Source: Mesorhizobium loti (lineage in GTDB: Bacteria > Pseudomonadota > Alphaproteobacteria > Rhizobiales > Rhizobiaceae). Taken from it: a DNA stretch of 64,000 bases. Below the pieces are notes generated by a model. It was not told the DNA's origin, ran no database searches, and worked only from the letters and a program-made list of their open reading frames with translations. Shown here in pieces: positions 1-64,000 of the stretch; position 1 is the first letter of the stretch, and each line of letters starts with the position of its first letter. Position numbers and translations under genes: made by a program. The DNA lies in NCBI RefSeq assembly GCF_002858745.1, contig NZ_PJRO01000013.1, positions 124,001 to 188,000 of the forward strand, written 5' to 3'.

Positions 1-1057
1 CCTTATAGAGCTTCAGCGTCACCTCGCCTTCGACGTCTTTCTGGCTGAGATCGATCGCTGCCTGCAGCATCTGCCGCTCCGGCGAGAACCAGAAACCGTA
101 ATAGATCAGCTCTGCGTAACGCGGCATCAGCTCATCCTTGAGGTGCGCCGCGCCGCGGTCGAGCGTGATCGATTCGATGGCGCGATGCGCAGCGAGCAGG
201 ATCGTGCCGCCAGGCGTTTCGTAAACGCCACGCGACTTCATGCCGACGAAACGGTTTTCCACCAGGTCAAGGCGGCCGATGCCGTTGTCGCGGCCGTAAT
301 CGTTGAGCTTGGCCAGCAGCGTCGCCGGCGACAGGCGCTCGCCATTGATCGAAACCGCGTCACCCCTCTCGAAGCCGATCTTGATGACGGTCGCCTTGTC
401 GGGGGCAGCTTCCGGCGAAATGGTGCGCATATGGACATATTCAGGTGCTTCGACCGACGGATCTTCCAGCACCTTGCCCTCTGATGAGGAGTGCAGCAGG
501 TTCGCGTCGACCGAGAACGGCGCCTCGCCCTTCTTGTCCTTGGCGACCGGAATCTGGTGCTGCTCAGCGAATTCGAGCAGGTGCGTGCGGCTCTTGAACG
601 ACCAGTCGCGCCACGGTGCGATGATCTTGATGTCCGGATTCAGCGCATAAGCCGACAGCTCGAAACGCACCTGATCGTTGCCCTTGCCGGTTGCGCCGTG
701 CGCGATGGCGTCAGCACCAGTCCTTTCGGCGATCTCGATCAGATGCTTGGAGATCAGCGGACGGGCGATCGACGTGCCGAGCAGGTAGACGCCTTCATAG
801 ACGGCGTTGGCGCGGAACATCGGGAAGACAAAATCGCGTACGAATTCCTCGCGCACGTCCTCGATGAAGATCTCCTTGATGCCAAGCATCTCGGCCTTGC
901 GGCGCGCCGGTTCCAACTCTTCGCCCTGGCCAAGGTCGGCGGTGAAGGTAACCACCTCCGCACCGAGTTCGGTTTGCAGCCACTTCAGGATGATCGAGGT
1001 ATCGAGGCCGCCCGAATAGGCGAGCACCACCTTCTTTACGTCTTTGAACTTTGACAT
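1..1057 (-). CDS. argG: Argininosuccinate synthase (3' end cut by window edge)
   Basis: Joins citrulline and aspartate using ATP to form argininosuccinate, the penultimate step of arginine synthesis, in the cytoplasm. Reading leftward from ATG 1057-1055, the protein opens with [21 protein letters not shown]; the PP-loop motif SGGLDTS lies at residues 15-21, as in all ArgG proteins. About 352 of the usual ~400 residues are visible and the frame is open to base 1, so the C-terminus is lost to the window edge. An AGG-type ribosome site lies just upstream of the start. The 292-bp gap to the next, divergent gene holds a small hairpin (CCACGC-TTTTT-GCGTGG, 1178-1194) and no recognised gene. Confidence 0.95.
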
Positions 1058-1349
1058 CTTGGAGGGCAACCTTCCTGCGTTGGTCAGAACCGCTTTTTCG
1101 GCGCCACTATTAGTGCGGTTCCGATCCCGGGGGAAGCGGCCAAACATGGCAAATTGTTTGGCAGCAATGACGTTTGACCACGCTTTTTGCGTGGCAGCCG
1201 ACGTCCGGCGGAAACACTTCATTGACCGTACCGTTCAACGGAGCAGGGAACTCGCCTTGTAGACCGGTGAGTTAAACCGGCTTTCACGATTCAACCGCTA
1301 GTCGGTCCTAACTTTCCTGATCGCTTCCCTTCGAAGGCTGCTGAATCCG

Positions 1350-3434
1350 ATGCGCGTCATCTCCTGCATCGCCATGGAACACAATCTGTGGCTCGTCTTC
1401 CTTGCGGCATTCCTCTGCGTTACCGGCAGCTGGGTCACCTCCGGCCTCTTCCAGCGTGTCAGGAAAACCGAAGGAGTCCAGGCCAAGGGCTGGCTGGTTC
1501 TGACCGCCGTTGCCGCCGGCTCGTCAATCTGGTGCACGCATTTCGTCGCCATGCTGGCCTACGACCCCGGCGCGCCGATTTTCTTCGAGCCGCTGCTGAC
1601 CATGGCGTCGCTGATCATTGCCATCGTCGGCACAGGTGTCGGCTTTGCCTGGGCAACAAGCAGCCGCCGTTTCGCGGCTATGACCGGCGGCGCTCTGGTC
1701 GGGTTGGCGATCTCGGCCATGCACTACACAGGCATGGCCGCGTACCACGTCGCTGGCATCGTTGAATGGGATGGCGCCTATGTCACCGCATCCGTCCTTA
1801 TCGCAATAGCCGCAGCAGCCCTGGCGTTGAAGCAGTGGGTTGATGGACAGAGCCCGAAGGCATTCCTCATCGGCACAGCCAGTCTGGTCCTCGCGATCGT
1901 TGGCTTGCATTTCACCGGCATGGCAGCCGTATCCGTGACGCCGATGTCCTTCGTCACGGGTGGTACCAACCCAAGCGTCCTCGAAGCCATGGCCGTTTCG
2001 GTCGCGATCGTTGGATTGCTCATCGCTGGTACGGGCGCCGTCAGCCATCTCATCGACGAGCGGACGCGTTTCGAAAATTATGAGCGCCTGCAACATCTCG
2101 CCCTCAACGATGCACTGACCGGCCTGCCGAACCGAACCAGCTTCAACGACTATCTGGCCCACGAAATCGAGCGGGCGAGCGAAGACGCTGCCGGAAAGGT
2201 TGCCGTCGTCGGCATAGACCTCGACCGCTTCAAGGAGATCAACGACCTGCGTGGACATGCAGCCGGCGATCAGGCGCTGAAGACCGTGGCGCGCCGCCTG
2301 GCGCGCTTGTTGAAGGATGGTGAATTTGCCGCCCGCCTGGGCGGCGACGAATTTGCGGCCATCAAGCGTTTTTCGGATCAGGGGGATTTGCTTGATTTCG
2401 TTGCCAGGCTGGAAAAGGCGTTGTTTCAGCCGCTGCGTTTCGACGATTTCGAAATCGTCACCGGCGCCAGCATCGGTGTCGCCGTCTACCCGCACGATGG
2501 CGAAGACAGCGAACGCCTGGTGAGCAATGCCGATCTGGCCATGTACCGTGCCAAGGCAGATGTGCAGCAGGCCGTATGTTTCTATGAATCGGCCATGGAC
2601 GAGGCCGCCCGCGACCGGCGGGCGCTTGCAAACGACCTGCGGCAGGCGATCGAGCGTGGCGAACTGGCCCTTCACTATCAGCTGCAGGCCTCCCTGCTGA
2701 CTGGCGCAGTAACCGGCTATGAGGCGCTCCTGCGCTGGCGCCACCCCGAACGGGGCATGATCCCGCCGTCGGAATTCATTCCGATCGCGGAGGAAAACGG
2801 CTCGATCCAGGCGATCGGCGAGTGGGTTCTCCGCACTGCGTGCCGGCACGCGGCGGGTTGGCACAATGAGCACAAGGTCGCGGTCAACCTGTCATCGAAA
2901 CAGCTGTCGCACAGTAACCTGCCGAAGCTGGTCCACGAGATTCTGCTCGAGACCGGCCTGCCGGCGCGCCGGCTGGAACTCGAACTGACCGAGTCCGCCA
3001 TCATCGCCGACAAGGCACGAACCCTGCACGCGCTGCGCCAGATCAAGGCGCTCGGCGTCACCATCGCGATCGACGATTTCGGCACCGGTTATTCCTCGCT
3101 CGACACTTTGCGCTCCTTCCCGTTCGACAAGATCAAGCTCGATCGTTCGTTCATGGGCGATATCGAACAGAGCCCGCAGGCCAAGGCCATCGTGCGCGCC
3201 GTGCTGGCTTTGGGACGCAGCCTCGAGATTCCGGTGCTTGCCGAGGGTGTCGAGACAAAGGTCCAGCTTTCCATCCTGCAGAAAGAAGGCTGCAACGAAG
3301 CGCAAGGATATCTGCTTGGCCGTCCTCAACCGCTCGTCAGGATCATCGAGGCCAGGTTCGGTCCCGATATCCCCGAAGAGGCTACGGAAATGTCCCTTTG
3401 CGAGCTCCCGGAGCTCAAACGCCTGGGTCGATAG
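1350..3434 (+). CDS. MHYT-GGDEF-EAL cyclic-di-GMP turnover protein
   Basis: A membrane sensor that likely makes and/or degrades cyclic-di-GMP. The N-terminal ~240 residues are seven hydrophobic segments carrying three MHYT-type repeats (CTHFVAML near 62, MHYTGMAA at 124-131, LHFTGMAA at 186-193), a family thought to bind copper and sense a gas such as O2, CO or NO. A diguanylate cyclase domain follows (DALTGLPNR near 252, intact RLGGDEF near 330-336) and then a phosphodiesterase domain (EALLRW near 458, DDFGTGYSSL near 575). Both catalytic signatures are intact, so the net activity cannot be predicted from sequence. It stands alone, divergent from argG. A second in-frame ATG (1374) is a possible alternative start. 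Confidence 0.93.
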   Translation: MRVISCIAMEHNLWLVFLAAFLCVTGSWVTSGLFQRVRKTEGVQAKGWLVLTAVAAGSSIWCTHFVAMLAYDPGAPIFFEPLLTMASLIIAIVGTGVGFAWATSSRRFAAMTGGALVGLAISAMHYTGMAAYHVAGIVEWDGAYVTASVLIAIAAAALALKQWVDGQSPKAFLIGTASLVLAIVGLHFTGMAAVSVTPMSFVTGGTNPSVLEAMAVSVAIVGLLIAGTGAVSHLIDERTRFENYERLQHLALNDALTGLPNRTSFNDYLAHEIERASEDAAGKVAVVGIDLDRFKEINDLRGHAAGDQALKTVARRLARLLKDGEFAARLGGDEFAAIKRFSDQGDLLDFVARLEKALFQPLRFDDFEIVTGASIGVAVYPHDGEDSERLVSNADLAMYRAKADVQQAVCFYESAMDEAARDRRALANDLRQAIERGELALHYQLQASLLTGAVTGYEALLRWRHPERGMIPPSEFIPIAEENGSIQAIGEWVLRTACRHAAGWHNEHKVAVNLSSKQLSHSNLPKLVHEILLETGLPARRLELELTESAIIADKARTLHALRQIKALGVTIAIDDFGTGYSSLDTLRSFPFDKIKLDRSFMGDIEQSPQAKAIVRAVLALGRSLEIPVLAEGVETKVQLSILQKEGCNEAQGYLLGRPQPLVRIIEARFGPDIPEEATEMSLCELPELKRLGR

Positions 3435-3506
3435 CAGGCGGCCAGCTGTCCCTGGAGCATGGTGGGTTTATCGGCTATGGCTTGGCCTGCCTTTGGGGAC
3501 CGTGCA

Positions 3507-4148
3507 ATGTCGTTTGTTCCAGACACCACCACACTGATCCAGTTCGCCATCGCCACCTTCATCCTGGCGATCACGCCCGGACCTGACATGACGCTGTTCG
3601 TCAGCCGCACGCTGAGCCAAGGACGTGCCGCCGGTTTCGCCTCGATGGCGGGGGCGCTCTCCGGGACGCTGATCCACACGTCACTTGTGGTAGTCGGCAT
3701 TTCCGCGCTCATCGTTGCCTCGCCGATGGCGTTCTTTGTGCTGAAGATCTTCGGCGCCGGCTACCTCGTCTTCCTTGCCTGGCAGGCCATCGCCAAGGGA
3801 TCGGCTTTCTCGCCCGAGAAGAAAGTCGGGCCGAAGATCTCACTGACTCGCGCCTGGGCGGCCGGATTGGGCGTCAACCTGCTCAACCCGAAGATCATCC
3901 TGTTCTTCATGACCTTCCTGCCGCAGTTCGTTTCCGCACACGACCCTCACGCACCGGGCAAGCTGTTCTTCCTCGGCGCGATGTTCGTGGTGCTGTCCAT
4001 TCCGGTCACCGCACCGATGGTGTTCGCCGCGGAAAAATTCTCGTCGGCGATGAAGGCAAGCCCCCGCGTGACACGCGCCGTGGACTTTCTGTTTGCTGGC
4101 GTGTTCTCGGCCTTCGCGCTCAAAATCCTGACGGCCCAGGCTAAGTAG
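3507..4148 (+). CDS. LysE/RhtB family amino-acid exporter
   Basis: Inner-membrane exporter of the LysE/RhtB type, probably for amino acids or derivatives; substrate unknown. The 213-residue protein has about six hydrophobic segments and the family signature ITPGPDMTLFVSRTL near residues 24-38, plus the conserved NLLNPKIILFF stretch. The start at 3507 is chosen over an in-frame ATG at 3459 because GGGGA lies about 9 bases upstream and the protein then begins at the normal family position. Its last codons overlap the converging minus-strand gene by 8 bases. A second LysE-type gene lies at 41486. Confidence 0.88.
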   Translation: MSFVPDTTTLIQFAIATFILAITPGPDMTLFVSRTLSQGRAAGFASMAGALSGTLIHTSLVVVGISALIVASPMAFFVLKIFGAGYLVFLAWQAIAKGSAFSPEKKVGPKISLTRAWAAGLGVNLLNPKIILFFMTFLPQFVSAHDPHAPGKLFFLGAMFVVLSIPVTAPMVFAAEKFSSAMKASPRVTRAVDFLFAGVFSAFALKILTAQAK

Positions 4149-4602
4149 GCGGACTGCCTTCCGACCACCAGCTGGCCGCCCAGCGGCCGGCACAGAGCCA
4201 ATAGAAGATGCCGCCGACCATTCCGGCGCCGACAATGCCCAGGATGAGACGCGTATCGGTGACCGCGAAGTCGGGATCACCGGATTGCCAGGCAACGCCG
4301 AGGACGACACCCGCAATCACGCCGCCGCCCAGCGCATAAAACAGCCAGTCTCGCCGCGCCAGCACTTCGGCGAGCAGGATGAGCAGCGCTGAAGGTGCAA
4401 ACGCGAAATAGGCGACGAAGACCGCCAGAAGCGGAATGGTGACGATGAGTGGCCCGCTCGCCATCCAGCGGGTTTCCTCGGCACTGAACCCAATCGCACC
4501 CAGGAACAGGACATTGATGAAGGCACTCGCCGCAATCGCGGCGACTGCGTAACCGAACAGAATGACAAGGCAGCGGATGAAATAGGCCGCGAAGCGGTTC
4601 AC
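4141..4602 (-). CDS. Small multi-pass membrane protein, unknown function
   Basis: A 153-residue hydrophobic protein with about four predicted membrane segments (near residues 8-30, 46-75, 84-105 and 122-142). I do not recognise the family. The GTG start overlaps the rlmN stop by four bases (GTGA), the usual sign of translational coupling, so it is very likely cotranscribed with rlmN. Alternatives: it may belong to a lineage-specific family of rlmN-linked membrane proteins. No catalytic motif is visible. Confidence 0.75.
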
Positions 4603-5831
4603 TCGCCATGTCCCGCGATCATCATCGCTTCCAGCGCCAGGCGCTCGGATTTCTTCAGCCGCTCCGATTCCGACTTCAGCTGCCCACATGCAGCGAGGAT
4701 GTCGCGGCCGCGCGGCGTCCGGATCGGCGAGGCGTAGCCGGCATTGTTGATGAAGTCGGCGAATTTCTCGATCGTCTCCCAGTCCGAGCACTGGTAGTTG
4801 GTGCCGGGCCAAGGGTTGAACGGGATCAGGTTGATCTTGGCCGGGATGCCCTTGAGCAGCTGAATCAGCGCCTTGGCATCCTCCAGACTGTCATTGACGT
4901 CCTTCAGCATTACATATTCGAAAGTGATGCGGCGTGCGTTGGAAAGGCCCGGATATTTCCGGCAGGCATCGATCAGATCCTTCAGCGGGTACTTCTTGTT
5001 GATCGGCACCAGAAGATCACGCAGATCGTCATTGGATGCATGCAGCGAAATCGCCAGCATCACGCCGATCTCTTCGCCAGTGCGGAAGATTTCCGGCACC
5101 ACGCCCGATGTGGAAAGCGTGATACGCCGCTTGGACAAGGCCAAGCCGTCGCCGTCGGACGCAATCAGCAGCGCCTGCTTCACCGCCTCGAAATTGTAGA
5201 GCGGCTCGCCCATGCCCATCATGACGATGTTGGAAACCTTGCGGCCTTCGGCCGGCACGATGGCGCCAGCCGGCGTGTCGCGATCCGGAAAATCGCCTAG
5301 CCGGTCACGGGCCGTCAGCAGCTGCGCCAGGATTTCTTCCGCCGTCAGGTTGCGTACCAGCTTCTGTGTGCCGGTATGGCAGAAGGAACAGGTCAGCGTA
5401 CAACCGACCTGCGAGGAGATGCAAAGCGTGCCGCGCCCCTCTTCAGGGATATAGACCGTCTCGATCTCTACCGGCCTGCCGGCTCCACGTGGCGGAAAGC
5501 GGAACAGCCATTTGCGCGTACCGTCCGACGAAATCTGCTCCTCGACGATCTCTGGCCGGGTAATCGCGAAATGCTGGTCGAGTGCGGTGCGCAGATCCTT
5601 CGAGATGTTGAACATCTGCGAGAATTCGGAGACGCCGCGCACATAGAGCCAATGCCAGAGTTGCTGCACCCGCATCTTGGCCTGCTTTTCCGGCACGATG
5701 CCGGCGGCGACAAGCGCCTCGGCCATCTCGGCGCGGCCGAGGCCGATCAGCGAGCTTTTTTGCGGCGCAGCGGCACGTGCCGCCAGGGCGGCGCGCGTGT
5801 TGCCATCGGTGATGTCGATAGAAAAGGTCAT
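4599..5831 (-). CDS. rlmN: Dual-specificity 23S rRNA/tRNA adenine-C2 methyltransferase RlmN
   Basis: Radical-SAM enzyme that methylates C2 of A2503 in 23S rRNA and of A37 in some tRNAs, affecting decoding accuracy. The 410-residue protein has the [4Fe-4S] motif CxxxCxxC (CTLTCSFC, near 143-150), the GMGEPL motif of the family, and a C-terminal Cys (ILAACGQL) matching the catalytic methyl-carrying cysteine. Length and order match alphaproteobacterial RlmN. It is upstream of and overlaps the small membrane protein gene at 4141-4602. Confidence 0.96.
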
Positions 5832-5920
5832 GGCGGATCTGGCTTGAACAGAGCAATCCTGGCTAGATAGGGTTCAGGGGCCACATATCACAGCTGTGGC
5901 ATGGCGTCACGATGGCCAAC

Positions 5921-6424
5921 CTATCGCTGGATCGGCTCAAGAATAAATCGGTATTCCTGTTCCAGCTTGCCGGTGCGCGGATGCGGCACCGCCTTTCCAT
6001 GCGGTTTCCAGCCCCAACGTTCGTAGAACTGGACCGCACGCTCGTTGTCGACGTAGACAGAGAGCCTGGCCACCGCAAAGCCTCGTTCGAGCAATGCATC
6101 CTGCGTGGTCACCAGCGCCACAGCGCCGTAACTCCTTCCCCAGGAAGGTGGCTCGACCCCGAAATAGTGCAGTTCGGCCATGGTTTCGTCCCCGGGGACC
6201 GGCGCATTCGCCGTGAAGGCAATCGGTCGCCCGTCGTCGGCGTCCTCGAAAACCATCAGCAGGAATGAACGCGGCGAAATCTCCAGCACCCGTTTGATGA
6301 CGGGGCGCGACAATTCGAGTGGCGGCACGTCCTTGTCGTTGTCGCGCCAACTGGTTGCCTCAGCCCAAATCTGCGCTGCCGCATCGAGATGTTCGCCAGT
6401 CTCGTCGACAACGATGCGCATCAT
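5921..6424 (-). CDS. GNAT-family N-acetyltransferase
   Basis: A 167-residue acetyltransferase of the GNAT fold; substrate unknown. The acetyl-CoA binding region reads SWGRSYGAVALVTTQDALLERG near residues 114-135, followed by the typical VDNERAVQFYERWGW motif near 146-160 that closes the fold. It lies 89 bp upstream of rlmN on the same strand; that gap contains a hairpin GCCACA...TGTGGC but no T-run, so read-through into rlmN is possible. Its 3' neighbour upstream on this strand is separated by a terminator at 6450-6477. Confidence 0.85.
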   Translation of the reverse strand: MMRIVVDETGEHLDAAAQIWAEATSWRDNDKDVPPLELSRPVIKRVLEISPRSFLLMVFEDADDGRPIAFTANAPVPGDETMAELHYFGVEPPSWGRSYGAVALVTTQDALLERGFAVARLSVYVDNERAVQFYERWGWKPHGKAVPHPRTGKLEQEYRFILEPIQR

Positions 6425-6449
6425 TGCAGGATCCTCGCGCTCCCCGAAA

Positions 6450-6477
6450 CAGAAAGGGCCGGGTACTGACCCGGCCC
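6450..6477 (-). terminator. Rho-independent terminator after the IalB gene
   Basis: On the minus strand an inverted repeat GGGCCGGGT-CAGT-ACCCGGCCC (9-bp perfect arms, 6456-6477) is followed by TTTCTGTTT. It lies 27 bases beyond the stop of the IalB-family gene, separating it from the acetyltransferase gene. Confidence 0.75.
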
Positions 6478-6503
6478 GCCTTCGAATATTGGGACTTCAG
6501 ACC

Positions 6504-7007
6504 CTATTTGCAATTGGCGATCGACTGCAGCGCCGCCGAAATGCCTTTCAGCGAGAAAACGTAGGAGGTTGGATTGCCACGGCCGGACTTGGCGGTGACC
6601 TTCATGTCCTTGCCGGTCTTCATTGCCGCGATCAGCACCGGCTCTTCGGCGGCGTTTTCAACCCAAGCCGACTTGCCGCGGGTGAACATCGAAAACGACT
6701 TGTTGTCGATGGTGACGGTGGCCTTCGAATTCTGCTGGAAGGTGTAGCCTGCGATGAACTGCGGTTCGTACGAAACCTGCTGGCCCGGGCGCTGGCTGAC
6801 GAAGAAGAACATGTCGCCATGGTCGAGCGTCGGCGGTTGCTTGTCGGTGGGGACGGTCAACACGTAGCACACCTTACCGGTCTGCGCCTTGTAGCTGTAG
6901 GTGCCCCAGGCGTTGTGCTGGCCGATCTTGGTTGCCTGCTGCGCCAGCGCCGGCGAGGCAACGGCTAGCAAGACCAGACTGGTGGCTGTGAGGATCAATC
7001 CGCGCAT
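6504..7007 (-). CDS. Invasion-associated locus B (IalB) family periplasmic protein
   Basis: A secreted 167-residue protein with a clear signal peptide (MRGLILTATSLVLLAVASPALA, cleavage near 22). The rest is the beta-rich IalB domain, including the conserved WGTYSYK start, a CYVLTVPTDK segment and a C-terminal Cys that could pair with the first (C47 and C166). The family is named from a Bartonella invasion protein but is widespread in non-pathogenic rhizobia, where its role is unknown. It is a single-gene unit with its own terminator. Confidence 0.85.
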   Translation of the reverse strand: MRGLILTATSLVLLAVASPALAQQATKIGQHNAWGTYSYKAQTGKVCYVLTVPTDKQPPTLDHGDMFFFVSQRPGQQVSYEPQFIAGYTFQQNSKATVTIDNKSFSMFTRGKSAWVENAAEEPVLIAAMKTGKDMKVTAKSGRGNPTSYVFSLKGISAALQSIANCK

Positions 7008-7276
7008 CTTATTCCCTGTATTCCATACGGTGCGGGGCCAGGCGGACCCCCGCCCGCCGGTTCGCTTCAGTTTGATTTAATCTGGGTTACCAAAGGGTGA
7101 ACTTTCCGTTGAAAAGAACATGACCTTCGGAAACCGCCGCCAATTCCGCGCCTTGGCCACCCTTCGGACAACGACACGGTGTCCCGGCGCCGACTTGGAG
7201 AGCAGGAAAACGGCAAGAATTTGACTGGGTTTGCCAGATCGAGATCGTACTGGCCAGGCAGTGTGGTGACGTCGCG

Positions 7277-7639
7277 TCAATCCTGTTCGGCGATCGCCTT
7301 GCGGGCAGCAAGCTTGTGAGCGGGCGTGATATGGGCGCGCACGGCAGTGATCGCAGCAGTCAGAACCGCCACGTCGTCGGTAAATCCGATACCCGCGACG
7401 ATGTCGGGAATGGCATCCACCGGCAGCACGAAATAGGCGAGCGCACCAAACAGGATCGCCTTGACCTTAAGCGGCGTTTCCTTGTCCAGGGCGCAATAAT
7501 AAGCCGCGACAAAATCTTCCATGAACGGAACCTGCCGCGCCGCTTTCTTGGCGGTGCGCCAGAATTTGGCGCGCACATTGTCCTCGCCGATAGCCTTGCC
7601 GTCGGGTCCGAAGAACTCGTAATTGCTGCCCTGCACCAT
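7277..7639 (-). CDS. DUF1232 (YkvA-like) membrane protein
   Basis: A 120-residue protein with the DUF1232 core: a charged N-terminus and the hydrophobic stretch AILFGALAYFVLPVDAIPDI followed by a second short hydrophobic segment. The YFVLPVDAIPD motif is the family signature; function unknown. The start at 7639 is preferred over ATG 7696 because GAGG sits about 9 bases upstream. The 269-bp gap between this gene and the IalB gene shows no gene. Confidence 0.83.
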   Translation of the reverse strand: MVQGSNYEFFGPDGKAIGEDNVRAKFWRTAKKAARQVPFMEDFVAAYYCALDKETPLKVKAILFGALAYFVLPVDAIPDIVAGIGFTDDVAVLTAAITAVRAHITPAHKLAARKAIAEQD

Positions 7640-7717
7640 CGGTGGTTTCCCTCGTGCCTCGGTGCGAAATGTGGTGACCGTTGCAATCCACTGCAAGATG
7701 CAACCGTTTCAGTCGAC

Positions 7718-8014
7718 TCAGTTGCCCGCGAAGCGGTCCATCTTCCTGGCCAGTTCGAAATCGAGCGCCGTCAGTCCGCCGACGTCGTGCGTGTTCAATG
7801 TGACGTCCACGGTCTTGTAGACATTCGACCAGTCGGGATGGTGATCCAGTTTCTCGGCCGCCAGCGCCGAACGCGTCATGAAGGCGAAGGCCTCCGAAAA
7901 ATTCTTGAATTCGAACCTGCGGCGGATCGATTTCCCGTCAGCGGCAAGGGCCCAGTTCTCGAGTCCGGCCAGAAGCGCCGCAACGGCCTGCCCGTCCAAT
8001 TTTTCTCTCGCCAT
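7718..8014 (-). CDS. phhB: 4a-hydroxytetrahydrobiopterin dehydratase (pterin-4a-carbinolamine dehydratase)
   Basis: Dehydrates the 4a-hydroxy-pterin formed by aromatic amino-acid hydroxylases, regenerating the pterin cofactor. The 98-residue protein matches the usual length and has the catalytic HHPDW motif at residues 58-62 with the downstream H76 in LNTHDVGG. No hydroxylase gene is nearby. The gene starts 28 bases from a palindromic repeat (8042-8086) that occupies its upstream region. Confidence 0.9.
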
Positions 8015-8041
8015 GACCTGCTTCCGTGCTATCGCGGTTAA

Positions 8042-8086
8042 GCATGTCGCGCAAAAGTGCCCAGCGGTTTTGCGATAACGACATGC
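8042..8086. repeat. Palindromic repeat element, copy 1
   Basis: GCATGTCG at 8042-8049 pairs with CGACATGC at 8079-8086, and inside it GCAAAA pairs with TTTTGC around a GTGCCCAGCGG loop. The core resembles that of the other copies in this window (AAAAGTGCGNAGCGGTTTT). It lies between two divergent genes. Confidence 0.75.
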
Positions 8087-8168
8087 GCAAAAACAAAACC
8101 TGATGCGCAAGGAGCGAATCCGAAAGATCGCGACGTGCATCAGAACTGGCAGGATAACGTAGCGTCGG

Positions 8169-8687
8169 ATGCGCTTGGAACCCCCTAAATCAATCCTTTT
8201 CGTCTGCCTCGGCAACATCTGCCGTTCGCCGCTGGCGGAAGGCGTCTTCAGAGATGTGCTGACCACGCGCGGACTGGAGCATCGATTTCGGCTGGATTCG
8301 GCCGGCACAGGCGGTTGGCATGCCGGCTCGGCGCCCGACCCACGCTCGATCGAAATCGCCGCGCGCCACGGTATCGACATTGCCGGCCAGAAGGCGCGCA
8401 AGGTTTCTCCTGACGATTTTTCGCGCTTCGACCTGATTTTCGGCATGGATCGGTCGAACGTTGCCGATCTCAAGGCAACCGCCCCGCAGGAGGCCCGCGA
8501 TCGCATCCATCTCTTCCTGGAATTCGCGGGTGAGCGCGGCCGTGAGGTACCGGATCCCTATTATGGCGGCTCCGAGGGCTTTGCCTCTATTTACCGCATG
8601 ATCCGCGAGGCATCGGAGGCAATTGCCACCCGGTTGGACGGGCGCGTGGCGGCATCCGAAAGCGGCCATGCCTCTTCGACGACATAG
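8169..8687 (+). CDS. Low-molecular-weight protein-tyrosine phosphatase
   Basis: Cytoplasmic phosphatase acting on phosphotyrosine or small phosphate esters. The P-loop CLGNICRS has the nucleophile C13 and R19, and the general acid is D128 in DPYYGG. At 172 residues it is slightly longer than the usual ~155 because of a serine-rich C-terminal tail. That tail is encoded on bases that also encode, on the opposite strand, the end of the neighbouring cyclic phosphodiesterase (97-bp convergent overlap, 8591-8687). Confidence 0.92.
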
Positions 8688-9187
8688 GGCCCGCCGCCAA
8701 CCGAATCGCGAGACGACATCAGCACGAATCGGCCGACCCTGAAGGGCATGGTGGCAAAATTGCCGTGCGCCGAGAGATAGCGGGCAACTTCCTGCGGGCT
8801 GGAATTGCGCAGCCGCGCCAGCGTCACATGTGGCGTGAATTTGCGCGGATCCGTCGGTACGCCAAGGCGCTTGCAGATGCGGTCGATGTCGGCCTGCAGC
8901 AGGTTGAGGTCGGGCGATGGGATGACGCCGGCCCACACGGCATGCGGCTTCTTCTGGCCAAACGCGCCAACACCGCAAAGAGTCAGTGAGAACGAGGAGC
9001 GGTCGATGCGGTCCAGCGCATTGGCGACCTCGTCGGCGACATGGCCTGTGACATCACCGATGAAGCGCAACGTCAGATGGTAATTTTCAACATCGATCCA
9101 GCGGGCACCGGGCAGGCCGCCCCTGAGCAGGGAGAGCGAAAGCGCCGCATCACGCGGAATTTCGAGGGCCGTGAAAAGACGTGGCAT
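8591..9187 (-). CDS. thpR: RNA 2',3'-cyclic phosphodiesterase (2H/LigT family)
   Basis: Opens 2',3'-cyclic phosphate ends of RNA. The 198-residue protein carries the two HxT motifs of the 2H superfamily, HLTL (H37) and HVTL (H120), with normal spacing. The start is fixed by an AGGAGG ribosome site 6 bases before ATG 9187. The 3' end overlaps the convergent phosphatase gene by 97 bp, which adds a C-terminal tail (after about residue 168) beyond the conserved domain. Confidence 0.9.
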   Translation of the reverse strand: MPRLFTALEIPRDAALSLSLLRGGLPGARWIDVENYHLTLRFIGDVTGHVADEVANALDRIDRSSFSLTLCGVGAFGQKKPHAVWAGVIPSPDLNLLQADIDRICKRLGVPTDPRKFTPHVTLARLRNSSPQEVARYLSAHGNFATMPFRVGRFVLMSSRDSVGGGPYVVEEAWPLSDAATRPSNRVAIASDASRIMR

Positions 9188-9303
9188 GGCAAGCCTCCTG
9201 TCCTCGAATCGAACTCTCGATTCACAGCGAATCACTGAAAAGCGGCGGGAGCAAGGGGTTATTTTTGGAGACCCCAACGCCTGTTGCCGATCCCGCAGCC
9301 GGC

Positions 9304-9942
9304 TCAGGACTTCGCGGGCAGTGCCTTGATCGCCTTTTCGACCGCCGGAAGGATGCGCTCGACAATCACGTCGACGCCCTTTGCATTGGGATGCATCTTG
9401 TCCTCCAACTGCAAGGCAGGGTTGCCGGCAACGCCGTCCAGGAAGAACGGATAGAGTGGCACTCCGTATTTTTCGGCCAGCCGCGGATAGAGCGTGCCGA
9501 ACGCCTCGCCATAGGCATGGCCGAGATTGGGGGCGGCCACCATGCCGGCAAACAGGACAGGGATTTTACGCTCTTTCAGCCGCGCCAACATCTTGTCGAG
9601 ATTGTCCTCGACCATTTGCGGATCGATGCCGCGCAGCATGTCGTTGGCGCCGAGCTCGAGGACAACCAGCCCGGTGCCATCGGGAACCGACCAGTCGAGC
9701 CGGGCAAGCCCGCCACTCGATGTATCGCCCGAAACGCCGGCATTGGCGACGACAACGTCATATCCCTTGGCGCGCAGCGCCGCCTGCAGCCGGTCGGTAA
9801 AGCCCTCGCCCGGGGCAAGGCCGAAGCCCGCGGTGAGGCTATCACCGAACCCGACGATCTGGACTTGTTCGGCCCGAACGGGTGAAGTCAGCGCGAATGC
9901 AAGGAAAAGCGCGACAAAAGCAGCCAGATATTTGAAAGCCAT
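9304..9942 (-). CDS. tesA: Secreted GDSL esterase / acyl-CoA thioesterase I (TesA-like)
   Basis: Periplasmic SGNH hydrolase acting on thioesters and aryl esters. It has a signal peptide (cleavage near residue 24), block I GDSL with nucleophile S35, G71 in block II, N100 in GAND, and D181/H184 in DKMH, so the catalytic set is complete. Length (212) is normal. It is divergent from a YbbA/YbbP-like ABC transporter, an arrangement conserved in many proteobacteria. Confidence 0.92.
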   Translation of the reverse strand: MAFKYLAAFVALFLAFALTSPVRAEQVQIVGFGDSLTAGFGLAPGEGFTDRLQAALRAKGYDVVVANAGVSGDTSSGGLARLDWSVPDGTGLVVLELGANDMLRGIDPQMVEDNLDKMLARLKERKIPVLFAGMVAAPNLGHAYGEAFGTLYPRLAEKYGVPLYPFFLDGVAGNPALQLEDKMHPNAKGVDVIVERILPAVEKAIKALPAKS

Positions 9943-10006
9943 GCGGCAGAACCCATATCACCGGGGCAATCCCGCCCACGTTTCCTCCATATAGGACAGT
10001 TTCGCT

Positions 10007-10705
10007 TTGACTGAAGCCGCTATTCAGCTGAAGGACGTTTCACTGACCCTCGGTGAGGGCGCTTCCTCGGTGAACGTGCTCAAGGGCATCAGTCTCGATG
10101 TTGCGATGGGTGAAACCACCGGCATCGTCGGTCCGTCCGGTTCTGGCAAGTCCACGCTTCTGATGGTTCTGGCCGGGCTGGAGCGTGTGGATGCGGGTAC
10201 CGTGTGTATCGCCGGCGAAGTGCTGAACGGAAAGAGCGAAGACCAGATCGCGGCATTTCGAGGCCGCAATGTCGGCATCGTCTTCCAGTCCTTCCATCTC
10301 ATTCCCAACATGACCGCGCTTGAGAACGTAGCCGTTCCGCTCGAACTGGCCGGCGCCGCCGATCCGTTCGGTGTCGCAGCGCGTGAACTGGCTGCTGTCG
10401 GCCTAGCCGACCGTGTTACACATTACCCCGGCGAACTTTCGGGCGGCGAACAGCAGCGCGTGGCGATCGCTCGTGCACTCGCGCCCTCGCCGCGTATCCT
10501 GATTGCCGACGAACCCACCGGCAATCTCGACCAGGCCACCGGCAAGCAGGTGGCAGATCTGCTTTTTGCCAAGGCAGCCGAGCGCGCCATGACGCTGGTT
10601 CTGGTCACCCACGATCCTTCGCTGGCGGCTCGTTGTTCCCGGCAGGTGGCGATGCGCTCCGGCCGTATCGAAGCTGATCCCACTCCGGTCAAGATCCTGG
10701 CCTGA
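10007..10705 (+). CDS. ABC transporter ATP-binding protein, YbbA-like
   Basis: Cytoplasmic ATPase subunit of the MacB/LolD type. Walker A GPSGSGKST at 42-50, signature LSGGE near 145 and Walker B ILIADEPTGNLD near 165 are all intact. The start is TTG 10007, preceded by AGGA about 11 bases upstream; no better in-frame ATG precedes the domain. The permease partner begins 10 bp downstream, so the two form one operon. The substrate is unknown; homologues sit beside tesA. Confidence 0.9.
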   Translation: MTEAAIQLKDVSLTLGEGASSVNVLKGISLDVAMGETTGIVGPSGSGKSTLLMVLAGLERVDAGTVCIAGEVLNGKSEDQIAAFRGRNVGIVFQSFHLIPNMTALENVAVPLELAGAADPFGVAARELAAVGLADRVTHYPGELSGGEQQRVAIARALAPSPRILIADEPTGNLDQATGKQVADLLFAKAAERAMTLVLVTHDPSLAARCSRQVAMRSGRIEADPTPVKILA

Positions 10706-10715
10706 GTACCGACGG

Positions 10716-13292
10716 ATGATGGGTAACGCAACGACACACACGATTTCACCGACCAGGACCCTGGCCCTGGCATTCCGTTTTTCGCTGCGCGAGATGCGTG
10801 GCGGCCTGTCCGGTTTTCTTATTTTTCTCGCCTGCATTGCGCTCGGTGTCGCAGCCATCGGTGGCGTCAATTCGGTAGCCCGCTCGATTTCAGATGGCGT
10901 CGCAGCCCAGGGCCAGACGCTGCTCGGCGGCGATATCCGCTTCCAGCTCAACCAGCGCGAGGCAAACCCGGCGGAACGGGCCTTCCTCAACGGATTGGGT
11001 GCTGTTTCAGAAAGCTCCAGCATGCGCTCGATGGCGCGCCTGCCGGACGGTGCCGACCAGGCGCTGGTCGAGGCCAAGGCGGTTGACGACGCCTATCCGC
11101 TTTACGGGGCACTACAGACCGAACCACCTCTCGCACGCGATGCACTGCTTGGCGAGGCCGCTGGTGCTTTCGGCGCGGTCGCGCCTGATCTGTTGTTTCA
11201 GCGGCTGCATCTCAAGCCTGGCGACCGCGTCAAACTCGGTAACGCCACCTTCGAATTGCGTGCCAGACTGATTGGCGAGCCGGACGCGATCTCGGATGGC
11301 TTCGGTTTCGCGCCTCGTCTGCTCATCTCCCAGGAGGGTCTCAAGGCGTCAGGCCTGGTTCAGCCGGGCAGCCTGGTTGAAAACGCCTACAAGGTGCGCT
11401 TGCCGGAGAATACCAGCCAAGCTGATATCGAAACCGTTCGCCGGCAGGCGACCGAAAAATTCCCCGAAGCCGGCTGGTCGATCCGCAATCGTACCAATGC
11501 AGCACCAGCCTTGTCCTCCAACATTGAGCGTTTCTCGCAGTTCCTGACACTTGTGGGACTGACCGCGCTGGTGGTCGGTGGTGTCGGCGTCGCCAACGCG
11601 GTGCGTGCCTATCTGGATGGCAAGCGCCCGGTAATCGCCACCTTCAAGAGCCTTGGCGCATCCGGTGGTTTTGTCTTTGCCGTCTATCTGGTTCAGATCC
11701 TGATGATTTCCGGGCTGGGCATCGTGGCTGGCTTGCTGCTCGGCGCGGCGATGCCCTTTGCGGCGAGCGCGGCATTGCAATCCATCATCCCAGTGCCCGC
11801 GGAAGGCGGTTTCTATCCCTGTTCGCTCGCGCTTGCAGCGCTGTTCGGCCTGATGGTGACACTTGTCTTCGCGCTCCTGCCGCTAGGCCGCGCCCGCGAC
11901 GTGCCCGCCACTGCCCTGTTCCGGGAAATGGGTTTCGAAAGCCGCGGCCTGCCACGGCTGTCCTATGTCGCAATGGCGCTTGTCATTGCGATCGCATTGG
12001 CGGCGCTGGCAATATTCATGGCCAATGACCGCCGTATCGCCGCGATCTTCGTCGGCGCGACAGTATTTTCGTTCCTCGTGCTGCGCATCGTCAGCGTGCT
12101 CGTGCAATTCCTTGCCCGGAAGAGCCCGCGCATGCGCTCGACAGCAATGCGACTCGCCGTCGGCAATATCCATCGCCCAGGTGCACTGACGCCTTCGGTC
12201 GTGCTGTCACTGGGACTGGGGCTGACGCTTCTGGTGACACTGGCGTTGATCGACGGCAACCTGCGGCGGCAGATCGGCGGCAGCCTGCCTGAACGGGCAC
12301 CCAATTTCTTCTTCGTTGATATCCAGGCAGCCGACGTCGATGCCTTCGCCGCGTTGATCAGCAAGGAGGCTCCCGCAGGCGCACTGGCCAAGGTACCGAT
12401 GCTGCGTGGTCGGCTCATGGCCTTGAACGGTGTCCCCGTGGACAAGGTCAAGGTACAGCCGGAAGGCGCCTGGGTGCTGAGAGGCGACCGCGGCGTCACC
12501 TATGCCCCTGCCAAACCCGAAAATGCCACGCTGATAGAAGGCGCCTGGTGGCCGGCCGACTATCAGGGCGAACCGCTGGTTTCCTTCTCCGCAGATGAGG
12601 CAAAGGCGCTGGGCCTGAAACTTAACGACACCGTGACGGTCAACGTGCTCGGCCGCAACATCGCAGCCAGGATCGCCAGCTTCCGCCGCGTGCAATGGGA
12701 AAGCATGGGCATCAATTTTGTCATGGTGTTCTCGCCCAACACCTTCGCCGGCGCGCCGCATTCCTGGCTGGCCACGCTGTCGGACAAATCGGCAACCGTT
12801 GCCGACGATGCCCGCCTGCTCAATGCGGTGACACGTGCCTATCCGACGGTGACGACGGTTCGGGTCAAGGACGCGCTCGACGTCGTCAACCAGTTGGTCG
12901 GCCAGATCGGCACGGCGATCCGTGCCGCGGCCGGCGTCGCACTCGTCGCTTCCGTGCTGGTACTGGCTGGTGCCCTTGCCGCCGGCAACCGCGCACGCGT
13001 GCACGATGCGGTTGTGCTGAAAACGCTGGGTGCCACACGGCGCACGCTGATCGCCGCGTTTTCACTGGAATACATGCTGATCGGCCTCGCTACTGCGATC
13101 TTCGCTCTCTTTGCCGGAGGCATCGCGGCCTGGTTCGTGATCTCGAATGTCATGACGCTGCCCTGGACTTTCCTGCCCGAAGTGGCGATCGGCACGATTT
13201 TGCTGTCGCTGATCGTTACCGTGGGTATCGGCCTCATCGGCACATGGCGGATTCTCGGACAGAAGGCAGCGCCAGTGCTGCGCAGTCTTTAG
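10716..13292 (+). CDS. FtsX-like ABC transporter permease, YbbP-like
   Basis: An 858-residue inner-membrane protein with an N-terminal transmembrane segment (near 22-45), a large periplasmic domain, and two FtsX four-helix modules (roughly residues 270-450 and 730-850). It pairs with the upstream ATPase. By analogy with MacB/LolC-type mechanotransmission systems it probably moves or extracts a lipid or periplasmic molecule rather than importing a solute; the substrate is not known. Confidence 0.9.
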   Translation: MMGNATTHTISPTRTLALAFRFSLREMRGGLSGFLIFLACIALGVAAIGGVNSVARSISDGVAAQGQTLLGGDIRFQLNQREANPAERAFLNGLGAVSESSSMRSMARLPDGADQALVEAKAVDDAYPLYGALQTEPPLARDALLGEAAGAFGAVAPDLLFQRLHLKPGDRVKLGNATFELRARLIGEPDAISDGFGFAPRLLISQEGLKASGLVQPGSLVENAYKVRLPENTSQADIETVRRQATEKFPEAGWSIRNRTNAAPALSSNIERFSQFLTLVGLTALVVGGVGVANAVRAYLDGKRPVIATFKSLGASGGFVFAVYLVQILMISGLGIVAGLLLGAAMPFAASAALQSIIPVPAEGGFYPCSLALAALFGLMVTLVFALLPLGRARDVPATALFREMGFESRGLPRLSYVAMALVIAIALAALAIFMANDRRIAAIFVGATVFSFLVLRIVSVLVQFLARKSPRMRSTAMRLAVGNIHRPGALTPSVVLSLGLGLTLLVTLALIDGNLRRQIGGSLPERAPNFFFVDIQAADVDAFAALISKEAPAGALAKVPMLRGRLMALNGVPVDKVKVQPEGAWVLRGDRGVTYAPAKPENATLIEGAWWPADYQGEPLVSFSADEAKALGLKLNDTVTVNVLGRNIAARIASFRRVQWESMGINFVMVFSPNTFAGAPHSWLATLSDKSATVADDARLLNAVTRAYPTVTTVRVKDALDVVNQLVGQIGTAIRAAAGVALVASVLVLAGALAAGNRARVHDAVVLKTLGATRRTLIAAFSLEYMLIGLATAIFALFAGGIAAWFVISNVMTLPWTFLPEVAIGTILLSLIVTVGIGLIGTWRILGQKAAPVLRSL

Positions 13293-13521
13293 AGCCGGAT
13301 CGGCCTGCCGGAGATTTTGATTAATTTTCGGTAAGAAATAGCCTGTTTTGGCGAAAAACGATGGCCCTTTGGGCAGTCACGAAGCGTTGCAGACCGTTAC
13401 GGTCTTGTTCTTGTCGACAATAACCCTCATATTTCGTGCAGGCATGCTGGAGTCCCGCCAGCGGCGCCTGGGTTTCGTTCGAGGAACCTGACACCCGACG
13501 GGGCAGAGCAAAGAGGAATCC

Positions 13522-14301
13522 ATGTCTGACTTCCGCAACTATCAAACGCGTAGCGTGCCGGCTGGAACCCGTGCCGACGCCGGCATCGACGCAGGTCTGC
13601 GCGCTTACATGCTCAAGGTCTACAACCTGATGGGCCTTGGCCTGCTGATCACCGGCCTTGCCGCTGTCGGCACCGTGATGCTGGCCACCACGACCGATCC
13701 GGCCTCGGCCGTCGCCACGTTGCCGAACGGCGACATGCTGACTTCGTTCGGTTACGCCATCTTCGCCTCGCCGCTGCGTTGGGTCGTCATGCTCGCCCCG
13801 CTTGCTGCAGTGTTCTTCCTGTCGTTCCGCGTGCAGTCGATGAGCGTTTCGGCCGCGCGGACCACCTTCTGGGTCTATGCCGGTCTGGTTGGCTTGTCGC
13901 TGTCGTCGATCTTCCTCGTCTACACGACGGCGTCGATCTCGCAGACCTTCTTTGCCACCGCGGCCGCCTTCGGTGCGCTTTCGCTCTATGGCTACACCAC
14001 CAAGCGTGACCTGACCGCGATGGGCTCGTTCCTGATCATGGGCGTGTTCGGCCTGATCATCGCGTCTGTGATCAACATCTTCTTGCAGTCGTCCGCGCTG
14101 TCCTTCGCCGTCTCGGCGATTGGCGTGCTGGTGTTCGCCGGCCTCACCGCCTACGACACCCAGAAGATCAAGGAGATGTATTACGAGAACGACGACACGC
14201 TCGTCGCCGGCCGCAAGGCCATTATGGGCGCGTTGTCGCTCTATCTCGACTTCATCAACATGTTCATGTTCCTGCTGCAGTTCATGGGTGACCGTCGCTA
14301 G
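13522..14301 (+). CDS. Bax inhibitor-1/YccA family membrane protein
   Basis: A 259-residue protein with seven predicted membrane segments and the BI-1 fold signature, including the conserved TAYDTQKIKEMY stretch near residues 210-221 between the last helices. Family members act as pH-dependent calcium leak channels or protease modulators; the role here is not known. Strong ribosome site (AAAGAGGA) before ATG 13522. A palindromic repeat begins 2 bases after the stop codon and a terminator follows. Confidence 0.92.
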   Translation: MSDFRNYQTRSVPAGTRADAGIDAGLRAYMLKVYNLMGLGLLITGLAAVGTVMLATTTDPASAVATLPNGDMLTSFGYAIFASPLRWVVMLAPLAAVFFLSFRVQSMSVSAARTTFWVYAGLVGLSLSSIFLVYTTASISQTFFATAAAFGALSLYGYTTKRDLTAMGSFLIMGVFGLIIASVINIFLQSSALSFAVSAIGVLVFAGLTAYDTQKIKEMYYENDDTLVAGRKAIMGALSLYLDFINMFMFLLQFMGDRR

Positions 14302-14302
14302 A

Positions 14303-14346
14303 GCATGATCCCGAAAAGTTGCAGACTTTTCGGACAGAGATCATGC
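14303..14346. repeat. Palindromic repeat element, copy 2
   Basis: GCATGATC (14303-14310) pairs with GATCATGC (14339-14346); inside, CCGAAAAGT pairs with ACTTTTCGG around TGCAG. It belongs to the same architecture as the other copies and begins right after the stop codon of the BI-1 gene, so it will be in its 3' UTR. Confidence 0.8.
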
Positions 14347-14390
14347 GGCAAACAAAGCGCTAGGCGACATCTTGGACCAGCGAAATCGAA

Positions 14391-14421
14391 GGGGCGGCCT
14401 AACGGCCGCCCCTTTTCTTTT
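14391..14421 (+). terminator. Rho-independent terminator after the BI-1 gene
   Basis: GGGGCGGCC-TAAC-GGCCGCCCC forms a strong hairpin followed immediately by TTTTCTTTT. Confidence 0.9.
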
Positions 14422-14470
14422 GCATCCGGTTTTGCTGTTATTGAAGGCAGAAACTATGAGTGCATAAAAT

Positions 14471-15040
14471 ATGAGCAATCTGACCATTCGCGACGCGCAA
14501 TCCACCGATCTCGACCGGATAACCGAAATCTATGAGGACGCTGTTTCCAACGGCACCGCATCTTATGAACTTGAGCCACCAAGCCGAGAGGAAATGGGCG
14601 CGCGCTACGAATCACTGCGGGCCGGCGGCTTCCCGTATCTGGTCGCCACTGATTCGGAAGGGACCGTTCTTGGCTACGCCTATGCCGGTGCTTTCCGGCC
14701 GCGCCAGGCCTACCGCTTCATTGTCGAGGATTCAGTCTATGTCGCGCCCGAAGCAAAGGGGCAGGGTGTCGGCCGGCAATTGATGGAATGCCTGATCGAG
14801 GCAACACGGGCACTGGGGTTCCGGCAGATCGTCGCCGTGATCGGCGACGGCCACCCTGAGAGCGCTTCGGTGAAACTGCATGAGAGGCTCGGCTTCAGCC
14901 ATTCCGGGCGCCTGGTCGGTTCGGGCTATAAACATGAACGCTGGCTGGACACCGTGTTCATGCAGCTCGAACTGAACGGCGGCGCTTCGCTTCCGCCGGA
15001 TCCGGCATCGCTGCCGGAACAGAAATTCAGGCACAGCTGA
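14471..15040 (+). CDS. GNAT acetyltransferase, phosphinothricin-acetyltransferase-like
   Basis: A 189-residue GNAT protein of the PAT/bar-like branch, which acetylates primary amines of amino-acid analogues such as phosphinothricin or methionine sulfone. The acetyl-CoA loop GQGVGRQLM lies near 98-106, followed by HPESASVKLHERLGF near 132-146 and a conserved W-L-D-T near 160. The true substrate cannot be read from sequence. It sits alone after a terminator. Confidence 0.85.
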   Translation: MSNLTIRDAQSTDLDRITEIYEDAVSNGTASYELEPPSREEMGARYESLRAGGFPYLVATDSEGTVLGYAYAGAFRPRQAYRFIVEDSVYVAPEAKGQGVGRQLMECLIEATRALGFRQIVAVIGDGHPESASVKLHERLGFSHSGRLVGSGYKHERWLDTVFMQLELNGGASLPPDPASLPEQKFRHS

Positions 15041-15071
15041 TCGCGAATATCCAGCTGAAAAATAACAGCTT

Positions 15072-15458
15072 TCAGGCTTTTACCAGCTTCAGCCCGGCAT
15101 CGAAGATGCCGAGTACGCGGGCGAGTTCATGGCCCCGCTTCAGGATCCGGCCACCAGCAGCGATGACGGCGAAGGCGCCCTGGCGCCGCGCCAGTTTCGG
15201 GTCCTTGACGATCTGGAACAAGGGCACTTCGGAAGCACGGCGGTAGACGGAAAATACAGCCCGGTCGGTAAGATGGTCGATGGCATAATCGCGCCATTCA
15301 TTGGCTGCAACCATACGTCCATAGAGGCGAAGAATAAGGTCGAGTTCCCGTCGCTCGAAGGCAACCGGAAGATCGAGGCGTTCGCGTCGCGCCTCATGCA
15401 GCGGGATCAGTATCGCGGATGCTTCCCCATCCTCCGTCCCGCCACCACGGTCCATCAT
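15072..15458 (-). CDS. DUF2794 protein
   Basis: A 128-residue soluble protein matching the DUF2794 family, found mostly in alphaproteobacteria and of unknown function. The core from FERRELDLILRLYGRMV (near 34-50) through the WRDYAIDHL segment is characteristic. No catalytic motif is evident. It converges with the acetyltransferase gene and faces a 576-bp gene-free stretch. Confidence 0.85.
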   Translation of the reverse strand: MMDRGGGTEDGEASAILIPLHEARRERLDLPVAFERRELDLILRLYGRMVAANEWRDYAIDHLTDRAVFSVYRRASEVPLFQIVKDPKLARRQGAFAVIAAGGRILKRGHELARVLGIFDAGLKLVKA

Positions 15459-16034
15459 GCCTTTGTCCTCAGGCTGAATCGTTTGCTGGCAACAGGGTCG
15501 CGCTTTCAGATGGCAATTGCAAGGGCGCTAGCGAATCTGTCGCGGCGTCAGCAGCCGTCACCAATGGAAGCCGCGTCTACTCACATTTGCAAACGATGTG
15601 TTGGAATTGGTGATTCACTGCCACATTCTCGCCGTCTTTTATCCGCGTTGTCGCCCCAATATCCGACGAACTTGCAGGTGTTGCCTGAGACGGTTCGGTC
15701 CGGCACTGGCTCGTAAACCCCAAGCCCCCCGCCCACGGGTCTGAGTCGGATCGAACCAACCTCGCCTTCCGGAAAGGAAGCCGTGGCGATAATCTTGGTG
15801 TTTTGGACCGACGTCGGACTTGAGCTGATGTCGGTTTTTGTATTTTCGAGCCGTGTTTACGACTTGGCCCGTTTGTATTTTCGAGCCGTGTTTACGACTT
15901 GGCCCGATCGCAAATCGCGACCCGAACCGGCCGGTCGCGCGCCATATTCCTGTCCTGTCCTCCAGTTGGAGACCGTCGGCGATATCCGTCGCACAGTCTT
16001 GACCTTGGCATTTCTTCGAGTATATTTCGTATTT
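15459..16034. other. 576-bp stretch without a recognised gene
   Basis: Between the DUF2794 gene and arsR. It holds a perfect 35-bp tandem duplication (15837-15906) and, at its right end, the arsR promoter and operator. No open frame shows the local codon bias or resembles a known family. A sequence at 15736-15763 resembles a tRNA T-arm but no tRNA folds around it. Confidence 0.6.
15837..15906. repeat. Perfect 35-bp tandem duplication
   Basis: Two identical adjacent 35-bp units (15837-15871 and 15872-15906), each starting TTTGTATTTTCGAGCC and ending TTGGCCCG. It lies about 95 bp upstream of the arsR promoter. Perfect identity points to a recent duplication or an assembly artefact. Confidence 0.9.
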
Positions 16035-16044
16035 ATGCGAAATA
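15999..16044 (+). promoter_or_regulatory. Promoter and likely autoregulatory operator of arsR-phzF
   Basis: TTGACC (15999-16004), a 16-bp spacer and TATATT (16021-16026) form a good sigma-70 promoter. Overlapping the -10 box is a perfect palindrome TATTTCG-N8-CGAAATA (16023-16044), a typical ArsR-family site, which also contains the arsR start codon at 16035. Transcription would begin at about 16033-16035, so the message may be leaderless. Confidence 0.65.
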
Positions 16045-16367
16045 GCGAAATAGATATTGACCCGAAACGCCGTCTGGCGATCTTGAAGGCGCTGGCGAGT
16101 CCGGTGCGGCTGGCTGCGTTAAGCTATCTCAAGGATCCCGTTGCGAACTTTCCCGCGCAAGAAGATGGCGACCTCATCGCTGACGGCGTCTGCGCCGACT
16201 TTCTGCGCGACAAACTCGGCATCGCAGCCGCAACCACCTCGCGTCACCTGACACTTTTGGCCGACTGCGACCTTCTCATTGCCACCCGCAAGAAGGGCTG
16301 GACCTTTTATCGGCGCAATGAACAGGCGATCGCCCGCTTCACCACCGGTCTCGCCAACGATCTCTAA
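16035..16367 (+). CDS. ArsR/SmtB-family winged-helix transcriptional regulator
   Basis: A 110-residue DNA-binding protein. The N-terminal ILKALASPVRLAAL helix and the recognition region AAATTSRHLTLLADCDLL (near 67-84) followed by the wing RKKGWTFYRR are typical of ArsR proteins. The metal-binding ELCVCDL motif is not present; two cysteines (C55 in GVCADF and C81 in ADCDLL) could be redox or metal ligands, but this is speculative. No Shine-Dalgarno sequence precedes the ATG. It is followed after 12 bp by a phzF-type gene, the likely target along with itself. Confidence 0.87.
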   Translation: MRNSEIDIDPKRRLAILKALASPVRLAALSYLKDPVANFPAQEDGDLIADGVCADFLRDKLGIAAATTSRHLTLLADCDLLIATRKKGWTFYRRNEQAIARFTTGLANDL

Positions 16368-16379
16368 TTTGAGGTTTCC

Positions 16380-17246
16380 ATGCCGTCCTATCTGCATGTC
16401 GACGTGTTCGCGCCGCAAGCCTATGCCGGCAACAGCTTGCCTGTATTCCTCGACAGCGCCGACCTGAACGCCGATCAGATGTTGGCGATCACGCGTGAAC
16501 TCAGGCATTTCGAGGCCATCTTCCTGCAAGCCGGACCAGACGCCCGGACTTATCGTGCCCGCGTCTTCGATATGTTCGAGGAATTGCCCTTTGCCGGCCA
16601 CCCCATCATCGGCGCCGCAGCCGCTCTGCACGAAACAGTGGATCGTGGGGAAGACCAGCAATGGACATTCGACCTCCAGGACAAGAGCGTCACGGTCGCC
16701 ACGCGTCGGACCGGCTCGGGTTATTTCGGCTTGCTCGACCAAGGTCCCGCTCAATTCCTTGGCGAGGTACCGGCGTGCGACGAGATCGCCGCCGCCTTCG
16801 ACCTGACCCTTGCCGATCTTGACCACAACCTGCCCTTGGCGGTGGTGAGTACCGGCCTGCGTTACCTGATCGTGCCGGTGCGTCCGCAAGTCTTGCCGCG
16901 GGCCAAGATCAGGACCGATATCACCGGGCTCCTCGCAGCCAGGGGAGCTCAGTTTGCCGTGCTCTTCGACGGAGCAGCACACGAAATACGGCATTGGAAC
17001 AACGACGGCATCATCGAAGATATCGCCACTGGAAGTGCCGCTGGAACGATTGGCGCCTATTGTCTTCGTTATTGTGGCGCACGATCGGGAAAAGCCTTCA
17101 CGCTGAACCAAGGGCGCTTTGCCGGACGACCCAGTGAACTCGTTGTCGAGCCGCACGGGACGCCGGATAATGTCCTTTCGGTAAAGGTCGGCGGCGGGGT
17201 GGCTATCGTCGGCCATGGTTCGGTGGTCACGCCGTCACCCGTATGA
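16380..17246 (+). CDS. PhzF-family isomerase/epimerase-like protein
   Basis: A 288-residue protein with the diaminopimelate-epimerase-like fold of PhzF. The conserved N-terminal YAGNSLPVF, the catalytic-Glu region RHFEAIF (E near 45), AGHPIIGAA near 73-81 and ATGSAAG near 221-227 are all present. In Pseudomonas PhzF isomerises a phenazine precursor, but most homologues lie outside phenazine clusters and none of the other phz genes is here, so the substrate is unknown. It is cotranscribed with the upstream ArsR regulator, suggesting induction by a small molecule. Confidence 0.88.
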   Translation: MPSYLHVDVFAPQAYAGNSLPVFLDSADLNADQMLAITRELRHFEAIFLQAGPDARTYRARVFDMFEELPFAGHPIIGAAAALHETVDRGEDQQWTFDLQDKSVTVATRRTGSGYFGLLDQGPAQFLGEVPACDEIAAAFDLTLADLDHNLPLAVVSTGLRYLIVPVRPQVLPRAKIRTDITGLLAARGAQFAVLFDGAAHEIRHWNNDGIIEDIATGSAAGTIGAYCLRYCGARSGKAFTLNQGRFAGRPSELVVEPHGTPDNVLSVKVGGGVAIVGHGSVVTPSPV

Positions 17247-17262
17247 CGCGACCTGGCCACGA

Positions 17263-18030
17263 TCAGACGGATGGCCTGCGGATGAACGAGGCACCGATGA
17301 TCGGACCGAGTTCGCCATCGCGGCCGACCGACTGCAGCAGCACGGCGGAGCCTGCCGCCTTGGTGATCTCGCTAGCCGGCAGATCGTATCGCTGTGCCTT
17401 GCCGTACCACATGCCGGCGGTTTGGACGTTGGAAACGGCGTTCCAATAGGTCATCTTGCGGCCATTGTTCTCGCCATTGCCGACATTCACCACCTGCGGC
17501 GGGTTGAAATAGACGATGACGACATGCGCCTTGACCGGAATGCCGGTGGAATCGCCTGGAGCACTGCCGGCCTCGATCGAGATCCCGTCACCGGTGTTGG
17601 TCACCGTGATATCGATGCGCATGCCTTCGCCGGTCTTGTTCAACCGGGTTAGCGCACCGCTGATGGCCTCGCGGCTGGCACCGTTGACGTCGGCACGGCC
17701 ATTGATGACAGCCTGCGGCGTATAGACCGATCGGCCATTGAAGGCGCGCATATAGCCGTATTGGCGCTCGGTGTTCTCCTTGCGCGCGAGCGAATCCTGC
17801 CAGCCGAGATAGTCCCAATAGTCGACATGATAGGCGAGCGCGATCACATCGCCCTTGGCGGCAATCTCCGCCAGATAACGGTCAGCGGGCGGGCAGGATT
17901 TGTTGCCCTGGCTGGTGAACAGTTCGACGACTCCCAGTGGCCGCGCCGTTTCCTTCGCCTGGGCCGAGTTTGCAAGCATCGAAACCGCCAGCCCGGCAGC
18001 CGCCAGCAGCAGTGATTTCAGAGAGGACAT
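17263..18030 (-). CDS. Secreted DUF1223 thioredoxin-like protein with altered CxxC
   Basis: A 255-residue protein with a signal peptide (cleavage near residue 25, NSAQA) and the DUF1223 fold, recognised from VVELFTSQG near 34-42 and YHVDYWDYLGW near 67-77. In most members I know the motif continues as GCSSCPPAD; here it reads GNKSCPPAD, so the first Cys is Asn43 and only C46 remains. The protein is therefore unlikely to work as a dithiol oxidoreductase. Its 3' end converges with phzF. Confidence 0.85.
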   Translation of the reverse strand: MSSLKSLLLAAAGLAVSMLANSAQAKETARPLGVVELFTSQGNKSCPPADRYLAEIAAKGDVIALAYHVDYWDYLGWQDSLARKENTERQYGYMRAFNGRSVYTPQAVINGRADVNGASREAISGALTRLNKTGEGMRIDITVTNTGDGISIEAGSAPGDSTGIPVKAHVVIVYFNPPQVVNVGNGENNGRKMTYWNAVSNVQTAGMWYGKAQRYDLPASEITKAAGSAVLLQSVGRDGELGPIIGASFIRRPSV

Positions 18031-18150
18031 ATTCCTGGTCCTGCCGGCCGGGCCGGCTTTTCGTGTTTGGCAAATTGTTTGCCAGAAGCCGCGGTCAACG
18101 GGAAGTCACGTTGCAGTGAAATTCTCAGGTTAACAAACAGTCTTCCCGCC

Positions 18151-18205
18151 AGAGCGCTTCCGCTTTCGCGGAAACGGTCTAAGCATTTGTTTTTACGCAA
18201 TTCAG
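18151..18205. repeat. Partial palindromic repeat element, copy 3
   Basis: Starts AGAGCGCTTCCGC, pairs with GCGGAAACGGTCT, and continues into TTTACGCAATTC, the junction seen in full copies. The second half of the element is absent, replaced by the acnA terminator. Confidence 0.65.
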
Positions 18206-18208
18206 AAC

Positions 18209-18240
18209 ACAAAACCGCCGGAACTTTCGTTCCGGCGGCC
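18209..18240 (-). terminator. Rho-independent terminator of acnA
   Basis: On the minus strand CCGCCGGAAC-GAAA-GTTCCGGCGG (10-bp perfect arms, 18215-18238) is followed by TTTTGTGTT. It starts about 25 bases beyond the acnA stop. Confidence 0.92.
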
Positions 18241-18264
18241 TATTCTTGGATGTTTCAACCGTTG

Positions 18265-20955
<2,691 letters not shown>

Positions 20956-21342
20956 GAGCGATCCATCCTTGTCTGTTCAGCCTGAAAGGGAACGGACTCC
21001 GATGGGCATGCTCATCACGCGCAAAGGTGCGGGTACGGCCATTTCCGCTGTCCGCTCCCAAGCAACCCGAGCCGTTCAAGGCGGCGCGTGCGCTGGTTCG
21101 GCGCATATTCATTTTGCCTTCCCCGACCGCTGGGGTTGGTAAGGGTGCATATAGAGAAGATCCTTGAATAGTTCTAGAGCAATTCCAGCAAAAGTGCGCA
21201 GCGGTTTTGCGTCCGGAATTGCGTAAAAATAAAGAGTTAGAGCGTTTCCGCGTTTCCGCTAAAGCGGAAACGCTCTAGACACGGAAACGGCATTTTTTGC
21301 TGCGACGAACGCGCTGCCATTCGGACTTTCGACGAAGGGGAC
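20956..21342. other. Divergent acnA-ccmA intergenic region (387 bp)
   Basis: Must carry the promoters of both acnA and the ccm genes. Its ccm-proximal half is filled by a full composite palindromic repeat (21174-21279). I could not assign -35/-10 boxes with confidence. No open frame looks coding. Confidence 0.6.
21174..21279. repeat. Composite palindromic repeat element, copy 4 (full length)
   Basis: Two hairpins joined by an AT-rich linker. First, GAGCAATTCC...GGAATTGCG with the inner GCAAAAGTGCGCAGCGGTTTTGC (about 21177-21222). Second, TTAGAGCGTTTCCGC...GCGGAAACGCTCTA (about 21237-21279). It lies 63 bp upstream of ccmA. Confidence 0.85.
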
Positions 21343-21954
21343 ATGATGCGGCTGATCGCCGAAAATCTGAGCGGAGAGCGCGGCGGCGAGCCGGTTTTCG
21401 AAGATATCGGCTTCTCCGTCGAAGACGGCGAGAGCCTCGTGGTCACCGGGCCCAACGGCTCGGGCAAGTCAACCCTGCTGCGTGTCGTCGCCGGTTTCCT
21501 GCCTGCCGCCGCCGGCGGTGTGCGAATCGCAGAAGGTAAAGAGGCTTTTCCAAGCGTGGCATCCGCCTGCCACTACCTCGGCCATCAAAACGCGATGAAG
21601 ACGGCACTGACGGTGACGGAGAACCTTGCCTTCTGGCAACGCTTCTGCGGCGAGGGCCGGCTCGGGATCGGCGAGGCCCTCGATGCGGTCGGATTGGGCG
21701 GCATCGGCCATTTGCCTTTCGGCTATCTCTCCACCGGCCAGCGCCGACGCGCCGCCATTGCCAAGCTGCTCGTCTCGCACCGGCCGGTCTGGCTGCTGGA
21801 CGAGCCTACCGCAGGCCTCGACAAGGCATCCGAACATCGCTTCACCGACCTGATGAGTGCCCATTGCGCGGCTGGTGGCATCGTCATAGCCGCCACCCAT
21901 CAGCCCTTGGGACTGGAAAGGGCAAAGACGCTGGAGATGGGGAGGTCGTCCTGA
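21343..21954 (+). CDS. ccmA: Cytochrome c biogenesis ATP-binding export protein CcmA
   Basis: ATPase of the CcmABCD complex that releases holo-CcmE (heme chaperone) for cytochrome c maturation. Walker A GPNGSGKST near 32-40, a FGYLSTGQRRRAAIAKLL signature region (LSTGQ instead of LSGGQ, common in CcmA) and Walker B VWLLDEPTAGLD are present in 203 residues, the normal length. ATG 21343 and the next ATG (21346) are both possible starts. The stop TGA overlaps the ccmB ATG. Confidence 0.95.
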   Translation: MMRLIAENLSGERGGEPVFEDIGFSVEDGESLVVTGPNGSGKSTLLRVVAGFLPAAAGGVRIAEGKEAFPSVASACHYLGHQNAMKTALTVTENLAFWQRFCGEGRLGIGEALDAVGLGGIGHLPFGYLSTGQRRRAAIAKLLVSHRPVWLLDEPTAGLDKASEHRFTDLMSAHCAAGGIVIAATHQPLGLERAKTLEMGRSS

Positions 21955-22619
21955 TGCTTGCCCTCTATCTCCGCGACCTCAAACTGGGTGTCCGTGCCGG
22001 CGGCGGCGCACTGACCGGCGTCATTTTCTTTCTCGCCGTCATCGCCACCATCCCTTTTGGTGTCGGCCCGGACCTCAACCTGCTTGCCCGCATCGGCCCG
22101 GCGATCCTCTGGATCGGCGCCTTGCTTGCTTCATTGCTTGGCCTGGATCGCCTGTTCCAGGCCGAACGCGAGGATGGCTCGCTCGATCTGCTTGTGCTCG
22201 GCGGCGATCGCCACATGCTGACCCTCACCGTTTTCGTCAAATGCCTGGCACACTGGACCGTCAGCGTGCTGCCGCTGGTCGCGGCCGCGCCTTTGCTCGG
22301 CCTGTTCATGAACATGAACCCGACCGGTATCGGCGCAACTGCATTGACCTTGCTGGTCGGCACCCCGGCCATCACGTTCATCGGTGCCGCTGGCGCGGCC
22401 GTGGCTGTGGCACTGCCGCGTGGTGGCCTGCTGATTTCGGTGCTGGTTCTGCCGATCACCATTCCGGTGCTGATCTTTGGTGTCTCGGCCAGCTATGGCG
22501 CTGTCAACGATCCCGATCCTTTTTTTCAGCCTTTCCTCATTCTTGCCGCGCTGACGTTGTTTCTGGCGGTGATCGGGCCGGTCGCCGCCGCCCTGGCATT
22601 GCGCCACAACGGTGATTGA
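21954..22619 (+). CDS. ccmB: Heme exporter subunit CcmB
   Basis: Six-helix membrane subunit partnering CcmA in cytochrome c maturation. The 221-residue protein starts at MLALYLRDLKLGVRAGG, with GGGGAGG as ribosome site, and its ATG shares a base with the ccmA stop. The FQAEREDGSLDLL motif in the first cytoplasmic loop (near 66-78) is a CcmB signature. In related genomes ccmC follows directly; here it does not. Confidence 0.95.
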   Translation: MLALYLRDLKLGVRAGGGALTGVIFFLAVIATIPFGVGPDLNLLARIGPAILWIGALLASLLGLDRLFQAEREDGSLDLLVLGGDRHMLTLTVFVKCLAHWTVSVLPLVAAAPLLGLFMNMNPTGIGATALTLLVGTPAITFIGAAGAAVAVALPRGGLLISVLVLPITIPVLIFGVSASYGAVNDPDPFFQPFLILAALTLFLAVIGPVAAALALRHNGD

Positions 22620-22625
22620 CGGCCA

Positions 22626-22649
22626 TTAGAGCGCACGCGTCCGTTCGGA
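22626..22649. repeat. Half of a palindromic repeat at the expected position of ccmC
   Basis: TTAGAGCGCACGCGTCCGTTCGGA matches one arm plus the centre of the hairpin seen twice at 57703-57746 and 57806-57850 (read on the opposite strand), then homology stops. It is located 7 bases after the ccmB stop. Confidence 0.6.
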
Positions 22650-22743
22650 AACACTTTGAATTTGCGGCAGGGTGCGGCGCGGCGCCTGATTGCGCCGTCA
22701 AAGGGCGAGGACTAAGGGTAGGCATGATCGCAAAAGGCCAAGC

Positions 22744-22911
22744 ATGAGTGCACACGCTCTTTATGTAACTGCTGCCTATGGCATCACCGCCATTGCCTTG
22801 GCCGGCCTGATCGGCTGGATCCTGCTCGACCAGCGCGCCCGCAACCGGGAACTCGCCGAATTGGAGGCCGCCGGCGTCCGCCGTCGTTCCGACAAGGCCG
22901 GCAGATCATGA
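22744..22911 (+). CDS. ccmD: Heme exporter protein CcmD
   Basis: A 55-residue single-span membrane protein that stabilises heme-loaded CcmE with CcmC. It has the typical short N-terminus, one hydrophobic helix (near 6-28) and a charged tail DQRARNRELAELEAAG that matches the CcmD consensus. AAAGG precedes the ATG. It stands 124 bp after ccmB with no ccmC between, and its stop is 13 bp before the ccmG start. Confidence 0.88.
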   Translation: MSAHALYVTAAYGITAIALAGLIGWILLDQRARNRELAELEAAGVRRRSDKAGRS

Positions 22912-22924
22912 AAGCGGTGCTAAC

Positions 22925-23503
22925 GTGAGCGAACAGACCGAAACACCTGGGCGCCGCCGTTTCAAACCGATCCTGCTGCTGCCATTGGCAATCTTCCTCG
23001 GACTCGCTGGTCTTTTCCTGACGCAATTGCTGTCCGGGCGGGATATTTCTGCCATCCCTTCGGCGCTGATCGGCCAGGACGCGCCGGAGACGAACCTCCC
23101 ACCCCTGGAAGGCAGCAACCTGCCGGGCCTGGATTCGTCCGAATTCGAAGGCCAGGTCACACTGCTCAATGTCTTCGCCTCGTGGTGTGTGCCATGCCGT
23201 GAAGAGCACCCGGTACTGATGGGCCTTGCCCAGGACAAGCGGTTCGTGATGGCGGCGCTGAATTACAAAGACAAACCGGAAAATGCCCGCCGTTTCTTCG
23301 GCGAACTCGGCAATCCGTTCAACGTCATCGGTGTCGATGCAAACGGTCGTGCCGCGATCAACTGGGGTGTTTATGGCGTCCCGGAAACCTTCCTGATCGA
23401 CAAGGATGGCAAGGTCGCCTTCAAATATGTCGGCCCGCTGACCCCGCAGACCGCCAAGGCACTGCTTCTGCCGGAAATCGAAAAGGCGCTGGCGGCAGAC
23501 TAA
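22925..23503 (+). CDS. ccmG: Thiol:disulfide interchange protein CcmG/DsbE
   Basis: Membrane-anchored periplasmic thioredoxin that reduces apocytochrome c cysteines before heme attachment. The 192-residue protein has an N-terminal anchor (near 15-34), the active site WCVPC (C88, C91), and the cis-Pro region GVPETF. The start is GTG 22925 after the ccmD stop. It is the last gene of the ccm operon, followed by a strong terminator. Confidence 0.94.
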   Translation: MSEQTETPGRRRFKPILLLPLAIFLGLAGLFLTQLLSGRDISAIPSALIGQDAPETNLPPLEGSNLPGLDSSEFEGQVTLLNVFASWCVPCREEHPVLMGLAQDKRFVMAALNYKDKPENARRFFGELGNPFNVIGVDANGRAAINWGVYGVPETFLIDKDGKVAFKYVGPLTPQTAKALLLPEIEKALAAD

Positions 23504-23576
23504 AGCGCCCCGCCCTAACTGGACGCAAAGGACGCTTTGCACCTGAATCTGCGGGTTGACCAACTTGACCCATGGT

Positions 23577-23620
23577 AAGCCGACTTGTCTGCCTGCCTGA
23601 TAGGCAAACAAGCGGCTTTT
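23577..23620 (+). terminator. Terminator of the ccm operon
   Basis: AAGCCG-A-CTTGTCTGCCT and AGGCAAACAAG-CGGCTT form a 17-bp stem (one bulge, one mismatch) around GCCTGAT, followed by TTTTCG. An alternative reading as an operator for the next gene is possible because the inner 10-bp arms are near-perfect. Confidence 0.7.
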
Positions 23621-23696
23621 CGATTACCTTTCCCTCAATGGCCGCAAGGGAGGGCGCCGCAACGGCGCTCGCGGCCTGAAAAGGGAGGGGACTTCG

Positions 23697-24590
23697 ATGC
23701 AGGACAGTTCCGCGCTGACCATCTTTCTGCCGCTTGCACTCGGCGTCATCATGCTGGGCCTCGGCCTGTCGCTGACGCTCCAGGATTTCCGCAACGTTCT
23801 CCAGAAACCAAAAGCCGTGATCGTCGCGCTGCTCTGCCAGACGCTGATCCTGCCGCTGGCCTGCCTGGCTCTCGTTTATCTGTTCGAACTCGAACCCGCA
23901 TTGGCTGTCGGCATGATGCTGCTGGCGGCCAGCCCCGGCGGCACGTCAGCCAATCTCTACAGCCATCTCGCCGGCGGCGACGTGGCGCTCAACATCACGC
24001 TGACGGCGATCAACTCGGCGCTGTCGATCGCCACGCTGCCCCTGATCGTCAATTGGTCGCTCGCGCATTTCATGACCGGTGACCAGGCGATCCCGCTGCA
24101 GTTCGCGAAGGTCCTGCAGGTGTTCGTCATCGTGCTCGGACCGGTCCTGATCGGCATGTGGCTGCGCAGCCGCTTCCCGGCATTCGCCGCACGCATGGCG
24201 CAGCCGGTCAAGATACTGTCGATGGTATTCCTGTTTGCGGTGGTCGTGGTGGCGCTGGTTCAGGAGTGGGAGACGGCCGTAGCCTGGGGTCCGGTGGTTG
24301 GCCTGGCCGCGCTCGCCTTCAACCTCGTCAGTCTGGCGGTCGGTTATTGCGTACCGCGTGCTGCGGGTATCGACAGACGGCAGGCGACCGCCATCGGCAT
24401 GGAGATCGGCATCCATAACGGCACGCTGGCGATCGCCATCGCGCTCAGCCCGCTTTTGCTCAACAATGCGACAATGGCAGTGCCGGCCGCCATCTACGGG
24501 GTCATCGCCTTCGTTACGGCTGCGATCTTCGGCTATTGGCTGAAGCGGGCTCAAACCGAACCGACGGCTGCAGAGAAGCCATCCCGATAA
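23697..24590 (+). CDS. Bile acid:sodium symporter family (BASS/SBF) carrier
   Basis: A 297-residue inner-membrane protein with about nine to ten hydrophobic segments. The LAASPGGTSANLYSHLAGGD stretch near 82-101 and the EIGIHNGTLAIAIA stretch near 239-252 are the two crossover-region signatures of the family, which transports organic anions with sodium. The natural substrate in bacteria is usually unknown (pantoate or pyruvate in some cases). It is a single gene bounded by a perfect palindromic terminator. Confidence 0.88.
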   Translation: MQDSSALTIFLPLALGVIMLGLGLSLTLQDFRNVLQKPKAVIVALLCQTLILPLACLALVYLFELEPALAVGMMLLAASPGGTSANLYSHLAGGDVALNITLTAINSALSIATLPLIVNWSLAHFMTGDQAIPLQFAKVLQVFVIVLGPVLIGMWLRSRFPAFAARMAQPVKILSMVFLFAVVVVALVQEWETAVAWGPVVGLAALAFNLVSLAVGYCVPRAAGIDRRQATAIGMEIGIHNGTLAIAIALSPLLLNNATMAVPAAIYGVIAFVTAAIFGYWLKRAQTEPTAAEKPSR

Positions 24591-24595
24591 GCAAA

Positions 24596-24625
24596 GAACC
24601 CGAAAGCCGGCCGGCTTTCGGGTTC
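24596..24625. terminator. Perfect 30-bp palindrome, probable bidirectional terminator
   Basis: GAACCCGAAAGCCGG and its exact reverse complement abut with no loop, 3 bases after the carrier stop codon. The T-run is weak (CAACAATTT on the plus strand, TTTGC on the minus), so efficiency is uncertain. It separates two convergent genes. Confidence 0.65.
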
Positions 24626-24684
24626 CAACAATTTCCACTGCCGGACGCCGAGGATTCCTCCTCGGAAGACCAGCGATAGACGGC

Positions 24685-24849
24685 TTAGCCGTAGATCTGC
24701 CTGCGGACGTTATAGAGCATCTCGGCGCGGTTGCCGTTGAAGTCGGCAAGGTCGCGGTCGGTCAGGCTCTGGATTTCGTTGACGAGCTGGTTGTAGCGCT
24801 TGCGCTTGGCCATGCTGTCACGGGCACGGGAAACGATATTGAGGATCAT
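24685..24849 (-). CDS. DUF1127 small protein
   Basis: A 54-residue basic protein of the DUF1127 (YjiS-like) family, with the core KRKRYNQLVNEIQSLTDRDLADF. In other alphaproteobacteria such small proteins bind RNA and affect phosphate, carbon or sRNA turnover; the role here is inferred only by family. The start at 24849 is supported by AAGGAA about 9 bases upstream. A palindromic repeat begins 19 bp upstream, so it lies in or over the promoter/5' UTR. Confidence 0.85.
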   Translation of the reverse strand: MILNIVSRARDSMAKRKRYNQLVNEIQSLTDRDLADFNGNRAEMLYNVRRQIYG

Positions 24850-24867
24850 GGCGAAATTCCTTCGCTT

Positions 24868-24945
24868 GAGCAATTCCAGGAAAAGTGCGTAGCGGTTTTC
24901 CGTCCGGAATTGCGTTTCCGCGTTTCCGTTTTGCGGAAACGCTCA
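24868..24945. repeat. Composite palindromic repeat element, copy 5 (short form)
   Basis: GAGCAATTCCAGGAAAAGTGCG...GGAATTGCG runs directly into TTTCCGCGTTTCCGTTTTGCGGAAACGCTC without the AT-rich linker of copy 4. It occupies the region just upstream of the DUF1127 gene. Confidence 0.82.
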
Positions 24946-25086
24946 ATTGCCGCATTGACGCGGCGGTTAGTCCTCCCTTTCAATTACCAACATGACATAG
25001 TTTGTGTGCGTTGCAAAACAAGATGCTGCATTGCAGCATTGCGCCCCGTGCATGGCCGGTTAATGTCGAATTAATCGATTGAACGA

Positions 25087-25737
25087 TTATTTTTCGGGCT
25101 GTTCTTCGATCGTATGCCGCATGATCAGCGGCATCTGGCTGAAGGTGAACAGCAGCGTGATCGGCATGATGCCCCACACCTTGAAGTACAGCCAGGTGCT
25201 CTCGGAAAAGTTGCGCCATACCACTTCGTTGACCACGGCCAGGAAGAAGAAGAACAGGCCCCACCGGAAGGTGAGTTTGCGCCAGCCTTCGGCATCGAGC
25301 TTGAAAGCGGTGTCGAAGACATAGGCAAGCAGCGACTTGCCGAACAGCAACCCACCCAGCAGCACCGCCCCGAACAGCGAATTGATGATGGTGGGTTTCA
25401 TGAAGGCGAAGGTCTTGTCCTGCAGCCAGATCGCCAGCGCGCCGAACACAAAAACCACCACGGCCGAGACCAGCGGCATGATCGGCAAGCTGCGTGTCAA
25501 AAGCCAGGAAACGGTCAGCGAGATCGCGGTCGCTGCCATGAAGAAGGCGGTAGCGATCAGGATCGGCTCGCCGAGTTCCGCCAGCACCGGGAACTTCTGC
25601 GCCAGCCACTCACCGCGCAACGTCGTGAAGAAGAAGACAAGACCGGGCCCAAGCTCCAGCAGGAACTTGAGGCCAGGATTCAACGCCTTCTTGCGTGGGT
25701 CGGACGGGTCTTGTTCGAGAATGGGTTCGTTCATCAT
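25087..25737 (-). CDS. yciB: Septation protein A / YciB
   Basis: Inner-membrane protein of about five helices linked to cell-envelope synthesis and septation. The 216-residue protein contains the family motifs [13 protein letters not shown] near 24-36, [10 protein letters not shown] near 115-124 and [17 protein letters not shown] near 171-187. It directly follows ftsY on the minus strand with its ATG next to the ftsY stop, so the two are cotranscribed, an order usual in Rhizobiales. Confidence 0.94.
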
Positions 25738-27624
25738 CTATCCAACGCCTGCGATCGCCTTGGCGAAATCGCTGGCGGAAAAAGGTTCAAGGTCGTCGAC
25801 CTGCTCGCCGACACCGATAAAGTAGACCGGCAGCTTATGTTTGGCGGCGATTGCGACAAGAATACCGCCGCGCGCGGTGCCGTCCAGCTTCGTCATCACC
25901 AGCCCGTTGACGCCCGCGATGTTGCGGAAGATCTCGACCTGGTTGAGTGCGTTCTGGCCGGTGGTCGCATCCACCGTCTGCAACACCGTGTGCGGCGCCT
26001 CAGGATCGAGCTTGCCCAGGACGCGCACGATCTTCTCCAGTTCCGCCATCAGTTCGGCCTTGTTCTGCAGGCGGCCGGCCGTGTCGATGATCAGGACGTC
26101 GGAACCGGCTTCCTTGGCCTTTTCGAAGGCGTCATAGGCGAGGCCAGCGGCATCGGCGCCAAGCTTGGTGGCGATGACAGGCGATTTGGTGCGTTCACCC
26201 CAGATCTTGAGCTGCTCGATGGCTGCCGCACGAAACGTATCGCCAGCGGCCAGCATCACCGAAAGCCCACCGTCGGTGAGTTTGGCGGCAAGCTTGCCGA
26301 TGGTGGTGGTTTTGCCGGTGCCGTTGACGCCAACGACCAAGATGACATGCGGCTTGTGCGACAGGTCGAGTTCCAGAGGCTTCGCCACCGGCCCCAGCAC
26401 CTTTTCCACCTCGGCGGCCATCACCGCGCGCACTTCCGTGTCGGAGACGTCCTTGCCATAGCGGCTGGAAGCCAGCGAATCGGTGACGCGCAACGCCGTC
26501 TCCACGCCAAGATCGGCACGAATCAGCACGTCTTCCAGATCCTGCAGCGTTTCTTCGTCGAGCTTGCGCTTGGTGAAGACGCCGGCGATGTTGCCGCTCA
26601 GCTCGCGCGACGAGCGGGCCAGCCCCTCGCGCATGCGCTGGAACCACGAGCGCTTCGGCGTCGGTTCAGGCGCCTTCTCGGCTTCGGTTTTCTGCTCGAC
26701 CTTCTTGCTGACTGTAACCTTGCCAGCCGTTGAACGTGCTGCTGCCTGTTCCGCAACAGATGCAGGCTGCTCGGTCACTTCGACCTTGGGCGCTTCCGCC
26801 GGTTCGGACGAAGGGGTCTCAGGGACCATCTCGACTTCAGCTATTTCCGCTGCAGCCTCGGATTCCGCTTGCGGCACATCTTCGACGACTGTCTCGGGCT
26901 CGACCGCCGTTGCAGGCTCTTCTTCGGCCTCTCGTGTCTCGGGCTGCCTTTCCGGCTCGGGTTGTTCAACCTCCGGCTCGCTTTCCGGCGCTGCAGCAAC
27001 TGGCTCGGCTACCGTATCCGCTTCCGGTTCAGGCGTTGCCTCGACTTCGGCGACAGGTTCCGGTTCGACCGGCTCGACGACAGGCGCCGCCGGCTCAGGT
27101 TCAGCAACAACCCCCGGCTGCCCAGCCTCGATCGGCGCGGCTGGAACCTGTTCGGGTTCGCCGATTTCCTTTGCTGGCTCGGGCAGTTCCGATTCCGGTA
27201 CCTGCTCAGGCTCCGCGAAGTCCGCAGCGGTTTTTTCCTCGACGGGTTCGGGCACAGCCTCGACAACAGCCGGCTGTTCGACTGTCGGCTCTTCCGGCAG
27301 ATCCTCGATCGTTGCTTCGGGTTCAGCCGCAGTCTCGACCGGTTGTTCTTCGACAGGCGCCCTGGCTTCGGCAGGGACAGCCGGCTCCTCTTTTTCAGGC
27401 TCCGGCCTCTTCTCCAGGGCAGGTGTGACCGCCTTTTGAGCCGTTGTCGCGTCGGCCGGCTCTTCGCGCCTCAGAAAATCAGGGACTTCCTGTTCGGCGG
27501 CGGGCTTGAGCGCTTCCAGCGCATCGAAATTAAGTGGCGGCAGCGGCGCGGTCTCATCGACCTTCTCTTCCACCACTTCCTTCTTGCCGAAAGAAAAGAC
27601 TTTTTTGATGAACCCGAATGCCAT
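25738..27624 (-). CDS. ftsY: Signal recognition particle receptor FtsY
   Basis: SRP receptor GTPase that docks ribosome-SRP complexes at the inner membrane. The C-terminal ~300 residues are the NG domain, with GVNGTGKTT near 433-441, DTAGRLQNKAEL, and TKLDGTARGG. The first ~310 residues are a highly acidic, Glu/Pro/Val/Ala-rich A domain beginning MAFGFIKKVFSFGKK, whose basic amphipathic start can bind lipids. At 628 residues it is longer than E. coli FtsY (497), the extra length being low-complexity. It follows mtaB by 14 bp and precedes yciB. Confidence 0.96.
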   Translation of the reverse strand: MAFGFIKKVFSFGKKEVVEEKVDETAPLPPLNFDALEALKPAAEQEVPDFLRREEPADATTAQKAVTPALEKRPEPEKEEPAVPAEARAPVEEQPVETAAEPEATIEDLPEEPTVEQPAVVEAVPEPVEEKTAADFAEPEQVPESELPEPAKEIGEPEQVPAAPIEAGQPGVVAEPEPAAPVVEPVEPEPVAEVEATPEPEADTVAEPVAAAPESEPEVEQPEPERQPETREAEEEPATAVEPETVVEDVPQAESEAAAEIAEVEMVPETPSSEPAEAPKVEVTEQPASVAEQAAARSTAGKVTVSKKVEQKTEAEKAPEPTPKRSWFQRMREGLARSSRELSGNIAGVFTKRKLDEETLQDLEDVLIRADLGVETALRVTDSLASSRYGKDVSDTEVRAVMAAEVEKVLGPVAKPLELDLSHKPHVILVVGVNGTGKTTTIGKLAAKLTDGGLSVMLAAGDTFRAAAIEQLKIWGERTKSPVIATKLGADAAGLAYDAFEKAKEAGSDVLIIDTAGRLQNKAELMAELEKIVRVLGKLDPEAPHTVLQTVDATTGQNALNQVEIFRNIAGVNGLVMTKLDGTARGGILVAIAAKHKLPVYFIGVGEQVDDLEPFSASDFAKAIAGVG

Positions 27625-27638
27625 GCGTTCCGCTCGTT

Positions 27639-28940
27639 TCAGGCTGCGCGTGCAGTCAGCGGCGCGGCTTCAAGCCGGGCGCCGTCATGACCGGTCACAA
27701 CGGCCTCGATGATTTCGCCGGGCTGCCCGGCGGCAATCGCCGCCAGCGTGAAGCCCTCTGTGCGGCCGAGACCTTCGCGCTCGATGAGAAGCGACTGCGT
27801 GGTGCCGGCCAGGAGCGCCAGATGCCTGGCGTAAGCTGCATCGCCGGCTGCGCGTAGCCGGGCCGCGCGGCTCTTCACCACCTCGCGCCGCACCTGTGGC
27901 ATGCGCGCCGCCGGCGTGCCTTCGCGCGGGCTGAACGGGAAGACGTGCAGATGGGTAAGGCCGCATTCTTCGACGATCGCGATCGAATTCTCAAACATTT
28001 CGTCAGTCTCGGTCGGGAAGCCAGCAATGATGTCGGCACCGAAGACGATGCCGGGTCGCAACTTTCGCACGTCCTCGCAGAACTGGATCGACTGGTCGCG
28101 CAGGTGGCGTCGTTTCATGCGCTTCAGGATCATGTCGTCGCCCGACTGCAGCGACAGATGCAGATGCGGCATCAGCCGGTTTTCGGTGGCGATCGCTTCG
28201 AGCAGGTCGTCATCGGCCTCGATCGAATCGATCGACGACAGGCGCAGCCGCTTCACCTGCGGCACCTGGCGCAGAATGGTTTTCACCAGCTTGCCCAGCC
28301 GCGGCGCCCCTGGCAGATCGGCGCCATAGCTGGTCATGTCGACACCGGAAAGCACGATTTCGGCATAACCGTTGCCGGCCAGCCGCTTGATCTGCTCAAC
28401 CACGGCACCCATCGGCACCGAACGCGAATTGCCGCGCCCATAAGGAATAATGCAGAACGTACAGCGGTGATCGCAGCCATTCTGCACCTGCACGAACGCA
28501 CGCGCGCGACCCTCGATGGCATCGACCATATGCGAGGCCGTTTCCTTCACCGACATGATGTCGTTGACGCGGGCCTTTTCGAAATCATTGACGCCGAAGT
28601 CCGGCAGGGCGCGATAATTATGCGCCTTGAGCTTCTCCTCATTGCCGAGCACGAGATCGACCTCGCCCATGGCCGAGAAATCCTGCGGCTTGGTCTGGGC
28701 AGCGCAGCCGGTGACGATGATGCGCGCTTCCGGGTTCTCGCGCCGTGCCTTGCGGATCGACTGCTTGGCCTGGCGCACCGCCTCGCCGGTAACGGCGCAG
28801 GTGTTGAAGATGATGGCGCCACCCTTCAATGCGCCAAGGCCGGCGCTCTCGGCCTCGCGGCGCATCACCTCGGATTCATAGGTGTTGAGCCGACAACCGA
28901 AGGTGACGACCTCGATCCCCTTGGCGGGCGCTGCGGGCAT
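27639..28940 (-). CDS. mtaB: tRNA t6A37 methylthiotransferase MtaB
   Basis: Radical-SAM enzyme that adds a methylthio group to t6A37 in ANN-decoding tRNAs. The 433-residue protein has the N-terminal cluster site (CRLNTYES, NTCAVT, then VTGCAAQ) and the radical-SAM motif CDHRCTFC near 151-158. The N-terminal motif set VTFGCRLNTYES favours MtaB over MiaB. The ATG shares a base with the dapF stop, so translation is coupled. Confidence 0.93.
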   Translation of the reverse strand: MPAAPAKGIEVVTFGCRLNTYESEVMRREAESAGLGALKGGAIIFNTCAVTGEAVRQAKQSIRKARRENPEARIIVTGCAAQTKPQDFSAMGEVDLVLGNEEKLKAHNYRALPDFGVNDFEKARVNDIMSVKETASHMVDAIEGRARAFVQVQNGCDHRCTFCIIPYGRGNSRSVPMGAVVEQIKRLAGNGYAEIVLSGVDMTSYGADLPGAPRLGKLVKTILRQVPQVKRLRLSSIDSIEADDDLLEAIATENRLMPHLHLSLQSGDDMILKRMKRRHLRDQSIQFCEDVRKLRPGIVFGADIIAGFPTETDEMFENSIAIVEECGLTHLHVFPFSPREGTPAARMPQVRREVVKSRAARLRAAGDAAYARHLALLAGTTQSLLIEREGLGRTEGFTLAAIAAGQPGEIIEAVVTGHDGARLEAAPLTARAA

Positions 28941-29821
28941 CAGGCAGCGCTCTCGGTATCGCGTGTCCAGGCGCCATTGGCCGGATCGAACGTGCCGGAG
29001 AATTCCCACTCGGCCGGGCCGGTCAGCACGACATTGTCGTCGTCGCGCCATTCGACATGCAATTGGCCACCTGGCGCGGTGAGATCAATGCTGCGTCCGG
29101 TGCGCTTGGTGCGCGCGCCGGCAACGGCGGCTGCACAGGCGGCGGAACCGCAGGCCTTGGTGAGGCCCGCGCCACGCTCCCAGGTGCGGATGATCATGCT
29201 GTTGGGAGAGGTCACCTGGGCAATGCTGATGTTGGCGCGTTCCGGAAACATCGGATGGTTTTCAAGCATCGGGCCAAAGCGTTCGAGTTCATAACTCCAG
29301 ACGTCGTTGTCCACCCAGAAGATCGCGTGCGGGTTGCCCATCGAGACGGCCGAGGGCGAATGCAGCACGGGCGCATCGATCGGCCCGATCTGCAGTTCGA
29401 TCATGCGGGTATCGCGAAATTCTTCCGCCAGCGGGATTTCCTGCCAGCCGAAACGCGGCTTGCCCATGTCGACCGAGATCAGCCCGTCGGCATGTTGCTT
29501 GGCGTTGAGAATACCCGCGACGGTCTCGAAGGTGAACATCGTCAGGCCGGTTTCGGCCGCAAGCGCCTGCACCACACAACGCATGCCATTGCCGCAGGCC
29601 TGCGCCGACGACCCATCGGAATTCAGGATCTCGACGAAATAGGCGGTGCCGGGTGTCTTTGCATCGTAGATCGCCATGATCTGGTCGAAACGCGTCGCAG
29701 GGCTGGCGTTCAGCGCAATCGCTGCCGCCGCGGTGACCCGGTCGGCGCGGCCGCGCATATCGGCAACGATGATCTCGTTGCCGATGCCATTCATTTTGGC
29801 GAAGGGAGCTGCGCCAGCCAT
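28940..29821 (-). CDS. dapF: Diaminopimelate epimerase
   Basis: Interconverts LL- and meso-diaminopimelate for lysine and peptidoglycan synthesis. The two catalytic cysteines are in QACGNGMRC (C76) and KACGSAACA (near C226). The 293-residue form from ATG 29821 has CAGGA 7 bases upstream; an ATG 18 bases earlier lacks such a site. It heads the dapF-mtaB-ftsY-yciB minus-strand operon. Confidence 0.95.
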
Positions 29822-29904
29822 AACGGTCCTGAATTCCACGTCTGTTTGGCGCTATATGGCGGAAACGGCCGGAAATTACCAGTCCGGCCGCGGAACGGCG
29901 CCAG

Positions 29905-30066
29905 TCAGGTGATGGCAAAGACGCCGAGCAGTATGAGCAGGAACAGCACCAGCACAATGGCGATCAGAATGCGCGCGCCCGTAGCCGCGGCGCCAGCCAG
30001 TGCAGGCATGCCGAGCAGGCTGGCCGCGGCGGCAATAATAAGCAGGATGAGGATCCATTTGATCAT
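29905..30066 (-). CDS. DUF1328 small membrane protein
   Basis: A 53-residue, almost wholly hydrophobic protein beginning MIKWILILLIIAAAASLLG and ending LLGVFAIT, with two membrane segments. Size and the start MIKWILI followed by an LLG pattern fit DUF1328 (YtjA-like), whose function is unknown but which is often stress-induced. It lies 83 bp upstream of dapF on the same strand. Confidence 0.8.
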   Translation of the reverse strand: MIKWILILLIIAAAASLLGMPALAGAAATGARILIAIVLVLFLLILLGVFAIT

Positions 30067-30324
30067 TCGGTTACCCTCGCAATCGATGAGCGTCCTTGAT
30101 CAAACGCGGCTTGGAATGCAGGGTTCCGGGAAATGAGGGCGCCGAAATGCCGGAAAGCGGTGCAATCTACGCCGCACCACTGCTTCCGGTTGCGATAAAA
30201 ATGCAACAGACGCCGGCACAAACCCTATTTTAACCATATCGGGTTGAAATTCTGCCGCCTTCGCCGTTTTGGTGGAAGGCGCATTTTCTTTGGACGGCGC
30301 CCGTTTCGGGCCGCGGAGGTTGCC

Positions 30325-30870
30325 ATGATCCTTTCGAGATCCGGTCTTGTTGCCGTATCGCTTGCCGCACTCGTCGCCAGCGGCTGTACCAGCACGCGCT
30401 TTGGCTCCGAGGACTCACAGCCCGCCCCGCTCGAGCCGCAGCCTTCCGGTACCGTCTCTTCCAGCCAGTTGCCGCCCCCGGCCACTCCGGCTCCGACCGA
30501 CGCCTCCAAATTCCCGACGGCGCCAGGCGGTACCCAGGTGGCTTCGCTGCCGGCAGGCGGTGGCGCCGCCAACCCACCCGCCAATGCGCCCGACCTTACC
30601 GCTTCGGCGATCGCCGGCGTATGGAGTGCCTCGGTGGCCGGCCAGAGCTGTAAAGTGGCAACGCCGCAGACCAAGTTCGGCCAGGGCTACCGCGCCGGCC
30701 CGTTGCGCTGCCCGCCGCCGATCGACAACGTCAAGTCGTGGAATGTCGCCGGCAAGCAGCTGACCCTCTATGATCAGGACGGCGGTACGCTGGCCAGGCT
30801 CTATTCTTCGAGCGCGACCAAGTTCGACGGCCAGACCTCCAACGGCCAGCCGATCTCGCTTTCCAGATAA
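30325..30870 (+). CDS. Omp19-like outer-membrane lipoprotein (AprI/Inh protease-inhibitor domain)
   Basis: A 181-residue lipoprotein with a signal peptide and lipobox LVASGC (Cys21 as lipidation site), a Pro/Ala-rich linker (about 30-95), then a beta-barrel protease-inhibitor domain with two cysteines (C112 in QSCKVAT and C132 in LRCPPP) likely disulfide bonded. Brucella Omp19 inhibits host proteases; the rhizobial protein is a homologue by pattern. Start fixed by GGAGG 6 bases before ATG 30325. Confidence 0.87.
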   Translation: MILSRSGLVAVSLAALVASGCTSTRFGSEDSQPAPLEPQPSGTVSSSQLPPPATPAPTDASKFPTAPGGTQVASLPAGGGAANPPANAPDLTASAIAGVWSASVAGQSCKVATPQTKFGQGYRAGPLRCPPPIDNVKSWNVAGKQLTLYDQDGGTLARLYSSSATKFDGQTSNGQPISLSR

Positions 30871-30918
30871 GACCAGTTGGGATAGGCATTCCCTATCCCC
30901 ATCCGGTGACCATACATC

Positions 30919-32103
30919 ATGCATGTGCGTGACGGCCTCCAGACCCACGCGACCGTCAGGCAGCGCTACGATCATCTCGTCGAGACCGGCGCGGTCGCGC
31001 GCGACCCGGCGCAGGAACGAATCGTGGGGCGGCTTGACCGCCTCATCGACGAGATCGCCGACAAGCGGCTGGCGCACAAGTCCAGCGCGCTGGGCTGGCT
31101 CTTCGCCAAGCGGCCGCGAACGCCAGCCGTCGTGAAAGGTCTCTATGTCTACGGCGGCGTCGGCCGCGGCAAGACCATGCTGATGGACATTTTCTACGAG
31201 CTCGTGCCTGTCAGGCGCAAGCGACGCGTCCATTTCAATGACTTCATGGCCGACGTTCAGGATCGCATCCAGAAGCACCGGCAGGCGCGCAAGGAAGGCA
31301 AGATCAAGGAAGACGATCCCATCCCGCCGGTCGCCAAAGCGTTGGCCGAAGAATCGTGGGTGCTGTGCTTCGACGAATTCACCGTCACCGACATCGCCGA
31401 TGCCATGATCCTGTCGCGGCTGTTTTCGGCATTGTTTGCCAACGGCATCGTGCTGGTGGCCACATCCAACGTCGCACCCCGCGACCTCTACCGCGATGGC
31501 CTCAACCGGCAACTCTTCCTGCCGTTCATTGCGATCCTGGAACGCCATGCCGATGTGGTGACATTGGATTCCGACACCGACTACAGGTTGGAAAAGCTCA
31601 ACCGGCTGCCGGTCTACATGAACCCGTTCGGCGAAGAGACCGACCGCAGGATGGACGAAGCCTGGCATGCCATCACCCGCGGCCATGCCTCGACAGTGGT
31701 CGAGATCCCGCTCAAAGGCCGGCATGTGACGGTTCCCGTTGCGGTCGGCTCCAACGCACGTTTCTCTTTCGCGGACCTGTGCGATGCGCCACTCGGCGCG
31801 CGCGACTATCTGGCCATTGCCGGTCGTTTCGACACCATTTTCATCGACCACGTGCCGGTGCTCGACCAGACACGCCGCAACCCCGCCAAACGTTTCATCC
31901 TGTTGGTGGACACGCTCTACGACACGAAGAAGCGTGTGGTCGTGAGCGCCGAAGCGACACCGGACAAGCTCTATGCCGGCCGCACCGGAACGACCGAAGC
32001 ATTCGAATTCGACCGCACCGCATCCCGCCTCATCGAAATGCAGAGCAGGGACTGGCTGGAAGCGTGGTCCGAGAGACAGGCGAAGCAGGCCCTGGCCAGC
32101 TGA
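30919..32103 (+). CDS. zapE: Cell division ATPase ZapE (AFG1 family)
   Basis: AAA-type ATPase; in E. coli it affects the Z-ring under low oxygen, and in mitochondria (AFG1) it helps protein turnover. The 394-residue protein has Walker A GGVGRGKT near 79-86 and Walker B LCFDEF near 149-154, with the family-specific VHFNDFMADVQDRI segment between. It is upstream of mdh, as in many alphaproteobacteria. Confidence 0.94.
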   Translation: MHVRDGLQTHATVRQRYDHLVETGAVARDPAQERIVGRLDRLIDEIADKRLAHKSSALGWLFAKRPRTPAVVKGLYVYGGVGRGKTMLMDIFYELVPVRRKRRVHFNDFMADVQDRIQKHRQARKEGKIKEDDPIPPVAKALAEESWVLCFDEFTVTDIADAMILSRLFSALFANGIVLVATSNVAPRDLYRDGLNRQLFLPFIAILERHADVVTLDSDTDYRLEKLNRLPVYMNPFGEETDRRMDEAWHAITRGHASTVVEIPLKGRHVTVPVAVGSNARFSFADLCDAPLGARDYLAIAGRFDTIFIDHVPVLDQTRRNPAKRFILLVDTLYDTKKRVVVSAEATPDKLYAGRTGTTEAFEFDRTASRLIEMQSRDWLEAWSERQAKQALAS

Positions 32104-33392
<1,289 letters not shown>

Positions 33393-33406
33393 GCGGGACG
33401 GTTCCA

Positions 33407-34600
<1,194 letters not shown>

Positions 34601-34604
34601 CATC

Positions 34605-34976
34605 GTGCCTCCCCGCAAGATAAACCTCGTTTCCGCGGCTGATAAGAAGATCGAAAGGGTCTTCGACCCGCATGTCGCAGGCGATGTGAATGACAGCCAG
34701 GCCAAAGTCGCCAAGTTCGGCGCTGAGTTCGAGTGGCACGCGCATGAAAAGGAAGACGAAGCCTTCCTCGTCTTGCGCGGCAAGATCGCCATCGATTTCC
34801 GCGACGGCCCGGTCGAGCTTGACGAGGGCGATTTCATCGTCGTCCCGCGAGGGGTCGAACATCGGCCACGCTCACTGACGAATGAGCCAATCGTTCTGAT
34901 GTTCGAGCCGACCACGACCCTCAACACCGGAAACGCCAAGAGTGACCTCACGGTCACGGACCTCAAGAGACTCTAA
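34605..34976 (+). CDS. Cupin-domain protein inserted between sucC and sucD
   Basis: A 123-residue single-domain cupin. The metal-binding motif 1 is [17 protein letters not shown] (His/His/Glu near 44-51) and motif 2 includes [11 protein letters not shown], so a metal site is probably retained. The GTG start is 4 bp after the sucC stop and the gene ends 9 bp before sucD, so it is an integral part of the operon. Its activity is unknown; it could be a small-molecule sensor or isomerase. Confidence 0.87.
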
Positions 34977-34985
34977 GGGAGCTCC

Positions 34986-35888
34986 ATGTCCATTCTCGTC
35001 GACAAGAACACCAAAGTCCTGGTTCAGGGCCTGACCGGCAAGACCGGCACCTTCCACACCGAACAGGCGCTGGCCTATTACGGTACGCCGATGGTCGGCG
35101 GCATCCACCCGAAGAAGGGCGGCGAGACCTGGACCGGCGCCAAGGGTGAAAACCTGCCGATCTTCGCTTCAGTGGCCGAAGGCAAAGAGAGAACCGGTGC
35201 TACCGCTTCGGTCGTCTATGTGCCGCCGGCAGGCGCCGCCGAGGCGATCATCGAAGCGATCGACGCCGAGGTCCCCCTCATCGTCTGCATCACCGAAGGC
35301 ATCCCGGTCCTGGATATGGTGCGGGTCAAGGCCCGGTTGGAAAATTCCAGGTCGCGGCTGCTCGGCCCGAACTGCCCCGGCGTCCTGACGCCGGAACAGT
35401 GCAAGATCGGCATCATGCCCGGCAACATCTTCAAGAAGGGGTCGGTGGGCGTTGTTTCGCGCTCGGGAACGCTTACCTATGAAGCTGTGTTCCAAACCTC
35501 CAATGTTGGCCTCGGCCAGACCACTGCCGTCGGCATCGGCGGTGATCCCGTCAAGGGCACCGAATTCATCGATGTGCTGGAGATGTTCCTCGCCGACGAC
35601 GAAACCAAGTCGATCATCATGATCGGCGAGATCGGCGGTTCGGCCGAGGAAGATGCCGCACAGTTCCTCAAGGACGAGGCCAAGCGCAGCCGCAAGAAGC
35701 CGATGGCCGGTTTCATCGCCGGCCGCACGGCTCCTGCCGGACGCACCATGGGTCATGCCGGCGCGGTGATCTCGGGCGGCAAAGGCGGCGCGGAGGACAA
35801 GATCGCAGCGATGGAATCGGCAGGCATTCGCGTGTCGCCGTCGCCGGCGCGTCTCGGCACGACGCTGGTCGAGGCGATCAAAGGTTAA
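34986..35888 (+). CDS. sucD: Succinyl-CoA synthetase alpha subunit
   Basis: The 300-residue catalytic subunit. CoA-binding region [14 protein letters not shown] near 11-24, [22 protein letters not shown] near the middle, and the phosphorylated histidine in [10 protein letters not shown] (near 255) are intact. AAGGGAG before the ATG is a good ribosome site. An inverted repeat directly follows the stop codon. Confidence 0.97.
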
Positions 35889-35956
35889 GGGAGTAGGGCA
35901 GTAAGGCACCTGGGAAGACCAACCCACTCCCCTACTGCCTTATTGCCCTATTTCCC
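35889..35956. repeat. Long imperfect hairpin between sucD and sucA
   Basis: GGGAGTAGGGCAGTAAGGCA (35889-35908) pairs with TGCCTTATTGCCCTATTTCCC (35936-35956) with one bulge and two G-U type mismatches. It begins right after the sucD stop. A second small palindrome, CGGAGCTGAGCTCCG (35970-35984), lies 9 bases before the sucA ATG. They could slow 3' decay or tune sucA translation. Confidence 0.75.
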
Positions 35957-35993
35957 CTCACAAAGGAGACGGAGCTGAGCTCCGATAAGGCAG

Positions 35994-38981
35994 ATGGCAC
36001 GACAAGATCAGGCCAACGACCAATTTTCCCTCACTTCGTTCCTCTATGGCGGCAACGCCGACTACATCGACGCGCTTTATGCTGCCTATGAGGACAATCC
36101 GACCTCGGTCGATCCGGAATGGCAGGATTTCTTCGCGGCGCTGAAAGATGACGCTGCCGACGTGAAGAAGAACGCCAAGGGCGCATCCTGGGCGCGGCCC
36201 TCCTGGCCGCTGGTTGCCAATGGCGAACTGGTTTCCGCGCTCGACGGCAATTGGGGCCTGGTTGAAAAGACGATCGAAAAGAAGGTCAAGGAAAAGGCCG
36301 CCACCAATGGCGTCGCCATCTCCGAGGCCGATGTCCACCAGCAGACCCGCGATTCCGTGCGCGCCATCATGATGATCCGCGCTTTCCGCATGCGCGGTCA
36401 CCTGCATGCGAATCTCGACCCGCTCGGCATCGCCAACCCGCTCGAAGATTACAACGAGCTGTCGCCACAGAACTACGGCTTCACCGAGGCCGACTACGAT
36501 CGTCCAATCTTCCTGGACAATGTACTGGGCCTTGAATTCGGCACCATCCGTCAGATGCTGGAGATCCTGACGCGCACCTATTGCTCGACGCTGGGCGTCG
36601 AGTTCATGCACATCTCCGATCCCGAGGAAAAGGCCTGGATCCAGGCCCGCATCGAAGGTACCGACAAGGAAATCACCTTCACCGCCGAAGGCAAGAAGGC
36701 GATCCTGCAGAAGCTGATCGAGGCGGAAGGCTTCGAGCAGTTCCTCGACGTGAAGTACAAGGGCACCAAGCGTTTCGGCCTCGACGGCGGTGAATCGCTG
36801 ATCCCGGCGCTGGAACAGATCCTCAAGCGTGGTGGCTCGCTCGGCCTCAAGGAGGTCGTGCTCGGCATGGCCCATCGCGGTCGCCTCAACGTGCTCTCGC
36901 AAGTGATGGCCAAGCCCCACCGCGCCATCTTTCACGAGTTCAAGGGCGGTTCCTACGCTCCCGACGACGTCGAAGGCTCCGGCGACGTGAAATACCACCT
37001 CGGCGCCTCTTCGGATCGCGAGTTCGACGGCAACAAGGTGCACCTGTCGCTGACCGCCAACCCCTCGCATCTGGAAATCGTCGACCCGGTGGTAATGGGC
37101 AAGGCCCGCGCCAAGCAGGATCAGTTCGCCGGTCGCGAGCGCGGCGAGATCGTGCCGTTGTCGGAGCGCGCGAAGGTCATGCCGCTGCTGCTGCATGGCG
37201 ATGCCGCTTTCGCCGGCCAGGGCGTGATTGCCGAAATCCTCGGCCTGTCGGGCCTGCGCGGCCACCGCGTTGCCGGCACGCTGCATTTCATCATCAACAA
37301 CCAGATCGGCTTCACCACAAACCCACGCTTCTCGCGCTCGTCGCCTTATCCGTCCGACGTCGCCAAGATGATCGAAGCGCCGATCTTCCACGTCAATGGC
37401 GACGATCCGGAAGCCGTGGTGTTCGCTGCCAAGGTGGCGACCGAATTCCGCATGAAATTCCACAAGCCGGTGGTGGTGGACATGTTCTGCTATCGCCGCT
37501 TCGGCCACAATGAAGGCGACGAGCCGGCCTTCACCCAGCCGATCATGTACCGCAAGATCCGCACGCAGAAGACCGCCGTGCAGCTTTATGCCGACCGCCT
37601 CATCACCGAAGGCCATATGGCCCAGGCCGACTTCGACAAGATGAAGGCCGACTGGCGCGCACATCTGGAAAGCGAATGGGAAGTTGGCCAGGCCTATAAG
37701 CCGAACAAGGCTGACTGGCTCGACGGTGCCTGGTCTGGCCTGCGCTCGGCGGACCAGCAGGACGAACTGCGTCGCGGCAAAACCGCCGTGCCGGTCAAGA
37801 CGCTGAAGGAAATCGGCAAGAAGCTGACCGAAGTGCCGAAGGATTTCGAGGCGCACAAGACCATCGCGCGCTTCCTCGAGAACCGTCGCCAGGCCATCGA
37901 GACCGGCGAAGGCATCGACTGGTCGACTGCCGAGGCTCTCGCCTTCGGCGCAATCCTGCTCGACGGCAACCCGATCCGTCTTTCCGGCCAGGATTCGGAA
38001 CGCGGCACCTTCTCGCAGCGCCACTCCGTGCTCTACGATCAGCGCGACGAGACCCGCTACATTCCGCTCAACAACCTGTCACCGGCGCAGGCTGGCTATG
38101 AGGTCATCAATTCGATGCTCTCGGAAGAAGCCGTGCTCGGTTTCGAATATGGCTACTCGCTGGCCGAACCGAAGGCGCTGACCCTGTGGGAAGCGCAGTT
38201 CGGCGACTTCGCCAACGGCGCCCAGGTGGTGTTCGACCAGTTCATCTCGTCGGGCGAGCGCAAGTGGCTGCGCATGTCCGGCCTCGTCTGCCTGCTGCCG
38301 CACGGCTATGAGGGCCAGGGTCCGGAGCACTCGTCGGCGCGCCTCGAGCGCTTCCTGCAGCTCTGTGCCGAAGACAACATGCAAGTCGCCAACTGCACGA
38401 CGCCGGCCAACTACTTCCACATCCTGCGCCGGCAGCTGAAGCGCGACTTCCGCAAGCCGTTGATCCTGATGACGCCGAAGTCGCTGCTGCGCCACAAGCG
38501 CGCGGTCTCGACCATCGCCGAGCTGTCGAGCGAAAGCTCGTTCCACCGGCTTCTGTGGGACGATGCCCAGCTGTTGCAGAACCAGGCGATCAAGCTGGTC
38601 AAGGATTCGAAGATCCGCCGCGTCGTCCTGTGCACCGGCAAGGTCTATTATGATCTCTACGAGGAACGCGAGAAGCGCGGCATCGACGACATCTATCTGC
38701 TGCGCGTCGAGCAGCTCTATCCATTCCCGGCCAAGGCGCTGATTACCGAGCTGTCGCGCTTCCGCAACGCGGAGATGGTGTGGTGCCAGGAGGAGCCCAA
38801 GAACATGGGCGCCTGGTCGTTCATCGACCCGTATCTGGAGTGGGTGCTCGCCCATATCGACGCCAAGCACCAGCGCGTGCGCTACACCGGCCGCCCGGCT
38901 GCCGCTTCGCCGGCTACCGGCCTGATGTCGAAGCATCTGGCGCAGCTGGCCGCCCTTCTCGAAGACGCGCTCGGCGGCTGA
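35994..38981 (+). CDS. sucA: 2-oxoglutarate dehydrogenase E1 component
   Basis: Thiamine-diphosphate enzyme that decarboxylates 2-oxoglutarate and passes the succinyl group to SucB. The 995-residue protein starts with the SucB-binding segment ([20 protein letters not shown] near 15-34), then [11 protein letters not shown] near 288, the ThDP motif GDAAFAGQG near 402-410 with NNQIGFTT further on, and the C-terminal domain [14 protein letters not shown] precedes the start by about 4 bases. Confidence 0.97.
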
Positions 38982-39022
38982 GCCGGGCGTACCGAACCCA
39001 ACCGACAACAACGGACAGGCAC

Positions 39023-40285
39023 ATGGCTACCGAAATCAAAGTCCCGACACTCGGCGAATCGGTCTCCGAAGCAACCATCGGCAAGTGGTTCAAGAAGGTT
39101 GGCGATGCCATTGCCGCCGACGAGCCGTTGGTTGAGCTGGAAACCGACAAGGTGACCGTGGAAGTGCCCGCTCCCGCGGCCGGCACGCTGGTTGAAATCA
39201 CCGTGAAGGAAGGCGAGACGGTCGGCGTCGGCGCCCTGCTCGGCACGATCGGTGCTGGCGCGGGCGCCCCCGCCACCAAGCCGGAGGCGGTTGCCCAGGC
39301 TTCGGCGCCAACCGCGGCCTCGACCGTCAAGGAAGCCGCCGCCCAGAGCAATCAGGTCGCCGGCGAAGGCCCGATCGAAGCACGCACCATGCCGCCGGCA
39401 CCGAGCGCCGCCAAGCTGCTCGCCGAGAGCAACATCGCGGTGGACCAGGTCTCCGGTTCCGGTAAGCGCGGTCAGGTGCTGAAGGGTGACGTGCTCGACG
39501 CCATCGCCAAGGGCGCGCCGTCCCAGCCGGTGGAAACGCCGAAGGTACCGGCAGCGCCGCGTGCGCCATCGGCCGAAGGCGATGCGGTGCGCGAAGAACG
39601 CGTGCGTATGACCAAGCTGCGCCAGACCATCGCGCGCCGCCTGAAGGATGCGCAATCGACCGCTGCCATGCTCACCACCTTCAACGAGGTGGACATGAAG
39701 GCGGTGATGGACCTGCGCGCCAGGTACAAGGACATCTTCGAGAAGAAGCACGGCGTGAAGCTCGGCTTCATGGGCTTCTTCACCAAGGCGGTGACCCATG
39801 CGCTGAAGGAAATCCCGGCGGTCAACGCCGAGATCGACGGCACCGACATCATCTACAAGAACTACGCCCATATCGGCGTGGCAGTCGGCACCGACAAGGG
39901 CCTCGTCGTGCCGGTGGTGCGCAACGCGGACGCCATGTCGATCGCCGAGATCGAGAAGGAAATCGGCCGCCTCGGCATTGCCGCGCGCGACGGCAAGCTC
40001 TCGGTCGCCGACATGCAGGGCGGCACCTTCACGATTTCCAATGGCGGCGTTTATGGGTCGCTGATGTCGACCCCGATCCTCAATGCGCCGCAGTCCGGTA
40101 TTCTCGGCATGCACAAGATCCAGGAGCGTCCGATGGTCGTCGGCGGGCAGATCGTCATCCGTCCGATGATGTATCTGGCGCTCTCCTACGATCATCGCAT
40201 CGTCGACGGCAAGGAAGCCGTGACCTTCCTGGTACGCGTCAAGGAAAGCCTGGAGGACCCGGAACGTCTCGTGCTGGATCTGTAA
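39023..40285 (+). CDS. sucB: Dihydrolipoyl succinyltransferase (2-oxoglutarate dehydrogenase E2)
   Basis: Core of the 2-oxoglutarate dehydrogenase complex. The 420-residue protein has one lipoyl domain with the lipoylated Lys in [11 protein letters not shown] (K44), an Ala/Pro linker, a peripheral subunit-binding domain ([15 protein letters not shown] near 118-132), and the catalytic domain ending [15 protein letters not shown] with the active His (near 391). It follows sucA after 41 bp. Confidence 0.97.
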
Positions 40286-40295
40286 GGCGGGCATC

Positions 40296-41024
40296 ATGCC
40301 CCGGCTGCACGGTCTCGCTGCGGTGTTGGCGATTGGCCTGGCGTCACCGGTGATGGCGCGGGCTGCTCCTCCGACGGCTCCCAGTGCCGAGGTGGTCTCG
40401 CTCCCGCCTGAAGAACTCGACAGGCGCGAGATCAAGCGGACCGACATCGGCATGCTTGATCTGCCGACGGGAGAGATCATTGCCTGCGATCCGCTGGTGA
40501 CCGGTCCCGACTGGCCTGCGCTGGCACGCAAGGTCAAACCCGGCAGATATCCGGTGGCGCTGTTCGAAGCACAGGGCAGGGTGGGTCTGGCGGTCTTGCG
40601 GCTGGCGTCTGGAAAGCCTTCCCGATGGGAGATGGCGGTGCTGCCCGGCCAGGATGCCTCGACACTCAAGAAGGATGAAATTTTCGGCTATCCTGTCGAC
40701 GCCGGGCTCGGCTCCTTCATGGACAAGACGGCCATGGCCCTGCTGACGCAGGCGCAGGCCAGGCTGGGCAGCGACAGGAATTATTATGACGATGTCCTGG
40801 CAGCTGAATTTGCGCCAAATGCCGACCGTTTTGTCATGCATCGGCCTGTCGCCGGCGATCCCGCCAATATCGCCATGTTCTGGAGCGGATGGGGTGACGG
40901 CTTCTACGCATCCTATTGGGGACTTGACGCGCAGGGAGAACCGCTGGTGTTGATGACCGACTTCGGCGTCATCGAGAATGCCGACGGTCGCCGGGGCGGC
41001 AGCCCTCTCAAGAGCCTGCAATGA
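40296..41024 (+). CDS. Secreted DUF4241-like protein
   Basis: A 242-residue protein with a signal peptide (cleavage near 23, ARA) and the DUF4241 pattern: GEIIACDPLVTG near 67-78, a PGRYPVAL strand near 87-94, then FGYPVDAGLGSFMD and a final W-G-DGFYASYWGLD. The family is poorly understood and sometimes seen near toxin-immunity loci; here there is no such context. The gene begins 10 bp after sucB, so it is probably in the operon. Confidence 0.75.
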   Translation: MPRLHGLAAVLAIGLASPVMARAAPPTAPSAEVVSLPPEELDRREIKRTDIGMLDLPTGEIIACDPLVTGPDWPALARKVKPGRYPVALFEAQGRVGLAVLRLASGKPSRWEMAVLPGQDASTLKKDEIFGYPVDAGLGSFMDKTAMALLTQAQARLGSDRNYYDDVLAAEFAPNADRFVMHRPVAGDPANIAMFWSGWGDGFYASYWGLDAQGEPLVLMTDFGVIENADGRRGGSPLKSLQ

Positions 41025-41045
41025 GCATCGGACTGGGGATTGGAA

Positions 41046-41459
41046 ATGGAAGTCTCGGCCGCATCCGCTGAAATCACCGTGCTCGGGTGGAGCGTCGTCT
41101 TCCTGCTGGTGCATATTCTGGTCCAGGCCCTTTCACTCGACCTGTCGAGCGATCTCGGCCTGAAATATCTGCTTGGTCCGCGCGATCAGCCGAAGGAAAC
41201 CCACAATGTCCTACCTGGCCGGTTGAAGCGCGCACTCAGCAACCTGCTGGAGACCTATCCGGCTTTTGTCGGCCTGGCGCTTGCCCTTGCCGTCACCGGC
41301 CGGACCGGCGACCTCGGCGCGACCGGCGCCTGGCTCTGGTTTGCAGCGCGTATCGTTTATGTGTTTCTCTACGCAGCCGGCGTTCCGGTTCTGCGGACAC
41401 TCGTCTGGTTCGTTTCCATCCTCGGCCTCGCGCTGATGGTGGTCCGGCTGATGGCCTAG
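41046..41459 (+). CDS. MAPEG family membrane protein
   Basis: A 137-residue four-helix membrane protein resembling the MAPEG family (membrane-associated glutathione/eicosanoid metabolism), with GRLKRALSNLLETYPAFVGLAL near 60-81 being the characteristic second loop and helix. ATG 41046 is used; a TTG two codons earlier is possible. GGGGA lies upstream. Enzymatic role in bacteria is not known. Confidence 0.83.
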   Translation: MEVSAASAEITVLGWSVVFLLVHILVQALSLDLSSDLGLKYLLGPRDQPKETHNVLPGRLKRALSNLLETYPAFVGLALALAVTGRTGDLGATGAWLWFAARIVYVFLYAAGVPVLRTLVWFVSILGLALMVVRLMA

Positions 41460-41485
41460 ACCGATCGCAACAGGGGCACCGTCCG

Positions 41486-42127
41486 ATGCACTATGTCTAT
41501 GAGTTTCTCGGCCTGATGGCGGTCTTTTCGGTGCTGGTGGTTTCGCCGGGCGCCGATTTCCTGCTGGTGGTGCGCCAGAGCCTGGTGCATGGCCGGCGTG
41601 CGGCCATCATCACCAGCTTCGGCATCGGTGCCTCGCTGCTGTTCCACATCGGCTACACCATTCTCGGCATCGGCATCATCGTCGCCCAATCGCTGTTCCT
41701 GTTCGGCCTGCTGAAATGGGCAGGTGCTGCTTATCTCATCTATCTCGGCTGGAAGTCACTGCGTGCCGACGCCTTCGAGATGCCCGACGAAAAAGCGGCC
41801 TCGCAGACGGCACCGGCGGCGCCACCCTCGGCACTGCGTTGCTTCCTGATCGGCTTCGCCACCAATGCCTTGAACCCCAAGCCGGTGCTGTTCTTCCTGT
41901 CGCTGTTCACGGCTTTGGTCAGCCATGACACGCCAGCCTCGATCCAGGCGGTCTACGGCCTGCTGATGGCGGCAACGCTGATCCTGTGGTTCGTGGGTGT
42001 TTCAGCCTTCTTCACGGTCAGCTCTGTCCGGGAACGCTTCGTCGCCTGGGGTCGCTGGTTCAACCGCATCACCGGCGTCATCTTCATCGGCCTCGGCGTC
42101 CGCCTGGCAACACAGCAGGCGAACTGA
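41486..42127 (+). CDS. LysE family exporter
   Basis: A 213-residue protein with six hydrophobic segments and the signature VVSPGADFLLVVRQSL near 18-33, followed by NALNPKPVLFF near 130-140. A likely exporter of an amino acid or related metabolite. It belongs to the group of five passenger genes between sucB and lpdA, 26 bp after the MAPEG gene. Confidence 0.87.
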   Translation: MHYVYEFLGLMAVFSVLVVSPGADFLLVVRQSLVHGRRAAIITSFGIGASLLFHIGYTILGIGIIVAQSLFLFGLLKWAGAAYLIYLGWKSLRADAFEMPDEKAASQTAPAAPPSALRCFLIGFATNALNPKPVLFFLSLFTALVSHDTPASIQAVYGLLMAATLILWFVGVSAFFTVSSVRERFVAWGRWFNRITGVIFIGLGVRLATQQAN

Positions 42128-42135
42128 GCTCACAC

Positions 42136-42681
42136 ATGCGACTGCCGGCCCTGCTCCCGTCTCTAGAGCGTTTCCGTTTTTCACGGAAACACGGAAACGC
42201 CCTGCGCACTTTTCCTGGAATTGCCCTGGCTCTGTTCGGTGTCTCGCCGGCCATGGCGGCCTGCCCGGTCGAGCTCGCCATCTATGGCGAACGCGAGCAG
42301 GTGGCGGAGATCGATTTCAGACCCACGATGGGCTCTGCCACGACCACCAACAGCTTCAAGATGCTGCTCGGCAAGGATGTCGTGCTGGACGGCGTGGTTC
42401 TGTGGAGCAGCGACGCAGCCCGCCCGCACGGCACGCTCATGCACCAGTGCCCGGAAGGCGACGTCACCGGCGAGGAACTCGCGGCCTGCACCGTCTGGGA
42501 GGGCGTCATCTACACAACGGATTCCGCCGGCACGGTCGATCTTTTGCCCAACGAGCACAAGGACGCGCCCGGCACCTTGATCTTCCCGGATCTCGCCGGA
42601 CAGCTCGGCCGTTCCGCCATCCACGACAAGCTGCCCAAGCTGCCCTGGGACGTCTTTGCAATGAAAGGATGCCAGGAATGA
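42136..42681 (+). CDS. Secreted protein of unknown family, N-terminus derived from a repeat element
   Basis: A 181-residue protein I do not recognise. It has a signal-peptide-like start (hydrophobic FPGIALALFGVSPAMA near 28-43) and a mature part with three cysteines (in AACPVE, HQCPEG and AACTVW) plus a final GC. Residues about 10-31 are encoded by a palindromic repeat element (42164-42226), translated in frame; this gives an unusually long basic n-region (RFRFSRKHGNALR). The stop overlaps the next ATG, so it is coupled to the SDR gene. Confidence 0.7.
   Translation: MRLPALLPSLERFRFSRKHGNALRTFPGIALALFGVSPAMAACPVELAIYGEREQVAEIDFRPTMGSATTTNSFKMLLGKDVVLDGVVLWSSDAARPHGTLMHQCPEGDVTGEELAACTVWEGVIYTTDSAGTVDLLPNEHKDAPGTLIFPDLAGQLGRSAIHDKLPKLPWDVFAMKGCQE
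42164..42226. repeat. Palindromic repeat element inside a coding sequence, copy 6 (internally deleted)
   Basis: TAGAGCGTTTCCGTTTTTCACGGAAAC-ACGGAAACGC is nearly identical to copy 9 at 63531-63566; then the central part is missing and CCTGCGCACTTTTCCTGGAATTGC corresponds to the distal end. The net length keeps the host reading frame open. Confidence 0.85.
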
Positions 42682-43433
42682 CCGTTGCCGGAAGAGTCTT
42701 GCTTGTCACCGGCGGCAGTCGTGGCATCGGCGCTGCCGTGTGCCTGCTCGCGGCGGGAGCCGGGTACCGTGTAGCGGTGAACTATGCCTCGAACGCAGCT
42801 GCCGCGGAGACGCTTGCAGCAGAGATCAAGGCCGGTGGCGGCGAGGCTTTTGCTGTCAGGGGTGATGTCGGCAATGAAGCCGATGTGATCGCGATGTTCG
42901 AAGCTGTCGACAAGACCTTCGGACGCCTCGACGCCTTCGTCAACAATGCCGGCGTGGTCGACCGCAAGGCGCGCGTCGACGAGATGAGCTTTGAGCGGCT
43001 GGAGCGCATGATGCGCATCAATGTCATCGGCTCGATCCTCTGTGCCCGCGAGGCGGTCAAACGCATGTCGACGCTGCGTGGCGGCAAGGGTGGTTCGATC
43101 GTCAATCTCTCCTCGGCCGCCGCGACACTCGGCTCGCCCGGCGAATATGTCGATTATGCCGCCTCCAAGGGCGCCATCGATACCTTCACCATCGGGCTTG
43201 CCCGCGAAGTGGCCAATGAAGGCGTGCGCGTCAACGCCGTGCGGCCAGGCATCATCGACACCGAAATCCATGCCTCTGGCGGCCAGCCGGGTCGGGTGGC
43301 GGCGATCCGCGATACCGTGCCGATGAAACGCGAAGGCAAGGCAAAAGAAGTCGCCCACGCCGTGCTCTGGCTTTTGTCGGACGAGGCATCATATACGACG
43401 GGCTCCATTGTGAACGTAAGCGGCGGCCGCTGA
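42678..43433 (+). CDS. SDR-family oxidoreductase
   Basis: A 251-residue classical short-chain dehydrogenase. NAD(P)-binding TGGSRGIG at 11-18, NNAG at 89-92, catalytic S145/S146, Y160 and K164 in DYAASK are all present; the residue after strand 2 (NYASN) suggests NADP preference. Substrate unknown; sequence resembles sugar or acetoin-type dehydrogenases. It ends 24 bp before lpdA. Confidence 0.9.
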   Translation: MTVAGRVLLVTGGSRGIGAAVCLLAAGAGYRVAVNYASNAAAAETLAAEIKAGGGEAFAVRGDVGNEADVIAMFEAVDKTFGRLDAFVNNAGVVDRKARVDEMSFERLERMMRINVIGSILCAREAVKRMSTLRGGKGGSIVNLSSAAATLGSPGEYVDYAASKGAIDTFTIGLAREVANEGVRVNAVRPGIIDTEIHASGGQPGRVAAIRDTVPMKREGKAKEVAHAVLWLLSDEASYTTGSIVNVSGGR

Positions 43434-43457
43434 CCGCCAGGCAGGAAGGACAAGATC

Positions 43458-44864
43458 ATGGCTTATGATGTCATCGTTATCGGATCTGGCCCGGGTGGCT
43501 ATGTGTGCGCCATCAAGGCCGCGCAACTTGGTCTGAAGACGGCCGTGATCGAGAAGCGCGAGACCTATGGCGGCACCTGCCTCAACATCGGCTGCATCCC
43601 GTCCAAGGCGCTGCTGCACGCTTCCGAGATGCTGGCCGAGGCCCAGCATTCCTTCGACACGCTTGGTGTCGAGGTCGGCACGCCGAAGCTCAATCTGAAG
43701 AAGATGCTGGCGCACAAGGACGCGACCGTCGCCTCCAACGTCAACGGCGTCGCCTTCCTGTTCAAGAAGAACAAGATCGATGCCTTCCGTGGCACCGGCA
43801 AGGTGCTGTCGGCCGGCAAGGTCTCCGTCACCGGCGAAGACGGCAAGGTGCAGGAAATCGAAGCGAAGAACATCGTCATCGCCACCGGCTCCGACGTCGC
43901 CGGCATCCCGGGCGTGAAGGTCGATATCGACGAGAAGGTCATCGTCTCCTCGACCGGTGCACTGTCGCTGGAGAAGGTGCCGGGTCACCTCGTCGTTGTT
44001 GGTGGCGGTGTCATCGGCCTCGAACTCGGCTCAGTCTGGGGTCGCCTGGGTGCCAAGGTCACCGTGGTCGAATATCTCGACACTATCCTCGGCGGCATGG
44101 ATGGCGAAGTGTCCAAGCAGTTCCAGCGCATGCTGGCCAAGCAGGGGTTCGACTTCAAGCTCGGCGCCAAGGTGACGGCGGTCGCCAAGGCCAAGAAGGG
44201 CGCGACCGTCACCTTCGAGCCGGTCAAGGGCGGTGCCGCCGAAACCATCGAAGCCGATGCGGTACTGATCGCCACCGGCCGCCGGCCTTACGCCGACGCA
44301 CTCGGCCTCAAGGAGGCCGGCGTGGACGTGGATGAGCGCGGCCGCGTCAAGACCGACAGCCATCTGCGCACCAATGTGCCCGGCATCTACGCGATCGGCG
44401 ACGTTGTGGCCGGCCCGATGCTGGCACACAAAGCCGAGGACGAGGGCGTCGCCGTGGCCGAGACCATTGCCGGCCAGGCTGGCCATGTGAACTACGACGT
44501 CATTCCGAGCGTCGTCTACACCAGCCCGGAAGTCGCCTCCGTTGGCAAGACCGAAGAAGAGCTGAAGAAAGCGGGTATCGACTACAAAATCGGCAAGTTC
44601 CCGTTCACGGCCAACGGCCGGGCGCGCGCCATGCTGCACACCGACGGCTTCGTGAAGATCCTGGCCGACAAGGCAACCGACCGCGTGCTCGGCGTGCACA
44701 TTCTGGGCTTCGGCGCCGGCGAGATGATCCACGAGGCAACCGTGCTGATGGAATTCGGCGGTTCGTCGGAAGATCTCGCCCGCACCTGCCACGCGCATCC
44801 GACCATGTCGGAAGCGGTCAAGGAAGCGGCGCTCGCCACCTTCTTCAAGCCAATCCATCTTTGA
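43458..44864 (+). CDS. lpdA: Dihydrolipoyl dehydrogenase (E3)
   Basis: FAD enzyme reoxidising dihydrolipoamide for the 2-oxoglutarate complex. The 468-residue protein has GSGPGG at 9-14, the redox disulfide GGTCLNIGC (C41, C46), a second nucleotide site [12 protein letters not shown] near 179-190, and the C-terminal catalytic [15 protein letters not shown] precedes the ATG. It closes the mdh-suc block and is followed by a strong terminator. Confidence 0.97.
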
Positions 44865-44902
44865 GACGACGCGGCCGCAGCGCTGCCATCATCCATCAAA
44901 TG

Positions 44903-44938
44903 AAACCGGCCCGCCAAAAGGCGGGCCGGTTTGTTTCG
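44903..44938. terminator. Bidirectional terminator between lpdA and a convergent gene
   Basis: AAACCGGCCCGCC (44903-44915), loop AAAA, GGCGGGCCGGTTT (44920-44932) followed by GTTT. A 13-bp perfect stem that ends both lpdA and the minus-strand gene at 44951-45220. Confidence 0.92.
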
Positions 44939-44950
44939 TGACGTGTCCGG

Positions 44951-45220
44951 TTATTGGGCTGGAGCAGCCGGAGCCGGAGTGGCCGGAGCAGGTTCTGCCG
45001 GCTTCGCAGGCTCGGCTGGCTTGGCCGGTTCTGCTGCAGGTGCCGCCGGAGCCGGAGCTGGCGTGCTGGCCGCCGGAGCTTCGGCAGGTGCCGGAGCCTC
45101 ACCACCGCTGCGGCCGAAGACGAAATACGCGACGACGGCCAGAACGACGATAACGAGAGCGATCAGCCAGCCGCTGCCGCCACCACCAGAGCTTGGAGAG
45201 CTGTTGGATGAATCCGCCAT
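44951..45220 (-). CDS. Ala/Pro-rich single-span membrane protein, unknown
   Basis: An 89-residue protein: a Ser/Gly-rich N-terminus, one membrane helix (about 18-36) and a low-complexity tail of A/P/E with AKPAEP repeats. It may be a small envelope protein with a periplasm-spanning stalk. No family recognised. AGGAGG precedes the ATG, supporting translation. Confidence 0.65.
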   Translation of the reverse strand: MADSSNSSPSSGGGGSGWLIALVIVVLAVVAYFVFGRSGGEAPAPAEAPAASTPAPAPAAPAAEPAKPAEPAKPAEPAPATPAPAAPAQ

Positions 45221-45538
45221 GGAAGTCCTCCTGGGAGAAAGTTATCAATCAACGCCAATCGACGCGCAACGCGTGATTGTGTTTTGAATCTAGAAGCCGC
45301 AAGGCGTCAAAACAACGACAGTGGCGCTAAAATCAGCAAATCACCCAGCTTTTTTGACCTCAGGCCGGGTAAAATCGATGCATCCAAATCTATAGCCGGC
45401 TTTTTACTATCGAAAATTGTGCAGTCGATGCCCTTCGCGGTACCGCGACAGCGACATTTGGTCAGCTGATTCTGCGGCTGCAGTAGCGCTAGAATTGAAG
45501 TTGCTCCGTAGCTTTTTGCAACCTCGGAACAACAGGAG
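45221..45538. other. Divergent 318-bp intergenic region
   Basis: Separates the Ala/Pro-rich protein gene from the DUF2867 gene. It is less GC-rich than its neighbours. I see no gene, RNA or repeat of the palindromic family; promoters for both genes should lie here. Confidence 0.5.
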
Positions 45539-46006
45539 ATGGCTGACATGCACGATCTCTCCAGACATCAAGGCGTCCTGCCCGCAGCGCAGTTCTTCGA
45601 CCGGTATTCTATCGAGGTCGATGGCCAGCACCTTGATGCACGCACCGCCGCGGAACGTGTGATACTGCGCAGGCCCGCCTGGATCGGCTGGCTGATGGCA
45701 TTGCGCAACCTCATGGTCCGTCCGTTCGGCCTGAAGGCCGGGCCTACCGACATCCCAGCCGGACGGGAACAGATCGGATTTTTCCCCTTGATCGACGAAA
45801 GCCCATCGACCGTGGTTCTCGGGCTTGATGACCGGCATCTCGATTTTCGGCTGCTGGTCGAAGTGGATGAACTCGGTAGCGGCCGGCAGTCGATCAGCGC
45901 TACGACTTTCGTTGCCACGCACAATCTGCTCGGCCGTGCCTATCTGGCAATCGTCATGCCGTTCCACCGCGTCATCGTGCCGGCGATGCTGTCGCGGGTT
46001 GCCTGA
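45539..46006 (+). CDS. DUF2867 protein
   Basis: A 155-residue soluble protein matching DUF2867, seen as a C-terminal domain in some NAD-dependent epimerase-like proteins. Core features are the RPAWIGWLMALRNLMVRPFGLK segment and a FVATHNLLGRAYLAIVMPFHR segment near the end. Function unknown. CAGGAG lies 6 bases before the ATG. Confidence 0.8.
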   Translation: MADMHDLSRHQGVLPAAQFFDRYSIEVDGQHLDARTAAERVILRRPAWIGWLMALRNLMVRPFGLKAGPTDIPAGREQIGFFPLIDESPSTVVLGLDDRHLDFRLLVEVDELGSGRQSISATTFVATHNLLGRAYLAIVMPFHRVIVPAMLSRVA

Positions 46007-46012
46007 GAGCCG

Positions 46013-47080
46013 TCAGTTAACGGCAGTGACGGTGTAGCCCGCCTTGCGGAAACCTTCGACCAGCCCGTCCGCGCCGGGCAAGTGCAGCGCGCCGACCGCC
46101 ATGAATGCGTTGCCCTTGGCCAGGATCGGCAGAGCGCGTTCGGCCATGGTCTTGTTGCGCTTGGTGATCATGGCTTCCTCGAAGGCCGCATAGCCTTCCT
46201 CGTCACCTGCCGCGTCCGGCAGAGCCACGCGAAACAGCGGCCAGATCATGCCGGTATCGCCGCGCTGATAGAGTACGATCATCGTTTCCGACACGTCGTT
46301 GATCTTGTCGCCCAGTTTCAGCGTCTCAAGCAGGCCCTTGACGTGTTGTTCCATCGGCAGCGAGGCCATGGCACGCAATTGGTCCGCAGCCGTCTCCAGC
46401 CCTTGCAGGTCCTTGCCTGCCGCCTTGGCCTGTTCGGCCAGATTGACGTCGAGAACCGGCTTTCCTTCATTCTTGCGCGCCATTTCGCAGGCCGGCAGTG
46501 AAACCATCGCCGACAGCATCCACGGTTTCATCTTGGCTACGGAAGCAGAAGGAATGCCCCGCGCATCCAGGCCCTTGTCCAGCGCCTTGACATCGTCCGG
46601 CGACAGAAACGCATTCAGCGTCTTGCCGTCAGTGAACATCATCAGCTCCGGCTCCTTGGCCAGCGCCGCCATCATCTTGCTCTGGTCAAGCACATCGGTG
46701 GTTTCAATGATCACGGTATCGGCGCCATCAAAGGCTGCCTGCGCGGCTTTCGGCAAGGTCACCACACGCGGATCGGTCATGTGCATGGTGCCGAACAGCC
46801 AGGATGGCTCTTCGGCGGGCTTTTCGAGTTTCCACAACAAGCCTTTGCCATTGGGCACGGCAGCCGCTTCCTTTTCGATCGACGCATAAGTCGTCGGATC
46901 GTCTTTCTGAAGCGCGGCGACCATGTCCGCTCCACTGCAGGTCACTGCCTCGGCATGCGCTCGGCTGGTGGCCAGCAGCGATACCATCACGAAAGACAGG
47001 AACAAAAGCACGTTGATTGCCGCAAGCAGCTTCAACGACAGATGCGCAATGCGGTCGGCTTTGGTCGGGACGAAATCCAT
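46013..47080 (-). CDS. TraB/GumN family protein
   Basis: A membrane-anchored or secreted protein of the TraB/PrgY/GumN fold, thought to be a metalloprotease related to Tiki proteins. GTMH near 97-100 and the C-terminal VGALHLPG are the conserved His/Glu motifs. An N-terminal hydrophobic segment (near 15-40) precedes the domain. ATG 47080 is chosen; ATG 47140 is in frame and would add 20 residues, neither having a strong ribosome site. Confidence 0.83.
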   Translation of the reverse strand: MDFVPTKADRIAHLSLKLLAAINVLLFLSFVMVSLLATSRAHAEAVTCSGADMVAALQKDDPTTYASIEKEAAAVPNGKGLLWKLEKPAEEPSWLFGTMHMTDPRVVTLPKAAQAAFDGADTVIIETTDVLDQSKMMAALAKEPELMMFTDGKTLNAFLSPDDVKALDKGLDARGIPSASVAKMKPWMLSAMVSLPACEMARKNEGKPVLDVNLAEQAKAAGKDLQGLETAADQLRAMASLPMEQHVKGLLETLKLGDKINDVSETMIVLYQRGDTGMIWPLFRVALPDAAGDEEGYAAFEEAMITKRNKTMAERALPILAKGNAFMAVGALHLPGADGLVEGFRKAGYTVTAVN

Positions 47081-47159
47081 GCCAGCCGTTTTAGGCGCCA
47101 AAGGCAGCAAAACGGTTAACCAGGCGATGAAAATTGTCATCGCCCCAGGCAGGACGGAC

Positions 47160-48131
47160 TCACGCCCGAGGGTGTGCTGCCTCGTAGATGTCGAGCAGGC
47201 GGGCGGTATCGACACCGGTATAGATCTGTGTCGTCGACAGGCTGGCGTGACCGAGCAGTTCCTGGATGGTGCGCAGGTCGCCGCCGCGTCCCAGCAAGTG
47301 CGTTGCGAAGGAGTGGCGCAGCGCGTGTGGCGTGGCAGTCTCGGGCAAGTTCAGCGCCGAGCGCAGTTTCACCATTTCACGCTGGATGATCGCCGGATTG
47401 AGCGGCCCGCCGCGAGCCCCGCGAAACAACGGTCCGTCGGCGCCGAGATGATAGGGACAGAGGCGGCGGTATGCGGCGATCGCCTGGAACGCCACAGGCA
47501 ACACCGGCACCAGCCTGACCTTGCCGCCTTTGCCGGCGACACGCAGCACCGCCTCCGAAGCATGCGCAAGATCAGCACCGGTCAGGCCAAGCGCCTCGGA
47601 AATACGCAGGCCCGAACCATAGAGCAAAGTGAGGACGGCGGCGTTGCGCGCCGCGATCCAGGGTTCCTCCGCCATTTGCTCGCCGGCCGAGACGACCCGT
47701 CTCGCGTCTGCGGCCGTCAGCGGCTTCGGCAGCGATTTCGGCTGTTTCGGTGCGCGCAGCGCTGCCGCGCCGGCGGCATTTGCCAAACCCCGCCGTTCGA
47801 GGAAACGCAGCAGCGAGCGCACCCCGGCAAGCCCGCGCCCCAATGTGCGGGCGCCGGCGCCTTCATTGCGGCGCTGGGCGAGAAAACCGCGCAGGTCAGC
47901 AGGGCGCAAACCGGCGATATCCGCGATGCCTGCCGGGCCGCCGACGTGACCGGTCAGGAATTGCAGGAACTGGCGCGTATCGCGCTCATAGGCCTCCACC
48001 GTCAACGCCGACAGCCGGCGCTCGCCAGCCAACGCCTTCAGCCAGCTTTCGCGGGCAGCCTGGAGGTCCGGTTTGGCGGCGATGAGGAATTCCTGCATTG
48101 GCAGAGCGGGTCCGGTTGAATAAGTAAGCAT
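47160..48131 (-). CDS. xerC: Tyrosine recombinase XerC
   Basis: Site-specific recombinase resolving chromosome dimers at dif with XerD. The 323-residue protein has the N-terminal SAM-like domain and the catalytic set: Arg in GSGLRISEALGL, HALRHSFATHLL (His, Arg), GHASLSTTQIYT (His, nucleophile Tyr). ATG 48131 has GAGAAG 5 bases upstream; an internal ATG (48098) is possible. It is divergent from rimM. Confidence 0.92.
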   Translation of the reverse strand: MLTYSTGPALPMQEFLIAAKPDLQAARESWLKALAGERRLSALTVEAYERDTRQFLQFLTGHVGGPAGIADIAGLRPADLRGFLAQRRNEGAGARTLGRGLAGVRSLLRFLERRGLANAAGAAALRAPKQPKSLPKPLTAADARRVVSAGEQMAEEPWIAARNAAVLTLLYGSGLRISEALGLTGADLAHASEAVLRVAGKGGKVRLVPVLPVAFQAIAAYRRLCPYHLGADGPLFRGARGGPLNPAIIQREMVKLRSALNLPETATPHALRHSFATHLLGRGGDLRTIQELLGHASLSTTQIYTGVDTARLLDIYEAAHPRA

Positions 48132-48167
48132 TTACTTCTCAGGTTACCAAGCAATGAAGCGCGGCCG

Positions 48168-48788
48168 ATGAGCAAACCAAAAAATCCCATCCAGATGGCC
48201 GTGATCGGCGCCGCCCATGGCATCAAGGGTGAGTTGCGCGTGAAAACCTTCACCGGCGATCCATTGGCGCTTGCCGACTACGGCCCACTCTACGCCAAGG
48301 ACGGTCGTGCTTTCGAGATCACCGACATCCGCCCGGCCGGCAACGTCGTGGTGGTGCGTTTCAAGGGCGTCGATGATCGCAACGCCGCCGAAGCGTTGAC
48401 CAATGTCGAGCTCTTCGTCGACCGCTCGGCTCTGCCCGACGATGGCGACGAGGACGAATTCTACCATACCGACCTGATGGGCCTCGCCGTGAAGGACGAC
48501 ACCGGCGCCACCATCGGAAAAGTCGTGTCGGTGCAGAATTTCGGTGGCGGTGATATCCTCGACATCACGCTCGGCTCCCGCAAGGGCGTGCTGATCCCCT
48601 TCACCCAGGCAGCCGTGCCGGAGGTTTCGGTCGACGGCGGCTTCGTGCGCATCGACCCGGTCGCGGCCGGTCTGGTCGAAGATGAAGACGGCGATGGCGA
48701 ACCTGACAGCGAAACGACGCCCGGGCACGACGGCTTCGATGCGAAACGCCGGCCGCGCGGTCCGAAGGACGCCGGGGGCAACCGGTGA
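48168..48788 (+). CDS. rimM: Ribosome maturation factor RimM
   Basis: Binds ribosomal protein S19 and helps 30S head assembly. The 206-residue protein has the N-terminal beta-barrel ([20 protein letters not shown] near 10-29) and the C-terminal PRC-barrel ([13 protein letters not shown] near 99-111, then [13 protein letters not shown]). The acidic tail is extended. Its stop overlaps the trmD start by four bases. Confidence 0.95.
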
Positions 48789-49906
48789 GTTTTTCGGCTT
48801 CGGTTCTGACCCTTTATCCGGAGATGTTTCCGGGCGCGCTCGGCCTCTCGCTGGCCGGCAGGGCGATGGAACGCGGCGATTGGTCCCTGCAACCGATCCA
48901 GATTCGCGACTTCGCTACGGACAGACACCGCACCGTTGACGACACGCCGGCCGGTGGCGGCGCCGGCATGGTGATGCGCGCCGACGTGCTGGCGCGTGCC
49001 ATCGACCACGCCGCGCCCGACGGCGATCCCCGCCCGAAGCTGCTGATGAGCCCGCGCGGAAAACCGCTGACGCAGGCGCGCGTGCGCGACCTGGCGGCGG
49101 GACCGGGCGTCGTCATCCTGTGCGGGCGCTTCGAGGGCGTCGACCAGCGTGTGATCGAGGCACGCGATCTCGAAGAGGTTTCCATCGGTGATTTTATCCT
49201 GTCCGGCGGCGAGCCGGCAGCACTGGTTCTGCTTGACGCAGTCGTACGGCTTCTGCCGGGTGTCATGGGCAATGAGCGTTCCGGCGACGAGGAGAGTTTC
49301 GAGAACGGCCTGCTCGAACACCCGCACTACACGCGGCCGCAGGAGTTCGAGGGCCGGCCCATTCCCGACGTGCTGACCTCGGGAAACCACGCCAGGATCG
49401 CCGCATGGCGGCACGATCAGTCAGAGAAGCTGACGGCGGAACGACGGCCGGATCTGTTGGGTAACGGGCGAACTGTGGAAACGAATGCCTGCCTGCGCTT
49501 CTTTGGAGACAAGCTCGACCCAAGCGAACTCACAACAGCTTTGGGAGGCAACCCAACCGAGGCAATTAAAAAGGGACAATCGGAAAAAACGGGCAAGCCA
49601 GCAAAGACTGGCCTATGGCTGATATCGACTGAGATTCAGAAAGGAGATCAGTTGTCTCATCAGATTGCCACTATCTTGAACTCGCTGACAGATGATCTGG
49701 CCGTGTGGCGCGATCTCGTTGAGCGGTTTGAAAGCGATATGTTCTGCGGTGTCTGGCAGATAGGCAAACCCGGTATGGAAATTGACCCGGCTGTGATGAG
49801 AATGCTTGCAGACAGAGGGTTGCTGCTCGACCTCGACATCTACACCAACACGCCTGTCACCCTTTCAGAAAATAATACGCCGCCAGGAACAGCCCGACCG
49901 CGATGA
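48785..49906 (+). CDS. trmD: tRNA (guanine-N1)-methyltransferase TrmD fused in frame to a DUF4279 domain
   Basis: Residues 1 to about 224 are a complete TrmD, which methylates G37 of tRNAs to prevent frameshifting: N-terminal [19 protein letters not shown], the SAM-knot segments [11 protein letters not shown] and [11 protein letters not shown], and the usual C-terminus [19 protein letters not shown]. TrmD normally ends there (~230-250 aa). Here the frame continues for about 145 residues that look like a full DUF4279 domain ([20 protein letters not shown] near 235-254, ending LLLDLDIY near 355). The DUF4279 part is visibly lower in GC. A TAA lies one base out of frame at 49462-49464 and GTG 49475 could be the original DUF4279 start, so a one-base indel could have created the fusion. 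Confidence 0.9.
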
Positions 49907-50663
49907 CAAAGCCCCGCACCGCGTTCTGCGGTATGCGTTTGGCAATCCAGACACCGACATAACCGCCGACCGCGACCGCCGGGATCATGACGACCGCCTG
50001 GGGCCAGGACACCACACCGCCAGAGACGAAGATCAGAATGGCGACGGCGGCAATGACGATGGAGAACATGTTCTTCAGCGCATTGAGGCGATGGTAATCG
50101 CCGCTCTGGGTCAGGCCGAGTGTCGCCAGCATCATCACGCCCATGCCGGCACCGAAAAAGCCGCCATAGATGGCGGTGGCGAACTGCATGAGAGCGCCCG
50201 GCACGGTGCCGACCGCAGCGGGCTGACCAGGCTTCGGTTTCGGCTTCAGCCATGGCCCGGCGGCAAACAGCGCGGTCGCGGCGATCAGCAGCCAGGGCAC
50301 CATGACGCGGAAGGATGGGTTGTCGAGGGCCAGAAGGAGGAGCGCGCCGCCCAGCGCGCCGATGGCCGAGACGATGCAAAGCAGCAGGGCGCTGCGCCAG
50401 ATGGCGCGGATGTCGCTCCAATAGGCCAGCGTTGACGTGATGTAGCCAGGAAACTGCGTGATCGACGAGGTTGCATTGGCTGAGATCGGCGGAATGCCCA
50501 GAACGCTCATCGCCCCGAAAGTGAGGAAGGTACCGCCGCCGGCAACGGCGTTGACGATGCCCGACAGCAGGCCGGCGGCAAAAAGAATGGCGGCGTCGAT
50601 GAACGTCAAGGCTGGCCCTGTCGAATACGTATCCGGCAGGTTTAGGGGCGTTGCCGCCAGCAC
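49857..50663 (-). CDS. TSUP (TauE/SafE) family permease
   Basis: A 268-residue, eight-helix membrane protein of the family that moves sulfonates, sulfite or organosulfur anions. The two conserved half-motifs are [18 protein letters not shown] near 34-51 and [14 protein letters not shown] near 173-186. A TTG 54 bases inside ATG 50663 would give the more usual N-terminus and is an alternative start. Its 3' end overlaps the fused trmD frame by 50 bp on the opposite strand. Confidence 0.87.
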
Positions 50664-50673
50664 GCAAGCAAAC

Positions 50674-51573
50674 TCAGGCCTTGCTCATCAGCTCCAGCAA
50701 GGCTTGCGCCGTCGCTTTCGGTGCCTCCTGCGGAATATTGTGCCCGACGCCCGGCAGGATCCGGCGTTCGAACGAGCCGGAGAATTGATGGCCGTCGTCC
50801 TCGTCCGGCGGACCGACGCCGTCGTCGGCGCCGCACAGTGAAATCGTCGGCACGGAAATCAGCGGCTGCCTGGCAAGCCGGTCTTCGATTGCCTGCAACA
50901 GCGGATCACCGGGTGCATAGCCGTAGCGATGGCGATAGGAATGGATGACGATGTCGACGAAATCCGGGTTGTGAAAGGATGCTGCGCTGCGCACGAAATC
51001 GTCGTTGCTGAAGGTCCAGCTCGGTGACCACAGCTTCCACAACAGCCGGGCCAGCGCCTCACGGTTCTCGGTCAGTCCGCGCACGCCGCGCGCCGAATGG
51101 AAATAGTACTGGTACCAGTAACGATATTCGGCTTCGGGCGCTGCCGGCTTCACCGACGCCGGAATGTTCTGGATGTTGTAGCCGTCGCCGGTTACCAGGC
51201 AGCGCGCCCGTTCCGGCCACAACGCGGCAACGATGCAAGCGGCGCGGCCACCCCAGTCATAGCCGGCAAGCGCCGCTTTGCCGATCGACAGCGCATCCAT
51301 CAGGTCGATCAGGTCCTGCGCGAGTGCGGCCTGCTGGCCCGAACGCATCCCGGCCTCCGAATGGAAGCGCGTCGGCCCATAGCCGCGCAGATAAGGCACG
51401 ATGACGCGATGGCCACGAGCTGCCAGCAATGGCCAGACCGCGTCATAGCCGTGCGGATCATACGGGAAGCCGTGCAGCAGGATGACCGGATCGCCTCCTG
51501 GTTCACCATGTTCCTCATAGGCGATATCGAGCAGGGTGGTGCGAGCGAAGCGGATAGGGTAGGGTTCGGTCAT
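50674..51573 (-). CDS. Alpha/beta hydrolase, epoxide-hydrolase/dehalogenase-like
   Basis: A 299-residue hydrolase. The oxyanion segment HGFPYDP, the nucleophile elbow GYDWGG with Asp as nucleophile, and the late His in GVGHNIPQ fit the epoxide-hydrolase/haloalkane-dehalogenase branch rather than Ser esterases. Substrate unknown. ATG 51573 is supported by GGGGAG 8 bases upstream. It lies 10 bp upstream of the TSUP gene, so they are probably cotranscribed. Confidence 0.88.
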   Translation of the reverse strand: MTEPYPIRFARTTLLDIAYEEHGEPGGDPVILLHGFPYDPHGYDAVWPLLAARGHRVIVPYLRGYGPTRFHSEAGMRSGQQAALAQDLIDLMDALSIGKAALAGYDWGGRAACIVAALWPERARCLVTGDGYNIQNIPASVKPAAPEAEYRYWYQYYFHSARGVRGLTENREALARLLWKLWSPSWTFSNDDFVRSAASFHNPDFVDIVIHSYRHRYGYAPGDPLLQAIEDRLARQPLISVPTISLCGADDGVGPPDEDDGHQFSGSFERRILPGVGHNIPQEAPKATAQALLELMSKA

Positions 51574-51863
51574 GAGCATAGCTCCCCTTTGGGCCATCTT
51601 TTTGGCATCGGGAGACTGCCTGACCAACCGGCCACGGTAAAAAATAACGTTGGACAGGTGACAAGAGCGCGAAATAGCGCTATGTGCCGCGCCGAACCGG
51701 ACAAGCATCGTCCGGACCCGTCAACAATGGCGGTGTAGTCGCCCCTGCCGGACATCCTTGGATGGAAGGCATAGCCGAGCGGTCCCCGAGTATGTTTTTG
51801 GGCGACTGCGAGGCAAGTGCAGGGCGCTCTGGCTGTCGGAAGAACAAGAAGTGGATTTTTGAG

Positions 51864-52400
51864 ATGGATATTCTCCGTCAGATCGAGGCCGAACAGGCCG
51901 CCAAGATCGAAGCCAAGCGCAAGCTGCCCGAATTCCAGCCCGGCGACACCGTGCGCGTCCAGGTGCGTGTCACCGAAGGCACCCGCACCCGCGTTCAGGC
52001 CTATGAAGGCGTCGTGATCGCCCGCTCCGGCTCCGGCTTCCAGGAAAATTTCACCGTCCGCAAGATTTCCTACGGCGAAGGCGTGGAGCGCGTGTTCCCG
52101 GTCTACTCGCCGATGGTCGAAGCGGTCGAGATCGTCCGCCGCGGTAAGGTTCGCCGCGCCAAGCTTTATTATCTGCGCGATCGTCGCGGCAAGTCGGCTC
52201 GTATCTCCGAGAACACCGGCGTGCGCGCCCGCAAGCTGAACGACGAGGAGCGCGAAGCGCTCGCTTCCGAGAAGGCCAGGATCGAAGCCGAGAAGATCGC
52301 TGCCGCCGAGGCGCTGGCTGCCGAGAAGGCCGCCCAGGAAGCAGCGGAGAAGAAGGCTGCTGCCGAGGCAGCTGCTGCAGAAACCGCAGCTGCTGAATAA
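51864..52400 (+). CDS. rplS: 50S ribosomal protein L19
   Basis: Subunit-interface protein of the large ribosomal subunit. The first ~120 residues are canonical L19 ([13 protein letters not shown] near 24-36, [26 protein letters not shown], then [22 protein letters not shown]). A lysine/alanine/glutamate-rich tail of about 55 residues follows, predicted as a long helix, common in rhizobia. The rimM-trmD-rplS order is broken here by the two minus-strand genes. Ends at a strong terminator. Confidence 0.96.
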
Positions 52401-52422
52401 GATCTTCGGACAACACTGAATG

Positions 52423-52450
52423 AAAAAAGGCGGCTTCGGCCGCCTTTTTT
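52423..52450 (+). terminator. Rho-independent terminator of rplS
   Basis: AAAAAAGGCGGC-TTCG-GCCGCCTTTTTT: perfect 12-bp stem with a UUCG tetraloop and a T-run. Confidence 0.95.
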
Positions 52451-52524
52451 CATTCCCGCTTTCGTCCGCCGCATGCACAGCGATGATCGGAAAGCTTGAC
52501 CAGGAAATACGGAGTTGACTCGAT

Positions 52525-52553
52525 TTGACTTGCGTACTAACAATTAGTGTACA
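52525..52553 (+). promoter_or_regulatory. Promoter and candidate OhrR operator of ohr-ohrR
   Basis: TTGACT (52525-52530), a 17-bp spacer and TGTACA (52548-52553) fit a promoter. Within the spacer lies the inverted repeat ACTAA-CAA-TTAGT (52536-52548), AT-rich like known OhrR boxes, placed so that a bound repressor would block RNA polymerase. Confidence 0.55.
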
Positions 52554-52571
52554 AATCAAATGGAGATGACG

Positions 52572-52991
52572 ATGTCCGCTTTGTATTCCACCGAAGCCCG
52601 CGCAGTTGGCGGCCGCGCCGGCCATGTGAAATCCAGTGACGGCCTGCTCAGCCTCGACCTCGCCATGCCGAAGGAGTTGGGCGGCAAGGGCGGCGCCACC
52701 AATCCCGAGCAGCTCTTTGCGGCTGGCTATTCCGCCTGTTTCGAAAGCGCCATGCGCTTCATTGCCGGCAAGCAGAAACTGCCGCTCGCGGATGCCGCAG
52801 TGACGGCAAACATCGACCTTCTGCCGAACGGCGAGGGCGGCTTCCGGCTCGGCGCCGCGCTCATCGCCGAGACCAAGGGCCTCGACCAGGCTGCGGCCGA
52901 AGCGCTGGTCGCCGCCGCGCACAAGGTCTGCCCTTACTCCAATGCACTCAGGGGCAATGTCGACGTCGCTCTTTCGGTGAAGGCCGGATGA
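52572..52991 (+). CDS. ohr: Organic hydroperoxide reductase Ohr
   Basis: Thiol peroxidase reducing organic and fatty-acid hydroperoxides, recycled by lipoylated proteins. The 139-residue protein has the two catalytic cysteines C56 (YSACFESA) and C120 (KVCPYSNA) in the Ohr pattern. GGAG sits 6 bases before ATG 52572; two upstream in-frame ATGs are less well placed. The ohrR start overlaps its stop by four bases. Confidence 0.94.
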   Translation: MSALYSTEARAVGGRAGHVKSSDGLLSLDLAMPKELGGKGGATNPEQLFAAGYSACFESAMRFIAGKQKLPLADAAVTANIDLLPNGEGGFRLGAALIAETKGLDQAAAEALVAAAHKVCPYSNALRGNVDVALSVKAG

Positions 52992-53500
52992 CCATCTCAG
53001 ACACGACCAGCGAAAAAGCTGCTGTGAGCCGGGCGCAAACACCCCGGCTCGACCGGCAGCTTTGCTTTGCGCTCTATTCGGCCAGCGGGTTGATGACAAA
53101 GCTGTACCGTCCGCTGCTGGCACCGCTTGGACTGACCTATCCGCAATATCTCACCATGCTGGCGCTGTGGGAAAAAGCGCCGCGCACTGTCGGCGAACTA
53201 GGCGATACGCTCGGTCTCGATCCTGCCACGCTGACGCCACTGCTGAAACGCATGGAAGTGGGTGGGCTTATCAGCCGCCGCCGCGATCCTGCCGACGAGC
53301 GGCGCGTCCTGGTGCAGCCGACCACCAAGGGTGAAGAGCTGCGCGCTGCGGCCAGCGGCATCCAGGAGGCCCTTGGCTGCCAGCTGCCGCTTGAACCGGC
53401 CGAACTGGCCGGGCTGCGCGACACACTGAGCGGTCTGGTTGGCCAGCTGCGGGCCGTCGAAGCGAAGGCGGCGGCGATCGAACAGGGCAGTGAGAGATAA
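52988..53500 (+). CDS. ohrR: Organic hydroperoxide sensor OhrR (MarR family)
   Basis: Repressor of ohr that is inactivated by oxidation of an N-terminal cysteine. LDRQLCFALYSASG carries the reactive C26, and C131 (GCQLPL) could form the resolving disulfide, as in two-Cys OhrR proteins. The winged helix (TVGELGDTLGLDPATLTPLLKRME) is typical. The ATGA overlap with ohr and the operator upstream suggest autoregulation. Confidence 0.93.
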   Translation: MTISDTTSEKAAVSRAQTPRLDRQLCFALYSASGLMTKLYRPLLAPLGLTYPQYLTMLALWEKAPRTVGELGDTLGLDPATLTPLLKRMEVGGLISRRRDPADERRVLVQPTTKGEELRAAASGIQEALGCQLPLEPAELAGLRDTLSGLVGQLRAVEAKAAAIEQGSER

Positions 53501-53660
53501 TTCGTCCTGAATCCGGCCACTTGCCGGTATCGAATTTCAGTTTCTTCGCTCCAGCTGCGGCGCGGCAGCTTGCATGACCACGCCGGAAGGCTAATGTCGG
53601 CGATCCTTTTCGACCGCCGACGGCATGGCCGTGCGGTCCTCGTTCCTTGGGGGAAGTCTC

Positions 53661-54458
53661 ATGATCAGATCGAAACTCGTGCTGGCCGCGATTGCCGCCT
53701 GCCTTCTCGCGCCGATAGCGGCCGCTGCCCAGACCTTGCCGGATCTTGCCGGCAAGAAGGTCGTTGTGGTGACGGAAAACGCCTACCCGCCGCTGCAGTT
53801 CGTCGACCCCAAGTCCGGCAAGCAGATCGGCTGGGAATATGATTTCATGAATGAAATCGCCAAGCGGCTGAACTTCAAGGTCGAGTACCAGAACACGTCC
53901 TGGGATGCGATGATCCAGTCAGTTGCCGACAAGCAGTACGACATTGGCATGACCGGCATCACCATCAATGACGAGCGCAAGGCCAAGGTTGATTTCTCCG
54001 ACCCTTACATGCGCAACGAGCAGTTCATGCTGGTGCGTGGCGATGAGAGCCGTTTCAACGACGCCAAGAGCTTCGGTACCTTCAAGGATGGCCTGATCGG
54101 CGCACAGCCAGGGACCTCGCCTTTCTACACTGCCGTCTATTCGGTTCTCGACGGCAACGAGCAGAACCCGCGCATCAAACTGTTCGAGACCTTCGGAGCA
54201 ACCGTACAGGCACTCAAGACTGGCGACGTCGACGTGGTGCTCACCGATTCCACCGCCGGCAAGGGTTATGTCGACGCCTCGCAAGGCAAGCTCAAGCTTG
54301 TCGGCGGCCCGTTGGGCACAGAGGACTTCGGCTTCATCTTCGCCAAGGGCTCCGATCTGGTGAAACCGGTCAATGAGGCGATCGCAGCCATCAAGGCCGA
54401 CGGCACCATCGACACCCTGAACAAGAAGTGGTTCCTCGACTACAAGGTCGGCCAGTAA
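53661..54458 (+). CDS. Amino-acid ABC transporter substrate-binding protein
   Basis: A 265-residue periplasmic protein with a signal peptide (cleavage near 23) and the family 3 solute-binding fold: NAYPPLQFVDPKSG, GWEYDFMNEIAKRL, DIGMTGITINDERKAKVDFSDPY. It should bind a polar amino acid or small amine. GGGGA precedes the ATG. Its permease partner is probably at 55284, with two unrelated regulatory-type genes in between; no ATPase gene is close by. Confidence 0.92.
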   Translation: MIRSKLVLAAIAACLLAPIAAAAQTLPDLAGKKVVVVTENAYPPLQFVDPKSGKQIGWEYDFMNEIAKRLNFKVEYQNTSWDAMIQSVADKQYDIGMTGITINDERKAKVDFSDPYMRNEQFMLVRGDESRFNDAKSFGTFKDGLIGAQPGTSPFYTAVYSVLDGNEQNPRIKLFETFGATVQALKTGDVDVVLTDSTAGKGYVDASQGKLKLVGGPLGTEDFGFIFAKGSDLVKPVNEAIAAIKADGTIDTLNKKWFLDYKVGQ

Positions 54459-54473
54459 TCACTTCGGATAGCA

Positions 54474-54860
54474 TCAGCCGGCGCCATACCGACTGGCGCC
54501 GGCGTGATCGATCACATAGCACCACGAACCGTCGGCTTGCTTGCGGATGATTTCGGCGGTGAAGCCGGAATAGAGGACGACGCCTTTCTCATCGGTCAGC
54601 GTGAAATCGGCGCGCAGCAGCGCCAGGTCTCCATGCTCCACGCAGAACGTGTTGTTCGAGACCAACGTGCCAGGCAATTCGATGAGCTTCTGCAACTCTG
54701 TCGCAATCGCCGCTTTACCCGAGAGACTGACCCCACTCGCATCAACCAGCAACTGCGCACCGTTTTCATAGAGCGACAGCAGCTCGCCAAGATTTCCAGC
54801 ATTTCGGGTGGCCGCAAAAACTCCATTCATCTCAGCCGGCTGATAGACTTTTCTTGACAT
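54474..54860 (-). CDS. NTF2-like/SnoaL-type small protein
   Basis: A 128-residue protein that looks like the nuclear-transport-factor-2-like fold, with the NLGELLSLYENGAQLLVDASG segment near 23-43 and a late beta-sheet (LLRADFTLTDEKG, SWCYVIDHAG). Such proteins bind or modify small ligands. GGAG sits 8 bases upstream of ATG 54860. It is divergent from an HxlR regulator, a pairing that suggests it is the regulator's target. Confidence 0.75.
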   Translation of the reverse strand: MSRKVYQPAEMNGVFAATRNAGNLGELLSLYENGAQLLVDASGVSLSGKAAIATELQKLIELPGTLVSNNTFCVEHGDLALLRADFTLTDEKGVVLYSGFTAEIIRKQADGSWCYVIDHAGASRYGAG

Positions 54861-54870
54861 TGGCTTGCTC

Positions 54871-54885
54871 CTGTTTCGAGAACAG
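54871..54885. promoter_or_regulatory. Candidate HxlR operator between the two divergent genes
   Basis: CTGTT-TCGAG-AACAG (54871-54885) is a perfect 5-bp inverted repeat in the 64-bp divergent gap, centred so that it could control both genes. Confidence 0.35.
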
Positions 54886-54924
54886 AAGCATGTCGTTTCA
54901 GAACTATCCAAACGGGAACCCAAC

Positions 54925-55287
54925 ATGACCAAACCGGCGATGGCCGAAGCCAGTTTGCAAATGCCCGCACCACGACGGCCGGATCTGTGCCCGGTGGAAG
55001 ATTGGCTGGCCTTCCTCGGCCATCGCTGGAACGCGCTGGTGCTGTGGCACTTGTCCACCGGCGCCAGGCGGCACGGCGAATTGATGGGTCGCCTGCCCGG
55101 CATTACCGCAAAAGTGCTGTCGGAACGGATCGCTGGGCTGATGCAGCGCGGGCTTATCGAACGCGACGCGGTCTCCACCTTTCCGCGTGGCGTCGTCTAC
55201 GCACTGTCCGACGGTGGCCGCCAGCTTGTCGCCATTCTCGATCGCTTCGAGGCGCTGCCTTCCTCTTTTCGCGAGCCGCGACATTGA
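54925..55287 (+). CDS. HxlR-family transcriptional regulator
   Basis: A 120-residue winged-helix regulator. The HxlR pattern is clear: WNALVLWHLSTGARRHGELMGRLPGITAKVL, then LMQRGLIERDAVSTFPRGVVYALSDGGRQL. A cysteine near the N-terminus (DLCPVEDW) is the position used for thiol or aldehyde sensing in some members. Its stop overlaps the permease TTG start (TTGA), so it is coupled to an ABC permease. Confidence 0.9.
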   Translation: MTKPAMAEASLQMPAPRRPDLCPVEDWLAFLGHRWNALVLWHLSTGARRHGELMGRLPGITAKVLSERIAGLMQRGLIERDAVSTFPRGVVYALSDGGRQLVAILDRFEALPSSFREPRH

Positions 55288-56102
55288 CCCCGACCGCGCC
55301 TGGCAAGCAGGCCAAGGAGTTTCCCTGGTGGCTGGCGGTGGCTGCTGCCATCGCGGCAATTGCAGCCGTCGCCATTGCCACGAGCGAAATCTACTCCCAG
55401 GTCTTCGCCACCGTCGCACAAGGCATCGGCATCACCATCTTCGTTGCGCTGGTCGCCTTCCTGCTGGCGGCGACGATCGGCCTCGGTATCGCACTGATGG
55501 GGCTGTCGGGATCGATCTGGCCGCGGCAGGCCGCGCGCTTTTATGTCGAGATCATGCGCGGCATTCCGGTGCTGGTGCTTCTGTTCTGGATCGCCTTCGC
55601 CGGCGTACCTGCCTTCGTCGCAGGCTGGAATTTCATTACGCTGCCACTGCAACAGGCCGGCTACACCGATGCATTGCTGGTGCGCGAGGTCTCGCTGCTG
55701 TGGCGCGCCATCATCGCACTCGCCCTCGGCTATTCGCCTTTCATCGCCGAGATCTTCCGCGCCGGCATTCAGTCGGTCGATATCGGTCAGATCGAGGCCG
55801 CCAAGGCACTTGGCTTGAGCCGCGGGCAGCGTTTCCGGCTGATTATCCTGCCGCAGGCGATCAGGGTCATCCTGCCGCCACTCGGCAACGATTTCATCGC
55901 GATCACCAAGGATTCCTCGCTGGTATCGGTGCTCGGCGTCGCTGACATCACCCAGATGGGCAAGATCTACGCCTCGGGCTCATTTCGCTTCTTCGAAACC
56001 TATTCTATCGTCGCGTACATCTACCTGACCCTTACCGTCAGCCTGTCGCTGATGCTCAGAGCCCTGGAACAGCGGATGCGACGCAGCCAGCGTCTGGGTT
56101 GA
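55284..56102 (+). CDS. Amino-acid ABC transporter permease (HisMQ type)
   Basis: A 272-residue inner-membrane protein with five to six helices. The EAA loop reads QIEAAKALGLSRGQRFRLIILPQAIRVILPPLGNDFI near 172-208, and MRGIPVLVLLFW near 92-103 is typical of polar amino-acid permeases. The start is TTG 55284, overlapping the HxlR stop. It probably serves the binding protein at 53661; the ATPase must be encoded elsewhere or shared. Confidence 0.9.
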   Translation: MTPTAPGKQAKEFPWWLAVAAAIAAIAAVAIATSEIYSQVFATVAQGIGITIFVALVAFLLAATIGLGIALMGLSGSIWPRQAARFYVEIMRGIPVLVLLFWIAFAGVPAFVAGWNFITLPLQQAGYTDALLVREVSLLWRAIIALALGYSPFIAEIFRAGIQSVDIGQIEAAKALGLSRGQRFRLIILPQAIRVILPPLGNDFIAITKDSSLVSVLGVADITQMGKIYASGSFRFFETYSIVAYIYLTLTVSLSLMLRALEQRMRRSQRLG

Positions 56103-56110
56103 CGCCCCCT

Positions 56111-56213
56111 GGAGCAATTCCAGCAAAAGTGCGTAGCGGTTTTGCGTCCGGAATTGCGTAGAAACAACCCGTAGAGTGTTTCCGCGTTTCCGTGAAAAAC
56201 GGAAACGCTCTAG
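56111..56213. repeat. Composite palindromic repeat element, copy 7 (full length)
   Basis: GAGCAATTCCAGCAAAAGTGCGTAGCGG...GGAATTGCG, linker, then AGAGTGTTTCCGCGTTTCCGTG...ACGGAAACGCTCTAG. Same orientation as copy 4. It begins 9 bases after the permease stop. Confidence 0.88.
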
Positions 56214-56272
56214 GTTGACGTCGATGCCTTTCACTTCCACGCTGGCCAGGAGATGGCTGCAGGGAGAAGGCG

Positions 56273-56908
56273 ATGGACACCGACAAGGCGCATGCGGCGC
56301 TGGATTCCGTCTACGGCGCCGGTACGCCCGCTGCCCTGGACACTGCCTACGCAGCCTGGGCGGCAAGTTATGACAGCGAAACCGCCTCGCTCGGCTACCT
56401 GCTGCCTTTCCTGATCACGGCCTGGGTGACACGTTATGTCGCGGCAGGTGAAGGTCCATTGCTCGACGCCGGTTGCGGCACTGGCCTCACCGGCCCGCAG
56501 CTCAAGGCGCTCGGCTATTTTGACCTTGCCGGGCTCGACCTGTCCGACGAGATGCTGCAGGTCGCCGCGGGCAGGCAGACCTATGGCGAACTGAGAAAGG
56601 CCATGCTCGGCGGTCCGCTGCCCTGGCCGGACAGACAGTTCCGCGCCTTCTTCTCCACCGGGGTCTTCACCATCGGGCATGCGCCGGCTTCCGGTTTGCA
56701 TGAACTGGTGCGCATCACGAAAGGCGGCGGCCATGCCATCTTCACCGTGCGCGACCAGGTGTTCGAAACAGGTGGCTTCCGCGAAGTCTTTACCGAACTG
56801 GAGCAGACCGGCAAATGGCGGCCGCTTGAAGAAAGCCCCTGGTTCCGCTGCTATGCCGTGGCCGACCCCAATGCGAAGGTGAAGACCTTCGTCTTCGAGG
56901 TGCTGTAG
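56273..56908 (+). CDS. Class I SAM-dependent methyltransferase
   Basis: A 211-residue enzyme with the SAM motif I LLDAGCGTG near 63-71, motif II GLDLSDEML near 84-92, and AFFSTGVFTIGH. It resembles the WBSCR27-like group of small-molecule methyltransferases; substrate unknown. AGGGAGAAGG precedes the ATG. It is a single gene between a repeat and a convergent DUF1287 gene. Confidence 0.87.
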   Translation: MDTDKAHAALDSVYGAGTPAALDTAYAAWAASYDSETASLGYLLPFLITAWVTRYVAAGEGPLLDAGCGTGLTGPQLKALGYFDLAGLDLSDEMLQVAAGRQTYGELRKAMLGGPLPWPDRQFRAFFSTGVFTIGHAPASGLHELVRITKGGGHAIFTVRDQVFETGGFREVFTELEQTGKWRPLEESPWFRCYAVADPNAKVKTFVFEVL

Positions 56909-56962
56909 CGCCAAAATTCGTTCCGTCCTCATGTGGAAACCGCAAAGTCCCACTGGCGTAAT

Positions 56963-57583
56963 TCAAGGGTCAGGCGAGAAACGGAAATGGCCGACGATGC
57001 GGAAGGCGAACAGCGTATCTTCCACCTTGGCCCCGGCACCGATATTGTGCACGACCAGCGGCCTCCGGCCGTCCGATGTCATCTGGCCGGCGATGATGGC
57101 GATATGAGGCAGATTGCCGGGTAGTCGCTGGGTCACCAGATCGCCAGGCCGATAGGCCGCCGGATCTTCGACGATATCCAGCGCCGCGCCTTTTCGTTTG
57201 AAGAAGGTCTCCAGATTGGGAACACGGCGGTGATCGATGTTGCGATCCGGCTGCTTCCGACCCCAAATTTTCGGGTAAGCGGAAAACGCCGCCCGCATAT
57301 CCTCGTTGACCAGCCGTTGCAGATCGATTTTGAACGCTTCGCGATAGGCACGCACCACCACATCGGTACACACGCCGCGCTCGGCTGGAACATCGCCACC
57401 TGGATAGTCGAGCCGCACATAAGCCGGGTCGTAGATGACAGTCACGCCGACCTGGCCAAGCGCCGCGTCGACCAGCCGCGTGGTCCAGGGTTGTGTTTCA
57501 GGGGCGGCAGATGCCGGGCGCGCCAGCAGCACCGGGCAGGCAGCCAACGCCATGGACTTGAGAACAGTGCGGCGATCGACCAT
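56963..57583 (-). CDS. Secreted DUF1287 protein (YijF-like)
   Basis: A 206-residue protein with an N-terminal export signal starting MVDRRTVLKSMALAACP, which could be a Tat signal (RRTVLK), then DUF1287. The conserved features are DYPGGDVPAERGVCTDVVVRAYR near 59-81 (Cys as in NlpC/P60-like enzymes), YRPGDLVTQRLP and the late HNIGAG motif with a His. The Cys/His layout suggests a papain-like cell-wall hydrolase; this is inference. AGGAGG precedes the ATG. Confidence 0.87.
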   Translation of the reverse strand: MVDRRTVLKSMALAACPVLLARPASAAPETQPWTTRLVDAALGQVGVTVIYDPAYVRLDYPGGDVPAERGVCTDVVVRAYREAFKIDLQRLVNEDMRAAFSAYPKIWGRKQPDRNIDHRRVPNLETFFKRKGAALDIVEDPAAYRPGDLVTQRLPGNLPHIAIIAGQMTSDGRRPLVVHNIGAGAKVEDTLFAFRIVGHFRFSPDP

Positions 57584-57643
57584 GAGGCCTCCTCGTTTTA
57601 CCGCTCAAGGCAATCGAGCTTTCAGGCATATTTGCGGCCTAGC

Positions 57644-57850
57644 GCATCGGCCCGAAAATCGGCTTCGATTTTCGGAAAGCACGATGCGCAGGTTCAAAGG
57701 TGTTAGAGCGTCCTTTGCGCGTCCGAACGGACGCGCGGCGCTCTAAGGCATCGGCCCGAAAATCGGCTTCGATTTTCGGAAAGCACGATGCACAGGTTCA
57801 AAAGTATTAGAGCGTCCTTTGCGCGTTCGAACGGACGCGCGGCGCTCTAA
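57644..57850. repeat. Tandem 103-bp duplication of a composite palindromic element, copies 8a and 8b
   Basis: 57644-57746 and 57748-57850 differ at about four positions. Each copy has a first hairpin GCATCG...CCGAAAATCGGCTTCGATTTTCGG...CGATGC, then TTAGAGCG...GCGCGTCCGAACGGACGCGC...CGCTCTAA. Same two-hairpin architecture as copies 4 and 7 but with different arm sequences. It fills the gene-free interval downstream of the DUF1287 start. Confidence 0.92.
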
Positions 57851-57884
57851 TCGCCGCCAATTGCCGAAAAGCCAAAAGATTGCT

Positions 57885-58037
57885 ATGGCAACGGTGATGG
57901 AAGAGCTTTTCGGCGATCCGGCCTACAAGGGCTTCGTGCTGCAGGACAAGAAGCGCCTGCCTGCACGCTTTTTCGCCCGCATTTCCGGCGCGCTGACCAG
58001 CCGACTAAGGCGATTTCCTGGAAATCGCCTTATCTGA
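57885..58037 (+). CDS. Small 50-codon ORF upstream of leuC, possibly truncated by a hairpin element
   Basis: From ATG 57885 the first 40 codons (starting [17 protein letters not shown]) show strong local codon bias, as a real gene would. The last codons are made of a 25-bp palindrome AAGGCGATTTC-CTG-GAAATCGCCTT (58007-58031), where codon usage changes (CGA, CTA, AGG) and a stop follows. No family recognised. It could be a real short protein, or the start of a gene truncated by a palindrome insertion. Confidence 0.4.
58007..58031. repeat. Short palindrome AAGGCGATTTC-CTG-GAAATCGCCTT
   Basis: Perfect 11-bp arms around CTG, about 78 bp before leuC. It could be the terminator of the small ORF or an mRNA hairpin ahead of leuC. 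Confidence 0.8.
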
Positions 58038-58108
58038 CGGCCGACTGCGCCCATTCCCGGCCGGCGCATCCCGCATCTTCCCAGCTTCATATCGACGGAT
58101 TTACGCAC

Positions 58109-59518
58109 ATGAGCGCACCGCGCACCCTCTACGACAAGATTTTCGACGAACACGTGGTCGACCGCCAGGTCGACGGCACCTGCCTGCTCTGGATCGACCG
58201 CCACCTCGTGCATGAGGTGACCAGCCCGCAGGCTTTCGAAGGCCTGCGCATGGCCGGCCGCAAGGTTCGTCACCCGGAAAAGACGCTGGCCGTAGTCGAC
58301 CACAACGTGCCGACCTCCCCGGATCGCGTGAACGGCATCAAGAACGAAGAAAGCCGCATCCAGGTCGAGGCATTGGCCAGGAACGCTGCCGACTTCGGTG
58401 TCGAATATTACTCCGAGAAGGACCGCCGCCAGGGCATCGTCCATATCATCGGCCCGGAGCAGGGCTTCACCCTGCCAGGCATGACAATCGTCTGCGGCGA
58501 CAGCCACACCTCCACCCATGGTGCTTTCGGTGCTTTGGCGCATGGCATCGGCACCTCGGAAGTCGAGCATGTGCTCGCCACCCAGACGCTGATCCAGAAG
58601 AAAGCCAAGAACATGCTGGTGCGTGTCGACGGCCAGCTGCCGGCAGGCGTCACCGCCAAGGACATCATCCTCGCCATCATCGGCGAGATCGGCACCGCTG
58701 GCGGCACCGGCTATGTCATCGAATACGCCGGCGAGGCGATCCGGTCGCTGTCGATGGAAGGCCGCATGACCATCTGCAACATGTCGATCGAGGGCGGCGC
58801 CCGCGCCGGCCTGATTGCGCCGGATGAGACCACCTTCGTTTATGTGAGGGACAAGCCGCGCGCGCCGCAGGGCGAGGCCTGGGACATGGCGCTGGAATAC
58901 TGGAAGACGCTGCAGTCGGACGAGGGCGCCCACTACGACAAGATCGTGGTGCTCGATGCCGGCAAGCTGCCGCCGATCGTCACCTGGGGCTCCTCGCCCG
59001 AGGACGTGACCTCGGTGCTCGGCGTCGTGCCGAATCCGGACGAGATCAGCGATGAGAACAAGCGCAATTCCAAGAAACGCGCGCTTGAATATATGGGCCT
59101 CGAACCTGGCACGAAGATCACCGACATCAAGCTCGACCGTGTCTTCATCGGCTCCTGCACCAATGGCCGCATCGAAGACCTGCGCGCCGTCGCAGCCGTC
59201 GCCAAGGGCAAGAAGGTCGCAGCCACCGTCAACGCCATGATCGTGCCAGGCTCCGGCCTGGTGAAGGAACAGGCCGAAGCGGAAGGCCTGGACAAGATCT
59301 TCATCGAAGCCGGTTTCGACTGGCGCGAGCCAGGCTGCTCGATGTGCCTGGCCATGAACGACGACCGCCTCAAGCCGCATGAACGCTGCGCCTCGACCTC
59401 GAACCGCAATTTCGAGGGCCGTCAGGGCTTCAAGGGCCGCACGCACCTGGTGTCGCCCGCCATGGCCGCCGCCGCGGCGATCGCTGGTCACTTCGTCGAC
59501 ATCCGCGACTGGAACTGA
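58109..59518 (+). CDS. leuC: 3-isopropylmalate dehydratase large subunit
   Basis: With LeuD isomerises 2- to 3-isopropylmalate in leucine synthesis. The 469-residue protein contains [13 protein letters not shown], and the [4Fe-4S] ligands in [14 protein letters not shown] (near 348) and CSMCLAMN (near 411-414). It is a single gene here; leuD is not in the window. A terminator follows 28 bases after the stop. Confidence 0.96.
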
Positions 59519-59546
59519 TCGTTTTTGGAGCGATCCTCCGCAATGC

Positions 59547-59579
59547 AAAAGGCCCCGGCAGGTTCTGCCGAGGCCTTTT
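59547..59579 (+). terminator. Rho-independent terminator of leuC
   Basis: AAAAGGCC(C)CGGCAG-GTT-CTGCCG(A)GGCCTTTT followed by CTTT: a 14-bp stem with one internal mismatch. Confidence 0.9.
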
Positions 59580-59595
59580 CTTTGAAGATGTTTTA

Positions 59596-59675
59596 AGCCC
59601 GCGACTGCGGGCCGCCGGTCGTCCGGCGCCCCCGCGGAGGGCCAGCCGCCCAGCGGGCGGCGTTACGGCCCGTAA
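59596..59675. repeat. Cluster of GC-rich inverted repeats
   Basis: Within 80 bp are GCCCGC-GACT-GCGGGC (59597-59612), GCCG-CCGGTCGTCC-GGCGC type pairing next to it, GCCGCCC-AGC-GGGCGGC (about 59645-59661) and TACGGCCCGTA. It lies downstream of both leuC and asd. No gene is apparent; it may be a recombination hot spot or structured RNA end. Confidence 0.55.
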
Positions 59676-59681
59676 GCGAAA

Positions 59682-60716
59682 CTAAGCCGCCTTCTTTTTC
59701 GGCTGGATCAGGCCGCGTTCGACGAGCAGCTCGGCGATCTGCACGGCGTTCAGGGCAGCGCCCTTGCGCAGATTGTCGGAGACGATCCACATGTTGAGGC
59801 CGTTATCGAGCGTCGAATCCTCGCGGATGCGCGAGATATAGGTGGCGTCTTCGCCAGCGGATTCGATCGGGGTGATGTAACCGCCGTCCTCGTGCTTGTC
59901 GATGACCAGGCAACCGGGTGCCTCGCGCAGGATATCGCGGGCTTCGTCAGCCGTGATCGGCTTTTCGAACTCCACATTCACCGCTTCCGAATGGCCAATG
60001 AACACCGGCACGCGCACGCAGGTGGCCGTCAGCTTGATCTTGGGGTCGAGCATCTTCTTGGTCTCGGCCACCATCTTCCACTCTTCCTTGGTGGAGCCGT
60101 CTTCCATGAACACGTCGATATGCGGGATGACGTTGAAGGCAATGCGCTTGGTGAACTTCTTGGCTTCGACCGGATCGGCCACGAAGACGGCGCGGGTCTG
60201 CGTGAACAGCTCGTCCATGCCTTCCTTGCCGGCACCGGACACCGACTGGTAGGTCGCCACGACGATGCGCTTGATGGTGGCCACGTCATGCAGCGGCTTC
60301 AGCGCCACGACCAGCTGCGCCGTCGAGCAGTTCGGGTTGGCGATGATGTTCTTCCTGGAGAAGCCTTCGATCGCGTCGGGGTTCACTTCCGGAACGATCA
60401 GCGGCACGTCCGGATCGTAGCGGAATGCCGACGAGTTATCGATGACGACGCAGCCCTGCTTGCCGATCCTGGGCGACCATTCCTTGGAGATGTTGCCGCC
60501 GGCCGACATGACGGCGATGTCGGTATCCGAGAAGTCGTAGCCTTCCAGCGCCTTCACCTTCAGCGTCTTGTCGCCGAAGGACACCTCGGTGCCCTGGCTG
60601 CGTCGCGAGGCGAGTGCCACCACTTCGCTCACCGGGAAGCCGCGCTCTTCCAGAATGTTCAGCATTTCGCGGCCCACATTGCCCGTGGCGCCGACTACCG
60701 CAACCTTGAAACCCAT
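59682..60716 (-). CDS. asd: Aspartate-semialdehyde dehydrogenase
   Basis: Reduces aspartyl phosphate for lysine/DAP, threonine and methionine synthesis. The 344-residue protein starts MGFKVAVVGATGNVGREM (NADP site GATGNVG), has the active-site Cys in NPNCSTAQLV near 126-129, and the later acid/His region. CAGGAG precedes the ATG at 60716. A 115-base stretch upstream can form competing hairpins next to a short Thr-rich ORF. Confidence 0.95.
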   Translation of the reverse strand: MGFKVAVVGATGNVGREMLNILEERGFPVSEVVALASRRSQGTEVSFGDKTLKVKALEGYDFSDTDIAVMSAGGNISKEWSPRIGKQGCVVIDNSSAFRYDPDVPLIVPEVNPDAIEGFSRKNIIANPNCSTAQLVVALKPLHDVATIKRIVVATYQSVSGAGKEGMDELFTQTRAVFVADPVEAKKFTKRIAFNVIPHIDVFMEDGSTKEEWKMVAETKKMLDPKIKLTATCVRVPVFIGHSEAVNVEFEKPITADEARDILREAPGCLVIDKHEDGGYITPIESAGEDATYISRIREDSTLDNGLNMWIVSDNLRKGAALNAVQIAELLVERGLIQPKKKAA

Positions 60717-61061
60717 CGAAAAATTCTCCTGTCGCTCTCCGCTCGCTTTGCTTGGAGAAACCCGCCGGCCACTGCGGGTCTCGCCTCCCTCGGGCCAGAC
60801 CCGGGGAGAGGGCGAGAAGGCCAAGGGAGATCAGACCGTGGTGACGGTGGTTTTTTTGGCCATAGTTTTGGTCGAGGACAGGAGCGCGCGCTGCCGTCTG
60901 CCCGCAACCATGGTGCCATGGCCGGGGAAGTCGAATGCGAAAAGAGCCATGATAAGGCCGCGCATGAAGACGTTCCTGTTCGGTGCCGGCTTTTACGCTG
61001 ATTGCGCAAAGAGTCAATCGCGGCAAAGGGCCGGCGGCGAAGTTCGACCCGGTTGTGGCGG
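60717..61061 (-). promoter_or_regulatory. asd upstream region (345 bp) with competing hairpins
   Basis: Reading toward asd, a short ORF (60831-60965) is followed by TCTCGCC...GGCGAGA (with inner TCCC-CGGG/CCCG-A-GGGA pairing), and then GAGACCCGC...GCGGGTTTCTC. The two stems share GAGA, so they cannot form together. No run of Ts follows the second stem, so this is not a classic intrinsic attenuator. Confidence 0.4.
60831..60965 (-). CDS. Candidate Thr-rich leader peptide upstream of asd
   Basis: A 44-codon ORF starting ATG 60965 (or ATG 60950, 39 codons) and ending TKTMAKKTTVTTV-stop. Six of the last 13 residues are threonine, an end-product of the pathway Asd feeds, which recalls thr-type leader peptides. 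Its stop codon is about 115 bases before the asd ATG. I see no strong ribosome site, and the start may be another codon, so this is tentative. Confidence 0.35.
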   Translation of the reverse strand: MRGLIMALFAFDFPGHGTMVAGRRQRALLSSTKTMAKKTTVTTV

Positions 61062-62231
61062 TCAGATCACGTTGAGCTCGCGGAACGGACGGCCTTCCGC
61101 CACGCGGGCGTAACCGAAAGCCGAGCAGTCGATGCTGCGGTAGCTGCCGTGCAGGATCAGCTCGGCCAGCGCCTTACCGACCGCCGGCGCCTGCTGCAGG
61201 CCGTGGCCGGAGAAGCCGTTGGCAAAGATGAAGTTCTTCACCTCGGGGTGCGGGCCGATCACCGCGTTTTGGTCGAGCGTGTTGTAGTCGTAGTGGCCGG
61301 CCCAGGCGCGCGTCATCTTGATCGCTTCGAAAGCGGGAATGCGGGTGGCCAGAACCGGCCAGATGGTTTCCTCGAACAGCGACCAGTCCGGCTCGAAATC
61401 GGTCGGGTCGGCGGCAAGCTCGCCTTCCTCCGGTTCGGCGCCGCCGGTGATGTAGACCGAACCTTCCGGGCGCACATAGATGCCACTCGGGTCGACCAGC
61501 AGCGGCAGGTCTTCGTAGCGCTCGCGCGCCTCGAACACGAACACCGAGCGCTTGCGCGGCTCGACCGGCAGTTCGAGCCCGGCCATGGCCGAGACCTTGC
61601 CGGCATTGGGGCCGGCGGCGTTGATGACGATGCCCGCCTGCAGCGTCTCGCCATTGTCCAGCGTCACCGACTGAACCTGGCCGCCCTGGCGGGCAATGGC
61701 AGTGACGGAAGCGGTGATCAGGTCGATCGACTTGCTGCGCAATGCCTTGCGGAACAGCTGCAGATAGGCGTGCGCGTCGAACCAGCCCTCGCCGGTGCGG
61801 CCGTAGGCGCCAGCGGTGATGCCTTCCGCCGACAGCCAGGCGAAACGGCGGGTCAGCGCCTCGGCGTCCTCCAGCACGATATCGGCGCCCTCGGCCACCT
61901 GGACGTCGTGGTTGGCCTTCAGGATCGGCAGGCCGTTCTCGCCGGCCAGGATCAGATAGCCGCCTTCCCGGAAGCCGATATCGGCATCCTCGCCGAATTC
62001 TTCCTTCAGTCGCCGGAACAGCTTCAGCGTAAACTGCGACAGGCGGATGTTTTCCGGAATGGAGAACTGCTGGCGGATGGAAGCACAGGACAGCGTCGTC
62101 GCGGCGTGGGCGAATTGCGGGTCGCGCTCGACCAGCGCGATGGAGCCGCTGAAGCCTTCCTCGCGCAGGTAATAGGCGACCGAGGCGCCAACGATAGCCC
62201 CGCCGATGATCACGATGTCATATTGCGCCAT
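61062..62231 (-). CDS. FAD-dependent oxidoreductase (DAO family)
   Basis: A 389-residue flavoenzyme of the D-amino-acid/sarcosine oxidase type. The dinucleotide motif IIGGAIVGAS is at 8-17, with AGYLILAGE-like and AGPNAGKVSAMAGLELPVEPRKR segments further on, and the C-terminal GFSGHGLQQAPAVGKALAELI flavin-closing motif. It probably oxidises a secondary or D-amino acid. The MAQYDIV start is chosen because the motif then sits at the usual position. It is divergent from the CitE-like gene. Confidence 0.9.
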   Translation of the reverse strand: MAQYDIVIIGGAIVGASVAYYLREEGFSGSIALVERDPQFAHAATTLSCASIRQQFSIPENIRLSQFTLKLFRRLKEEFGEDADIGFREGGYLILAGENGLPILKANHDVQVAEGADIVLEDAEALTRRFAWLSAEGITAGAYGRTGEGWFDAHAYLQLFRKALRSKSIDLITASVTAIARQGGQVQSVTLDNGETLQAGIVINAAGPNAGKVSAMAGLELPVEPRKRSVFVFEARERYEDLPLLVDPSGIYVRPEGSVYITGGAEPEEGELAADPTDFEPDWSLFEETIWPVLATRIPAFEAIKMTRAWAGHYDYNTLDQNAVIGPHPEVKNFIFANGFSGHGLQQAPAVGKALAELILHGSYRSIDCSAFGYARVAEGRPFRELNVI

Positions 62232-62259
62232 GAAGTCTGTTCCGGATTGGAGTCGTGAA

Positions 62260-62343
62260 TAGTGAGTAGCGAATAGTGCCGGCTGGGGTCCGACGATCGG
62301 CCTCATACTACTCTACTTCCCTACTCGCTATTCGCTACTCACT
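62260..62343. repeat. Hairpin of GTGAGTAGCGAATAG repeats in a divergent promoter region
   Basis: AGTGAGTAGCGAATAG (62260-62275) and its perfect complement CTATTCGCTACTCACT (62327-62342) are 16 bp long with a ~50-base loop. Similar GAGTAG motifs occur in the sucD-sucA hairpin. It sits between the FAD oxidoreductase and CitE-like genes. Confidence 0.8.
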
Positions 62344-62386
62344 CTCTACCCTTGCAAGGGCCAGCTTTGGCGGGCAAGAAGACCAG

Positions 62387-63268
62387 ATGTCTGAAAATCC
62401 CTATCATCCACGCCGCTCCGTTCTCTACATTCCTGCCGCGAACGAGCGGGCACTGGCCAAGATCGCGACGCTTGCCTGCGACGCCGTCATCATCGACCTT
62501 GAAGATGCCGTCGCCTCCGGTGAAAAAGCCTCCGCACGCGACAGGCTCGGCACGATCTTCGGCAATCGCCCGCAGCGGAGCTGCGAGATGGTGGTACGCA
62601 TCAACCGCTTCGGAGGCGAAGGCGGGCCGGAAGATCTGGCCGCGGCGCTCGCTTGCCGGCCGGACGGCATCCTTCTGCCCAAGATCAATACGCCGCGCGA
62701 CATCCTGGAGGCCGGCGATGCCCTCGACGAGGCCGATGCGCCCGACGAGGTGAAACTGTGGGCGATGATCGAGACACCAAAGGCACTGATCAACATCGCC
62801 GCCATCGCCGAGCTCGGCCGCGATCCCGCTTCGCGGCTGGCCTGCCTGGTTGCCGGCACCAACGACCTGATCAAGGAAACCGGCATCCTGGCCACCCCGG
62901 ACCGCCGCTATCTGATGTCCTGGCTGATGCAGATGGTGCTGGCAGCGCGCGCCGGCGGCATCGCCCTGCTCGACGGGGTCTTCAATGATTTCCGCAACCT
63001 GGATGGCTTCGCGCGCGAATGTGCCAATTCAGCCGGCATGGGATTCGACGGCAAGACGTTGATCCATCCATCGCAGATCGAGGCTGCCAACGTCGCCTTT
63101 TCCCCTTCGGAGCAGGCTTTGGCGGAGGCCAGGGCCATCGTCACAGCTTTTGCCGAGCCGGAGAACGCCAGCAAGGGTGTGATCGCCCTGGAGGGCCGAA
63201 TGGTCGAGCGTCTCCATCTGGTCCAGGCCGAAAAATTACTGGCGAAAGCTGCCGGCATCGGCGCATGA
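62387..63268 (+). CDS. HpcH/HpaI family CoA-ester lyase (CitE-like)
   Basis: A 293-residue TIM-barrel enzyme that cleaves or forms malyl-, citramalyl- or similar CoA esters. The pattern RSVLYIPAANERALAKIATLACDAVIIDLEDAVA (acidic D/E pair for Mg2+), RINRFGGEGGPEDL, MIETPKALINI and GFDGKTLIHPSQIEAAN is characteristic. The true substrate is unknown. It may be cotranscribed with the DUF1737 gene 27 bp downstream. Confidence 0.9.
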   Translation: MSENPYHPRRSVLYIPAANERALAKIATLACDAVIIDLEDAVASGEKASARDRLGTIFGNRPQRSCEMVVRINRFGGEGGPEDLAAALACRPDGILLPKINTPRDILEAGDALDEADAPDEVKLWAMIETPKALINIAAIAELGRDPASRLACLVAGTNDLIKETGILATPDRRYLMSWLMQMVLAARAGGIALLDGVFNDFRNLDGFARECANSAGMGFDGKTLIHPSQIEAANVAFSPSEQALAEARAIVTAFAEPENASKGVIALEGRMVERLHLVQAEKLLAKAAGIGA

Positions 63269-63295
63269 TCAGGCAGCAGTTTTAAGGACAGGTCC

Positions 63296-63505
63296 ATGCG
63301 CCTCTACCGTTTCCTCACCGCCGTTGACGACGCCACCTTCTGCCACAAGGTGACAGCCGCGCTGAACAAGGGCTGGCATCTCTACGGCTCACCGACCTAT
63401 GCCTATGACAAGAAGGAAAAGGTGATGCGCTGCGGCCAGGCCGTGGTGAAGGACGTCGATGGCCAGGAATACGTGGCCGGCGAAACCAAGCTGAGCGACT
63501 GGTAG
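63296..63505 (+). CDS. DUF1737 small protein
   Basis: A 69-residue protein starting MRLYRFLTAVDDATFCHKV, with LNKGWHLYGSPTYAYD as the DUF1737 core; members are small cytoplasmic proteins of unknown role. It follows the CitE-like gene closely. A palindromic repeat begins 25 bases after its stop. Confidence 0.85.
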   Translation: MRLYRFLTAVDDATFCHKVTAALNKGWHLYGSPTYAYDKKEKVMRCGQAVVKDVDGQEYVAGETKLSDW

Positions 63506-63529
63506 AGCCAGCCGCCTCCAATCCACGCT

Positions 63530-63632
63530 GGAGCGTTTCCGTTTTTCACGGAAACGCGGAAACGCTCTAACTCTTTGTTTTACGCAACTCTGGACGGAAA
63601 ACCGCTACGCACTTTTCCTAGAATTGCTCTAG
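63530..63632. repeat. Composite palindromic repeat element, copy 9 (full length, opposite orientation)
   Basis: GGAGCGTTTCCGTTTTTCACGGAAACGCGGAAACGCTCTAA, linker, then ACGCAACTCTGGACGGAAAACCGCTACGCACTTTTCCTAGAATTGCTCTAG. It is the reverse orientation of copies 4 and 7 and ends 6 bases before the last codons of the next gene. Confidence 0.88.
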
Positions 63633-63638
63633 CAAGAG

Positions 63639-64000
63639 CTATTCCGCCGACGCCTCGATGCGCTCCATGTCGTCGTCGGAGAGGCCGAAATGATGGCCGA
63701 TCTCGTGGATCAGCACATGGGTGACGATGTCGCCCATCGTCTCCTCGTTCTCGGCCCAGTAGTCGAGAACGGCGCGGCGGTAGAGCGTGATGCGGTTCGG
63801 TCCTTCACCGGTCGCGGGGTTCCAGCGTTCGGCGATACCGCGACCTTCGAACAGGCCAAGCAGGTCGAAGGGCGTCTCCAGCGAGAGGTCGTCCATGATC
63901 TCGTCGGTCGGGAACTCAGCCACCTGGATGACGATCTCGCCGGTCAGCTTGCGGAATTCCTCAGGCAGATGTGCGTAGGATTCCAGCGCCAGCAGCTCAA
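63639..64000 (-). CDS. Zincin-type metallopeptidase (5' end cut by window edge)
   Basis: A member of the small metallopeptidase family with HEIGHHFGLS (HExxH zinc motif, third His following). The visible part reads ELLALESYAHLPEEF... then QVAEFPTDEIMDDL, the family signature, and covers about 120 residues; the N-terminus lies beyond base 64000. A GTG inside (63923) is not the real start because homologous sequence continues upstream. Role unknown. Confidence 0.9.
   Translation of the reverse strand, partial: ELLALESYAHLPEEFRKLTGEIVIQVAEFPTDEIMDDLSLETPFDLLGLFEGRGIAERWNPATGEGPNRITLYRRAVLDYWAENEETMGDIVTHVLIHEIGHHFGLSDDDMERIEASAE

Follow-up and report, generated by a model that had tools for sequence, protein, structure and literature searches.

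The window, that is, the whole stretch of 64,000 nucleotides of Mesorhizobium loti DNA analysed here, belongs to a 201,659-base contig of a genome that is available in 35 contigs. It holds an open reading frame on the forward strand (48785–49906), open over 373 codons and coding for 373 amino acids, in which TrmD is joined to a whole DUF4279 domain. As an open reading frame this fusion is real. The following features can be distinguished at the locus:

48168–48788, forward strand: rimM (Pfam RimM and PRC), the last 4 nt of which overlap the GTG start of trmD
48785–49459, forward strand: TrmD part up to the residues RRPDLL (PF01746, TrmD equivalog, identity to the genome G005)
49460–49491, forward strand: junction, with the TrmD tail holding AATGCCTG (junction table, pairwise alignments, shuffle test)
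49475–49477, forward strand: in-frame GTG, in or beside a 6-nt stretch absent from the relatives G153 and G128 (pairwise alignments)
49484–49491, forward strand: AATGCCTG, likely relict of an ATG[GC]CTGA overlap, after which 22 nt are missing compared with the relatives G123, G153 and G128
49492–49855, forward strand: DUF4279 part (PF14106, AlphaFold2, profile score), with the Pfam match at 49502–49831
49857–49906, forward strand: C-terminal tail of the fusion frame, 50 nt antisense to the tauE 3' end (from the frame's coordinates)
49857–50663, reverse strand: convergent gene of the TauE/SafE family (tauE; PF01925), often found next to trmD in the genus

An integrase-like gene at 47160–48131 of the window (reverse strand) looks intact, and it is frame-broken in the one-contig record of G005 (L231; identity judged by eye).

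That a complete TrmD runs into a complete DUF4279 domain, as the original prediction had it, was borne out by the profile searches. The Pfam family tRNA_m1G_MT (PF01746) matches residues 25–222 with an E-value of 3.1e-54 and 184.1 bits, against a cut-off of 27.3, and the TrmD part scores 301.1 bits with the NCBI equivalog model NF000648 (cut-off 220; family TIGR00088). Over residues 1–228 it is 93% identical to its counterpart in G005. DUF4279 (PF14106) matches residues 240–349 (E 8.2e-17) and covers profile positions 1–115 of 116; its Pfam score of 62 bits is above the gathering score of 25. The added part is indeed lower in GC, 52.2% compared with 67.1% for trmD. A search of the genome returned one trmD match (E <= 0.001) and one DUF4279 match, both of which lie within the fusion frame. 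Since no other trmD match exists in this genome, the TrmD of the fusion presumably works.

How the end of trmD usually looks was read from the genus. A trmD match was found in all 146 genomes and its end was read in 144, G137 and G150 being left out because of a broken or partial match. The gene converges on tauE and overlaps it in 105 of the 144; the two lie within 30 nt in 8, 31–150 nt apart in 11 and further apart in 12, and in 8 tauE is outside the stretch fetched. The TrmD tail is of the PLxK type in 99 cases. Only two tails extend more than 30 residues past RRP, and both are in-frame extensions: the window fusion and that of G106 (L070:219–443), where a KTSC domain (PF13619, 56 matched residues) continues the TrmD frame directly after RRPDLL and where the old trmD tail begins 16 nt past the KTSC stop. 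Likewise, the DUF4279 gene of G099, G008, G153 and G463 ends in the old trmD tail (PLAK, PVTK). In a survey of the family, 46 genomes were searched, one per genus, and 30 gave loci (best matches first), 29 of them besides the window. Among these 29 other genera trmD overlaps a convergent tauE in 15, mostly with a QPVTK-like tail; tauE lies within 30 nt in 2 and far away in 1, and was not seen in 11. Because the old tail reappears at the DUF4279 end or past the insert, and trmD overlaps tauE elsewhere, we interpret these genes as insertions into the final codons of trmD. The same interval holds other genes as well. In G031 a DUF4160 gene and a DUF2442 gene (L023:2321–3125; Pfam) are placed between trmD and tauE and are followed by a C-terminal remnant of DUF4279. 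What appears to be the same pair is found there in G125 (L152:331–1020), seemingly in one shared frame.

DUF4279 was found in 14 of the 146 congeneric genomes, the window's included. Behind trmD it is present in seven Mesorhizobium genomes: fused in the window, separate in G166, G123, G099, G008 and G153, and truncated in G128; the other 139 congeners show no DUF4279 match at this place. According to identical DUF4279 sequences in a scan of named genomes, the six relatives are M. tianshanense, Mesorhizobium sp. M7A.F.Ca.US.006.01.1.1, M. sophorae, Mesorhizobium sp. WSM4306, Mesorhizobium sp. ES1-1 and a Mesorhizobium MAG. A draw of 394 genomes from the family gave 14 with this type of DUF4279, again including the window, and three of that draw from two other genera (G273, G463, G417) have it behind trmD. 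Thus nine other species carry a trmD-linked DUF4279, in three genera counting Mesorhizobium, with seven separate full genes, the truncated one of G128 and that of G417, which is split near its start by a transposase reading frame. In a draw of 397 genomes at the level of the order, 10 had a match. At the unlinked DUF4279 loci neither trmD nor rimM nor tauE was seen in the stretches fetched (27 loci checked), and no TrmD-DUF4279 fusion was found in any other genome searched.

Two earlier assumptions can be judged from this distribution. The low GC had been taken as a sign of import from elsewhere, but the linked DUF4279 genes have 54–58% GC in the seven linked relatives measured; as a trait common to them it is old, and a recent import is not what it indicates. 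Relatives with separate trmD and DUF4279 genes at the same place, which the original prediction had named as a finding that would refute it, do exist; they bear on the ancestry of the fusion and do not by themselves show an error in it. Among the linked genes, those of G099 and G008 (L036, L037) share 89% protein identity in DUF4279 and 91% in TrmD, with 68–78% for other congeneric DUF4279 pairs, which suggests an exchange of this segment between species.

In seven of the nine linked relatives (G166, G123, G099, G008, G153, G128 and G463) DUF4279 starts with ATG[GC]CTGA, a motif which includes the TGA of trmD, and in G417 the border reads TGA-G-ATG. In the ninth, G273 (L155:1504–1947, minus strand), both genes are in the same frame with a TAG and a few codons between them, a possible fusion precursor or case of readthrough. 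The window retains AATGCCTG at 49484–49491, and this ATG occupies the +1 frame, just as that of the relatives does. From this ATG to a conserved TTC there are 17 nt in the window and 39 nt in G123, G153 and G128, hence 22 fewer. A loss of 22 nt, one more than a multiple of three, removes the stop and at the same time brings DUF4279 into the frame of trmD. When the 40 nt of the junction were shuffled 200,000 times, ATG[GC]CTG arose in the expected frame 326 times. The pairwise alignments with G123, G153 and G128 put the motif at 49484–49491, those with G166, G099 and G008 put it elsewhere, and a 22-nt gap was not seen in the MAFFT multiple alignment of the junction.

After RRPDLL the window continues with G-N-G-R-T, to be compared with E-N-G-K-T in G166 and G031. 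The residues N-G-R-T, read in frame 0 after the TAA, fit the TrmD tail in four of six linked congeners, the exceptions being G123 and G008. The chance of such a fit at four set positions is near 1e-4, though the residue classes were picked after the tails had been seen. As described before, a TAA lies out of frame at 49462–49464 and GTG 49475 is in the DUF4279 frame. However, in none of the nine linked relatives does trmD stop at the codon of this TAA, and the GTG is probably not an ancestral start, since it lies in or beside the stretch absent from G153 and G128. If the frames were joined by the 22-nt loss, both the TAA and the GTG would be coincidental. The tail fit together with the motif further downstream, in its expected frame, lets us prefer the loss at the overlap to that of an upstream base. 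An indel is therefore still the likely cause of the joined frame, as first suggested, but not a missing G before the TAA.

The five full separate DUF4279 genes of congeners score 61.9–72.4 bits with Pfam, and the fused domain scores 65.3. With a profile built without it, the fused domain reaches 144.6 bits, and 11 relatives scored by leaving each out in turn reach 153.8–188, all of them higher. As a neutral control, the G166 gene was mutated to a mean identity of 52%; the 60 copies gave a mean of 64 and at best 101 bits, and 5% of them were free of a stop. AlphaFold2 gives the fused domain a confident fold (mean pLDDT 91.7); the mean for the model of the full-length fusion is 51.6, and this model was set aside. 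In the tree, seven of the linked genes form a group with the fused domain (80/95) and G273 falls outside it; a single clade of all nine linked sequences is possible (p-AU 0.19). The branch of the fused domain is 1.05 long, compared with 0.05–0.25 for linked congeners and 0.53–0.87 for linked genes of other genera. This would suggest that the fused domain evolves faster; yet the DUF4279/TrmD ratio of dN is 4.7–5.6 between the window and the linked congeners, inside the 1.0–6.5 found among those congeners. The window species is more distant in TrmD, too (dN 0.086–0.096 to the linked congeners, 0.029–0.069 among them), and so a faster evolution is not established; dS is near saturation (pS 0.69–0.78 between the window and linked genes). 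Judged by these sequence comparisons, we read the fused domain as kept under constraint over the whole divergence, a constraint that may have been loosened.

Taken together, the TrmD-DUF4279 chimera is probably real and was probably formed by the loss of an overlapping start and stop. In lineages ancestral to some Mesorhizobium and related genera an accessory DUF4279 gene would have been inserted near the end of trmD, among its tail codons, between RRPDLL and the former tail QPLVK*. In the normal state DUF4279 would be a second protein, probably translationally coupled, its ATG overlapping the trmD stop (ATGGCTGA). In the lineage of the window 22 nt just 3' of this motif would then have been lost, and with them the trmD stop and the first DUF4279 codons, leaving one frame. 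The cell would make the chimera as its only TrmD. This would still form a homodimer that methylates tRNA at G37, and the small alpha/beta DUF4279 domain would be appended to its C-terminus. DUF4279 may keep a job of its own: like an immunity protein, it would most likely bind and neutralise a partner, now at 1:1 with TrmD. Computation supports the architecture, the existence of homologues as separate genes, the relict motif, the fold and the purifying selection on the domain over its whole divergence, and we infer the expression of the chimera, TrmD activity, dimerisation, translational coupling and the role of DUF4279. We consider the proposal as a whole, from the insertion to the DUF4279 domain keeping its own job, to be likely.

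An assembly or sequencing error would mean that the true sequence has one more base ahead of the TAA at 49462, where trmD then ends, and that DUF4279 is a separate gene starting from GTG 49475. The TAA is in the right place for this and the genes are separate in the relatives, but the codons past the TAA match four of the six linked congener tails, the relict motif lies 3' of it in the expected frame, and the nine linked relatives all stop trmD elsewhere. When window and G005 were compared with a codon-position filter, frame breaks appeared in the window for 4 of 93 coding-like reading frames of G005 and in the reverse direction for 5 of 92, the clearest break being in the integrase-like gene, which by eye looks intact in the window. 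We hold such an error to be very improbable. The same GTG, being in frame and having a short GGG a few bases upstream, might serve as an internal start, so that free DUF4279 would be made besides the chimera. As it is probably not the ancestral start, however, and a strong ribosome-binding site was not visible by eye, two products appear possible but doubtful.

The DUF4279 part could further be a neutral accident, a tolerated and decaying appendage devoid of function. The long branch and the profile score below that of 11 relatives would agree with this, and so would the linked copies broken elsewhere: the truncated one in G128, the split one in G417 and the C-terminal remnant in G031. Against it stand the open frame, the confident fold, a score above that of neutral decay and the dN ratio within the range of congeners; since these data span the whole divergence, a decay of recent date would fit them as well, and altogether we regard this explanation as unlikely. 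Conversely, DUF4279 might act on TrmD itself, through dimer geometry, tRNA binding or regulation. The linkage to trmD in three genera speaks for this, as does one relative in which DUF4279 follows miaB, another modification gene for position 37 of tRNA. But other relatives lie behind lipA, recN, map and further genes which have no pathway in common, and 139 of 146 congeners have no DUF4279 match behind trmD; an action on TrmD seems rather improbable.

The unlinked relatives show that trmD is not the only such neighbour. At 13 of 29 unlinked DUF4279 loci a recognisable conserved gene ends within 60 nt of the start codon chosen by our script: lipA (offsets −1 and +28 nt), recN (+42, +45), map (−4, −1), miaB (+4), a MoaB-like gene (+2), a biotin carboxylase gene (+3), spoVR (+58) and GNAT-type genes (+13, −17, −17). 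The DUF4279 genes of L160, L163, L173, L176, L177, L179, L185, L187 and L196 follow the lipA, recN, map, MoaB-like, biotin carboxylase and miaB genes at distances of up to about 50 nt. Ten upstream proteins were run on Pfam (including pnp, at +134) and four on NCBIfam, where lipA, recN and map exceed the equivalog cut-offs and miaB does so by a narrow margin. For L160, L176, L179 and L190, the second cases of lipA, recN, map and GNAT, the assignment was made by eye from their likeness. At the remaining 16 loci the upstream gene is absent, distant, unnamed or a likely shadow reading frame. In Thalassobius sp. I31.1 (L184:2986–3960) DUF4279 and a GNAT acetyltransferase (PF13302) are joined in one frame, which follows another GNAT gene. 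We take the pattern as a lead that DUF4279 may ride as a passenger on the 3' ends of housekeeping genes. More tentatively, it might belong to a class of passengers which repeatedly lodge at the ends of such genes, borrow their translation through start/stop overlaps and sometimes fuse with them. If so, the trmD end of Mesorhizobium would be a natural laboratory, with DUF4279, KTSC and the DUF4160-DUF2442 pair at one site.

To our knowledge no tested function of DUF4279 is known. It has been proposed to be the immunity protein paired with an Rhs-Ntox33 toxin (PMC13304343), and a DUF4279 protein merely appears in an expression table of PMC12645872. The candidate of the former adjoins its Rhs toxin, whereas the DUF4279 of the window sits at the end of trmD. 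No toxin gene lies beside the fusion, the immediate neighbours being rimM, trmD and tauE (Pfam), and Pfam identified none among ten genes lying upstream of DUF4279 in unlinked relatives. A defence system was rejected on the absence of any PADLOC family match at E <= 0.01. A phage origin was also rejected: PHROGs gave no match (E <= 0.01), and among 47 pattern matches in viral contigs there was one relative, at 35% identity. A search for solved homologues of DUF4279 returned by sequence just two hits (E 0.48 and 0.71) and by fold a best Foldseek E of 0.024 and a best VIA Z of 4.5 (97 residues, 4.2 Å), too weak to name the fold. Binding is the most likely role, a statement made with low confidence.

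TrmD contributes to the accuracy of protein synthesis, is essential in bacteria where this was tested, and is deeply knotted. Therefore a natural C-terminal load on the sole TrmD copy of a cell tests what its tail and dimer can bear. Furthermore, the locus displays, species by species, insertion into the tail, start/stop overlap, an in-frame stop (G273), fusion, truncation and replacement, which are the steps of a route by which neighbouring genes can become one protein. It is a natural test of how small genes attach to housekeeping genes and fuse with them.

Like an ordinary TrmD (tRNA guanosine-37 N1-methyltransferase), the protein of the window has a complete TrmD domain encoded directly behind rimM, but it carries about 145 extra residues. 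The PDB chain 8b1n_A (436 aa) is presumably TrmD-Tm1570. This natural C-terminal TrmD fusion (PF01746-PF09936) is still a homodimer according to PMC11187310. Natural fusions of this kind are thus already known, and in the available portions of the literature searched on TrmD fusions, DUF4279 and KTSC we found neither DUF4279 nor KTSC as a partner of TrmD. Two further papers describe TrmD joined to a COG4752 SPOUT domain (PMC1829167) and ThiS fused to TrmL and RlmH, which still formed dimers (PMC5372735). By analogy with these cases, SPOUT enzymes appear to tolerate C-terminal loads. In TrmD-Tm1570 the partner is a second knotted SPOUT methyltransferase, in the window it is DUF4279; PF09936 is absent from the fusion frame, for which Pfam gives only PF01746 and PF14106 (E <= 0.001). 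Also close is the TrmD-KTSC fusion of G106, which comes from the same genus and has the same insertion point after RRPDLL, likewise in frame, but a partner from a different Pfam family.
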